The notes beneath the pieces are model-generated. The model had not been told where the DNA came from. It did no database searches and saw nothing but the letters and a program-made list of their open reading frames with translations. Source: a virus. From it: a DNA stretch of 41,035 nucleotides. Positions 1 through 41,035 of this stretch are shown here, one piece after another. The translations under genes were made by a program, and so were the position numbers. Position 1 is the stretch's first letter. Each line of letters starts with the position of its first letter. Where the stretch lies: positions 1 to 41,035 of IMG/VR virus record IMGVR_UViG_3300036791_000364; one strand, 5' to 3'.

Positions 1-208
1 AGCAAACCGTCCGATTCCGCTATCAGCAAAAAGGCAAACACGAATGGGTCGACGGCGGCGTGCTAGCCAAAGCGCCGAAGAAAATCGCCGGTCTATCCGC
101 CACCAAAACGGCGACCGGGACGCTTGAACTGTTCGCCCGATACGAAGACGCGTCGGTCGCGCACGTGTGGCAAAACGCCGGCAAGTCCGCGTGGTCGGGC
201 GGCGAAGC
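1..208. repeat. Left copy of the terminal redundancy
   Basis: The first 208 bases are repeated at the right end (40828-41035) in the same orientation. The copies differ at two places: G119 versus C40946 and T125 versus C40952. Both are third-codon positions in the endolysin gene and leave Gly and Leu unchanged. The repeat stops at the window edges, so its true length is unknown. It could be an assembly overlap of a circular or permuted genome, or part of a physical terminal repeat. Synonymous differences favour variation in the sampled population over sequencing error. Confidence 0.95.
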
Positions 209-254
209 CGGCCAGCAAGTCGCTGAATTCGCGCCGCTACCAAAGGCGCCGTGA
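1..254 (+). CDS. Endolysin, C-terminal part (gene continues from 40218)
   Basis: This is the 3' end of the amidase gene that starts at 40218; the codon AAG is split across the joint and the frame stays open. The circular product is about 287 aa. This part encodes the C-terminal domain, with alternating beta-type segments and aromatic motifs such as LELFARYED, HVWQ and SAWSGGE, ending in PLPKAP. The pattern resembles PLL-like or fucose-lectin-like beta repeats, so a wall-carbohydrate binding role is likely but inferred. A GTG at 60 could start a short separate product, but nothing favours that. The stop (252-254) overlaps the next ATG. Confidence 0.85.
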   Translation, partial: QTVRFRYQQKGKHEWVDGGVLAKAPKKIAGLSATKTATGTLELFARYEDASVAHVWQNAGKSAWSGGEAGQQVAEFAPLPKAP

Positions 255-349
255 TGAAAACCGCGCTTGGCGCGATCACGATTTCGGAAGTCGCGCTCGT
301 TGTAATCGCCGTGTTCGTCGTGCTGGCGTACTTCAACGGGTGGGGCTAG
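254..349 (+). CDS. Tiny single-span membrane protein, possible lysis protein
   Basis: This 31-aa frame starts on an ATG that overlaps the endolysin stop by one base. Most of it is one hydrophobic segment (ISEVALVVIAVFVVLAYF) after a short N-terminus with a single Lys, so it should sit in the cytoplasmic membrane. Immediately after the endolysin, such a protein could be a small holin, an antiholin or a holin modulator. Another holin candidate lies at 21843-22091. There is no diagnostic family motif; coding status rests on tight coupling and the membrane segment. Confidence 0.6.
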   Translation: MKTALGAITISEVALVVIAVFVVLAYFNGWG

Positions 350-351
350 CA

Positions 352-477
352 ATGGCGGCCAAAGGCAAAGGCAAACCCAAGCCGGCGTTCGGCGGCAAGA
401 AAGCCGCGCCGTTTACCAAAGGCGGCGGACGGCGAAGCGATTCACCGCGCGACGCCAAGGGCAAACCCAAGCGGTAG
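352..477 (+). CDS. Small Lys/Gly-rich basic protein
   Basis: A 41-aa protein made mostly of Lys, Gly, Pro, Arg and Ala, beginning MAAKGKGKPKPAFGG and ending KGKPKR. The ATG lies 2 nt after the preceding stop. It has no hydrophobic core and is probably disordered and nucleic-acid binding. Similar short basic proteins are common near phage packaging genes, but I cannot name a family. The frame is open further upstream (from 124), but that part overlaps the endolysin in another frame and is not used. Confidence 0.55.
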   Translation: MAAKGKGKPKPAFGGKKAAPFTKGGGRRSDSPRDAKGKPKR

Positions 478-491
478 CCTTTTGGGTCACG

Positions 492-713
492 ATGGCGCTA
501 TCGGCACGACAGCGATCGAAGTTGCCGCCATCAGCGTTCGCGTACCCCGCCCAACGCAAATACCCCGTGCCGACCAAACGGCAAGCCGCCAAGGCCGGTA
601 TCAGCGAAGCCCAACGCCAGCGCATCCACAACGCCGCCAAGTCATACGCCGGGCGGCGCGACACGACCGGGTCGCTTCGCCACGTCGCGAAAGTCGTCGG
701 CCGACGAAAGTAG
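492..713 (+). CDS. Small conserved phage protein with SAFAYPxQRKYP motif
   Basis: A 73-aa basic protein with LPPSAFAYPAQRKYPVPT near residues 11-28, followed by an Ala/Arg-rich helix (AAKAGISEAQRQRIHNAAKS). This motif is familiar from short actinophage proteins, and from stretches inside head-maturation or structural proteins where it precedes a helical segment. The function is not established; a link to virion assembly is a guess from the motif and from the terminase lying downstream. Confidence 0.65.
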   Translation: MALSARQRSKLPPSAFAYPAQRKYPVPTKRQAAKAGISEAQRQRIHNAAKSYAGRRDTTGSLRHVAKVVGRRK

Positions 714-719
714 AACGCG

Positions 720-914
720 ATGGCCCGCCTATTCCGAACGCCCGCCGAAGTCGTGGCCGAACGGCAAGCCGCACCCGGCCAAGACACCGAAGAACACGAC
801 ACGCTCGCCGCCGCCAACGAACCGGCGCCCGAAGCCGGCGAAGCGGACGCCGTCGAACCATCCCAAGACGACAAGCCCAAGCCGCGTCGTCGACGCCCGG
901 ACAAGCCCGCCTAG
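720..914 (+). CDS. Small charged hypothetical protein
   Basis: A 64-aa protein with an acidic, Ala/Glu-rich middle (EEHDTLAAANEPAPEAGEAD) and a basic Pro/Arg/Lys tail (KPKPRRRRPDKPA). It starts 6 nt after the previous stop and is the last gene before the 368-nt non-coding region. It looks disordered and I recognise no family. Confidence 0.55.
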   Translation: MARLFRTPAEVVAERQAAPGQDTEEHDTLAAANEPAPEAGEADAVEPSQDDKPKPRRRRPDKPA

Positions 915-927
915 CCCGACCCGGCCA

Positions 928-980
928 CTATGCATTGCATAGGCACGGCCGCCGGATAGACCGGACGGGTGCCTAGGCAC
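928..980. repeat. Two short perfect palindromes
   Basis: CTATGCATTGCATAG at 928-942 has 7-nt arms around one base, and GTGCCTAGGCAC at 969-980 is a 12-nt perfect palindrome. A further GTGCATAAGC follows at 991-1000. All share TGC-centred half sites with the 1214-1268 element, suggesting repeated binding sites for one dimeric protein. Confidence 0.6.
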
Positions 981-1213
981 GACGGCCCGGGTGCATAAGC
1001 AAAAATCGGTTGGGGGGTGACCCCAAGCCGAGTTAGTCTGTCGGTGCCCCAGCGTCGACCGCGTGGCGCCGCGAAAATAGCCAAAAAACCCCGGAAATGG
1101 GCGGTTTTGGGCCGGATTCGTGCGTCGCGGGCGTCGATCGCGCTCGAATCGTGCGTCGACGGTGCCATCCGCGCTCGACGGGCCGAAACGGGCGCCTTAC
1201 CGCCCCGTGCGCG

Positions 1214-1268
1214 ACCTATGCACGGGCGTCGCACGTGCATATGCACCGTTGGCGCACCGTGCATAGGT
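1214..1268. promoter_or_regulatory. Concentric palindromes, candidate operator or packaging site
   Basis: ACCTATGCACGG at 1214-1225 is matched exactly by its reverse complement at 1257-1268. Between them lies the perfect 12-nt palindrome GTGCATATGCAC at 1235-1246, whose centre is within half a base of the centre of the outer pair. The element ends 14 nt before the terminase start codon. A dimeric repressor or the small terminase itself could bind here; which one is not visible from sequence. Confidence 0.6.
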
Positions 1269-1282
1269 AGGCTTGCGGATCG

Positions 1283-1828
1283 ATGCGGGGTCGCAAACCC
1301 AAGCCCGTCGAACAGCGCCGCTTGGAAGGCGGGTCGGACGTGTCGCATCGCGCCGTCGCGCAACCAATGTTGATCGCCGGCCGGCCGGCGCACGAACTGG
1401 ACGACCCGCCCGACGACCTACCGCTTGACGGCAAGGCGTTTTGGGTGACGACCGTGCGCCGGCTTGTCGAAGTTGGGATGCTCGACCTTGTCGACGAAAC
1501 CGCGTTGCGGATGCTCGCGACGCAATACGCGCGCTGGCGCGAAGCCGGCCGGATCGTCGACGAACACGGCCATTTGACCCACGGCGCCGCCGGCCAATGG
1601 CGCGAACATCCGGCGCTCAAAATCGAACGCGAAGCGCACGGGCTGTTCCTGAAGACCGCCGAACAATTCGGGCTGACGCCGATGGCGCGAACGCGGCTTG
1701 GGCTGGCCGAACTACACCGCCGAAGCTTGCACGGCGAAATGGAACGCACGCTTGGCGGTACCGGCGCGCTCGACGGCGAAGTGGTCGCCGTCGAAGTCGC
1801 GTTGCCGGGTGCGTCTACGCCGGCGTGA
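1283..1828 (+). CDS. terS: Terminase small subunit, P27 family
   Basis: A 181-aa protein starting MRGRKPKPVEQRRLEGG, the signature opening of P27-type small terminases (Terminase_4), with the typical LDGKAFW segment and helical body (LVDETALRMLATQYARWREA). It recognises viral DNA for packaging and hands it to the large subunit. The ATG follows the palindrome cluster; the upstream GGTAGG is only a weak ribosome site. Its stop overlaps the GTG of the large subunit (1825), so the two are translationally coupled. Confidence 0.88.
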   Translation: MRGRKPKPVEQRRLEGGSDVSHRAVAQPMLIAGRPAHELDDPPDDLPLDGKAFWVTTVRRLVEVGMLDLVDETALRMLATQYARWREAGRIVDEHGHLTHGAAGQWREHPALKIEREAHGLFLKTAEQFGLTPMARTRLGLAELHRRSLHGEMERTLGGTGALDGEVVAVEVALPGASTPA

Positions 1829-3273
1829 CGACAGCCGTCCCGGCGCGCCGTTCCGAAGGCCCGCGCGTCCGCCGCTTCGGTTCGAAGTTCATCGTTCAAA
1901 CGAAGGGACGGTGGGCCGGTAAGCCGCTCGAACACGAACCTTGGGAGTCGGCGTTACTCGACGAACTGTTCTTGCTGAACCCCGACGGGTCGCGCGTTTA
2001 CAAGGAAGCGTTGATCGGGGTCGCGCGCAAGAACGGCAAGTCGACGTTGGTCGCCGAACTGGCGTTGTACGGGCTGATGGGAACGGCCGAATACTCACCG
2101 GAGGTTTACGCCGCCGCCGGGTCGCGCGACCAAGCGCGGGTCGTCTTCAATCAGTCGAAAGATTTCGTCGAAGCGTCGCCGCGGTTGCGCGACTGGCTGA
2201 CGCCGCAACGGAATTTCATCACGTGCAAGTCAAACAACGGCGTCTATCGCGTGCTGTCGTCCGACGCCGGCTTGCAATACGGGCTGAACCCGTCGATGGT
2301 CGTCATCGACGAATTGTGGGCGCACACCGACGGCGAGCTTTACTACGCGCTGACGACCGGCCAGCTTGCCCGGCAAAACCCGTTGGTGATTTCGATCACG
2401 ACCGCCGGGTTCGATCGGACGTCGATCTGCTTTGACCTTTACCGCCGCGGGGTCGCGTTGCGCGCCGCCGGCGGGATCGAAGCGATGCGCGCCGAAGGGT
2501 TCCTGTTTTGGTGGTACGAAATGGACGCGGCCGCCGACTACGCCGACGAAACGAAGTGGAAACAGGCGAACCCGTCGGAATGGATCACGGTCGCCGCGTT
2601 GCGTCGCGAACAGCGCCGGTTGCCGGAATCGGTCTTCCGGCGCTTGCATCTAAACCAATGGACCGAAACCCAGACGGCTTGGGTCAAGCCGCACGAATGG
2701 GACGCACTCGCCGGCCGGCCGGTCTTCGACCCGACGGCGCCGGCGTGGATGGCCGTCGACGTCGGCGTGCGCCGCGACAGCGCCGCGATCACGTGGGCGC
2801 AATGGCACGGCGACGACTTGCACGTCGGCCAAGAAATCCTGAACCCACCCGACGAAGGCGACACGTTCGGCGTCGCCGACGTACGTGGCCGTGTGGCCGC
2901 ACGCGCGACGTCGTGGGGGCAATTGCGCGAAGTCGCGTATGACCCGTGGCAATTCCTTGAATCGGCGGAAATCTTGGCGGAGCGTGGCTTGCCGATGGTG
3001 GAATTTCCACAAAACGCGTCGCGGATGTCGCCGGCGTCCGAAACGCTGTACGAACTGATCGTCGAACGGCGGATTGTCCACGACGGCGACCCGACGATGA
3101 AAGAGCAAATCCTGAACGCCGTCATTGCCCCGACCGAACGCGGCGGCTGGCGAATATCGAAGCGGCGATCGCGGGAAAAGATTGACGGGTGCGTCAGCCT
3201 TGCGATGTGCGTCGACCGTGCCGTTACGATGCGAAACGCACGGCCGCCGCGGCGCACCGTCCACATCAGCTAG
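1825..3273 (+). CDS. terL: Terminase large subunit (ATPase and nuclease)
   Basis: A 482-aa packaging motor of the Terminase_1 type. The ATPase part shows Walker A GVARKNGKST (residues 65-74) and Walker B MVVIDE (158-163). The nuclease part shows acidic residues in AVDVGVRRDSAA (D312, D318), YDPWQF (D373) and EKIDGCVSLA (D454), which fit an RNase H-like nuclease. The GTG at 1825 is chosen because it overlaps the small subunit stop and gives a normal family length; the open frame extends back to 1441 only as a shadow of that gene. Confidence 0.93.
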   Translation: MTTAVPARRSEGPRVRRFGSKFIVQTKGRWAGKPLEHEPWESALLDELFLLNPDGSRVYKEALIGVARKNGKSTLVAELALYGLMGTAEYSPEVYAAAGSRDQARVVFNQSKDFVEASPRLRDWLTPQRNFITCKSNNGVYRVLSSDAGLQYGLNPSMVVIDELWAHTDGELYYALTTGQLARQNPLVISITTAGFDRTSICFDLYRRGVALRAAGGIEAMRAEGFLFWWYEMDAAADYADETKWKQANPSEWITVAALRREQRRLPESVFRRLHLNQWTETQTAWVKPHEWDALAGRPVFDPTAPAWMAVDVGVRRDSAAITWAQWHGDDLHVGQEILNPPDEGDTFGVADVRGRVAARATSWGQLREVAYDPWQFLESAEILAERGLPMVEFPQNASRMSPASETLYELIVERRIVHDGDPTMKEQILNAVIAPTERGGWRISKRRSREKIDGCVSLAMCVDRAVTMRNARPPRRTVHIS

Positions 3274-3285
3274 TCGGGTTCATAG

Positions 3286-3307
3286 GCGAAGCGCGCCCAC
3301 GCTTCGC
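3286..3307 (+). other. Hairpin between large terminase and portal genes
   Basis: GCGAAGCG (3286-3293) pairs perfectly with CGCTTCGC (3300-3307) around a 6-nt loop, 12 nt after the large terminase stop. There is no U-tract. It may tune expression or stability between terminase and portal rather than end transcription. The portal ribosome site GGGGAGG follows at 3342-3348. Confidence 0.4.
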
Positions 3308-3352
3308 GGCACATCGCCGGCGATCGGAAAATTTACTCGCCGGGGAGGCCCG

Positions 3353-4951
3353 ATGCCACCAACCGCGCCGGAAGATTGGCTTACGTACCTAGAGCCGAAG
3401 CTGGACGACCAAATCGAAGACATCCAAGAACCCGGCAACTACTACAACGGGCAACAACGGCTGGCGTTCGCGACCCAAAAGTTCAAGGAAGCGTTCGCGC
3501 GCTTCTACAGCCCACTTGCGAACAACTGGATGAAAATCGTCGTCGACGCGCCCGTGTCCCGGATGGAAATCCAAGGGTTTCGGTTCGATTCCGACACGAC
3601 GAAGAACACGTGGGAACTGGACGCCGACGCCGACGCGTGGAAGATGTGGCAAGCGAACAACTTCGACGCCACAAGTCGGATGGTTCACATCGACGCGTGC
3701 AAGCTTGGCGTGTCATACGTCCTAGTCGCGCCGCCCGACCCACACGACCCCTACAACAGCGCGCCGGTTATGACCGGCGAACACGCGTCGCAATGCTTTG
3801 TGTTGCCCGACCCGTCGAACCCGAACAAGCGGCTTGCCGCGATCAAGCGGTGGGCTGACGATTGGGACAACCACGCGTACGCAACCGTGTATCTCGGCGA
3901 TTCGCTGACGCAATTCAGGTCCGCCAAGCCGTTGCAAACCGCCAGCCGCGCCGGCGCCGGCGACGCGCTCGACCTAATCATCTACACCGCCGCCGGCGAA
4001 CCGATTTCGGTTCCGTCGACGATGAACAAGGTCGCGTGGCAACAGATCGGCGAGTCGGGCAACCCGATCGGGGTCGTCCCGATGGTCGCGATCCTGAACA
4101 ACCCCGACTTGCTCGACGGCGGGACGTCCGACCTTGACACCGCGATCCCGATTCAAGACGCCGTCAACAAGTTTTGCCTTGACATGCAACTTTCTAGTGA
4201 ATTCCACGCCTATCCGCAACGCTACGCGACCGGGTGGGAACGCGCCGTCGACGATCAAGGCAACGAACTGACCGGCCGCCAAGTCGAAGTGATGTTGTCG
4301 GCGACGCGGATGATTCGCGCCGAATCCAAGGAAACGACGTTCGGCCAGTTCACGTCGGGGGACGTCAACAACTACGTCTTGCCGATCGAGCTTTACATCG
4401 ACCATTTGGCCGCGACGTCACAAACGCCGGCCTATTACCTCAAAGGCAAGATGGCGAACTTGTCGGCCGACGCGATGCACGCCGCCGACCAAGGTCTAGT
4501 CGACCGCGTCAACAGCAAAATCTTGACGTACTCCGACGCGTGGGAGGAAGTGATGCGGACGGCGTTCCTTGCGACCAACGACCAAGTCCGCGGGCACGCG
4601 AAGTCGGCCGAAGTGATTTGGGCCGACCCCGAATCGAAGTCGCTGGCGGTCGTCGTCCAAGCCGCGGTGCAAATGCGCAATTCGCTGAACGTGCCGATCG
4701 AAATGGCTTGGGAAATGTTGGGTTGGTCGCCGCAAAAGATTCGCCAAGCGCGGGACATGATGGGATTGCCGCCGGGTGGTCCAAAGGGCGCCGCGACGCC
4801 GCCCGCGCCGGCGCTGCTTGGCCCGGACGGCAAGCCGGTCGCGCCCGTCAACCCGGCTGCGTTCGCGACCCAACAGAACAACGCCAACCCGCAACCGAAC
4901 GCGTCACCCGCGGCGCCGGCCGCGTTCCCGCAAAACCGCCAAATCTTCTAA
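3353..4951 (+). CDS. Portal protein, SPP1 gp6-like
   Basis: A 532-aa portal that forms the dodecameric ring for DNA entry and tail attachment. The order of segments fits SPP1-type portals: an N-terminal helical part (YYNGQQRLAFATQKFKEAF), the core FYSPLANNWMKIVVDAPVSR, the ...IPIQDAVNKFCLDMQLSSEFHAY... helices, TPAYYLKGKMANLSADA, and a long C-terminal helical and Pro/Ala/Gln-rich tail. The ATG at 3353 has GGGGAGG five bases upstream. No MuF-type head protein or maturation protease follows, which is unusual for this arrangement. Confidence 0.9.
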   Translation: MPPTAPEDWLTYLEPKLDDQIEDIQEPGNYYNGQQRLAFATQKFKEAFARFYSPLANNWMKIVVDAPVSRMEIQGFRFDSDTTKNTWELDADADAWKMWQANNFDATSRMVHIDACKLGVSYVLVAPPDPHDPYNSAPVMTGEHASQCFVLPDPSNPNKRLAAIKRWADDWDNHAYATVYLGDSLTQFRSAKPLQTASRAGAGDALDLIIYTAAGEPISVPSTMNKVAWQQIGESGNPIGVVPMVAILNNPDLLDGGTSDLDTAIPIQDAVNKFCLDMQLSSEFHAYPQRYATGWERAVDDQGNELTGRQVEVMLSATRMIRAESKETTFGQFTSGDVNNYVLPIELYIDHLAATSQTPAYYLKGKMANLSADAMHAADQGLVDRVNSKILTYSDAWEEVMRTAFLATNDQVRGHAKSAEVIWADPESKSLAVVVQAAVQMRNSLNVPIEMAWEMLGWSPQKIRQARDMMGLPPGGPKGAATPPAPALLGPDGKPVAPVNPAAFATQQNNANPQPNASPAAPAAFPQNRQIF

Positions 4952-5096
4952 CCCAAACGTGCATCGTCGGCACACTTGCGCGCTCGAGCGTTGCGGTTCG
5001 CGGGTAAGTGCCATAAGCGCAATCGCACCCGGGTATTGCACGTGGCACACAAGCGATTCTGTTGACATACGCCGGTATCATCGGCGGCGGTAAGGC
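4952..5096. promoter_or_regulatory. Structured spacer ahead of the scaffold gene
   Basis: This 145-nt gap contains ACGTGCATCGTCGGC (4957-4971), whose exact reverse complement occurs at 22621-22635 ahead of the Cro-like gene, the palindrome CGCTCGAGCG (4981-4990), and several GTGC/GCAC half sites. A TTGACA near 5062 has no convincing -10 box at the usual distance. Possible roles are a capsid promoter or a binding site for the phage regulators. Confidence 0.45.
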
Positions 5097-5624
5097 GTGG
5101 CCGATCCAACGACTTCCACCGGGCAGACGCCCGACGACGACGACCCGCTAGACGCGGGCGAAGGGACGACCCCGGATCAACGCACGGATGACGACGACGG
5201 GCTGACGGGATTCTCACCCGAAGCCCAAGCCGAAATCCATCGATTGCGTGGCGAAGCCAAAAAGACACGTCTTGAACGGAACGAATTGCGTGGCCGGGTC
5301 CGTGAATTCGAAGACCGGGACAAATCAGAGGAACAACGCCGCCAAGAACAGTCGGCCGCCGCTGAAAAACGCGCGGCTGACGCCGAAGCGCGATTGCTCC
5401 AATACGAAGTCGCGGCCGAATTCGGGATTTCAAAACACGCGGGACGACTCAAAGGCGACACGCGCGAAGCGTTGGTCGAAGACGCCAAGGCGTTGCAAAA
5501 GGAATTCGGGCTATCTGACGCCGACAACGGCGCCGGCCGTCCCGATTTCTCTAGTGGCGTGCGGCGTCCCGTTCGACGGCCGCCGACGATGAACGACGTA
5601 ATTCGTCAAGCCGCCGGGCGCTAG
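5097..5624 (+). CDS. Scaffold-like capsid assembly protein
   Basis: A 175-aa acidic and coiled-coil protein. The first 35 residues are Asp/Thr-rich. Residues around 45-105 form a long charged helix (EIHRLRGEAKKTRLERNELR and following), and the C-terminus is basic (RRPVRRPPTMNDVIRQAAGR), where scaffolds commonly contact capsid protein. Together with its place between portal and capsid, this fits a scaffolding protein. The GTG start at 5097 has a poor ribosome site (GGTAAGG). Confidence 0.75.
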   Translation: MADPTTSTGQTPDDDDPLDAGEGTTPDQRTDDDDGLTGFSPEAQAEIHRLRGEAKKTRLERNELRGRVREFEDRDKSEEQRRQEQSAAAEKRAADAEARLLQYEVAAEFGISKHAGRLKGDTREALVEDAKALQKEFGLSDADNGAGRPDFSSGVRRPVRRPPTMNDVIRQAAGR

Positions 5625-5656
5625 TTACCGATCGCCCAACATAGGGAGTTTCCGCC

Positions 5657-5935
5657 ATGTCTGAGGCTGACGCCGCCACGGCGGCCGAATCCACCGAAGA
5701 CGCCGAAGCCCGCGGGTTCGTGGGTGACGCCGACCCACGTGACCGTGACGAATACGCGTTGACGTCTGGACCCGAATCGCCGTCGGCCGCCGAAACGCAA
5801 GCCGAAGCCCGCGTGGCCGAAGCCCAAGCGCACCTAGACGAAATCAAAGCCAACGTGCAAAGCCGCGGCGCCGGCGCCAAGGAAGCGCACGCCGAACACA
5901 AAGCCGCCCGGCAAACGCGGCGCGGGGAGTCATAA
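5657..5935 (+). CDS. Small acidic protein before the capsid gene
   Basis: A 92-aa protein with AGGGAG upstream of its ATG. It is acidic and Ala/Glu-rich, then helical (AAETQAEARVAEAQAHLDEI), then basic (EHKAARQTRRGES). Low-complexity composition prevents family assignment. Its position 3 nt before the capsid start suggests a head role such as accessory scaffold or decoration, but this is inferred. Confidence 0.6.
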   Translation: MSEADAATAAESTEDAEARGFVGDADPRDRDEYALTSGPESPSAAETQAEARVAEAQAHLDEIKANVQSRGAGAKEAHAEHKAARQTRRGES

Positions 5936-5938
5936 GCG

Positions 5939-6907
5939 ATGGCCTACAACAACCAACTGTCGCGCACCGACATTGCGCCACTTATCCCCGAAGACGTACT
6001 AGAGACATTTCTGACCGCGTTGACCGACACGTCGGTCGCGCTGTCGTCATTCCAAAGGGTTCCGGTCGCGCAATCCCAAACGCGGTTCCCGATTCTCTCC
6101 GCGCTGCCCGTCGCCTATTGGGTTAGCGGCGACACCGGCCTAAAACAGACGACCGAAGTGGCGTGGGGCAACAAGTATCTGAACGTCGAAGAACTGGCCG
6201 CAATTGCCCCGATCCCGGAATCGGTTCTCGACGACTTGGCCGACGCCGGCGTCGGCGGCGGAATCGACGTTTGGGCACAAATCCAACCGACGGTCGTCGC
6301 CGTAATGGCGCGCGTGCTCGACCAAGCCATCTTTTTCGGCGTCAACGCGCCGGCGTCGTTCCCGCAAAACATCATGGCCGCGTGCGTCGCGGCTGGCAAC
6401 ACTCACACCGAAGGCGCCGCCCAAGCCGCCGGCGGTATCCAAGACGACCTTGACCAAGCGATCGGGACGCTTGAACTGGACGGGTACGACTTCGACCGGA
6501 TCGTCGCCGCCCGCTCGTTGCGCGGCAAGCTACGGCGCGCCCGTAACACGCTCGGCGACCGTCTAAGCGGGCTGAACCCCGACCTAACCGAATACCTTGG
6601 GCAACCGATCGTCTACCCGATGCGCGGGTTGTTCCCGACGGTGGCGGGCGGCACGTCACCCGAAGCGTTCGTCGGCGAATTCCAAGATCAATTCGTCGTC
6701 GGGCTTCGGCGTGACATTTCGGTCAAGTTCCTTGACCAAGCGGTGATTCAGGACAACACCGGGGCGATCATCTACAACCTGCCGCAACAGGACATGGTTG
6801 CGATGCGGTTCACGATGCGCGTCGGCTGGCAGGTCGCAAACCAAATCAACTTCGACCAACCGACCACGGCGAACCGCTATCCCGCGGCGACGCTGATGTT
6901 GGTGTAA
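5939..6907 (+). CDS. Major capsid protein, HK97 fold
   Basis: A 322-aa protein that matches the HK97-type capsid family without a long N-terminal delta domain. Recognisable parts are the N-terminal arm (NQLSRTDIAPLIPEDVLETF), the strand/loop VSGDTGLKQTTEVAWG, the spine helix DVWAQIQPTVVAVMARVLDQ, GYDFDRIVAARSLRGKLRRA, and the late DNTGAIIYNLPQQDMVAMRF followed by RVGWQVANQINF. GGGGAG lies before the ATG. The absence of a recognisable protease fits the separate scaffold at 5097. Confidence 0.9.
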   Translation: MAYNNQLSRTDIAPLIPEDVLETFLTALTDTSVALSSFQRVPVAQSQTRFPILSALPVAYWVSGDTGLKQTTEVAWGNKYLNVEELAAIAPIPESVLDDLADAGVGGGIDVWAQIQPTVVAVMARVLDQAIFFGVNAPASFPQNIMAACVAAGNTHTEGAAQAAGGIQDDLDQAIGTLELDGYDFDRIVAARSLRGKLRRARNTLGDRLSGLNPDLTEYLGQPIVYPMRGLFPTVAGGTSPEAFVGEFQDQFVVGLRRDISVKFLDQAVIQDNTGAIIYNLPQQDMVAMRFTMRVGWQVANQINFDQPTTANRYPAATLMLV

Positions 6908-6919
6908 CGGACCACCAAC

Positions 6920-6959
6920 GGCCGGCGTCGCGCAAGTTCTCTCCTACGCGGCGTCGGCC
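6920..6959 (+). terminator. Terminator-like hairpin after the capsid gene
   Basis: Positions 6920-6932 pair with 6947-6959 over 13 bp, two of which are G.U in RNA, with a 14-nt loop. It begins 13 nt after the capsid stop. There is no run of U after it, so it may be a partial terminator or a 3'-end stabiliser that keeps capsid mRNA more abundant than the downstream connector genes. Confidence 0.45.
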
Positions 6960-6974
6960 CGGGTTCTCGGGCAC

Positions 6975-7238
6975 GTGACCGAATACATCCCACCGCTTTA
7001 CGACCACGCCTTAGACCAAGGCGAAGCCGACCGCAACCTGCTGTGGAAACAACAGCTTGCGAACCGCTACGCGTACCGGGCGCAAATGCTGACGGCGCTC
7101 GCCGGCGACCCCGTCCGGGCGGTGATGCTCGTTGACAAGTTCCAACCGTGGCAGGACTTCGCGGCCGATATGGCGATGCCGTGGACGCCCGACGACGAAG
7201 AATCGGTCCCGCCGACCAATCAGGACTTGAACTTGTGA
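6975..7238 (+). CDS. Small hypothetical head-connector region protein
   Basis: An 87-aa protein beginning (GTG)TEYIPPLYDHALDQGEADRN, with a helical middle and an acidic C-terminus (TPDDEESVPPTNQDLNL). I recognise no domain. It lies between capsid and head-tail connector genes and its stop overlaps the next start by 4 nt, so a head role is plausible. Confidence 0.6.
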   Translation: MTEYIPPLYDHALDQGEADRNLLWKQQLANRYAYRAQMLTALAGDPVRAVMLVDKFQPWQDFAADMAMPWTPDDEESVPPTNQDLNL

Positions 7239-7753
7239 GCGTTGCCCAAGCGCCATATCCCGGGCAACCCGCGTTTCCGCCCGTCGACCGGACCCAATGC
7301 ACACCGACGTCAGACGACGTCGCGCTACTAGTCGCCACCCGGACGATCGACAGCACCGGCGACGAACTTGGGACGTTCACGTCCGACACGCGGCCGACCG
7401 ACGTCCAAACCGACGCGTTGATCGGGCAGGCGCTGACGATGGTTCTCACGCCGTTACCGGATCGGTTTTCGTCGTCGCTGTACGACCGCGTGAGTCAAGC
7501 CGTCGCGTTACAAACCGCGATTTTGGTCGAAACAAGCTTCTACCGCGAACAGGCGAACACCGGGTCGATTACGGCGTTGCAAGCGCGGCTTGGCGAAATG
7601 TTGACCGCCGTCGCCGAAGACGCCGGCGGCGCCGGCATATCCAACCGTGTCGATTCGGTCGTCGTGCGCTCGACGATCGCCGACTACGACCCGTATTACT
7701 CGCCGCCGCCACCGCCCGTCGTCGGCCAACCGCTACCACCCGCCGGCGGTTAG
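7235..7753 (+). CDS. Putative head-tail connector (adaptor)
   Basis: A 172-aa protein. After a Pro-rich opening it has a predominantly helical body (DVALLVATRTI, TDVQTDALIGQALTMVL, DRVSQAVALQTAILVETSFY) typical of gp6-like head-tail adaptors that bind below the portal. The C-terminus is Pro-rich. The GTG at 7235 overlaps the previous stop; an earlier in-frame ATG at 7148 lies wholly inside the preceding gene. Confidence 0.65.
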   Translation: MSVAQAPYPGQPAFPPVDRTQCTPTSDDVALLVATRTIDSTGDELGTFTSDTRPTDVQTDALIGQALTMVLTPLPDRFSSSLYDRVSQAVALQTAILVETSFYREQANTGSITALQARLGEMLTAVAEDAGGAGISNRVDSVVVRSTIADYDPYYSPPPPPVVGQPLPPAGG

Positions 7754-7755
7754 CG

Positions 7756-8184
7756 ATGGCCGGCGAAGCGATCGAAGTCATCGGCGTCGGCAAGGTCACA
7801 TCCGACTTACACGGGATCGCCGAACGGATGATTGACGTCGCGCCGGCGCTGGCCGCCCAAATCCACCCGTTGGAGGTTGCGCAGGAAGCCGCGTTTGCGG
7901 CGCTTGGCGGCCGCTACGTCGACACCGGCGCCGTTCGCCGGTCGTTGACTATGTCGGGCACCGAAGGCGCCGTGCGGCGGCTTAGCGGCAACGAACTGAT
8001 GTTCGGAACCGCGATTTGGTACGCGCGCTTTTTGACTGAACGGGTCGGCCCGCAAACCGAAGCCGGCGGGATGGCGCGGCCGTTGCCGCTGGCGGTGATG
8101 AAACTGCCACCCGCGATGGCCGACGAAGCCGGGCACGCCGTTGCGCGGCACATCGTCGGCGACGCCGGGGAACGGGTGCCGTGA
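7756..8184 (+). CDS. Putative head-tail joining or tail completion protein
   Basis: A 142-aa protein with the layout of HK97 gp10-like joining proteins: an N-terminal beta/helix segment, then a region around residues 50-95 with RYVDTGAVRRSLTMSG and NELMFGTAIWYARFLTE, which resembles the strand and helix that place such proteins at the tail top. Position between adaptor and tail terminator supports this. The ATG is 2 nt after the previous stop. Confidence 0.6.
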   Translation: MAGEAIEVIGVGKVTSDLHGIAERMIDVAPALAAQIHPLEVAQEAAFAALGGRYVDTGAVRRSLTMSGTEGAVRRLSGNELMFGTAIWYARFLTERVGPQTEAGGMARPLPLAVMKLPPAMADEAGHAVARHIVGDAGERVP

Positions 8185-8807
8185 GTACCGTCGGCATTTA
8201 CACGCCGTCGGACTTGGCAATTGCCACCGACGTCGACGACCAAATCTTGGCGACGGTCAAAACGTGGGCGGCGACGTACTTGCGCCTTGTCCAAGCCGAC
8301 CGTGCGATGTCGTTCAAGCCGGCGTTGCCGCGGACGTACGCGAACACGTTCGAAGGCTTCGAATTCCTTGACCACCAATTGCCGGCGGTGGTCGCGACGA
8401 CCGCGCAATTGCAAGCGACGATCGGCGGCGCCAACCGCACGTACGAAGGCACGTGGACGTCGCTTGTCGCGACCGTCGTCCGTGGCAAGCGGCCGCCCGC
8501 GACCCGATTTCTGGCGGCGCTGTACGAAGGCGTGTTCCGCGAACTTGTCTTACACAAAGCCGGCGGCGGGCCGATCGACGACATGCGGTTCCAACGCCAG
8601 TACTTCGAACTAGTACCCGACGGGACGGGCCAAGGGCGATACCTGCTGGCCGGGGTTTCGCAATTTCAAATAAGCACGGACGTCGTCGTCCAAGCGTGGG
8701 GTGGACCCGACATCCCCGACGCCGACGAATACGTGGGTGAGGCAACCGTCGTAGAGGTTGACATCGATGTTTTGGGGTCGCAGATCACGATCACGGAGGG
8801 CAACTAG
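8181..8807 (+). CDS. Putative tail terminator or sheath-neighbour protein
   Basis: A 208-aa protein starting on a GTG that overlaps the previous stop. It combines helices (QILATVKTWAATYLRLVQAD) with beta-rich parts ending GEATVVEVDIDVLGSQITIT. Its position just before the sheath is where tail terminator or neck proteins lie in contractile phages. There is no clear family motif, so the role comes from gene order. Confidence 0.5.
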   Translation: MSTVGIYTPSDLAIATDVDDQILATVKTWAATYLRLVQADRAMSFKPALPRTYANTFEGFEFLDHQLPAVVATTAQLQATIGGANRTYEGTWTSLVATVVRGKRPPATRFLAALYEGVFRELVLHKAGGGPIDDMRFQRQYFELVPDGTGQGRYLLAGVSQFQISTDVVVQAWGGPDIPDADEYVGEATVVEVDIDVLGSQITITEGN

Positions 8808-8810
8808 CCA

Positions 8811-9932
8811 ATGAGTTTTGGAGTCATCGTCAATGAACGCACCGCGCCCGCGGCGCAAGGCGTACCCGTCGATACAAGCCAAGTGTTCGTGACCGGCCCG
8901 GTAACCACGCCCGCCGGCGCCGAACCCGTTCTTTGCCAATCCGTCGCCGACTACGAAGCGGCGTTCGGCCCGCGTCAAGGCCCGGACGTCGCGATATGGG
9001 ATTGGCTTGACTTCGCGTTCCGGGAAGGCGTCACGCAAGCCTATGTGACCGGGTACGTGGCGTCGGGCGACTTCACCACCGGGCTTGATTCGTTCGATTC
9101 GCGGCTTGGCCCGGGGCAAGTCGTCGTCGTCGGCGAAACCGCCGCGCCGACGGTGTACGAAGCGATCCAAACGCACGCCGACAACAACAACCGGATCGGG
9201 TTGTTGGACGTCAACGACGCCGACACGCTCACCCAACTTGAACAGCACGGCACCGACGCGATGGCGTTGCCGAACATGGAAAACGTCGGCGTCTTCGGTT
9301 CGTGGGCAACCGGCGACGGCGCGCCCGGCGTCGTGTCGTCGACCGGCCGTAACGTGCCCGCCAGCGCCGCGATCGCCGGCCTATGTTCCCGTGTTGACCA
9401 AACCGGCAACCCGAACCGCGCCGCCGGCGGCCGCGACTTCCCGTTGCAATACGTCACCGGGTTCGAACTGGACCCCAACGACGTCGACCGCGCCGGGCTG
9501 TTCGCCAAGGGCGTCAACATGTTCGCCAACCGTTACAACGTGCTCGAAAACTACGGGTTCGTGACCCCGGTCGCCGAATCGCCCAACACGCCATTTTGGC
9601 AACTGAACTGTTCGCGCACGCGGATGTACCTAAAAGCGAACGCGTTAGCGATCGGCGAAAACTATTACATGCAAACGATCGATGCCAACGGCATCCTTGC
9701 CGGCCAGCTTGCCGCCGAATTGGAAACGATGTGCGCGACGCTGTACCCGGGCGCGCTGTACGGCGCTACCAAAGATGACGCGTACAACGTCAACGTCAGT
9801 CAGTCAATCAACACGACCGCGACCGCCGCCCAAGGCGTACTGACCGCGATCGTCCAAGCAAAGCTAAGTCAATACGCCAAAGCCGTCGTGATCGATTTGG
9901 TATCGGTCCCGGTAATGGGCGTCGTGTCATAG
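8811..9932 (+). CDS. Tail sheath protein
   Basis: A 373-aa contractile sheath subunit. The opening FGVIVNERTAPAAQGVPVDT and the following FVTGPVTTPAG resemble the sheath start; the C-terminus carries RTRMYLKANALAIGENYYMQ and an alpha/beta end (YNVNVSQSINTTATAAQGVL, AVVIDLVSVPV), the handshake domain of the family. Length is in the compact sheath range. GGAGGG precedes the ATG by about ten bases. Presence of a tube protein and baseplate J genes confirms a contractile tail. Confidence 0.88.
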   Translation: MSFGVIVNERTAPAAQGVPVDTSQVFVTGPVTTPAGAEPVLCQSVADYEAAFGPRQGPDVAIWDWLDFAFREGVTQAYVTGYVASGDFTTGLDSFDSRLGPGQVVVVGETAAPTVYEAIQTHADNNNRIGLLDVNDADTLTQLEQHGTDAMALPNMENVGVFGSWATGDGAPGVVSSTGRNVPASAAIAGLCSRVDQTGNPNRAAGGRDFPLQYVTGFELDPNDVDRAGLFAKGVNMFANRYNVLENYGFVTPVAESPNTPFWQLNCSRTRMYLKANALAIGENYYMQTIDANGILAGQLAAELETMCATLYPGALYGATKDDAYNVNVSQSINTTATAAQGVLTAIVQAKLSQYAKAVVIDLVSVPVMGVVS

Positions 9933-9945
9933 GAGGGGTCAAGTA

Positions 9946-10377
9946 ATGGCAACGCGCCAGTACATCCGCGACGACGAAGCGCACATCAGTGTCAAGGTCA
10001 ACGGGGTCGCCTACGGCAACGGCGACAGTTGGGTCACGCTCGCCGGCGGCAAGCTAAGCGCCGCCGGGTTCAAAACCCGTCCCGGCGGGATGGGCCACGA
10101 AGTCGAAGTCGGCGGACCCGCGACCCGTTCCGACATCACCGTCACCACCCAAGCCGACGACATCATGGCCGGCCAACACTCCAAGCTGGAGTCGTTGATC
10201 GGCCGCGGCGCCGCCCAAATCGCCGTCCAATACCTCTACATCGACCGCACCAAGCGCAAAGCAAAGTTCACGGTCAAAGGGCGGCTGAAGGAAGCCAGTT
10301 TGCCCGACTCCAACGGGCTACAGCCCAACGTCGGGATGTACACGATCGTCGTTTCGTGCGACGAACTGGCCGCCTAG
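9946..10377 (+). CDS. Tail tube protein
   Basis: A 143-aa beta-rich protein directly after the sheath, with GGAGGGG near its ATG. Segments such as SVKVNGVAYGNGDSWVTLAG, SDITVTTQADD and the YIDRTKRKAKFTVKGRLKEA strands fit the tube fold of contractile phages. It would polymerise into the inner tube through which DNA passes. Size and order are typical. Confidence 0.8.
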   Translation: MATRQYIRDDEAHISVKVNGVAYGNGDSWVTLAGGKLSAAGFKTRPGGMGHEVEVGGPATRSDITVTTQADDIMAGQHSKLESLIGRGAAQIAVQYLYIDRTKRKAKFTVKGRLKEASLPDSNGLQPNVGMYTIVVSCDELAA

Positions 10378-10407
10378 TAACAAGTCAAGTCAAGTGAAGG
10401 GATTGTC

Positions 10408-10929
10408 ATGTCAACGGAGGATTTCGCCGGCGTAGAAGCCGCGCCGTATCACAACGGCCAGCCGTTGCCCGGGTCGTTCGAAGCGCGGATGCAAGAACGC
10501 CGCGTGCAACGCGAACAGCGCACCACCGAACTATTTGACGTGCCCGGGTTCGAAGACATATTCCGGGTCGAAATGCAGGTCGTCGGGTTCAAGCCGATGT
10601 CCGACATCGCGCTACGGCATCAGCGCAACCGCGACGACGGGATGCGCGCTTTGGCGATCGCCGCCGAACAAGTGATGGCGGCAACCGTCGCGTTTCACTT
10701 GATCCGCGACGACGGGACGACCGCGCCGGCCGAAGGCGACCCGTCGTGGGTCGACATGGCCCGCGCCTATGACCCGACGCTAGACGCGATGGTGCGCCCG
10801 CGGGTCGCGTTGATCCGGCTGTTGGAAGGCCCGGGCGTGCTGGCGCTCAACAACGAATGGTTCGAATGGAACACGCGCGGCAACCAACAGGTCGACAAGG
10901 AACTTGCCGCGGATTTTTCGACGACGTGA
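10408..10929 (+). CDS. Tail assembly chaperone, first part
   Basis: A 173-aa protein between tube and tape measure. The region around FDVPGFEDIFRVEMQVVGFK and the helical C-terminal half (DGMRALAIAAEQVMAATVAF) fit tail assembly chaperones that hold the tape measure before the tube forms. It ends in a T-rich run (10914-10918) that could allow a -1 shift into the next frame. It starts at ATG 10408 after a short AAGTC-type tandem repeat and GAAGGGA. Confidence 0.7.
   Translation: MSTEDFAGVEAAPYHNGQPLPGSFEARMQERRVQREQRTTELFDVPGFEDIFRVEMQVVGFKPMSDIALRHQRNRDDGMRALAIAAEQVMAATVAFHLIRDDGTTAPAEGDPSWVDMARAYDPTLDAMVRPRVALIRLLEGPGVLALNNEWFEWNTRGNQQVDKELAADFSTT
10911..10920 (+). promoter_or_regulatory. 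Candidate -1 ribosomal frameshift site
   Basis: GGATTTTTCG spans three zero-frame codons (GAT TTT TCG). The TTT codon can re-pair perfectly one base back, after which TTC GAC GAC GTG is read into the downstream chaperone frame and gives an approximately 230-aa fusion. It is not a textbook X XXY YYZ heptamer, and coupled GTG initiation at 10926 is an alternative. Confidence 0.4.
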
Positions 10930-11099
10930 CGATCGGCGTGGCGCACGATTGTTCCGTTCTCGGGATTCCGTTCGACTCCGGGCGGCTATTCACCGAACCC
11001 GTCGGCGACTACCTATTGGCGCTGCAAATGGTCGTCGATCGCGTGTCGGACACCAACCGCCGCGAAGCTGACCGCATCGAAAGCCGGATGGCGTCTTGA
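10926..11099 (+). CDS. Tail assembly chaperone, second part
   Basis: A 57-aa frame (if started at GTG 10926, which overlaps the previous stop) with FTEPVGDYLLALQMVVDRVS, in the -1 frame relative to the first chaperone. This layout is the well-known arrangement of tail chaperone pairs where the second is made as a frameshift extension. It ends where the tape measure TTG starts. Separate coupled translation cannot be excluded. Confidence 0.65.
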   Translation: MTIGVAHDCSVLGIPFDSGRLFTEPVGDYLLALQMVVDRVSDTNRREADRIESRMAS

Positions 11100-12919
11100 C
11101 AACGATCCTTGAAGAACTGCTTTTCAAGCTTCGCGCCACCGGCGGCGCCGAAGCCGCCGCCGAAGTCGACACCGCGTCAAGTGCGATCACCAAGTCGGGC
11201 ACCGCGGCCGACGAAGCGTCGGCAAAACACGTCAAGCTTGGAAACAGCTTTGGCGGTTTGAAGGGGATGGCGTCGTCGGCCGCCGGGATGGTCGGCATTG
11301 GCGGGTTGGCGCTTGGGTTGACGGGGGCGGTCAGAAGCATGCAAGCGATGCAGGAAGCCCAAGCGCAACTTGGGTCGTCGATCAAGGCGAACGTCCACAA
11401 ACCGGCCGGCGACGCGACGGCGCAAATGACCGATTTTTCGGAGTCGATGGCGACGCACGGCGGGTTCGCCGCGCCGCAAGCGATCCAAGGGATGGCCCAA
11501 TTCGTGCGTGTCACCCACGACGTCCAGAAGTCCGAAGGCGACTTGACGATGGCGACGAACGTTGCGCGTGGCGCCCACGTCGACCTTGGGCGCGCCGTCC
11601 GCGCCGTGATGATGTTGGAGGAAGGGCACGCCACCGGCCTATCCCGGCTTGGGATCGCGCTAAAACCGGTCAAAACCGCCCAAGACGCGCTCACGGCGTC
11701 GGGGGTCAAGGCGACGATCGAACAAAAAGACGCCGCCAAACAGGCCGACTTGCTTGCGACCAAACAAGCCGGGCTGGCGCTGATTACCAAGCAATACAGC
11801 GGCGCGATGGCGACCTACAGTCACACGTCGGCCGGCGGAATTAGCAACCTCACGAACACGTTCGAAGTATTGGGCGTCAAGGTCGGCCAAGCGGTGTTGC
11901 CGTTCGTCAACGCGTTGGTGCGTGCCATCACGTTGCTGATTGGGCCGTTGAAAGACGTCTTGGGCGTGCTACGGCCGACGTTGCCGCTAATCATCGGTCT
12001 TGGCGTCGCGTGGGGGCTATACAAGCTGGCGATGGTCGGCGCCGAAGTCGCGTCGGCCGTCATGTCAACGACGCTAACCGCGCTGACGCTAGTCGCGACA
12101 TTGCAAACCGCCGGCGTCGACGGGCTGACGCTGGCGTGGGGTTCGCTGGACGCCGCAATGCAAGCCAACGTCATCGGGCTAGTCGTCGTCGCGTTGATCG
12201 CGCTCGTGGCCGGGCTGATTTACGCCTATAAGCACGTGACGTTCTTCCGGGATGCCGTGAACGCCGCGTGGGGAGCGATCAAGACCGCGACAGTCGACAC
12301 GTTCAAGTTCGTCGAAGGGATCATCGTCGGCGTCTTCGATTGGATCAAGGGCCATTGGATGGAACTGGCGCCGATCCTGCTTGGCCCGTTTGCGATTCTC
12401 GGCGAAGCGATCGTCCAAGTGATTATCCATTTCAAGACGATAAAACAGGTCGCCGGCGACGTCGTTCACGCCGTCGTCGGGTTCGTCACGGGCTTGCCGG
12501 CAACGATCGGCCACGCGTTTTCGTCACTGGCGCACATCGTCGGCCACGCGTTTTCGGCCGCGTTCGGCGCGATCCCCGGGATTATCAAAGCGCCGATCAA
12601 CTGGATTATCAAAAAGATTGATTCGCTGTCGATCGACATTCCCGGGTGGGTGCCGATTTTCGGCGGGCACCACCTTGGATTTCACATCCCGCAACTTGCC
12701 GGCGGCGGGTCGGTCAGCCAATCCGGGCCGTACCTTGTCGGCGAACGCGGACCCGAACTTGTGACGTTGCCGCGCGGGTCATACGTCACGCCAAACGCGG
12801 CGCTTGGCGGCGCCGGCGGCGGCGACCAAACGATCGTGATTTACAACATGCTCGACGGCAAGCCGATGTCGAAGTCGGTCATCCGCCAAGGGCTGTTGCA
12901 ACAGTCGCGGGGCGGGTAA
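11096..12919 (+). CDS. Tape measure protein
   Basis: A 607-aa protein, the longest single-chain tail component here. It has an Ala/Gly-rich helical N-terminal part, hydrophobic segments at about residues 275-310 and 355-380 (NVIGLVVVALIALVAGLIYA), and the end motif GGGSVSQSGPYLVGERGPEL, typical of tape measures. At about 1.5 Angstrom per residue, a family rule, the tail would be near 90 nm. The TTG start overlaps the previous stop by four bases. Confidence 0.88.
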   Translation: MTTILEELLFKLRATGGAEAAAEVDTASSAITKSGTAADEASAKHVKLGNSFGGLKGMASSAAGMVGIGGLALGLTGAVRSMQAMQEAQAQLGSSIKANVHKPAGDATAQMTDFSESMATHGGFAAPQAIQGMAQFVRVTHDVQKSEGDLTMATNVARGAHVDLGRAVRAVMMLEEGHATGLSRLGIALKPVKTAQDALTASGVKATIEQKDAAKQADLLATKQAGLALITKQYSGAMATYSHTSAGGISNLTNTFEVLGVKVGQAVLPFVNALVRAITLLIGPLKDVLGVLRPTLPLIIGLGVAWGLYKLAMVGAEVASAVMSTTLTALTLVATLQTAGVDGLTLAWGSLDAAMQANVIGLVVVALIALVAGLIYAYKHVTFFRDAVNAAWGAIKTATVDTFKFVEGIIVGVFDWIKGHWMELAPILLGPFAILGEAIVQVIIHFKTIKQVAGDVVHAVVGFVTGLPATIGHAFSSLAHIVGHAFSAAFGAIPGIIKAPINWIIKKIDSLSIDIPGWVPIFGGHHLGFHIPQLAGGGSVSQSGPYLVGERGPELVTLPRGSYVTPNAALGGAGGGDQTIVIYNMLDGKPMSKSVIRQGLLQQSRGG

Positions 12920-12923
12920 CGCG

Positions 12924-13748
12924 ATGCCGTCGAATTGGCTTGGGCAACAAATCACGTTCGCCGCCGAAATCGACCCGGACATGCATCACGCCAAATACAT
13001 TTGGACGCGCGCCGGGCGCGGCGACACCGTCGCGAAGATTGCCGCCAAGCGCGGGCACCCGGAACTGGCCGCCGACGTGCTGAGGCTGAACAAAGGTCGC
13101 GACGTGTTGGTGCATCCGCACCGTTCGCCGCATCACTCGCCGCCGCCGACCCCGCGGTTGCGGTCGGTCATGCAAACGCTACGCGGCAACGCGCCGATCC
13201 GCTTGCCCGGAACGATGGCGAAGGGCGAAGTGTTGTCGGTCAACGCCGGCGACAGCCCGCCGACCGTCACCGCCGGCTACGCCAAATACGACGTCGTCGA
13301 CGTCGCCGGCCGCAAGGGCGTCAACCGCTTTTTGGGATACGACCCGATCGCGCTCGACATCGCCGTCCAGTTCGAAAACTTCGCGCAAGGGCTTGGCGAA
13401 ACGATCGAAGCGAACATCCGCACGTTGGAGCGATTCGCCGGCCGCGGCGACTATCCCGGCGCCGCCGTTGGTCCGCCCGCGGTGATCCGCGTCAGCGTGA
13501 CCGACAAGCACGGCAACGTCATCCCGTTGATCCCGGCCGATTACCAATGGTCCGCGCAACACCAAAACGCGCCGCTATTTCGGATCACCGCGATCGCGTG
13601 GGACACGTCGCCGCTACGTAATCACAACGGGTTTCGGGTCCGTCAAGCGGCGACCGTGACGATTACCGAATTCACGCCGTTGGTCTTTGTCGAACGATCC
13701 GTGTCGCGCCGGTCGATGACGATCCCAAGCAAGACGAGCAAGAAATGA
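12924..13748 (+). CDS. LysM-type baseplate protein
   Basis: A 274-aa protein. Residues about 22-65 (YIWTRAGRGDTVAKIAAKRG and following VLRLNKGRDVL) match a LysM-like module, as in gp53-like tail proteins of contractile phages. A His/Pro-rich linker follows, then a beta-rich domain with DIAVQFENF and VIRVSVTDKHGNVIPL. In such phages the protein joins tape measure, tube tip and hub. It ends on a stop that overlaps the hub gene ATG. Confidence 0.7.
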   Translation: MPSNWLGQQITFAAEIDPDMHHAKYIWTRAGRGDTVAKIAAKRGHPELAADVLRLNKGRDVLVHPHRSPHHSPPPTPRLRSVMQTLRGNAPIRLPGTMAKGEVLSVNAGDSPPTVTAGYAKYDVVDVAGRKGVNRFLGYDPIALDIAVQFENFAQGLGETIEANIRTLERFAGRGDYPGAAVGPPAVIRVSVTDKHGNVIPLIPADYQWSAQHQNAPLFRITAIAWDTSPLRNHNGFRVRQAATVTITEFTPLVFVERSVSRRSMTIPSKTSKK

Positions 13749-15862
13749 GCGTGTTACCGCTTGACCCGACGACGGAACAGTTGTTGCGGTCGTTGCAAAG
13801 CGACTATGACGTCACAACGCCCGACGCGCACGTCATCGCCGCTCAAATCGCGACGTCGCGGACTCAGCGCGGGAAGGCGACGCCCAAACAAGCCGACCTT
13901 GCGAAGTTCTTGACCGGGATCGCGTACGACTTCACGACCGGCGCCGCCGGCGCACCGACGTTGACGCTGACGTTGTTCGACCCGCAATGGCACATTTTGG
14001 AGTCGGGCTTTTTCGACGCCGACGACAACGGCAAGCTGGACGAAATCGATCTCAATTACCCCGACGGGTCGCGGTTTTGGTGGCGACTTCACCAAGTCAG
14101 CCCGCAACAAAGCATGACCGTCGAAATGGTGTTCGTCCCGCGCGTCATTTCGAAGCTGATGAACCACGTCGGGCCGATCAAGGTCAACCGGGCGACGCGT
14201 ACCCGCGCCGAATTCCTAAAGATGCTGTGCGCCAAGGTGACGAACGACCCGCAAGGCATCGAATTTTATTGCCGGGAACTTGACATAAAACAGCCGGTCG
14301 GGGTTGTTACGACGACGAAGTCGCAATCGTCGTCGAAGGCGCCGGCAAAGAAAGCGGCGAAGTCGAAGGGACTTGGCGCGAACGCCAACAACGTCACGAT
14401 CAAGGGTTACAAGCCCGACACGACCCAACAGGGGTTCATAAATCTGATTTTGCAAGTGTGCGAAAAGGAAGGCGCGTCGAACACCGTTACCGAAGCTTGC
14501 ACGTTCGCGGCGATCATGGAATCGGACATGGGCAAAGACATGGGTTGGGATGCGTCGAACCCGACCTATGGCGGATTGCTCGCCGGTTCCCAAGGCAACT
14601 TCGCGTCGTTCGGGCCGGCGAACAGCCAACAGGTCGCCGAAGCGCAAATCAAGTCGTTTATCCACGGCGGCCGCGGGTACAACGCGGCGTCGTCGCTGCA
14701 ATCGAAGTATCAAGACATCGGCGCGTTGGCGGCACACGTCGAAGGGTGCATCCTGTCCGACGGCAGCTTCGGCCCGAACGATTACGGCCAATACGGGCAG
14801 GAAGCCGGCGTCGACCCGGCGCAAGTCATTAGCGAAGCCAAAGCGATCGTCCAAGCGGGCGGCGGCGGCGGATCGAACCCCGGCACGGGCGCCGGGACGA
14901 TCGCGGTCGCCCAACCGTATTACTTCACGGTCAACGCCGGCGAAGACTATTGGACGGCGATGACCCGGCTTGCCCAAGAGGTTGCTTGGGAACTGATCGT
15001 CGACGGCAACCGCATCTATTACGACCAAGACCGAACTTTGATCGGCCAAAAGGTCGCCGCCATCTTTGACCGCGACGACCGCACGACGCTGTTGTGGAAT
15101 TACGATTGGGTCAACCGGGAAATCGCGACCAACTTCCAAATCCAAGTCATATGCCACCCGATGGAATTTTGCGCCGGCGAAGTCGTGATGGTCAAAGGCT
15201 TCGGGGCGGCGTCGACCGGGTCGACGATGAACTTGCCCGGACGATGGCTGATAACCGAAGTGGCGCGCAACGCCGGCGACGTGTTCGCGACGTTTTCGTT
15301 GGTGCAACCCGCCAAGGCGTTGCCCGAACCCGAACCGCAAACGACGACCGAAAACGTCGGCGGCGTTGGCGGCACGACGCTGTCGACGTCGTTGGGGTCG
15401 ACGACGCCCGGGACGGCGCAAGCGGCGTTCGCCGCGGCGCAACTGTTGAAGTCCTACAAGCTGCCGTACGTGTGGGGCGGCGGGCACGGCACGCTCGACA
15501 AGAAACCGACCGGGCTTGACTGTTCAGGGTCGGTCGGGTGGGTCTTGGCCGCCGCGGGCTTCACGTTGCCCAACGGCGCCAAGGGGCTTGGCGGTTTGGG
15601 CGCGCCCGTGTCGGGCGCGTATTACCCCGGCGTCGAAGGGCTACAAGCTGGCCCGGGCAAGGAAATGACGATTTACGCCAACGCCGGCCACGTGTTCATT
15701 CGGATTCACCCGCAAGGGCTGGCCGACATGCAAGGCAACACCGTCGCGCCGCTTGTCGGCAACCGCGGCTTTGACTTTTTCCCGTGGAACACGTCGGGAT
15801 GTGGCAGCGACGGCGGACCAAGCCCGTCGGGGTTCCAAATGGTGCATTACCCGGGCACGTGA
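13745..15862 (+). CDS. Baseplate hub with lysozyme-like and NlpC/P60 domains
   Basis: A 705-aa multi-domain protein. The N-terminal part looks like a gpD/gp27-type hub. It is interrupted at about residues 235-370 by a lysozyme or transglycosylase-like segment ([14 protein letters not shown], candidate catalytic Glu259), then the hub resumes ([20 protein letters not shown]). The C-terminus from about 560 is an NlpC/P60 peptidase with Cys593 in LDCSGSVGW and His649 in GHVFIRI. It probably opens peptidoglycan locally during injection. The catalytic assignments are by motif only. Confidence 0.82.
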
Positions 15863-18120
15863 TGTCGATCGGTTCGTTCACTTCGCTAGTCAAGGGCGGC
15901 ACGGCGCCGGCGCAACACTCCGATCGGGCGACGATGCGCGGCCAGATCGTCCGCGCGCCCACCGCCGCGACCGACTCGCTGTTCGTCGTCGTGCCCGGGC
16001 TGTCGCTGGCGTTCCCGTACGAAGTCCCGACCGGGCAATGGGAAACCGCCCAGAACCTGCCGGCCGCCGGCGCGTCGTGTCTTGTCGTGCTCGACGACAA
16101 AGGCGACGCGTGGGTGCCGTTGTGGGACGGAATGATCCCCGGCGGCGGTGGCGTCGCGGGACCACCCGGGGACACGGGCGCGACCGGGTCGACCGGGCCG
16201 ACGGGACCGACCGGCGCCACGGGACCGATTGGGCCAGTCGGGTTGACGGGACCGACCGGCGCCACGGGTCCGCAGGGCGTTCCGGGGTCGACGGGGGCAA
16301 CAGGCGCCCAAGGCGTCCAAGGCACCACGGGCGCGACCGGCCCGACCGGCTTGACTGGCGCGACCGGGCCGACCGGGCCAATCGGGGTGACCGGGTCCGC
16401 GGGACCGACGGGCACGACCGGGCCGGCCGGCGCCACGGGCGCAACCGGGGCAACGGGACCGATGAGTACCGTCTACGACACCGACGCCATCGGCACGATC
16501 AAGTCGTTCGGCGGCACCACCATCCCGGCCAACTGGATGGTCGCCGACGGGCGCTCACTGGCGCGGGCAAGCTACCCGCAACTGTTCGCGGTGATCGGCA
16601 CGATTTACGGGTCGGCGGACTCGACCCATTTCAGCTTGCCCGACTTGCGCCACCGTTTCGTCTACGGGGCAAACGCCCCCGACCTATCCGACACCGGCGG
16701 GGCAAGCGGCGAAGCGACCCACCAACTGTTGATCGCGGAAATGCCGGGCCACGACCACGGGGCGACCACCGGGACCGACACGCCCGATCACACGCACTCC
16801 GTCACCTTGTATTGGCCGCAACAAGTCCAACCGGGCTACGCCCCGTCGGTGTATGTCCAAGCGGGATTCAACGCGATTATTGGTGAAAACCAAACGTCGA
16901 CGACTTCCGCCGGCGCGTCCGTGCGGCACGCGCACGCCATCACCGCCCAAGGCGGCAACGGCGCCCACAACAACCTGCCGCCATACGTGCTTATCGCCCA
17001 AATAATCAAGGTGACCGGCGTCACGGTCAATTCGGGCGGCGCGCTTGTCGGCGCCACCGGCCAGCGCGGCGCAATTTGGTATCTCTACAACGGCGCCGGG
17101 ACGCCGCCCGCCGGCACGTTCGTCGGCGAACTGGACGGCGATTGGTGCATCCGCAAGACCGACGGCGAGAATTTCGAACGGGTTAGTGGCGCGTGGGTCG
17201 ACCAAGGATTCACCAACCGCACCACGGCCGCGACGACCGCCGCGCGGGCGTATCGCAACGCGGCGTTGGCGATTCCTGCCGTCGGCACTTGGACGAAAGT
17301 GCCGCTTGACACGGCAACCTTTGACGTTGGCGGCAACCTATTTAGCGCCGCCAACGGGCGATTCATCGCACCGACAACCGGGACGTATCAAGTCAACGGA
17401 GCGGCCACTTTTGGCCTAAGCGCAACGGGCACGTATACCTACATGCTGGCGTCGATTTGGAAGAACGGCGTGACGTACAGCGACCCGCAATACTGCCCGG
17501 CCGTTCAAAATTACGGCGGCGTCGCGGTTGCGGACTCGGTTCAACTGAACGCAGGCGATTACATTGAATTGTACGTCTACCTTTCAGGGCAGACGGGCAG
17601 CATCATCACGGGGTCAACCCAGACGTTCCTGTCGGTCACGCTCGTCACGGCAGGCGCGGGTCCGCAAGGGCCGACGGGACCGGCCGGCCCGGGCGGCTCG
17701 GCGTATTCGGTGCAACGTATGGTCGGAACGACAAGCGCATACACGGCACTTCCCACCGGAAACATCCTCAACGGTTCCGGCCAAGTGATGCAACTAAGCA
17801 TCACGCCCACCGTCCCGGTTTGGTGGGAAGTGAACGCCTTTATGGGGCTTGTGGAGAAGATGGACGCTAATTACAACTACGGCATGCTTGCAATGACCTT
17901 GTCGCCACCCGACCAAGATGGGGTGTCTCAGGCGATGCACTATCAGGAACAGCACTACTCGGTACAGTTGTACATGGGTTACTTCGCCAGGCGCCTATTC
18001 CGACTGGCGACCGGCACCGCATACACGGTGAAATTGACTTGGAACTGTGACGGCGGCACTTGGCAGTATTACCCTGATTCGGCGCGGCTGGCGTTGGAAG
18101 CGAAGGCGTGGGCACAATGA
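15862..18120 (+). CDS. Baseplate spike/fibre with collagen, collar and C1q-like domains
   Basis: A 752-aa mosaic. Residues 1-95 resemble a small OB-type baseplate spike domain; 100-200 are Gly-X-Y collagen-like repeats; about 207-275 are a phage tail collar domain ([38 protein letters not shown]); about 459-597 look like a C1q/TNF-type jelly roll ([17 protein letters not shown] and [13 protein letters not shown]); a short second collagen stretch and a C-terminal domain follow. It likely trimerises and binds the host surface. The 3' third uses GAG, AGG and AT-rich codons more freely than its neighbours, suggesting acquisition. Confidence 0.82.
16159..16461 (+). repeat. Collagen-like coding repeat
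   Basis: About 100 codons of near-tandem 9-base units encoding Gly-X-Y triplets, mostly G-P-T and G-A-T, with [13 protein letters not shown]-like variants. DNA repeats here are prone to unit gain or loss by recombination, so fibre length may vary between isolates. Confidence 0.9.
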
Positions 18121-18560
18121 GCAATACCTACACGGTTGAACTGACGGTTGTCGCTGACGACGTCGACGCGCTTATGGACCGCATGCGGACATGGGACTTT
18201 GCAGACAACGAAGGCGTGATGTGGGTTTCGGAGCAACCCGACGCCGTGATCGTCCCGCCCGACCTTGGGCTACCACCACCGTCACAGATCACCACGCGGC
18301 GACTCGACTCCGTCGACCCGACCGAAGGCCCGGCCGCCGGCGGCACCCAGATCACGTTGCACGGCGCCGGGTTCACGAACATCGGCGGCGTCCGCTTCGA
18401 AGGCGGCGGCAACACCGGTTGGGCGGCGTCGTTCACCGTCGTCGACGACGCCACGATGACATGCCCAACGCCGACGATGCCGGCCGGCGTCGTCGACGTG
18501 ATCGCGTTCGACGGCGACCCCGGCGACGCGACCCTACCCGCGGGGTTTACCTTCACGTGA
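18117..18560 (+). CDS. IPT/TIG-domain protein
   Basis: A 147-aa protein. Residues about 1-45 are a small alpha/beta part ([20 protein letters not shown]), and 60-147 are an Ig-like IPT/TIG fold ([43 protein letters not shown]-type strands). Ig-like domains on tails often give weak adhesion to cells. The ATG at 18117 overlaps the fibre stop; a GTG three codons earlier (18108) is possible but less tightly coupled. Confidence 0.75.
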
Positions 18561-18895
18561 CCTACCCGACACGCCCACATTTCCAATTCCCGTTTCGCCG
18601 CGGCGCCGTCGTCGAACAAGACACCGTCGATCACATCATGTCGTGCGAAGCGGTGATCGTCTCTTACCCGGTCGGGCTACGCCAAGACCGCCCCGAATTC
18701 GGCTGGCCGTGGCCCGAACTTTCGACACCGCCGCTTGACCTTGGCCCGCTCGAACAAGCGTTGCGCCAGTTCGAACCGCGCGGCACCGCGACCGCCAGCC
18801 AATACACCGACCTAATCCAAGCGTCGATGCAACACATATCGGTCGACGTCGCGATCCAAAGCAACGACGTCGACCCCGGCACCACGGGCGACTAG
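18557..18895 (+). CDS. Baseplate wedge protein, gp25/GPW-like
   Basis: A 112-aa protein matching the small gp25-like family that initiates sheath assembly at the baseplate: RPHFQFPFRRGAVVEQDTVD then SCEAVIVSYPVGLRQDRPEF and the helix ending LEQALRQFEPR, with beta strands at the end (ISVDVAIQSND). The order gp25-J-I is classic for contractile tails. GTG at 18557 overlaps the previous stop. Confidence 0.82.
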   Translation: MTYPTRPHFQFPFRRGAVVEQDTVDHIMSCEAVIVSYPVGLRQDRPEFGWPWPELSTPPLDLGPLEQALRQFEPRGTATASQYTDLIQASMQHISVDVAIQSNDVDPGTTGD

Positions 18896-18905
18896 GGAGG
18901 CCGCC

Positions 18906-20066
18906 GTGTCCGCACTTCTAACGCCAAGCGACTACCCGGCCGATTATGTCGAAGTCCCGTTCACGACCGACGAACAGGCGTTGGCCGACGGCGCCGTCGC
19001 GTACCTGCAAGCGACGTGGGCCGATTGGGTTCCGAACGACGGCGACATCGAAGTCGTCCTGATCGAATCGCTGTCGCCGTACGCCGCCGCGGCCGCTCAA
19101 AACGCCGCACAAATGCCGCCGGCGGCGTTCATCGCGTTGGGCACGAAGCTGTACGGCATCCCGTACGGGTTGGGGATGCCGGCGACAACGACCGTCAGCC
19201 TGCAATTTCAAGACGCCGCCGGCGGCTACTACGTCCCGGCCGGGTCCGAATTCGACCTTGCCGGGTACGCGTTCCAAACCGTGCTGGACGTCACGAGTGA
19301 AGCCGGGTCGAACACGGTCGCCGGCGTCGACGTCATCGCCAACGACATCGGGGTCGCGTTCAACGGGTTGACATCAGCCAATTGGGCGTCGGCGACGATG
19401 CCCGTTTGGGTCGTCAATCTGACCACGGAGACACCGACCGAAGGCGGCGTCGACGCCCAAGACGATTACGACTACCTGAACTTTTTCAGCCGCGAATTGC
19501 AATTGCGCGGTCGAATGGTCGTCACCCTGTCCGACTACGAAATCGCGGCGGTCAACACCGGCGAAGTCGGGCGCGCGTACGCTGAGACGACCGGCCCGCG
19601 CGACGTCGAAGTGTGGCTTGTGGCGCCCGACGGCAACCCGGTCGCGCAATCGGTCAAAGACGACTTGGCGGCGATCTACGCGACCGCGACGTTGGTCAAC
19701 ACGACATACGTCTTGTCAGACGCCAACTATGCCCAAATCGACATCACGTACGCCGTCGTCGCGCTGCCCGGGTTCGACTTGGCCGGGCTTGTCGCGTCGA
19801 TCGACTCCGTGCTTGCAACACAACTGTCGCCGACCGGGTGGGGTTCGGTCGCGATCGGCCAGCCCGGGTCCGGAATCAGCGATTGGGTCAACGACACGAC
19901 CGTCCGACTGAACAAGGTCATCGCTTGGATCGGCGGCGTTCCGGGCGTGGCATACGTCACCGCGGGGTCGGTTCAAATCAACGGCGTCGCGGCCGACTTT
20001 GCGATGCCCGGCCCGGTCGCGTTGCCGACCGCCGGGACGATGACCGGGACGGCGACGGGATCGTGA
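18906..20066 (+). CDS. Baseplate J-like protein
   Basis: A 386-aa wedge protein of the baseplate J family. Conserved features are the N-terminal helical region, GIPYGLGMPATTTVSLQF, the beta module (YYVPAGSEFDLAGYAFQTVL), DYDYLNFFSRELQLRGRMVV, GRAYAETTGPRDVEVWLVAP and the final VKDDLAAIYATATLVNTTYV part. It forms the baseplate wedges with gp25 and I. GGAGG precedes the GTG start by seven bases. Confidence 0.9.
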   Translation: MSALLTPSDYPADYVEVPFTTDEQALADGAVAYLQATWADWVPNDGDIEVVLIESLSPYAAAAAQNAAQMPPAAFIALGTKLYGIPYGLGMPATTTVSLQFQDAAGGYYVPAGSEFDLAGYAFQTVLDVTSEAGSNTVAGVDVIANDIGVAFNGLTSANWASATMPVWVVNLTTETPTEGGVDAQDDYDYLNFFSRELQLRGRMVVTLSDYEIAAVNTGEVGRAYAETTGPRDVEVWLVAPDGNPVAQSVKDDLAAIYATATLVNTTYVLSDANYAQIDITYAVVALPGFDLAGLVASIDSVLATQLSPTGWGSVAIGQPGSGISDWVNDTTVRLNKVIAWIGGVPGVAYVTAGSVQINGVAADFAMPGPVALPTAGTMTGTATGS

Positions 20067-20674
20067 CCATCGCCGCCGACTGGCCGGCGCAACTGGCGCC
20101 GCTCCTAACAAGCGACCTAACGGCTTACACCAACGCGATCGCGTCGATGTGGGGCGAAGTCGAGCAATTCGAAGACGACCCCGCCAACGACATCGTCGGC
20201 TGGCAAGCGCTATTCGACGTCGACATTGCCCCGATGATCGCGTTGCCGTGGTTGGCGCAATGCGTCGGCGAGCGGTTGCCGGTCGGGATCGACGTCGACG
20301 CCGCCCGCGATTGGATTCGGCTGAACCCGCGGTGGATGCGCGGCACCGAACAGGCGATTGTGAACGCCGTCAAGCGTTGCTTGACCGGCCCGGCGACCGT
20401 CCAGTTCGGCCAACGGATGCATCTTGACGCCACCGTTGACGTCGATTGCGTCGCGGTCTTGACCTACACGTCGCAGACGCCCGACCAAGGCGCCGTCCAG
20501 CGCGCGCTACGGGACAACGTCCCGGCCGACATCGTTTGGGAGTACGCGTGCGTCGACGGAGCGACGTGGGCGCTTGTGCAAGCCGGGATGTCGTCGTGGA
20601 CGCAACTACAAACGACGTACGGGCCGAAGTGGTCGAACGTCGCCGGGTCGACCCCGGGGTTCAATGTCTGGTAA
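20063..20674 (+). CDS. Tail protein I-like wedge component
   Basis: A 203-aa protein that follows J, as P2 gene I and its relatives do. GERLPVGIDVDAARDWIRLN and PRWMRGTEQAIVNAVKRCLT fit the family of wedge proteins connecting J to the fibres. GTG 20063 overlaps the J stop; earlier in-frame codons lie inside J. The end overlaps the next gene by 11 nt. Confidence 0.75.
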   Translation: MTIAADWPAQLAPLLTSDLTAYTNAIASMWGEVEQFEDDPANDIVGWQALFDVDIAPMIALPWLAQCVGERLPVGIDVDAARDWIRLNPRWMRGTEQAIVNAVKRCLTGPATVQFGQRMHLDATVDVDCVAVLTYTSQTPDQGAVQRALRDNVPADIVWEYACVDGATWALVQAGMSSWTQLQTTYGPKWSNVAGSTPGFNVW

Positions 20675-20873
20675 CGGCACCGTCCAAGACGTCCGCGACG
20701 AATTCGGACGGATGCGCGCCCACCTATTCGAAATGATCGAAGCGGGCGGGTTCGCCGAACGGCAGGAAGCCGGGCTAAAAGGCTTGATCCGAACCATCAC
20801 TTACGACTCGCAAGCGTCGGTCGAAGCGGCGTTGCGGAGAGGGAGCAATCATGCCCGGGACGCCGGCAACTAG
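20664..20873 (+). CDS. Small helical tail-region protein
   Basis: A 69-aa mainly helical protein (VQDVRDEFGRMRAHLFEMIE, LKGLIRTITYDSQASVEAAL) between tail protein I and the second collar fibre. It overlaps both neighbours (11 and 23 nt), so it is likely translated with them. It may be a fibre connector or assembly chaperone; no family is recognised. Confidence 0.55.
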   Translation: MSGNGTVQDVRDEFGRMRAHLFEMIEAGGFAERQEAGLKGLIRTITYDSQASVEAALRRGSNHARDAGN

Positions 20874-21842
20874 CCCGGTCTTTGGCGCGCCGCGATACGA
20901 CGACGCCGACGACGCGACGTTCGCCGAACAACTGAACCCGGTAACGGACACGTTCGATTCGCTGGCGTGCCGAACCGACGACCCGCGGTTGACCGACGCT
21001 CGAAACCCGCTGCCGAATTCGATCACGCTGGCGTCGATCGCCAACGGGACGATCACCGGCGCGAAGCTGGCGGCCGCGACGATCACCGAAGCGAACATGG
21101 CGCCCGGGTCGGTCGGGTCGACCGAAATCATCGACGGCACCATCCAGAACGTCGACATGGCCGCCAACAGCGTCGACAGCCGCGTGATCGCGCCGGGTGG
21201 CGTCGTGACCGCGGTCATTGCCGACGGTGCCGTCACGCAAGCGAAGTTGGCGACCAACGTCGTCCAATCCCAAGTCGTGACCGGCGATCTGATTGCGTCG
21301 ATCGCGACGACCCGCGCCGGGTGCGTACTGTGCGACGGCAAGGCGTATTCGCGCACCGACCCGACATACGCGGCGCTGTTCGCGTTGATCGGGACCAAGT
21401 ACGGGCCGGGCGACGGCGCCACCACGTACAACGTCCCGAATCTGACCGGCACCACGGTCGTCATGGCCGACCCCGGCGGCGCGCGGTTGCCGGCAAATCG
21501 GCCGGCGGTCGGGGCGGTCTTCGGCGTCGAAACGTACGGGCTGGCGCACAACGAATTGGCGTCGCACAACCACGGCGGGAACACGGGCGGGCTTAGTCCC
21601 GGCTACAGCTTGGCCCACGCCCACCAAGTCAATTCGCAACTACAGCCAAGCCAAGTAAGCATCGGGCAGGCGTATTCGGTATTCGCCCAACCGGGATACG
21701 GCATCTTTCAGTTTGGCGGCGCGCCGTGGGGAACCGACAATTGCGGCGCGCTCGACCATCTTCACACGATCGCGATGGACGGCAACGGGCAGGCACACCA
21801 GAACATGCCGCCAAGTTTCGCCGCCAACATTTTCGTCAAGCT

Positions 21843-21846
<4 letters not shown>
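20851..21846 (+). CDS. Second collar-domain tail fibre
   Basis: A 331-aa protein with AGAGGGAG before its ATG. After a short N-terminal part, residues about 55-145 hold degenerate repeats (SIANGTITGAKLAAATITEA, IIDGTIQNVDMAANSV) that suggest a beta-helix stalk. Residues about 147-205 are a tail collar domain (CVLCDGKAYSRTDPTYAALF, YNVPNLTG). The C-terminus has His-rich motifs (LAHAHQ, LDHLHTIAMDGNG) as in metal-binding fibre tips. With the 15862 gene it makes two receptor-binding candidates. Confidence 0.8.
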
Positions 21847-22087
<241 letters not shown>

Positions 22088-22091
<4 letters not shown>

Positions 22092-22312
22092 CGGCTGAAC
22101 ACGTTGTCGACGAAAAAGCTTTCGGCCGTGACGCCAAGTGCGTCAGCGATCGACTCCAACGTCGTCATCGCCGGCATTGCTTTTCCGTTTTCCCAACGAC
22201 TGATTTGCGCGTCGGCGACATCGATCCGCTTTGCAAGTTCGGTTTGAGTCAAGCCCGAACGCAAGCGTGCATCCCGTATCCGACGCCCGACGCGTCCACG
22301 TAAATCGTTCAT
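22088..22312 (-). CDS. HTH (XRE) repressor candidate
   Basis: A 74-aa leftward gene, the only leftward gene supported in the window. Residues about 12-66 form an XRE helix-turn-helix (IRDARLRSGLTQTELAKRID, VADAQISRWENGKAMPAMTT). There is no extra dimerisation or cleavage domain, so it is a minimal repressor. It is divergent from a Cro-like gene across an operator-like region. Its stop and the holin-like stop share the palindrome CTAG (22088-22091). GGGG lies about seven bases before its ATG on the minus strand. Confidence 0.8.
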
Positions 22313-22692
22313 GTAGCCCCATCTTGACGTGCGGACCTAAGGCTTGCCACCTTAGCGCATGTTGTTTGTTAGTTAGTTCCCTTGCCAGCCGTTCTCGAAA
22401 CCCGCCAAAAGCGGTCGACTCAACATTTGTCCGCTTGACCCTAGACCGCAAGACGATTTGGTGGCAATGTTGTGGCCGCGCCGCCGGCTAGGGATGGCGA
22501 CGTCGGCACAAAAGCCCCGGAAAATGGGAGGATGAAGCGATGTCCGACAGCGCGCTCGAAACGCTCTTGGCCGGGCGGCGGATTAGAAACATTTCCGTCC
22601 AAATACCGGGTTCGTGGTGCGCCGACGATGCACGTGTGCGCCGACGGCGCACTTATGCAAAGGCGGCACACGTGCGATCGTCGCGCCCCGTT
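22313..22692. promoter_or_regulatory. Genetic switch region between divergent regulators
   Basis: Candidate operators include CTAAGG/CCTTAG (22337-22342 with 22350-22355), AAGCGGTC and GACCGCAAG half sites between about 22409 and 22450, a CCCCGGAAAATGGGAGG box (22515-22531) related to one ahead of the terminase, and a nested inverted repeat (22623-22683) that includes a 7-bp stem, GTGCGCC with GGCGCAC (22636-22652). If the Cro-like gene begins at 22693 all of this is non-coding. Promoters for both directions must lie here, but no consensus pair is clear. Confidence 0.55.
22623..22683. repeat. Nested inverted repeat just before the Cro-like gene
   Basis: CGACGAT...GCACGTGTG occurs at 22623-22638 and again, inverted with one inserted base, at 22667-22683, enclosing the 22636-22652 hairpin. 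Bases 22621-22635 are the exact reverse complement of 4957-4971. It lies 9 nt before the 22693 ATG, matching the position of the 1214-1268 element before the terminase start. Confidence 0.6.
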
Positions 22693-22965
22693 ATGGAAGC
22701 CGAGAAAAACTTCCGGAAGGTGCGAATCGGGGCGAATCTTCGCCGTCTGCGACTTGACGCCAAGCTAAGCCAAAGGCAAGTCGCCGACTATCTCACCGAA
22801 AAGTCGCCATCGGGCGCGGTCGTCTTACGCGAACACGTGTCGGTCTGGGAACAGGGCAACAAAGAACCGCTAGGCGGGACGGTAGAACGCTTGGCGGACC
22901 TATTCCAATGCGACCCCGGCGAGTTTTACCGACCGCTCAACGGCACCGGCACGCCGGCGGATTAG
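22693..22965 (+). CDS. Cro-like HTH regulator
   Basis: From ATG 22693 the product is 90 aa, with an XRE-type HTH at residues about 15-70 (GANLRRLRLDAKLSQRQVAD, VSVWEQGNKEPLGGTVERLA) and a short acidic end. It is the first rightward early gene and faces the repressor, as Cro does. A longer start at 22540 has GGGAGG eight bases upstream, but it would translate the palindromic element into a segment with no HTH similarity. From 22693 there is no ribosome site, so a leaderless mRNA is possible. The start is unresolved. Confidence 0.72.
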   Translation: MEAEKNFRKVRIGANLRRLRLDAKLSQRQVADYLTEKSPSGAVVLREHVSVWEQGNKEPLGGTVERLADLFQCDPGEFYRPLNGTGTPAD

Positions 22966-22984
22966 GACAATGAACGTCCCGGCA

Positions 22985-23031
22985 CTCTCGGCATCCCAAC
23001 GCACCCGGAACCCCGGGCGGGATGTCGAGAG
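22985..23031 (+). promoter_or_regulatory. Hairpin masking the ribosome site of the next gene
   Basis: Bases 22985-22997 pair with 23019-23031 over 13 bp, including one G.U in RNA. The loop contains a smaller CCCGG/CCGGG stem. The right arm includes most of GAGAGG (23027-23032), the ribosome site for the GTG at 23040. When folded it should block initiation, so it looks like a post-transcriptional switch; as DNA it could also be an operator. Confidence 0.55.
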
Positions 23032-23039
23032 GCCGGGCC

Positions 23040-23645
23040 GTGACTGACATCGAAGCCGTCCATCCGGGCACCGGCGAAGTTCTCGACAATCTCGACCGCC
23101 AGCCGCCGGAAACGCTGGCGGAAGCGCTCGACCTATGCCGCGCCCGCGAAGCGGAAGCCAAGAAATGGGCCGGCGCGATCGAAGCCGAACTAAAGCGCCG
23201 GCTGAAAACGCTCGACCGTCGATTTTTCGTGTTCGGCGATTGGGAAGTCGAAGCGCCGGTCACCGGCCAATACGAATGGGACGCGCCCGAACTGGAAGCC
23301 GTCCTAAGCGATTTGATCGCCCAAGGCATCGTCCGGGCCGGCGAAGTGACGGACGTGGTCACACGGACGCCCGTGGCGTCCCGTAGCGCCGCCGCCGCGC
23401 TATTGCGGCGGCTGTCGGGCGACGCGGCCGAAGCTGTGAAGGCGACCCGCACCCGCACCGAAAAGCCCGGCCGGCTGACCGTCACCCGGTCGGTCGAACT
23501 GATACCCGCGGCGGCGGCCGCGAAGCCTCCGTTGGCAGCGCGGAACGTCGACGACGCGGTCGGGTCCGCGCCGGTCGCGGCGCCGGCACCGACGGGGGCT
23601 TCACGGCCGTCGCGACCCCTAACCGCAACGGAGGTTTTCGAATGA
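23040..23645 (+). CDS. Early hypothetical protein with long helix
   Basis: A 201-aa protein opening (GTG)TDIEAVHPGTGEVLDNL. Residues about 27-65 form a strong charged helix (ALDLCRAREAEAKKWAGAIE, LKRRLKTLDRR), then FFVFGDWEVEAPVTGQYEWD and an Arg/Thr-rich later part with an Ala/Pro linker. This resembles conserved early proteins that precede recombinases in actinophages, but I cannot name one. GTG 23040 is chosen for its well-placed GAGAGG; ATG 23022 inside the hairpin would add six residues. Confidence 0.65.
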   Translation: MTDIEAVHPGTGEVLDNLDRQPPETLAEALDLCRAREAEAKKWAGAIEAELKRRLKTLDRRFFVFGDWEVEAPVTGQYEWDAPELEAVLSDLIAQGIVRAGEVTDVVTRTPVASRSAAAALLRRLSGDAAEAVKATRTRTEKPGRLTVTRSVELIPAAAAAKPPLAARNVDDAVGSAPVAAPAPTGASRPSRPLTATEVFE

Positions 23646-24535
23646 CCACCACCGCACTCGAACGCGTCGACCGCGGCGACGTGGCGCTATTTCCGGGCGC
23701 TACGCCCGACGCCGTGATTGCCGCCGCCACCGACGTCGCGACGAAGTTTTCCGACGTCGTCCGCAAACAGCGAATGACGACCCGGATTGGGTCCAACGAC
23801 CACGTCAACATCGAAGCGTGGCAAACGATCGGCGCCTTGACCGGCGTCGTCGCGTCCCGCGGCGTCGTCACCGAACTGCCGTGGCCGACGATTGTGCAAG
23901 CCAACGACGCGCCGCCGTTCCCGGGTCGGGAACCGCGCGACACGACAAGCGCCGAATGGCACGAATGGAAGGCGGCCAGCGACGCCCGCGACGCTTGGGA
24001 ACTTCGCCGGCGATTGCTCGACGCCGCCGCGATCGGCCGGGCGTACGGGTACAAGGCCGAATTCTTCGCGACCAAGAACGGCGACGACGTCGGGTGGGGC
24101 GAATCCAGTTGCACCCGGGCGGAACTGTCGAAGGTCGGTCAAGACGACTACGCGTTGCGATCGATGGCGCAAACCCGCGCGCAATCCCGCGCCTTGGGCG
24201 CGCCGCTGAAATTCGTCGTCAAGCTGGCCGGGTACGAAACGACGCCGGCCGAAGAAATGGGCGACACGCCGGCCGCGCCGGCGTTGCCGTGGGGTCCGAC
24301 CGTCGACGACGACGGCCAACTGAACGCCGCGATCGAAGTCGTCCACCAAATCGCGCCGGAAATCGACGCGGCCAAATTTATTGTCGACATGGGCCAATTC
24401 TTCGATGGCGTGCCCGAAGCCAACCTCAAATTGTTGCGGGCGCTGTCGCGGCGGATCGGCGAAGCCCGGACCCCGATGGATGACGAACCGACGACAGAAG
24501 CCGAACCGACGACCGAAGCGGAGGTTGCGCCGTGA
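23642..24535 (+). CDS. Putative single-strand annealing protein
   Basis: A 297-aa protein whose mid region RSMAQTRAQSRALGAPLKFV, followed by VKLAGYETTPAEEM (about residues 180-215), recalls a motif seen in Rad52-like/annealing proteins of phages and high-GC bacteria. It sits directly before an SSB-like gene with a 4-nt overlap, a common pairing for recombination modules. The C-terminus is acidic (TTEAEPTTEAEVAP). The name rests on motif and context; a plain hypothetical remains possible. Confidence 0.55.
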   Translation: MTTTALERVDRGDVALFPGATPDAVIAAATDVATKFSDVVRKQRMTTRIGSNDHVNIEAWQTIGALTGVVASRGVVTELPWPTIVQANDAPPFPGREPRDTTSAEWHEWKAASDARDAWELRRRLLDAAAIGRAYGYKAEFFATKNGDDVGWGESSCTRAELSKVGQDDYALRSMAQTRAQSRALGAPLKFVVKLAGYETTPAEEMGDTPAAPALPWGPTVDDDGQLNAAIEVVHQIAPEIDAAKFIVDMGQFFDGVPEANLKLLRALSRRIGEARTPMDDEPTTEAEPTTEAEVAP

Positions 24536-24987
24536 GCTTTGACGACTTCGACGAATTCAAGGGCGACGATCCCGAAGCCGCGGAACCCGTTCCCGGCGAT
24601 CACACGGCAACGTTGGTCCGTGGCGTGGTCAACAACGACCGGGAAACCGGCCGGGCCAAGTGGGTCGTCTTGGAATGGCAGACAACCGACCTTGCGTGCT
24701 ATTGGACGTCGTTCCACGGCGTATCGAAACAGGCGAAAATCTTCACCAAGCGCGCGTTGTCCAAGCTTGGGATCGACCTTGACGCGATGACGGGTTGGGC
24801 CGACGTCGGCGACGCGCTGGCCGCCGCCGAAGGGACGGCGTACGTCGTCCGTGTCAGCCGCAACGGCAAGTACCTGAACACCGAAGTCGTCGACCGCCCC
24901 GACGCCTATCAAACCGAATTGCCGGTCGCGGTGCCGTCGACGCCCAAGCCGGCCACCGACTTCGACGACGAAGACGTCCCGTTCTAG
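24532..24987 (+). CDS. SSB-like ssDNA-binding protein with acidic tail
   Basis: A 151-aa protein with beta-type segments (HTATLVRGVVNNDRETGRAK, GTAYVVRVSRNGKYLNTEVV), a helical middle and the C-terminal tip DFDDEDVPF, very like the acidic tip of bacterial SSB that recruits partner proteins. N-terminal SFDDFDEFKGDDPEA is also acidic. It fits phage ssDNA-binding proteins that work with annealing proteins. GTG 24532 overlaps the previous stop by four bases. Confidence 0.65.
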   Translation: MSFDDFDEFKGDDPEAAEPVPGDHTATLVRGVVNNDRETGRAKWVVLEWQTTDLACYWTSFHGVSKQAKIFTKRALSKLGIDLDAMTGWADVGDALAAAEGTAYVVRVSRNGKYLNTEVVDRPDAYQTELPVAVPSTPKPATDFDDEDVPF

Positions 24988-24991
24988 GGCA

Positions 24992-25411
24992 ATGGGCGAC
25001 GGTGGGCAATGTCCGCTATGCCGGCGCCAAGCCGACGAACTATGCGAGTCCGACGCGGCCGGCGCGGTTTGTTGCGTCGCTTGCCATTGCAAGGCGTCGC
25101 CGCCGCGCCGGCGGGTCCATTGCCGCAAGCCGCCGGCGCCCAAGCCGGCGCCCGACCCGAAGCCGGGCACGTACGCGTACCGCGTGCGCCACGTGTGGCA
25201 GGCGATCGAACGGACGACCGGCCACAAGCCGGCGTACCTCAGCCGCGATTGGATCGGCGCGGATTGCCCGGTCGGGTGCGGCGGCACCGTCGCCGTCCAG
25301 TTCCTAGACAACCCGCCGCGGATTCGGATCGCGGCGACGACCGACTACGACCGGCCCGACCAATGTTCGCGGGGATGTCCCGGCGACCGGATTTTCAAGG
25401 CGTTGACGTGA
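24992..25411 (+). CDS. Zinc-knuckle protein of the replication/recombination region
   Basis: A 139-aa protein with two cysteine clusters: CPLCRRQADELC...CCVACHC at residues 7-34, and DCPVGCGGTV...CSRGCPGD at about 92-132. A Pro/Lys linker joins them. The second part resembles zinc-binding modules of primase-like proteins, but no catalytic part is visible. The likely role is DNA or RNA binding. Confidence 0.6.
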   Translation: MGDGGQCPLCRRQADELCESDAAGAVCCVACHCKASPPRRRVHCRKPPAPKPAPDPKPGTYAYRVRHVWQAIERTTGHKPAYLSRDWIGADCPVGCGGTVAVQFLDNPPRIRIAATTDYDRPDQCSRGCPGDRIFKALT

Positions 25412-26202
25412 CCGAATACAGCGACGACGACTTCGAACGCGAAGCCCGCGACAACGACCGCGCCAACGGCAAGCCGCGACCCAAGGGCAAGATTCCGTAT
25501 CGGCCCGACCGGGCGGCGACGTTGCCCGAATGGCGCGAATGGCTGTCGAACGCGTTGGGATTGCCGCCCGAAGTTCGCGTCGAAACCATCTTGCGAAGCG
25601 GGCTGGACGACACCGACCCGTTGACGATCGTGTTGTCGAACGGCGTCAAGATGCGATGCCCGCACCAACGCCGGTTGCAAATACCGGCGGCGCTGCAAGC
25701 GTTCGTCGCGTCGACGTCGGCCGGGGTCGCGCAACCCAACCGGCTGAGCCAAGCCGAAGCCGGCGACGTGTTCGTCGCGTTGTGCGTGATCGGGACGACG
25801 CCCGGCGCCGCCGACCCGGCGGCCGACTTGCACGAACACTTGGAAGGGTTCGTCAAGCTGGCCGAAACGGTCGATTCGTCGTTGGACGCCGAACACCGAT
25901 ACGCGACGATCGCCGACGTCAAGGCCCGCGTCCCGTTCGATCGCACCGCGATCGACGCGATGCGCCACGGGCTGTTCCCGCGCCCGGTCGTCGTCGACGA
26001 CGGCGTGATCGGCCGCCGCTACGTCCGGGCGTCGGAATGGATCACTTATCTACGGCATTTCGTTGGGCAGACGGTCGACCCGTCGGCGCTCGTGGCCCGG
26101 ATGGCCGAAATCGGGTCGGAACGGTTCCACCCGCAAGCGTGGAATCTCGACCGTTCGCACAAGCACAACGTCGTTCTTTATTCGTTGCCGGAAGACCTAT
26201 GA
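25408..26202 (+). CDS. 264-aa early protein, possible replication factor
   Basis: A protein from GTG 25408 (four-base overlap with the previous gene). The first 45 residues are charged (TEYSDDDFEREARDNDR, KPRPKGKIPYRPDR). The rest is mixed, with GLDDTDPLTIVLSNGVKMRC (about 65-85), a helical middle and a C-terminal helix-turn-like region (RRYVRASEWITYLRHFVG). I recognise no family. A large inverted repeat begins one base after its stop, so it could act on that site, for example as an initiator or regulator; this is inference from position. Confidence 0.6.
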   Translation: MTEYSDDDFEREARDNDRANGKPRPKGKIPYRPDRAATLPEWREWLSNALGLPPEVRVETILRSGLDDTDPLTIVLSNGVKMRCPHQRRLQIPAALQAFVASTSAGVAQPNRLSQAEAGDVFVALCVIGTTPGAADPAADLHEHLEGFVKLAETVDSSLDAEHRYATIADVKARVPFDRTAIDAMRHGLFPRPVVVDDGVIGRRYVRASEWITYLRHFVGQTVDPSALVARMAEIGSERFHPQAWNLDRSHKHNVVLYSLPEDL

Positions 26203-26307
26203 CTTGTACCCGCGTACCACGTGTACTGAGTTATACGCGTATAAAGGATTACCTTGGTGGACACGCGTGCGTGTGTAATACAAGTACACGCGGTACGCGG
26301 GTACAAG
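26203..26307. repeat. 105-nt inverted repeat with GTAC iterations, candidate origin or switch
   Basis: The 25-nt arms 26203-26227 and 26283-26307 match as inverted repeats at 24 of 25 positions. Each arm carries three GTAC units spaced 8-9 nt apart (26206, 26214, 26223; 26284, 26293, 26301). In the middle lie the AT-rich 14-nt palindrome TTATACGCGTATAA (26231-26244) and a CACGCGTG palindrome (26262-26269). This is the strongest symmetry in the window and is non-coding. Options are a replication origin, an operator/promoter for the next operon, or a transcription hairpin. Confidence 0.75.
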
Positions 26308-26323
26308 GCGGAGGGCGCCTCCG

Positions 26324-26548
26324 GTGAGCGCCCAACCCACACGATGCCCGTTTTGCAACCGCGAACGCCCGGCGCATAAGGCGATTCTCGCCAGCGACGT
26401 CCGCGTTTGCGGCGAGTGTTGGGGGTGGGCTTACAAGAACCCGAAGGTGGCGACGGCGTTGGGCTACGCGGTCATTGCCGGTCATCCGTTCGCGCTTGGA
26501 CGTATACGTCGCCCGCCGTGGGCGGAGGATGCCGCGGCCCATGTCTGA
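26324..26548 (+). CDS. Small zinc-finger protein
   Basis: A 74-aa protein with CPFCNRERPAHKA and VCGECWGWA, forming a CxxC...CxxC zinc site at residues 8-33, then a small helical part and a basic stretch. GTG start after GGAGGGCGCC. First gene after the inverted repeat, so its transcription may be governed by it. Confidence 0.65.
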   Translation: MSAQPTRCPFCNRERPAHKAILASDVRVCGECWGWAYKNPKVATALGYAVIAGHPFALGRIRRPPWAEDAAAHV

Positions 26549-26777
26549 GCAATGCCAACGGTGCAAAGCGCCGATCTGTTGGGGGCTGACCAAAGCGGGC
26601 AAATGGATGCCGCTCGACGCCGCGCCCGACCCCGCCGGCGAATGGCGATTGTTCGGCGACACGCCGCGCGCCGTCCACGTCGAACCCGAACGCCGCCAAG
26701 AACTGGCGGCGCAACTGATGACCGCGCATTGGGCGACATGCCCATACGCCGACGCGTTCAGGAGGGACCGCCGATGA
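26541..26777 (+). CDS. Small zinc-knuckle protein
   Basis: A 78-aa protein with CQRCKAPICWGLTKAGKWMP at residues 5-24, common in actinophage proteins with CxxC-x-W chemistry. A later Cys and His (AHWATCPYADA) may complete a zinc site. It overlaps the previous gene by 8 nt and the next by 4 nt. Confidence 0.65.
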   Translation: MSEQCQRCKAPICWGLTKAGKWMPLDAAPDPAGEWRLFGDTPRAVHVEPERRQELAAQLMTAHWATCPYADAFRRDRR

Positions 26778-27094
26778 CCGTCCAAGACCAACAGCGCATC
26801 GCGCTGGACAAGGCGAACACGACCCGGGTCGAAATGTCCCGGCTACGCCGAGAAATCCGCAACGCCGGCCACTACGACGGGCCGGCGATCGCCGCCCGGG
26901 TGGTCATGACGAAGGGAACGGCGATGACGTTTTGGCGGTTGCTGCTGGCCGTGCCCGCGATCGGCGAAATCAAGGCGGAAAAGATGTTGCGCACGGCGCG
27001 GATCAACCCGACCCACCACGTCGATTCGCGGATGGTCGACCAACGCCGGCGAATGTTGCTGGCCGACCTTTTGTTGGGACGGTCGCACCAATGA
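26774..27094 (+). CDS. mIHF-like nucleoid protein
   Basis: A 106-aa basic protein that resembles actinobacterial integration host factor (mIHF). The N-terminal helix (LDKANTTRVEMSRLRREI) is followed by FWRLLLAVPAIGEIKAEKML, equivalent to the helix-two turn-helix core with its PGIG-x-x-KA motif, and by VDQRRRMLLADLL. mIHF bends DNA and aids site-specific recombination in mycobacteria. GGAGGG precedes the ATG. A phage copy could aid integration, packaging or host gene control. Confidence 0.75.
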   Translation: MTVQDQQRIALDKANTTRVEMSRLRREIRNAGHYDGPAIAARVVMTKGTAMTFWRLLLAVPAIGEIKAEKMLRTARINPTHHVDSRMVDQRRRMLLADLLLGRSHQ

Positions 27095-27468
27095 CCGCGA
27101 TCGTTGCCACCATCGCACTCGCGATCGCGCCGATGCTCGACGAAGTCATCGTCGACCACCACCACCATCGCCGCCACGTCGCGCACCACGCCGACCCGCC
27201 GCCGATGCAAACGGCGACCGCGTCCTATTACGACGTCGGCGGCGCGTCGACGGCGTGCGGGTTTTCGTCGACGGTCGGGGTCGCGAACCGCACGTTGGCT
27301 TGCGGGACGCGCGTTCGATTGTGCGCGGCGCGGTGCGTCGTTGCGGTCGTCGACGACCGCGGGCCATACGTCTACGACCGCTTGTGGGACTTGTCAGCGT
27401 CGTTGGCGGCCGCGATCGGGTTCGACTTCGGCGCCGGCATCGGGCCGGTTCGATGGGCGCTCGTATGA
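27091..27468 (+). CDS. Secreted RlpA-like double-psi beta-barrel protein
   Basis: A 125-aa protein. Residues 1-20 are hydrophobic (MTAIVATIALAIAPML) and read as a signal or anchor; a His-rich stretch follows (DHHHHRRHVAHH). From about 40 the fold matches RlpA-type barrels: TASYYDVGG, GVANRTLACGTRVRL, VVAVVDDRGPYVYDR, LWDLSASLAAAIGF. The DRGP Asp is present, but the usual His of the AAH motif is Asn here. Four Cys may pair as disulfides. It may alter host wall peptidoglycan; enzyme activity is doubtful. Confidence 0.72.
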   Translation: MTAIVATIALAIAPMLDEVIVDHHHHRRHVAHHADPPPMQTATASYYDVGGASTACGFSSTVGVANRTLACGTRVRLCAARCVVAVVDDRGPYVYDRLWDLSASLAAAIGFDFGAGIGPVRWALV

Positions 27469-28070
27469 AAGGGCGCTACGACTACTCCGACCACGAACTG
27501 GCGGAAATCGAACTGATGACCCGCAAGGCGATCCCGTTGCCGCGCGTCGTCTTGAAAAAGTCGACGTTGGAAGCCGACTTCGGCGGCGTCGACGCCACGT
27601 ACACGGTCAACGGCAAATGCGCGATCCAACTTCGATGCCGCTTCGACCGGCCGGCGTACGCCGCCGACATCGACGTTTCGTTCCGCGAAACCGAACCGGC
27701 GATGATCCGCGCCGGCACATACGCGCCGTTGCTGTTGGTGATTTGGCTTCGCGACGGGTACGCCGTCGCCGGCAAGCTGATCGACGTCTACCGGATGGCC
27801 GGCCAAATCGACCCGCCGCTTGAACGTCGCGAAGTGCGACCGAACCGGCGGGGTCCGACGGGATACATGCTTGTCGACGTCGCCGAACTTCACGCCACGC
27901 GGTCGTTGTTGCGTAACGGCGACCGCGACGGCTGGACGGCATCGCGGCTTGGCGGCAACGAAGACACGTTGCGGATCGTCGAAAACGGAACCATCCACGG
28001 AACGTCGAACGGCGCGCCGACGGACGAACCGCCGCCGCCGGCGCCATCCGACTTGGACGACTTCGCGTGA
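27465..28070 (+). CDS. Early hypothetical protein with acidic end
   Basis: A 201-aa protein from ATG 27465, overlapping the previous stop. It starts MKGRYDYSDHELAEIELMTR, has mixed alpha/beta segments (AADIDVSFRETEPAMIRAGT, PLLLVIWLRDGYAVAGKLID), and ends in an acidic Pro-rich tail (PPPPAPSDLDDFA) reminiscent of SSB-interaction tips. I recognise no family. Confidence 0.6.
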   Translation: MKGRYDYSDHELAEIELMTRKAIPLPRVVLKKSTLEADFGGVDATYTVNGKCAIQLRCRFDRPAYAADIDVSFRETEPAMIRAGTYAPLLLVIWLRDGYAVAGKLIDVYRMAGQIDPPLERREVRPNRRGPTGYMLVDVAELHATRSLLRNGDRDGWTASRLGGNEDTLRIVENGTIHGTSNGAPTDEPPPPAPSDLDDFA

Positions 28071-28339
28071 TCGCGCGCCGCGGCACGCTCACCTATCCGA
28101 ACAGCGCCACGGCGCGCGGCGCGATGCTGACCGGCACGACCGGATGGGCGGATCACGCCAGCGAACCGTGCGACCGATGCGACGACCGCGGGTGGTTGCC
28201 GCCGCTTGGCCCGGGCAAGTCGTTTCGGCGCTGCCCGCGGTGTTGTAGTGCGTACGGCACGCCCATTCGGATTTCGCCGTACGTGCTGATGATGTGGTTC
28301 GGCCACGCGTGGCGCCAACACCGGGACTTGTTGCGATGA
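28067..28339 (+). CDS. Small zinc-knuckle protein
   Basis: A 90-aa protein from GTG 28067 (4-nt overlap). CDRCDDRGWLPP (about residues 35-46) and CPRCCSAYG (about 56-64) form a DnaJ-like zinc knuckle. The end is basic. Likely nucleic-acid or protein binding. Confidence 0.6.
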   Translation: MIARRGTLTYPNSATARGAMLTGTTGWADHASEPCDRCDDRGWLPPLGPGKSFRRCPRCCSAYGTPIRISPYVLMMWFGHAWRQHRDLLR

Positions 28340-28524
28340 CCGACCCGGAACCAAGCGGCCACGTCACCCGGGCGGAAACGCGCGAACTGTTGGCGCGGCT
28401 GAACGAATACGAACGCATCGTCCCGATCTATCAACAGGCGTTGGAACTGATCGCCCACACCAACGGCGGCGGCCCGTGGGCGATCGTGGCCGACCGGGCG
28501 TTGCGCGAAGCGCTACGGCGATGA
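28336..28524 (+). CDS. Small helical hypothetical protein
   Basis: A 62-aa largely helical protein (RAETRELLARLNEYERIVPI, LELIAHTNGGGPWAIVADRA). Both ends overlap neighbours by four bases (ATG 28336, stop 28522-28524), so it is part of one translational unit. No family known to me. Confidence 0.6.
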   Translation: MTDPEPSGHVTRAETRELLARLNEYERIVPIYQQALELIAHTNGGGPWAIVADRALREALRR

Positions 28525-28877
28525 CTCGCGACCCGGGCGACCCGGCCGACGCGGTGCGTGAAGGCAACGCGATCGCGTGGGCGTGCGACGTCGACGGCGC
28601 CTTGTCGACTCAACACGAACCACGGCCAGAACCGACGCCGTATGACGCGTTCATCGCCCAAGCCGAACACCAAAAACAAGACGCGATCGCCGACCGCAAG
28701 GCACGCGAACGCGCCAACCGCCAGCGCGGGCAACGGCGCCGGCGCCGGCGCGAACAACGCCAAGCGGCACCGCCGCCCACGCCCACAAAACCACGCCAGC
28801 CCGAAAGCCAAAAAGACCGCGATTTGATCGTGTGGCTTGAAGCCCACGGCTACCAAACCCGAAGGGATGACCGATGA
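28521..28877 (+). CDS. Arg-rich early protein
   Basis: A 118-aa protein. A helical middle (YDAFIAQAEHQKQDAIADRK) leads into an extremely basic run rich in Arg and Gln, then a Pro-rich linker and a short C-terminal piece (KDRDLIVWLEAHGYQTRRDD). The basic segment probably binds nucleic acid. Coupled to both neighbours by overlaps. Confidence 0.6.
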   Translation: MTRDPGDPADAVREGNAIAWACDVDGALSTQHEPRPEPTPYDAFIAQAEHQKQDAIADRKARERANRQRGQRRRRRREQRQAAPPPTPTKPRQPESQKDRDLIVWLEAHGYQTRRDDR

Positions 28878-29170
28878 CCGAACCCGCGATTGCCGGCCGC
28901 ATCTACGCGATGGCGATGATGGAACCGGGCGATTGGGTTTTCCCGTCGAACGACCGCGAAACGATGTGGCGCGTCACCCGCTACGACGACCCCGAATTCG
29001 ACGGGCAACGGCAAGGCTGGCAAGTCCATCGCATCCCGTTCGCGGACCTCCAAGCGATGCTCGACAAGGCGTGGGAAACGCCGCTTGATTGGTCGCATTG
29101 GGAGTATTTCGCCGGCGGGTTCCGCACCAAAAAGGAAGCCGCCGACTACGCCGCCCGGGTGATCGTATGA
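28874..29170 (+). CDS. Small hypothetical protein
   Basis: A 98-aa protein with MMEPGDWVFPSNDRETMWRV, a beta-like body and a C-terminal FRTKKEAADYAARVIV that resembles the last helix of small phage proteins of unknown function. Four-base overlaps on both sides. Confidence 0.6.
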   Translation: MTEPAIAGRIYAMAMMEPGDWVFPSNDRETMWRVTRYDDPEFDGQRQGWQVHRIPFADLQAMLDKAWETPLDWSHWEYFAGGFRTKKEAADYAARVIV

Positions 29171-29376
29171 CCGACGCGGGCCAAAGCGGGCGTCGATATT
29201 CGTGGACGCAACCGTGTTGTGGGGCGTGTTGGCAGCGCCGAAATCCTGCCGTCGATCCAGTTCGGCTGAAGTGGCCCGACGCCGAGACTTGCGTCTATTG
29301 CGGTGCATCGACGACCACCGGCATCTACGTGCGGATTGACCCGTCGACGGCACCGCATCCCACCCAGAAGAACTGA
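29167..29376 (+). CDS. Small zinc-knuckle protein
   Basis: A 69-aa protein with CCGACW at about residues 17-22 and CVYCGASTTTGIYV at about 43-56, a clear paired CxxC site. ATG 29167 overlaps the previous stop and the TGA shares its last base with the next ATG. Confidence 0.6.
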   Translation: MTDAGQSGRRYSWTQPCCGACWQRRNPAVDPVRLKWPDAETCVYCGASTTTGIYVRIDPSTAPHPTQKN

Positions 29377-29723
29377 TGGCCCAAATTCCAGCGGCCTACT
29401 ACAGCGCCGAACATCACTGTTGGTTCGTGCCCGTCGCGTCGGAACTATTCGACAGCCCGGACAAGGTCGCGGCTGAACCCGTCCGGGTCGAAATCAGGGA
29501 CGGCACGATGTGGATCACGCGGTTGTCTGGACCGACGGGTCGAGGGCAAAGCGCCGGCGTGCGCTACCCGGGCCATTGCGCCCGTTGCGGCGTCGGGTAC
29601 GAAACGCCGACGCGGCCGCAATGCGAGTGCGCCGGCGACCCGCCGATCGATCACGACAGCCGCGACTATCAAACATGGGTCGACCGCGTTATGCGACTTC
29701 GATGGGACGCGCCGGGTCGATGA
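29376..29723 (+). CDS. Hypothetical protein with Cys motif
   Basis: A 115-aa protein. The N-terminal half is beta-like (PAAYYSAEHHCWFVPVASEL, VRVEIRDGTMWITRL); the second half has CARCGVGYETPTRPQCECAG, a candidate zinc site. GRGQSAG at residues about 56-62 is encoded by a 14-nt sequence that recurs at the end of the following HNH gene. Confidence 0.6.
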   Translation: MAQIPAAYYSAEHHCWFVPVASELFDSPDKVAAEPVRVEIRDGTMWITRLSGPTGRGQSAGVRYPGHCARCGVGYETPTRPQCECAGDPPIDHDSRDYQTWVDRVMRLRWDAPGR

Positions 29724-30334
29724 TGGGTCAAGGCGGGGAACAGCTTGCGTTGTTCGCGATGGAAACCCAACCCGCTGTCGGCAACGACGTCGAACGTGTC
29801 TGCGAGCGGTGCGGGGGGCGCTTTACGATCCGGCCGTATCGCGCCGGCACGGCGCGGTATTGCTCTCGACGCTGTACGCGGAATCGCGTTGTTGTGGCTT
29901 GTTCGGTTTGCGGCCGGCGGTTCGAAGTCACAGAAAGCGTATGGGAGCGCGCGACGGCCAATGGATACGAACCGCGCTGTTCCCGTTCGTGTAGTCGTCG
30001 CGCCCAATCGCGCCCATACGTAACGGCTCAGGGTTATCGCATCGTGCCGATGTTGTTGTCGGATGACGCGTTGCAAGTGGGGATCGGCTACGGACAAAGC
30101 AAACACGTCGCCTTTGAACATCGGTTGGTTATGGCACGGCACTTGGGCCGGCCACTTCGACGCGATGAAACGGTCCACCACCGCAACGGCGACCGTCTGG
30201 ACAATCGGCTTGAAAACCTAGAACTGATGATCCATCACCCATCCGGCCAAAAGGCGCCGGATTTGCTCTCGTGGGCGTGGGAAATCATTTGGCGATATGC
30301 CGCGCTTACGGATCGGGGGCAAAGCGCCGGATGA
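29720..30334 (+). CDS. HNH homing-type endonuclease with zinc fingers
   Basis: A 204-aa protein. The N-terminal half has zinc-finger motifs (CERCGGRF, YCSRRCTRN, CSVCGRRFEV, CSRSCSRRA). The C-terminal half holds the HNH nuclease: FEHRLVMARHLGRPLRRDET, then VHHRNGDRLDNRLENLELM with conserved His and Asn. This is the usual build of free-standing phage homing endonucleases. Base use is slightly richer in A/T than its neighbours, suggesting a recent arrival. The C-terminal DRGQSAG repeats a motif of the preceding gene. Confidence 0.85.
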   Translation: MMGQGGEQLALFAMETQPAVGNDVERVCERCGGRFTIRPYRAGTARYCSRRCTRNRVVVACSVCGRRFEVTESVWERATANGYEPRCSRSCSRRAQSRPYVTAQGYRIVPMLLSDDALQVGIGYGQSKHVAFEHRLVMARHLGRPLRRDETVHHRNGDRLDNRLENLELMIHHPSGQKAPDLLSWAWEIIWRYAALTDRGQSAG

Positions 30335-30588
30335 CATTTCGCGGCGGCAAGCCGTGGCTTGACCTTGTCCCGCCCGAAGGGCGGGCGGCGATCCGCGACA
30401 TCGTTCGCGGGGTCGAAGCCGTCGACCACGGCCACCGCGGTCGGTGGTATTACGCGTGGTCGGTTCTCTGTACGCCAAGTTGCAGGCAAGCGACCGACGT
30501 CGTCTTGATTTGCCGCGGCACCTACAGCGAACGCCGCTGGCCGATCATGCAAGACGGCGAAGTCGTCGCCGACAAGGTCGCCGCGTGA
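30331..30588 (+). CDS. Small hypothetical protein after HNH
   Basis: An 85-aa protein (FRGGKPWLDLVPPEGRAAIR, RWYYAWSVLCTPSCRQATDV). Two Cys are present but no clear zinc site. Its start overlaps the HNH stop. No family known. Confidence 0.55.
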   Translation: MTFRGGKPWLDLVPPEGRAAIRDIVRGVEAVDHGHRGRWYYAWSVLCTPSCRQATDVVLICRGTYSERRWPIMQDGEVVADKVAA

Positions 30589-30866
30589 CCGTTCCGCGCT
30601 ATCCCGACTTCGAAGTCCGCGTGACGAACGAAGCCGTGCTCGAACTGCCGTCCGGAGACTTCAACACTTTCCAGCGCGACGCCGTCGGCGTCCGCGTGCG
30701 AACCGAGATTGCGCCAAGTTCGCCGGGTCGAACGCCGCGGATCGTGACCGTGCTGTTCGTGGTCGCCAACGACGAATGGCGCGGCTTGGATGGCGATCGG
30801 CGCCACGCGCTCGAAAGCTGGCAGCTTGACGCCGGGATCAAGTATCGAACGGCGACGATGTCGTGA
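30585..30866 (+). CDS. Small beta-rich hypothetical protein
   Basis: A 93-aa protein from GTG 30585 with strands such as FEVRVTNEAVLELPSG and VGVRVRTEIAPSS, and a short helix near the end (DRRHALESWQLDAG). Coupled to both neighbours by four-base overlaps. Function unknown. Confidence 0.55.
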   Translation: MTVPRYPDFEVRVTNEAVLELPSGDFNTFQRDAVGVRVRTEIAPSSPGRTPRIVTVLFVVANDEWRGLDGDRRHALESWQLDAGIKYRTATMS

Positions 30867-31192
30867 AAAAGCGCGACGTCGGAAGCCATTTCGTCGACGT
30901 CCGCGGCAAGCGGAACCGCTTCGGCACCAAGCGTCAAGGCGACGGGCCGACGATTGTCCCGATGCGCCCGGTCGACGGGGTTGGCCGCAACCCGCGCGAA
31001 CGGTTCGCCGGCGCGTTGCCAGTCACGGCGCACCAACAGCCGGTCTTGGACGCGATCCGCGCCGGCGTGACGTCGCCGGTCGCGATCGGGCGGAGGTTGG
31101 GCCGGTCGGGGTCGTCCGTGTCCGCCACGCTGTACGCGCTGGCCGACCGCGGGTTGATCGAACGTCGCGCCGACGGCTGGCGGATGCCGTGA
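30863..31192 (+). CDS. Winged-helix DNA-binding protein
   Basis: A 109-aa protein. The N-terminus is basic (KKRDVGSHFVDVRGKRNRFG). The C-terminal half is a compact winged helix (QPVLDAIRAGVTSPVAIGRR, GSSVSATLYALADRGLIERR, then the wing DGWRMP). It may regulate the early operon or act with RusA, whose start overlaps its stop. Confidence 0.65.
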   Translation: MKKRDVGSHFVDVRGKRNRFGTKRQGDGPTIVPMRPVDGVGRNPRERFAGALPVTAHQQPVLDAIRAGVTSPVAIGRRLGRSGSSVSATLYALADRGLIERRADGWRMP

Positions 31193-31671
31193 AACGCGGG
31201 TTGTCGTTCACCGTGATTGGCCGGCCGGCGCCCGGCGGGTCAAAGCGCGCGTTCGTCGACAAGGCGGGCCACGCCCGCGTCACCGAAGACGCGAAGCGCA
31301 ACAAGCCGTGGCGCGCGTTGATCGCCGCCGCGGCCGTCGAAGCGATGGCCGACCGCGACTTGTTCGCCGGCCCGCTGGCGCTCGACGTCCGGTTTTACGT
31401 CGCGCGCCCGGTCGGCCATTTCGGGTCGGGTCGCAACCGCGAAGTCGTGCGCCCGGCGGCGCCGGCGTTCCCGGCGGTGCGACCGGACGTGACGAAGTTG
31501 TTGCGGGCGCTCGAAGACGCGTTGACCGGGCTTGTCTGGCGCGACGACGCCCAAGTCGTGATGCAAACGGCGGCGAAGCGTTACGGCAACCCGGAACGCG
31601 CCGAAGTCCGCATCGACACGATCGACTATTGGGTGGCCGACGAACGTCTGTTCGCCGCCGGCGCGCGATGA
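31189..31671 (+). CDS. rusA: RusA-type Holliday junction resolvase
   Basis: A 160-aa protein with the RusA family plan: N-terminal strand FTVIGRPAPGGSKRAFVDK, strand LALDVRFYVARP, then VRPDVTKLLRALEDALTGLV followed by WRDDAQVVMQTAAKRY. The Asp residues in RPD, LED and RDDAQ correspond to the acidic residues that bind metal in the family. It cuts recombination or packaging intermediates. GTG 31189 overlaps the winged-helix gene. Confidence 0.85.
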   Translation: MKRGLSFTVIGRPAPGGSKRAFVDKAGHARVTEDAKRNKPWRALIAAAAVEAMADRDLFAGPLALDVRFYVARPVGHFGSGRNREVVRPAAPAFPAVRPDVTKLLRALEDALTGLVWRDDAQVVMQTAAKRYGNPERAEVRIDTIDYWVADERLFAAGAR

Positions 31672-31847
31672 AAATCTTGTGCCCGAAGACCGGCAAGCAG
31701 GTTTACGGGACGCCCGGGCGCGCCGAACTGTTCGCGGTGCGGCTGACGAACACCGAACACAAGGCTTACCGCGTCTATCGGTGCGAATTTTGTGGGTGGT
31801 TCCACATCACCCACAAGCCCTATTCCCGGCATCCGGCGGCGCGATGA
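31668..31847 (+). CDS. Small zinc-knuckle protein
   Basis: A 59-aa protein: CPKTGK at residues 5-10, then CEFCGWFHITHKP at about 38-50, giving a small zinc ribbon with a CxxCGxxHxT-like end, common among actinophage proteins near RusA. Overlaps both neighbours by 4 nt. Confidence 0.65.
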   Translation: MKILCPKTGKQVYGTPGRAELFAVRLTNTEHKAYRVYRCEFCGWFHITHKPYSRHPAAR

Positions 31848-32053
31848 TCGAACAGGTTCCGTCGTTGCATCCGTGCGCGAAGTCGGGTTGCCGGCGGTGG
31901 TCGCATTTCCGGTTTTGCCCCGACCACGCCGACGACGACCAACGCCAACTGGAAATCGATCGCCGGCGCGCGTTGATCCAACTGGACTTGTGGCGCGATC
32001 GGGTGGCGGACATCGACGAACGGCTTGGGATCGGGCGCCCGCGCGCTTCATAA
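31844..32053 (+). CDS. Small Cys/His protein with helical tail
   Basis: A 69-aa protein. HPCAKSGCRRWSHFRFCPDH (residues 9-28) can form a zinc site, and DDDQRQLEIDRRRALIQLDL with following residues is a charged helix. It is the last gene of the coupled early run before a promoter-like gap. Confidence 0.6.
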   Translation: MIEQVPSLHPCAKSGCRRWSHFRFCPDHADDDQRQLEIDRRRALIQLDLWRDRVADIDERLGIGRPRAS

Positions 32054-32130
32054 TTCCGTAACACAAAACGCGGTTGGCGTGCTAATTTGTGTGTTGGAAA
32101 TTCCAACCACGCGAAAGACAAGGACACGCA
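32054..32130 (+). promoter_or_regulatory. AT-richer gap with perfect palindrome before the integrase operon
   Basis: The 77-nt gap is notably richer in A/T than its surroundings. It contains the perfect 15-nt palindrome GTTGGAAATTCCAAC (32093-32107) and a TTGGCG...TAATTT pair upstream that could work as a weak promoter. This suggests a separately controlled promoter for the integrase block, with the palindrome as a repressor site. Confidence 0.5.
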
Positions 32131-32451
32131 ATGACCACCACCACCGCATATCCCTACAGCGCCGACGACCGCGTAATGGTCGGGATCGTCACGTGGAACC
32201 ACCCGAAGACGGCCGACAACTACAGCGCGCAAGGCCCAAGCGGGCCGACGTGCCGTTATTTCATCACCGCGACCGTCGTTGCGAACGACCGCGAAGCCGG
32301 CCGGATCGTCGTCCGGATGGACGACACCGACCGGATCGACGTCTACCACGCCGAAGACTTCGATTGCGAAGAAATCGTCGCGTACGACGACACGCTGCCG
32401 ACGACCCCGGGCGACGCACAACACCGCGCGCTGTTCGGCGAAATCCACTAG
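32131..32451 (+). CDS. Small hypothetical protein, integrase operon
   Basis: A 106-aa protein with beta-like segments (DDRVMVGIVTWNHP, TCRYFITATVVANDREAGRI, VVRMDDTDRIDVYHAEDF). ATG 32131 has AAGGAC upstream. It opens with MTTTTAYPYSA, a start similar to that of the next gene (MTTTTNIL). Function unknown. Confidence 0.6.
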   Translation: MTTTTAYPYSADDRVMVGIVTWNHPKTADNYSAQGPSGPTCRYFITATVVANDREAGRIVVRMDDTDRIDVYHAEDFDCEEIVAYDDTLPTTPGDAQHRALFGEIH

Positions 32452-32481
32452 CCCAACCCGAAACCGAGAGGAACCAACGAC

Positions 32482-32817
32482 ATGACCACGACCACGAACA
32501 TCCTTGACGCCGTCGCCGACGACGCCGCCACGATGAACAGTTGGAGCGACCGCAACCCCGCCACGATCGTCAAGCGCACGCCCAAGACGATTTGGGTGCA
32601 AGACGACCGCGCCACCAACATTTGCGCGCCCGACACCGACGGGTACGCGCAAGGGCACGGCGACGTCATCGTCTTCGCCCGCGACTACGACGCGCCGATC
32701 CACGTTTACTCGCTTCGCGCCAACGGCCGTTGGATCGCGAAGGGCGCGCCGGCGCACAGCCGCGGCGCGTCGCTGACGATCGGCCGGCGCGACTACTACC
32801 GCGACCCGTCTTTCTAG
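32482..32817 (+). CDS. Small hypothetical protein, integrase operon
   Basis: A 111-aa protein (NPATIVKRTPKTIWVQDDRA, HGDVIVFARDYDAPIHVYSL, GASLTIGRRDYYRDPSF) with alternating strands. GAGAGGAA precedes the ATG. It resembles conserved small actinophage proteins that modify or read nucleotides only loosely; no function is assigned. Confidence 0.6.
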   Translation: MTTTTNILDAVADDAATMNSWSDRNPATIVKRTPKTIWVQDDRATNICAPDTDGYAQGHGDVIVFARDYDAPIHVYSLRANGRWIAKGAPAHSRGASLTIGRRDYYRDPSF

Positions 32818-32834
32818 AACCCGTGAGAAATCCA

Positions 32835-33068
32835 ATGACCAACACCGCCAACACCACGCCGGCCAGCGCCGCGGGCACCAAGCCCGCGGCGTCGCCGCGT
32901 CCGGTCGGGCGCCCACGGATCGGCGAAGCCGTCCACGTCCGCTTGCCGGCCGAACTGGCGACAGCGATCGACGCCGCCGCCGCCAAGCGCGGCCAAAGCC
33001 GATCCGACGCCATCCGCGAAGCCCTAGAACGTGCGTTCGTATCCGACGCGCCCAAGGTGGCGTCGTGA
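32835..33068 (+). CDS. Ribbon-helix-helix DNA-binding protein
   Basis: A 77-aa protein. After an Ala/Thr/Pro-rich leader, residues about 27-68 form a CopG-like ribbon-helix-helix (GEAVHVRLPAELATAIDAAA, KRGQSRSDAIREALERAF). The stop overlaps the integrase GTG. A small DNA-binding protein made together with an integrase may control its gene or set recombination direction. Confidence 0.7.
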   Translation: MTNTANTTPASAAGTKPAASPRPVGRPRIGEAVHVRLPAELATAIDAAAAKRGQSRSDAIREALERAFVSDAPKVAS

Positions 33069-34690
33069 TCCCCGCGTTCATCTACGCGGCCAAGTCGACG
33101 ACCGACACGCACGATTCGATCCCCGACCAAATCGTCGACGCCCGCGACGTGATCGCGCGCAACCCTGAATGGGTCGACTACGCCGAACCGTTCACCGACG
33201 AAACGTTCAGCGCATACACCGGGCCACGCGGGCCGGCGCTGGCCGACGTCATGGCCGCCGCCGCCAAAGCCGCCGCCGAACACGGCGAAGCCCGGATCGT
33301 CGTCCAACGTTCCGACCGCGTCGCCCGCGGCGACGGGCGCACCGCGCCGCACCTAGTCGAATACGTCTTGCAAGGCCGGCGCGCCGGCGTCCAGTTCGCG
33401 GCCAAGTTCGACCCGCAAGCGTTCGACGCCGCCGGCGGGCTGACGATGTCCGCCGTGTCGGGCGACCGCGCCCACGACGACAGCAAGGTCAAAGCCGAAT
33501 CCGTGTCGCGCGGGATGCGCCGGCGCAAGACCGAACGCGGCTTGCACAACGGCGCCGGGATCGAAAAGCTTGGCTACCGCATCCCGCGCCATCCCGACGG
33601 CACTATCAAACGTGAAGCGCCGCGCGAAATCGACAGCGCCGGCGCGCGCTTGATCCGCCGCATCGCCGACGCCGCGCTGGCCGGCATCAGCCAAAAACAG
33701 ATCGCCCGCGAACTGAACGACGACGGCGTCCCGACCAACAAGGGCGGGCGCTGGCGCCAAGCGACCGTGCGCCGCATCCTCTACGACCCGTATTACGCCG
33801 GGTATCTCCGCGTCGATACCGCGCTTCGCAACAAGACGCCGTCCGCCGACGAACAGCTAGTCAAGGGCCAGCACGAAGCGATCATCAGCTTGGACGAATG
33901 GCGTCGAATCATCGAAATAAACAAGCGCCGGCGCACCAACGGCGACGGCCAGCCCGGCCGCACATCCGCGCGCAACGCCCTATTCACCCACAAGCATTTG
34001 CGATGTGGGCGGTGCGGCGCCGCGATGGGCGCGCGGTACAAGCCCGGGCGCAAAACCGATTGGTACAAGTACGTGTGCGCCACCCACGAACTGGACCGCC
34101 ACGCGTGCGACATGCCGTACGTCGACGCCGCCGCCGTCGAACGCGCGATGCTCGACTTTCTCGAAACGCACCCGGGCGTGTTGGCGTCGCACATCCACGC
34201 CGCGCTTGAATCGATGTCGGAATCCCGGGCGGTCACGGGCGACCGCTTGGCCGAAGTCGAACGCGACCTAGCGAAGCTGGACGCGCGCCGCGATCGGCTG
34301 GCCGCCGACTATCGCGCCGGCGACTTGCCGGCCAACCTGTACACCGAAGAACGCGAAACGCTGGCCGCCGAAACGCTCGCCGCCCGCGCCCAAGCCGACC
34401 AACTTCGCGGCCGCGCCGACGAACTGACAAACGCGCTCGACGACGACCAAATCAACGACGCCGTCGCGACCGTGATGGAACGCATCGCCGCCGTCGTCGC
34501 CGACGCCGGCCGGATCGAAACCGCCCGCAACGTGATCCGCCAAGCGTGGCCGACGATCGCGTTGCGGTACCACGACGGCCGGATCGACTTCGACCTTGGC
34601 GACGTATCGCCCGGATTTACGGCCGCTCTAGCGTCCACAAACGATTACCGCGGCTTGCCGTTGTTGTCGTTTATGGACACGCCCGCATAG
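33065..34690 (+). CDS. int: Large serine integrase
   Basis: A 541-aa serine recombinase for phage integration. The catalytic N-terminal domain starts IPAFIYAAKSTTDTHDSIPD; Ser11 is the candidate nucleophile and the Arg normally two residues before it is Ala9, followed by Lys10. RSDRVARGDG holds further active-site Arg residues. A recombinase domain (LNDDGVPTNKGGRWRQATVR), a zinc ribbon (CGRCGAAMGARYK, then C.....C) and a long coiled coil follow, as in large serine integrases. It starts on a GTG overlapping the ribbon-helix-helix stop. Confidence 0.92.
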   Translation: MIPAFIYAAKSTTDTHDSIPDQIVDARDVIARNPEWVDYAEPFTDETFSAYTGPRGPALADVMAAAAKAAAEHGEARIVVQRSDRVARGDGRTAPHLVEYVLQGRRAGVQFAAKFDPQAFDAAGGLTMSAVSGDRAHDDSKVKAESVSRGMRRRKTERGLHNGAGIEKLGYRIPRHPDGTIKREAPREIDSAGARLIRRIADAALAGISQKQIARELNDDGVPTNKGGRWRQATVRRILYDPYYAGYLRVDTALRNKTPSADEQLVKGQHEAIISLDEWRRIIEINKRRRTNGDGQPGRTSARNALFTHKHLRCGRCGAAMGARYKPGRKTDWYKYVCATHELDRHACDMPYVDAAAVERAMLDFLETHPGVLASHIHAALESMSESRAVTGDRLAEVERDLAKLDARRDRLAADYRAGDLPANLYTEERETLAAETLAARAQADQLRGRADELTNALDDDQINDAVATVMERIAAVVADAGRIETARNVIRQAWPTIALRYHDGRIDFDLGDVSPGFTAALASTNDYRGLPLLSFMDTPA

Positions 34691-34693
34691 AAC

Positions 34694-34733
34694 GATCGGG
34701 GTCGGCAACACGTGGTTCCGCATGCCGCCGATC
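34694..34733. other. Candidate attP site
   Basis: Just after the integrase stop, GATCGG (34694-34699) and CGGCA (34703-34707) mirror TGCCG (34723-34727) and CCGATC (34728-34733) around a 15-nt centre. Serine integrase attP sites are about 50 bp, imperfectly symmetrical and usually beside the gene. The two symmetries are offset by 1.5 bases, so this is tentative. Confidence 0.35.
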
Positions 34734-34809
34734 CGCAATGTATTGTGCGACGCGACGCCGACGACGGCGATCAAATACAAGCGCCAATTCCCGGGCCGTC
34801 CGCCCGCTA

Positions 34810-34857
34810 CCCATTGGCCGGCGCGGACGGTTCGGGGATGGCGAAGCCAATGGGAGG
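34810..34857 (+). promoter_or_regulatory. Hairpin overlapping a ribosome site
   Basis: CCCATTGGC (34810-34818) pairs perfectly with GCCAATGGG (34846-34854). The right arm overlaps the first bases of GGGAGG (34852-34857), the ribosome site for the ATG at 34862. It could limit translation of the next operon, similar to the hairpin at 22985. Confidence 0.45.
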
Positions 34858-34861
34858 CCCG

Positions 34862-35347
34862 ATGCAAACGGACCAAAACGGGCAAGTCGTCGACATTGAC
34901 GACGACGACATCGTCCAAGCCGTACAAGCCCGAATCGATCGTCGGCGGGCAAGGATCGACGAATTAGAAGGCGAGCTTGCCGAACACCGCGCGCAAGCCA
35001 AACGCGACGAACGCGTGGTCGCGCTGCTACGCGGCGAAGCCTCACAACCCGGGCCGAAGCCCGCGGCAAAAGTGCGGCGCGGCGGCGCGCAAGTCGGCGG
35101 CACGAAAGTCGGCGCGGAACTGATGACCGCGATCGAAGCGTCGATCCGGCAATACGCCGTCGACCACGAAGAATTTCGCCAAGTCGACATTCGCAAGATG
35201 GCGAACCCGCCGACCACGAGTACGGGCGCGCTGGCGACCGCGTTCGAAGTCTTGCGCCAAGACAACGTGATCCGGTTCGTGCGCCAAGACGGGATCGCCA
35301 AGTGGTTCCGGCTGACGCCAACCGCGGCCGCCGTTGAAACGACATGA
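34862..35347 (+). CDS. Coiled-coil and winged-helix protein
   Basis: A 161-aa protein. Residues about 10-58 are an acidic start and coiled coil (VQARIDRRRARIDELEGELA), then a basic linker, and from about 75 a winged-helix-type domain (FRQVDIRKMANPPTTSTGAL, ATAFEVLRQDNVIRFVRQDG). The ATG after GGGAGG is preferred to in-frame ATGs at 34850 and 34838. It may regulate this rightward operon. A third gene of similar design follows at 35796. Confidence 0.6.
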   Translation: MQTDQNGQVVDIDDDDIVQAVQARIDRRRARIDELEGELAEHRAQAKRDERVVALLRGEASQPGPKPAAKVRRGGAQVGGTKVGAELMTAIEASIRQYAVDHEEFRQVDIRKMANPPTTSTGALATAFEVLRQDNVIRFVRQDGIAKWFRLTPTAAAVETT

Positions 35348-35799
35348 CGGCGAACCGACGGAACGGAAAACGGGATCGAATCGACCTCAGCTTGTGGGGG
35401 ATGTCCGACACGGAACTGCTGGCGCGCGTCGACGACCTTGCCGACGAAAACGGCTGGACGCACACGATCGACCTTCGCTTGGCGATCGGCGAAAACCCCG
35501 AAGATGCCGACGTCGCGCACCGATCCGGCGTCGGCCCGCGGCTGTCGTGGATGAAGCGATACGGGTGGTTGGAACAGCACGTCGACGACCGCACGCGCTG
35601 GCGCTTGACGGCGATCGGCCACGCGATCATCCACGACCCCGACCTATCGAAAGCCGTCCAGAACGCGTTGGGCAAGCTGAACCCCGCCCAACGGCTTCAA
35701 CTGACCCGTGAGATTGCGTCGTCGGGCGCGACCGGCGCTGACGAAATCAAGACGGCGCTTAGACGCGAATGGCAACGCAACCTGTACGGCCGGCGATGA
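35344..35799 (+). CDS. Winged-helix domain protein
   Basis: A 151-aa protein with a likely winged helix around residues 58-90 (RSGVGPRLSWMKRYGWLEQH, DDRTRWRLTAIGHAIIHDPD) and a C-terminal helical part (LQLTREIASSGATGADEIKT). The opening is basic. Four-base overlaps on both sides. Probably DNA-binding; target unknown. Confidence 0.6.
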   Translation: MTANRRNGKRDRIDLSLWGMSDTELLARVDDLADENGWTHTIDLRLAIGENPEDADVAHRSGVGPRLSWMKRYGWLEQHVDDRTRWRLTAIGHAIIHDPDLSKAVQNALGKLNPAQRLQLTREIASSGATGADEIKTALRREWQRNLYGRR

Positions 35800-36155
35800 C
35801 CGCCGCCGACGGCATCGGCGACCAAGACGCGGCCCGCGCAATGCAATCCCGGCTGGACGACCTACGCGGCCAACGCGCCGACATCGACGAACAAATCCGC
35901 CGGTACGAAGGCGCGATTGCGGCGCTCAACGGCGAATACGTGCGACCCCGATCCGGGGCGACGGCGCGCAAGGCGATCGTTGCCGCGCTGGCGACGTACA
36001 AGGCGCCCGTCCGCACCGAAGATTTGCTCGACCACGAAGCGCTAGTCCACTACTCACGTCACACGCTTCGATCGGCGTTGGCCGACTTGCACCACGCCGG
36101 CGAAATCACCGGCACCCGCGCACCGAAGGGGTTCATATGGGAACCGCCCGCCTAG
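35796..36155 (+). CDS. Coiled-coil and winged-helix protein
   Basis: A 119-aa protein. Residues about 12-45 are coiled coil (MQSRLDDLRGQRADIDEQIR), and 60-110 look like a winged helix (RKAIVAALATYKAPVRTEDL, RHTLRSALADLHHAGEITGT). It resembles the 34862 protein in layout and may be a diverged relative. Confidence 0.6.
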   Translation: MTAADGIGDQDAARAMQSRLDDLRGQRADIDEQIRRYEGAIAALNGEYVRPRSGATARKAIVAALATYKAPVRTEDLLDHEALVHYSRHTLRSALADLHHAGEITGTRAPKGFIWEPPA

Positions 36156-36240
36156 TGGGGTTGACAAAAAAACGCAATACCCGGATCGTCAAGGTATGGT
36201 GCCCGTGTCTGCCCCGCCAACCTGAACGGAGGTTGAAACG
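36156..36240 (+). promoter_or_regulatory. Promoter-like gap
   Basis: TTGACA at 36161-36166 is a perfect -35 box followed by an A-run. The best -10-like sequence, TATGGT (36195-36200), is 28 nt away, beyond normal spacing; the 17-nt position reads GATCGT. So a promoter is likely but not canonical. GGAGG lies upstream of the 36241 ATG. Confidence 0.45.
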
Positions 36241-36762
36241 ATGACCAAGCCGCGCCCACCCAAACCGCTACCAAGCCGCGGCGTTCGCAAACGCTTGGGC
36301 CGGCCCGTGCAAGACGCCGACACGCCGATCCGGATGCACCTAACGTCGGCCGACAAAGCCCGCGCCGCGCACCGCCGGCGCAACTACGACATCGACGAAG
36401 GCGACAACTTCACGGGTTGCGCGCTGGCCGAATGTCTAAGCCGAATGAACGGCGCCGACGTGCTCGTAATGCGGCGGTTCGCGTTCGTCGCGCTGCCCGA
36501 CGCCAAGTACACGCTCCGCTACCAACTGGACCCCGAAACGGCCGCCGTCGTCCAAGCGAACGACATCGGCGAACTGGACCGAATTGCCGCCAACGCGCCA
36601 ATCAGCTTTATGCCGCCGACGCCCGGGCGCCAGCTAGTCAAACAGGGCGGCCCGCGTGTCGACAAGAAAAGCCGGGGAATCCTTGCCAACCCACCGCAAC
36701 CCGGCCATCCCGACCCGTTCCAAGGGATCGTTCGCCACGGCCGCCGCGCCCATTTCGGATGA
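36241..36762 (+). CDS. Hypothetical protein
   Basis: A 173-aa protein. A basic Pro/Arg leader is followed by a central part (DNFTGCALAECLSRMNGADV, KYTLRYQLDPETAAVVQAND) and a Pro/Gly/Lys end. It is the first gene after the promoter-like gap and is well placed behind GGAGG. The fold and function are not recognised. Confidence 0.6.
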   Translation: MTKPRPPKPLPSRGVRKRLGRPVQDADTPIRMHLTSADKARAAHRRRNYDIDEGDNFTGCALAECLSRMNGADVLVMRRFAFVALPDAKYTLRYQLDPETAAVVQANDIGELDRIAANAPISFMPPTPGRQLVKQGGPRVDKKSRGILANPPQPGHPDPFQGIVRHGRRAHFG

Positions 36763-36983
36763 CCGAAGCGCAAATCACGCTGTCGAACGGGGTCAAGCTT
36801 GGCTTTGCCCAAGCGGCGACGCTGGGCCGGCTTATGGACGAACACGACGCCGACGCCATGCACTGGCATCTAAACGATTGCGGCTGTTGTCTGACGTTCC
36901 ACACGCCGTTCGGCGGTTGGGTGATCGGCCCGGACGGCGACGCCGACTTCCATCCGGACGTGCATTGCGGTTGCGGCCGATGA
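36759..36983 (+). CDS. Small Cys/His protein
   Basis: A 74-aa protein with HWHLNDCGCCLTFHTPFGGW in the middle and HPDVHCGCGR at the end. The Cys and His residues could hold one zinc ion. Four-base overlaps both sides. Confidence 0.6.
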   Translation: MTEAQITLSNGVKLGFAQAATLGRLMDEHDADAMHWHLNDCGCCLTFHTPFGGWVIGPDGDADFHPDVHCGCGR

Positions 36984-37360
36984 TCGTCACTAGCCCGACC
37001 CACTTCCACACCGTCGAAGCCCGGCTTGTCGCGCATCGCTGGAAACGCGTCACGCCCGGCGTTGACGGTCTTGGCGCGTGGCGGCACGGCGCGCGCCAGC
37101 TTGGGTTGATCCATTCCGTCGCGATCGAACAAGACGGCGAAGCGTGGGAACACGTGTCGTTGTCGCGCGCCGACGGGCAAATGCCAAGCTGGACGCAAAC
37201 GCGCGACGTGTTCCGCGAAGTTTGCGGCGACGACGCGTTAGGCGTCATCGTCGTTCCGCCGAAATCCGAACACGTCAACATCGACGAAGTCGCCCACGTT
37301 TGGCGTTGTCTGACGCGCCGATCGTTGCCCGATTTCACCCGCGGCGGCCGGTCGATATGA
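36980..37360 (+). CDS. Conserved small phage protein (DUF7694-like)
   Basis: A 126-aa protein with EHVSLSRADGQMPSWTQTRD, then VIVVPPKSEHVNIDEVAHVW and RCLTRRSLPDF, a pattern common in phage proteins with a LSR..MP.W..T.....VF....V.V.PP..E.VN..... core. Function is unknown. Four-base overlaps. Confidence 0.7.
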   Translation: MIVTSPTHFHTVEARLVAHRWKRVTPGVDGLGAWRHGARQLGLIHSVAIEQDGEAWEHVSLSRADGQMPSWTQTRDVFREVCGDDALGVIVVPPKSEHVNIDEVAHVWRCLTRRSLPDFTRGGRSI

Positions 37361-37782
37361 GGCCGCTTGTCCGCCCATACACCGACCCCGCCGGCGGGCA
37401 ATGGTTCGTCACGTGCGCCGTCTTTGCGAACGACCGGCTTGGCTTGGCCGCGTTCCGGCACGTGAACGACAACACGCCCGTCGGCGACGCCGGCGTCTAC
37501 CGCCACGACGAACCCGGCGGCCGCGGCCGCTACATCAGCGCCGTGTCGGTCAAACGCGCCGACATTCTGCGAATCGCCCGACTTCTAAGCCAACGCGCCG
37601 GCGTCGACCATCAGTTGCCCGACCTCACGATCGAACGGATGTGCATCCGCCGCGCGATCGTCGTCACCGAAGCCCAAGCCGCCAACGCGCCGACCGGCCG
37701 ATTCAAAATCCACCATCCCGGCGCCGGCGCCCACATAAACGCCGACGGCACGATGGACGAAACCGCTAAGGGGCAAGGATGA
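37357..37782 (+). CDS. Hypothetical protein
   Basis: A 141-aa protein, mixed alpha/beta (FVTCAVFANDRLGLAAFRHV, YISAVSVKRADILRIARLLS), with a His/Gly-rich end. No family is recognised. ATG 37357 overlaps the previous stop. Confidence 0.55.
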   Translation: MRPLVRPYTDPAGGQWFVTCAVFANDRLGLAAFRHVNDNTPVGDAGVYRHDEPGGRGRYISAVSVKRADILRIARLLSQRAGVDHQLPDLTIERMCIRRAIVVTEAQAANAPTGRFKIHHPGAGAHINADGTMDETAKGQG

Positions 37783-38024
37783 TTCGATTCCTTACCGGCG
37801 AAAACGGCAAAACGCACGCGTTCGTCATCGGCTTGACATACGCCGAACTTGACCGCTTGCGTGACGGCGACACGCTCGACGGCGGGTTGGTCGTTCGCGA
37901 AGAACGCGCGCCGCCGACGATGCCCGTCGAACTGCTCGTCTACGCCGGCGCCAGCGACGACGCGATGATGGCGTCGCTTGAACAGCAAGGGTTGATCCCG
38001 GTCAAAGCGGCGGCGCCCAAATGA
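37779..38024 (+). CDS. Small hypothetical protein
   Basis: An 81-aa protein (THAFVIGLTYAELDRLRDGD, PVELLVYAGASDDAMMASLE). Likely one small alpha/beta domain. Coupled to both neighbours. Confidence 0.55.
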   Translation: MIRFLTGENGKTHAFVIGLTYAELDRLRDGDTLDGGLVVREERAPPTMPVELLVYAGASDDAMMASLEQQGLIPVKAAAPK

Positions 38025-38344
38025 CCGGCTTCTACGATCCCGACGGCAACCCGATCGACCTTGGCGAATGGGCGACGCTTTGGCAAGGCGACCGCCAAGT
38101 CGCGTTGACCCGCGTCGACGACGTCGAAGTCTCGACCGTGTGGCTTGGCACCGATTACAACTTCGGCTTCGGCGGCGCGCCGCTGATTTTCGAAACGCTC
38201 GTCTTCGGTGGCACGCTCGACGGCGTGATGAACCGCTACCCGAACCGCGCCGCGGCGATCGCCGGCCACGACCAAATCGTCGCCGAAGTGCGCGACGTCG
38301 AAGGGATCGAATTGCCATCCACGACAAGCCGGGAAACGCCGTGA
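38021..38344 (+). CDS. Conserved small phage protein
   Basis: A 107-aa protein with STVWLGTDYNFGFGGAPLIF, ETLVFGGTLDGVMNRYPNRA and AIAGHDQIVAEVRDVEG. This pattern (W.G.......PL.FET..FGG......Y.....A..GH......) is widespread in phages of high-GC hosts, where its function is unknown. Confidence 0.72.
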   Translation: MTGFYDPDGNPIDLGEWATLWQGDRQVALTRVDDVEVSTVWLGTDYNFGFGGAPLIFETLVFGGTLDGVMNRYPNRAAAIAGHDQIVAEVRDVEGIELPSTTSRETP

Positions 38345-38409
38345 CGCCACACGCGCCGGAATTGGCGCAACCACCCGTCCGCGCGTTATGCGGGCTTAGA
38401 ACGGCTTAG
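38341..38409 (+). CDS. Possible 22-aa peptide
   Basis: A GTG overlapping the previous stop opens a 22-codon frame (TPHAPELAQPPVRALCGLRT). Coupling suggests translation, but size and composition give no further support. It could be simple spacer; a CTTAGAACG direct repeat lies at its end. Confidence 0.25.
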   Translation: MTPHAPELAQPPVRALCGLRTA

Positions 38410-38429
38410 AACGCGTCGGAGGTTTGAGC

Positions 38430-38633
38430 ATGGACCCGATCCAACGGATGGAAATCCAAAACCAAGAACACGCCGCTTGGGTCAACGCGTGCAAAAAGCT
38501 TCGCGCCATCGGTCTAGACGTCAACACCGTCGACGTCATCACGTTCGAACCGGCACGGCTGGCGTTGTGCGAATGGGCGTTGGCATACGCCGCCGGGTTC
38601 GCGCTCGACGTGTTCACGATGCCCGATGGCTGA
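38430..38633 (+). CDS. Small hypothetical protein
   Basis: A 67-aa protein (DPIQRMEIQNQEHAAWVNAC, VITFEPARLALCEWALAYAA). ATG 38430 sits well behind CGGAGG; TTG 38424 would be too close. The C-terminal half is moderately hydrophobic. Unknown function. Confidence 0.55.
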   Translation: MDPIQRMEIQNQEHAAWVNACKKLRAIGLDVNTVDVITFEPARLALCEWALAYAAGFALDVFTMPDG

Positions 38634-38898
38634 CGTGCGGCGTACCGAAGGCGCGCCACACGACCGTCTGACCCGGATGTGCGACGCGGCGATTACAGCG
38701 TTCGAAGCGCATCCCGAACATTGCGACGGCGACAAATGCATCGTGTTTCTCGACGACGGCAAACGCGGCGGGATCGTCTTGAACGGCTACGACAACGACG
38801 TCGACGCGATGACCGATTTGCTGATGCATCTACGGGCAATCTTTCGCGCCAACGGCAAGGATTTGCAGATTCACGCGTTACGGGGCGAAGGTGGATGA
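38626..38898 (+). CDS. Small hypothetical protein
   Basis: A 90-aa protein (DRLTRMCDAAITAFEAHPEH, KCIVFLDDGKRGGIVLNGYD, MTDLLMHLRAIFRANG) with an alpha/beta look. Its start overlaps the previous gene by 8 nt. Unknown function. Confidence 0.55.
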   Translation: MADVRRTEGAPHDRLTRMCDAAITAFEAHPEHCDGDKCIVFLDDGKRGGIVLNGYDNDVDAMTDLLMHLRAIFRANGKDLQIHALRGEGG

Positions 38899-38905
38899 TT
38901 GACGT

Positions 38906-39226
38906 GTGTTGCCGTGCTTGATCGCGCGATGCCCGAACTACGCCGCGCCGGGATCGTCCTATTGCCTTGACCACCGCGCCGCCAACCGCCGCCAAGACGA
39001 CAGCGCCGCCAAGCGCGACCGTCGGCAAGGGATCAAGCGCGCCGGCGGGCGCTGTCAACTACGACTAAGCGCGCAATGCGAAATCTTCGCGACGTGCGTC
39101 CACCACCGCGACGGAAACCGCGACAACCACCACCCGGACAACATCGCCGCCGCGTGCGTTCCATGCCACCGACTGGCGCACGAAATCGAGCGATCCCACG
39201 CCGCTCGTAAAATCGGCGCACGATGA
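38906..39226 (+). CDS. HNH endonuclease
   Basis: A 106-aa protein with an N-terminal CPNYAAPGSSYCLDH zinc-like motif and a compact HNH core: CVHHRDGNRDNHHPDNIAAA then CVPCHRLAHEIE. On the circle it lies about 2.9 kb before the terminase; small HNH nucleases near terminases assist packaging in several phages (known for HK97-type). The start is GTG 38906; the frame is closed three bases upstream, so it is not longer. Confidence 0.82.
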   Translation: MLPCLIARCPNYAAPGSSYCLDHRAANRRQDDSAAKRDRRQGIKRAGGRCQLRLSAQCEIFATCVHHRDGNRDNHHPDNIAAACVPCHRLAHEIERSHAARKIGAR

Positions 39227-39498
39227 TCCGCCCATTGGCCGGATGGATGATTGTCCAACCGTTGCTGAACAACACTGCCGCGAACGATCAACTTCGCGTC
39301 GGGATCGTCCGGTCGATCGGCGACCTTTACGACGACGACATCGCCGCCAAAATCCCGTTCACCGAAGGCGACCGAATCTGTTGGATCGAAGGCGCCGCGC
39401 CAACGCACATACTCAACGAAACGCTGCTGTTAGTCAGCCTTGGCGCGCCGCTGGCGTACGAACCCGCTACCAACGGCGACGGCCACGATGACAACTGA
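39223..39498 (+). CDS. GroES-like small protein
   Basis: A 91-aa protein with the outline of co-chaperonin 10: IRPLAGWMIVQPLLNNT, LRVGIVRSIGDLYDDD, KIPFTEGDRICWIEG, HILNETLLLVSLGAPLAYEP. Phage versions help fold capsid protein or adapt host GroEL. Similarity is pattern-level, and a related small beta protein is possible. It overlaps the previous stop by four bases and the next gene by 11 nt. Confidence 0.6.
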   Translation: MIRPLAGWMIVQPLLNNTAANDQLRVGIVRSIGDLYDDDIAAKIPFTEGDRICWIEGAAPTHILNETLLLVSLGAPLAYEPATNGDGHDDN

Positions 39499-39967
39499 AA
39501 AGTGGCCGGCGTTCGAAGCCAAAGTCCTAGACGAAGCCCGCATCCAAGACAACACCGGCAAGACCGTCTGGACACCACCCGACCACGTCGCCGTCGTTCG
39601 CATCCGCACCAAAATCGAAGGGATCATCCCGGTTCCCAAAACGATCGTCGACAACCACCGCGCGATGCGCCGCTACGTCGTCGACGAACTACACCGCCGC
39701 ATCGACTTCGAACCGAAAGACGCCATGACCGCAACAAGCGAACCCGGCGAACCCGAAACGCCCGAAACCGACCCCGCAACCGAACCCGACCCGAACGCGC
39801 CCGAACCCACGCCGACGCCCGAACCCGAAACCGACCCGGCCGACCCGCACGTCGGCCCGCTCGACGACGACGAAGACGCACGCTACCTAGACCCCGTTGA
39901 CCCGCGCCGGCGCGAAGTCGAACGGCGCCGCGGAAAACCGTTTGGCGACGAACAGGAGACACGATGA
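39488..39967 (+). CDS. Hypothetical protein with Pro/Glu-rich linker
   Basis: A 159-aa protein. A folded N-terminal part (residues about 1-75) with DHVAVVRIRTKIEGIIPVPK and AMRRYVVDELHRRIDFEPKD is followed by a disordered acidic stretch of Glu-Pro-Thr repeats and an acidic/basic end (RRREVERRRGKPFGDEQETR). Translation probably starts at ATG 39488 inside the previous gene. Unknown function. Confidence 0.6.
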   Translation: MTTEKWPAFEAKVLDEARIQDNTGKTVWTPPDHVAVVRIRTKIEGIIPVPKTIVDNHRAMRRYVVDELHRRIDFEPKDAMTATSEPGEPETPETDPATEPDPNAPEPTPTPEPETDPADPHVGPLDDDEDARYLDPVDPRRREVERRRGKPFGDEQETR

Positions 39968-40218
39968 CGCCCGAACCCGCCGATCCGGTCGCCCAAATCA
40001 AAGCCGACGTCGCCGCGCTGCAAGTCGCCAGCGCCGCCGCCGCTGACCAAGTCGCCGAACTGACCGACCAAGTGCTGGCACTCCAAGCCGGGCAAATCAC
40101 CGACGATCAAATCGCGAACTTGCACGACGCGCTTGTCGGCGTCACATCCGAACTTGTCGCCGCCGTCGAAGAATCCGAAGACGCGCTAGCGCCACCGGAA
40201 GAACCCGGCCGCGGCTGA
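39964..40218 (+). CDS. Coiled-coil protein before the endolysin
   Basis: An 84-aa acidic helical protein (VAQIKADVAALQVASAAAAD, VAELTDQVLALQAGQITDDQ) with heptad-like hydrophobics. It ends in EEPGRG and overlaps the endolysin ATG by one base. It may accompany lysis or be structural; its place in the lysis region is only suggestive. Confidence 0.6.
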   Translation: MTPEPADPVAQIKADVAALQVASAAAADQVAELTDQVLALQAGQITDDQIANLHDALVGVTSELVAAVEESEDALAPPEEPGRG

Positions 40219-41035
40219 TGCTCAAACGCGTTTGGATTCCAAGCCCGAATCATTCGTCGCGCCAAGGGGCAACAGTCAGAATTTTGGTACTTCATACGGC
40301 TGAAGGCGCGCTCACTTTTCAGTCGCTTGGAAATTTTTTTAGTTCAAGCGCGGCGGGCGTTTCAAGTCACGTCGGGATCGACGACACGCCGAACACGATC
40401 GGCGAATACGTCCGCGCCGACAAAGCGTGGACATGCGCCAACTACAACCCCGTCAGCGTCAACGCGGAGCTTTGCGGCTTCGCGTCGTGGGGTCCGGACG
40501 ATTGGGCAAAACACGAAGTCATGCTGTCCAACACGGCCAAATGGGTTCGCGAAGAATGTGACCGCTACGGAATCCCGTGCGTCGCGCTGACACCATCGCA
40601 AGCCCAAGGCGGCGGCCGCGGCGTTTGTCAACACGCCGATCTAGGAAGTGCAGGCGGCGGACATTGGGATTGCGGGCCACACTTCCCGCTATCGGACGTC
40701 TTGCGGATGGCGAACGGCCAAGCGCCGGCGTCAACGCCGACACCACCAAAACAGGGGGATCAAAATATGGTCGCGTCGGGCGTCGCCGACAACGGCACCA
40801 CCCACGTCTTTTGGGCGGATGACGACAAGCAAACCGTCCGATTCCGCTATCAGCAAAAAGGCAAACACGAATGGGTCGACGGCGGCGTGCTAGCCAAAGC
40901 GCCGAAGAAAATCGCCGGTCTATCCGCCACCAAAACGGCGACCGGCACGCTCGAACTGTTCGCCCGATACGAAGACGCGTCGGTCGCGCACGTGTGGCAA
41001 AACGCCGGCAAGTCCGCGTGGTCGGGCGGCGAAGC
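40218..41035 (+). CDS. Endolysin, N-acetylmuramoyl-L-alanine amidase (continues at 1)
   Basis: The 5' part of a circular 287-aa lysin. Residues about 15-160 are an Amidase_2/PGRP-type zinc amidase: RILVLHTAEGA (His26), SSHVGIDD (His51), NYNPVSVNAELCGFA, and GVCQHADLGSAGGG (His139) then HWDCGPHFPL, which includes the late Cys152 or Asp151 region. It cuts the sugar-peptide bond of peptidoglycan. A linker (STPTPPKQGDQ) leads to the C-terminal repeat domain encoded across the joint. The ATG shares one base with the previous stop. Confidence 0.9.
   Translation, partial: MLKRVWIPSPNHSSRQGATVRILVLHTAEGALTFQSLGNFFSSSAAGVSSHVGIDDTPNTIGEYVRADKAWTCANYNPVSVNAELCGFASWGPDDWAKHEVMLSNTAKWVREECDRYGIPCVALTPSQAQGGGRGVCQHADLGSAGGGHWDCGPHFPLSDVLRMANGQAPASTPTPPKQGDQNMVASGVADNGTTHVFWADDDKQTVRFRYQQKGKHEWVDGGVLAKAPKKIAGLSATKTATGTLELFARYEDASVAHVWQNAGKSAWSGGE
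40828..41035. repeat. Right copy of the terminal redundancy
   Basis: Same 208 nt as the left end, with C at 40946 and C at 40952 in place of G119 and T125. It lies inside the endolysin C-terminal domain. The circular unit is therefore about 40,827 nt. Confidence 0.95.

Follow-up and report, generated by a model that had tools for sequence, protein, structure and literature searches.

The DNA analysed here (the window) is the whole of IMG/VR record IMGVR_UViG_3300036791_000364, a complete virus record of 41,035 bases. It contains a 105-nt inverted repeat, consisting of two 25-nt arms and a 55-nt loop with the symmetry axis at 26255, which occupies the 121-nt gap between a gene for a 264-aa protein and the next gene of an early operon encoded on one strand. 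This is the one sizeable gap in the operon, whose genes otherwise overlap. The element begins at the base after the TGA (26200-26202) of the 264-aa gene, and the gene that follows starts with GTG at 26324, preceded by a GGAGG ribosome site (26310-26314). An earlier note on this DNA had described the repeat as starting directly after the stop codon of an unrecognised gene and as lying ahead of a coupled operon, and both descriptions hold. The note had named coding arms as evidence against its reading, but the arms are not coding: no credible gene model extends past 26202 before the next one begins at 26324. The features of the locus are shown in Table 1.

Table 1. Coordinates of the element, its neighbours and other features of the window, and of candidate origins in other phages
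Feature	Position	Strand	Remarks
13-nt CGCGTACCGCGTG, complement of a right-arm stretch	25174..25186	+	inside gene 24992-25411, about 1 kb upstream
Orphan gene, 264 aa, candidate origin-binding initiator	25408..26202	+	directly upstream of the element
Left arm, proposed iteron set 1	26203..26227	+	24/25 complementary to right arm
Loop, 55 nt, proposed unwinding region	26228..26282		45% GC vs 64% for the genome; 70% alternating purine-pyrimidine steps
Perfect 14-nt palindrome TTATACGCGTATAA	26231..26244		inside the loop
17-nt alternating purine-pyrimidine run ACACGCGTGCGTGTGTA	26261..26277		tied longest in the genome
Right arm, proposed iteron set 2, inverted orientation	26283..26307	-	24/25 complementary to left arm
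Gene for a zinc-ribbon-like protein of 74 aa with cysteine pairs, first past the element; starts the next coupled operon	26324..26548	+	weak sub-threshold zinc-finger matches only
RusA resolvase	31189-31671
Large serine recombinase	33065-34690
Candidate origin in phage L104	7567-7783
Candidate origin in phage L039	36990-37246
Candidate origin in phage L116	3985-4230
Candidate origin in phage L125	3673-3780
Candidate origin in phage L120	4546-4640
Candidate origin in phage L108	4101-4227

Inverted repeats were scored by adding 1 for each matching position and subtracting 2 for each mismatch. The element, in which the sole arm mismatch is between A at 26219 and C at 26291, reached a score of 22, compared with 14 for the runner-up inverted repeat in the genome and with best scores of 11-17 per shuffle in 200 dinucleotide shuffles of the genome. 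GTAC starts at 26206, 26214 and 26223 in the left arm (steps of 8 and 9 nt) and at 26284, 26293 and 26301 in the right arm (steps of 9 and 8 nt). The earlier note was therefore correct on the arms, which it had reported to match at 24 of 25 positions, and on the three GTAC units in each at a spacing of 8-9 nt. GTAC triples within 25 nt were found twice in the genome, once in each arm, against a mean of 0.08 in the shuffles. GTAC is its own reverse complement, so that a triple in the left arm entails one in the right arm, and only three of the six words are independent. The autocorrelation of the window arm peaked at lags 8 and 9 (p about 0.01, letter shuffling). Several copies of a short site at regular spacing, as seen in the element, are a general feature of iteron origins. 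No second copy of the element was found in the genome, and no rival iteron array was found elsewhere in the window. The right-arm 12-mers ACGCGGTACGCG and CACGCGGTACGC match exactly on the other strand at the 13-nt stretch inside gene 24992-25411 (Table 1), which is possibly an outlying binding site or a chance match.

The loop is unusual in two respects. Its GC content falls within the lowest 0.4% of same-length genome windows and its purine-pyrimidine alternation within the top 1.3%, and no other 105-nt stretch of the genome alternates as strongly between purines and pyrimidines as the neighbourhood of the element. The loop thereby provides an adjacent AT-rich region; a region of this kind, or one otherwise unwound, is another general feature of iteron origins. 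Both the AT-rich loop and the 17-nt alternating run had been missed by the earlier note, which placed the arms around the 14-nt palindrome. This placement was not correct, as TTATACGCGTATAA lies off the symmetry axis, separated by 3 nt from the left arm but by 38 nt from the right.

The 264-aa protein is indeed unrecognised, as had been noted before. It gave no match in Pfam, PHROG, NCBIfam or PDB sequences and had no homologue in phages, plasmids or viral contigs. None was convincing in about 700 actinobacterial genomes, in which the few weak matches were wrong-frame or compositional noise. Its similarity to 20 phage replication proteins was not significant, and the primase-polymerase/SF3 (D5-type) helicase of pRN1/SaPI-type origins was not recognised in it. 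Structure prediction gave no confident fold for the whole protein or for its C-terminal part, and a fold search is meaningless at such confidence. A low-confidence prediction places helix-helix-strand-strand-helix at residues 168-218, and the modelled C-terminal part is possibly a winged helix-turn-helix (HTH).

The phage that carries the element is a temperate tailed phage of the actinobacterial type. Its contig closes as a circle, since the ends overlap by 208 nt with two mismatches when compared (1-208 / 40828-41035); the mismatches suggest strain variation within the sample. The capsid is 53% identical to that of Arthrobacter phage Eileen, with a head module common to both, and ~52-57% identical to those of prophages of Streptomyces, Actinoplanes, Pseudonocardia and others. 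An SPP1-like portal, a RusA resolvase and a large serine recombinase are also encoded. All gene models lie on the + strand except a Cro/CI-like HTH gene (22088-22312), which faces an HTH gene on the + strand (22540-22965), and this divergent region (22088-22540) is probably the immunity switch. Just 3' of the serine recombinase gene lies an imperfect 17-nt inverted repeat (82%; 34787-34839), a candidate attachment site region. The early operon also encodes a small double-psi beta-barrel protein (lytic transglycosylase-like, PF03330; 27091-27468), apart from the lysis and tail genes. No primase or helicase family was recognisable among the phage proteins, and a simple pattern search found the Walker A motif in none of the predicted proteins of the window.

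Searches with proteins, arms and geometry found no relative covering the element region. Relatives with a terminase 69-80% identical are present in IMG/VR only as 6-17 kb fragments from the other side of the genome, and the close relatives (L003-L007 and L037) are fragments of the head region that do not include the element region. Neighbouring proteins gave only distant relatives, for a 297-aa protein, and these did not share the neighbourhood. The arm sequence had no match in viral contigs. The GTAC geometry was absent from 396 and 299 actinobacterial genomes; across 2.9 million viral contigs, a query for six GTAC (8/9 ... 9/8, with a 42-72-nt gap) returned one contig, the unrelated, podovirus-like L104. 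More than 100 viral stretches showed a 9/9-spaced GTAC pattern; many of them occurred more than once on a contig and resembled coding repeats. Periodicity of GTAC by itself is therefore no evidence. It is the position and symmetry of the element that matter, and spacing alone is weak evidence.

In L104, the GTAC words are intergenic and accompany an inverted repeat with 25-nt arms (GTACCACCGTACCACCCGTACCACC) and a 50-nt loop. This region immediately follows the gene for a 704-aa DNA-primase-like protein (PHROG, 1e-40). In Eileen, words of the TTAGGGACA type form an inverted array 369 nt past the primase-polymerase/D5 helicase gene. The layout was tested on 23 phage regions around Eileen- or L104-like replication genes, plus L104 and Eileen, by locating, within about 6 kb in each case, the highest-scoring inverted repeat whose loop measured 20-150 nt. 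The comparison set was picked after the first examples had been seen. A score of at least 14 was reached in ten regions, and in eight of the ten the repeat follows the replication gene, with 8-369 nt between it and the stop: Cain (+149), CrimD (+155), Marshawn (+138; these three are close kin), phiJH1301-2 (+151), Djokovic (+60), Eileen (+369), L104 (+128) and NatCom_27610 (+8 past a primase/helicase gene, with 20-nt arms and a 57-nt loop). The two located elsewhere are a poly-A/T repeat upstream of the gene in SgaBSJ31 and a repeat at +1325 in PBb001. With kin counted once, six of eight lineages have the repeat in ~460 of 6100 nt, which gives a binomial probability under random placement of about 5e-6, a value that is too favourable, as it was Eileen and L104 that had led to the test. 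LP-030-2 agrees with the layout (best repeat at +82, score 12), and three repeats share the best score (12) in MT835534, one of them at +243. About a dozen other phages, among them phiC31, Dubu, BabyDaisy, London, Cruella, Visconti and Acjo_20, have no comparable repeat there.

Words repeated within the arms of several of these phages are GGCACA and AGCACAGAT (both at step 9), GGTTCT (step 8) and GTACCACC (steps 8/9). When seven arms were pooled, with those of the window and L104 left out, identity at lag 9 was 48%, compared with 22-35% at other lags. Facing runs can also be picked out by eye in Djokovic (ATTACGGCA and TGCCGTAAT around ATATATATATACG). In most such phages, the loop is extreme within its locus in either AT content or purine-pyrimidine alternation; the window loop is extreme in both. 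In phages with primase/helicase replication genes, the best long-loop inverted repeat is thus often found no more than ~400 nt 3' of that gene, with ~9-nt word repeats in its arms and a loop marked by AT content or by alternation, and the window element conforms in all these respects. Z-DNA-prone alternating loops were observed in four GC-rich phages (L104 7659-7708, L120 4561-4623, L039 37075-37106 and the window loop, 26228-26282), where they rank in the top 0.4-1.3% of windows. An alternating loop was rejected as a general rule: it is present only in the window, L104, MT835534 and Eileen, and AT-richness is found elsewhere instead. The six candidates in other phages listed in Table 1 all have facing words every ~8-11 nt just 3' of primase/helicase genes. 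To our knowledge, none of the six is annotated as an origin in its own record, and we know of no test of the arrays of Cain, CrimD, Marshawn, Djokovic or Eileen as origins.

Judged from this comparative anatomy, the element is probably the DNA replication origin of the phage, built of two inverted iteron sets that flank an unwinding region. Each arm would represent a set of three short GTAC-centred binding sites (iterons), ~8-9 nt apart, and the two sets would face each other across the easily unwound 55-nt loop. An initiator, most likely the 264-aa protein, would bind both sets; the DNA between them would then open, perhaps aided by hairpin extrusion, and the host replisome would be loaded at the opened origin. 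As the product of the neighbouring gene, the 264-aa protein is the obvious candidate for this initiator. Because the phage has no recognisable helicase or primase, we infer that the host helicase is recruited. The earlier note had offered an origin, a promoter or a switch as options. Of these, the origin is favoured because other phages share the layout 3' of a replication gene and because the stem-loop of the Sulfolobus plasmid pRN1 is required in cis, and a promoter-like site was not found. Several observations count against an origin. The upstream protein belongs to no replication family and has neither a Walker A motif nor a confident fold, no relative with the region was found, and several phages with replication genes have no such repeat. 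Cumulative GC skew, proposed in the earlier note as a check, shows no turn at 26.2 kb and was uninformative.

The same sites could instead form an operator or promoter region, in which dimers of a regulator (the 264-aa protein or another) on the GTAC sites control the operon from 26324. The element fills the one sizeable gap (121 nt) in the overlapping early operon, multiple symmetrical sites with an AT-rich spacer are typical of operators, and the winged HTH that the 264-aa protein may carry, according to the low-confidence prediction, is in line with a regulator. However, no sigma-70-like promoter was found in 26203-26323 by a search for -35/-10 hexamers at 16-18 nt, which addresses this class alone and may miss actinobacterial promoters. 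Moreover, an obvious switch region is located elsewhere, between the divergent HTH genes, and 25-nt near-perfect arms around a 55-nt loop are rare among operators. Control of the operon by the element, the main alternative to an origin, is considered unlikely. The repeat could also act as RNA, either as a hairpin that ends, processes or stabilises the operon mRNA or as a structured regulatory RNA. The folding energy is -64.5 kcal/mol for the + strand (z -10.3) and -57.4 for the - strand, and the loop contributes 12 more pairs, among them several G-U pairs, on the + strand only (loop z -2.3). Such folding is, however, expected of any near-perfect inverted repeat, and the effect of the loop is weak, as 5 of 200 shuffles were equally good. 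An intrinsic terminator is excluded because no T-run follows the right arm (GGCGGAGGGCG), and no + strand terminator-like site is listed here. At the one mismatched arm position, A is opposed to C on the + strand, whereas a G-U pair is formed on the - strand, and no Rfam family was recognised, the best being a microRNA hairpin model with 23.8 bits against a cut-off of 90. An RNA structure would also leave the GTAC iteration at 8-9 nt unexplained, and we regard a function as RNA as quite improbable.

A site for recombination or of the telomere type is very improbable, whether as an attachment site of the serine recombinase, as the termini of a miniature insertion element or as a target of protelomerase, and these readings were rejected. 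A serine recombinase is encoded in the same genome, small insertion elements typically carry long inverted repeats at their ends, and the palindrome TTATACGCGTATAA resembles protelomerase target cores. The recombinase gene is nevertheless 6.8 kb away, and attachment sites usually adjoin it, as the inverted repeat at 34787-34839 does. The element is a single copy in the genome, is flanked by no target-site duplication and has no viral or phage match. The early region contains no protelomerase-sized unknown gene, the larger genes being those for head, tail or recombinase, and the contig is self-closing through its 208-nt overlap, i.e., circular.

We return to the element as an origin. A further proposal, put forward tentatively, is that the phage may retain the facing-iteron origin layout of primase/SF3-helicase replicons while its small helicase-free initiator (the 264-aa protein) represents a new family and recruits the host helicase; the unwinding region would include an alternating purine-pyrimidine, Z-DNA-prone stretch. 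If the element is indeed an origin, an actinobacterial temperate phage would have a defined candidate origin of ~105 bp, together with a candidate new initiator family. The comparison also suggests a simple rule by which phage origins could be searched for, namely facing words every ~9 nt that flank an unusual loop and lie just 3' of a replication gene. This rule pointed to such candidates in at least seven distinct groups of phages. A small pair of origin and initiator would, in addition, be a practical plasmid seed for poorly tractable actinobacteria.

Among known systems, the lambda origin resembles the proposal in its use of a small non-helicase initiator, O, which recruits the host helicase, and in iterons that adjoin an AT-rich region. 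Its iterons lie within the O gene and are direct repeats, whereas those of the window are intergenic and face each other. The actinophage arrays of Cain, CrimD, Marshawn, Djokovic and Eileen likewise have facing words every ~9 nt around a special loop, but they differ in their words, in the identified primase/helicase upstream and in their distance of 60-370 nt past the stop, compared with 1 nt for the window element. The origins of SaPIs are located directly downstream of rep, and the C-terminal domain of the SCCmec helicase Cch2 binds required 5-nt iterons downstream of its operon, whereas inverted repeats are dispensable for the binding (PMC7581432). These origins are like the window element in lying directly 3' of the initiator gene and in having several short iterons; in contrast, their initiators are helicases, and their arrays do not form one near-perfect 25-nt inverted repeat.

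A close anatomical parallel to the stem-loop and array, which lie 1 nt past the stop of the orphan candidate-initiator gene, is offered by pRN1. This plasmid has a 100-bp stem-loop 3' of its primase/SF3-helicase gene, with a 21-nt stem and a 58-nt loop (25 and 55 nt in the window), which is the only downstream piece required for replication and still worked when moved (PMC4234260). Its authors describe no iterons, and replication is initiated by a primase-polymerase/SF3 helicase that ends in a winged helix, unlike the orphan gene of the window, which has no helicase motifs. The same authors reported a comparable stem-loop, proposed as an origin of this kind, behind the replication gene of Bordetella phage BIP-1 (PMC4234260). 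It is situated near the midpoint of that 42.6-kb genome, and the element described here is likewise located in the middle of a 41-kb genome. In form, the window element matches these counterparts and those of SaPIs and SCCmec. As no primase family was recognised and a simple pattern search gave no Walker A helicase, the phage falls outside the primase/SF3-helicase replicon family, although at the DNA level it appears to function as its members do.
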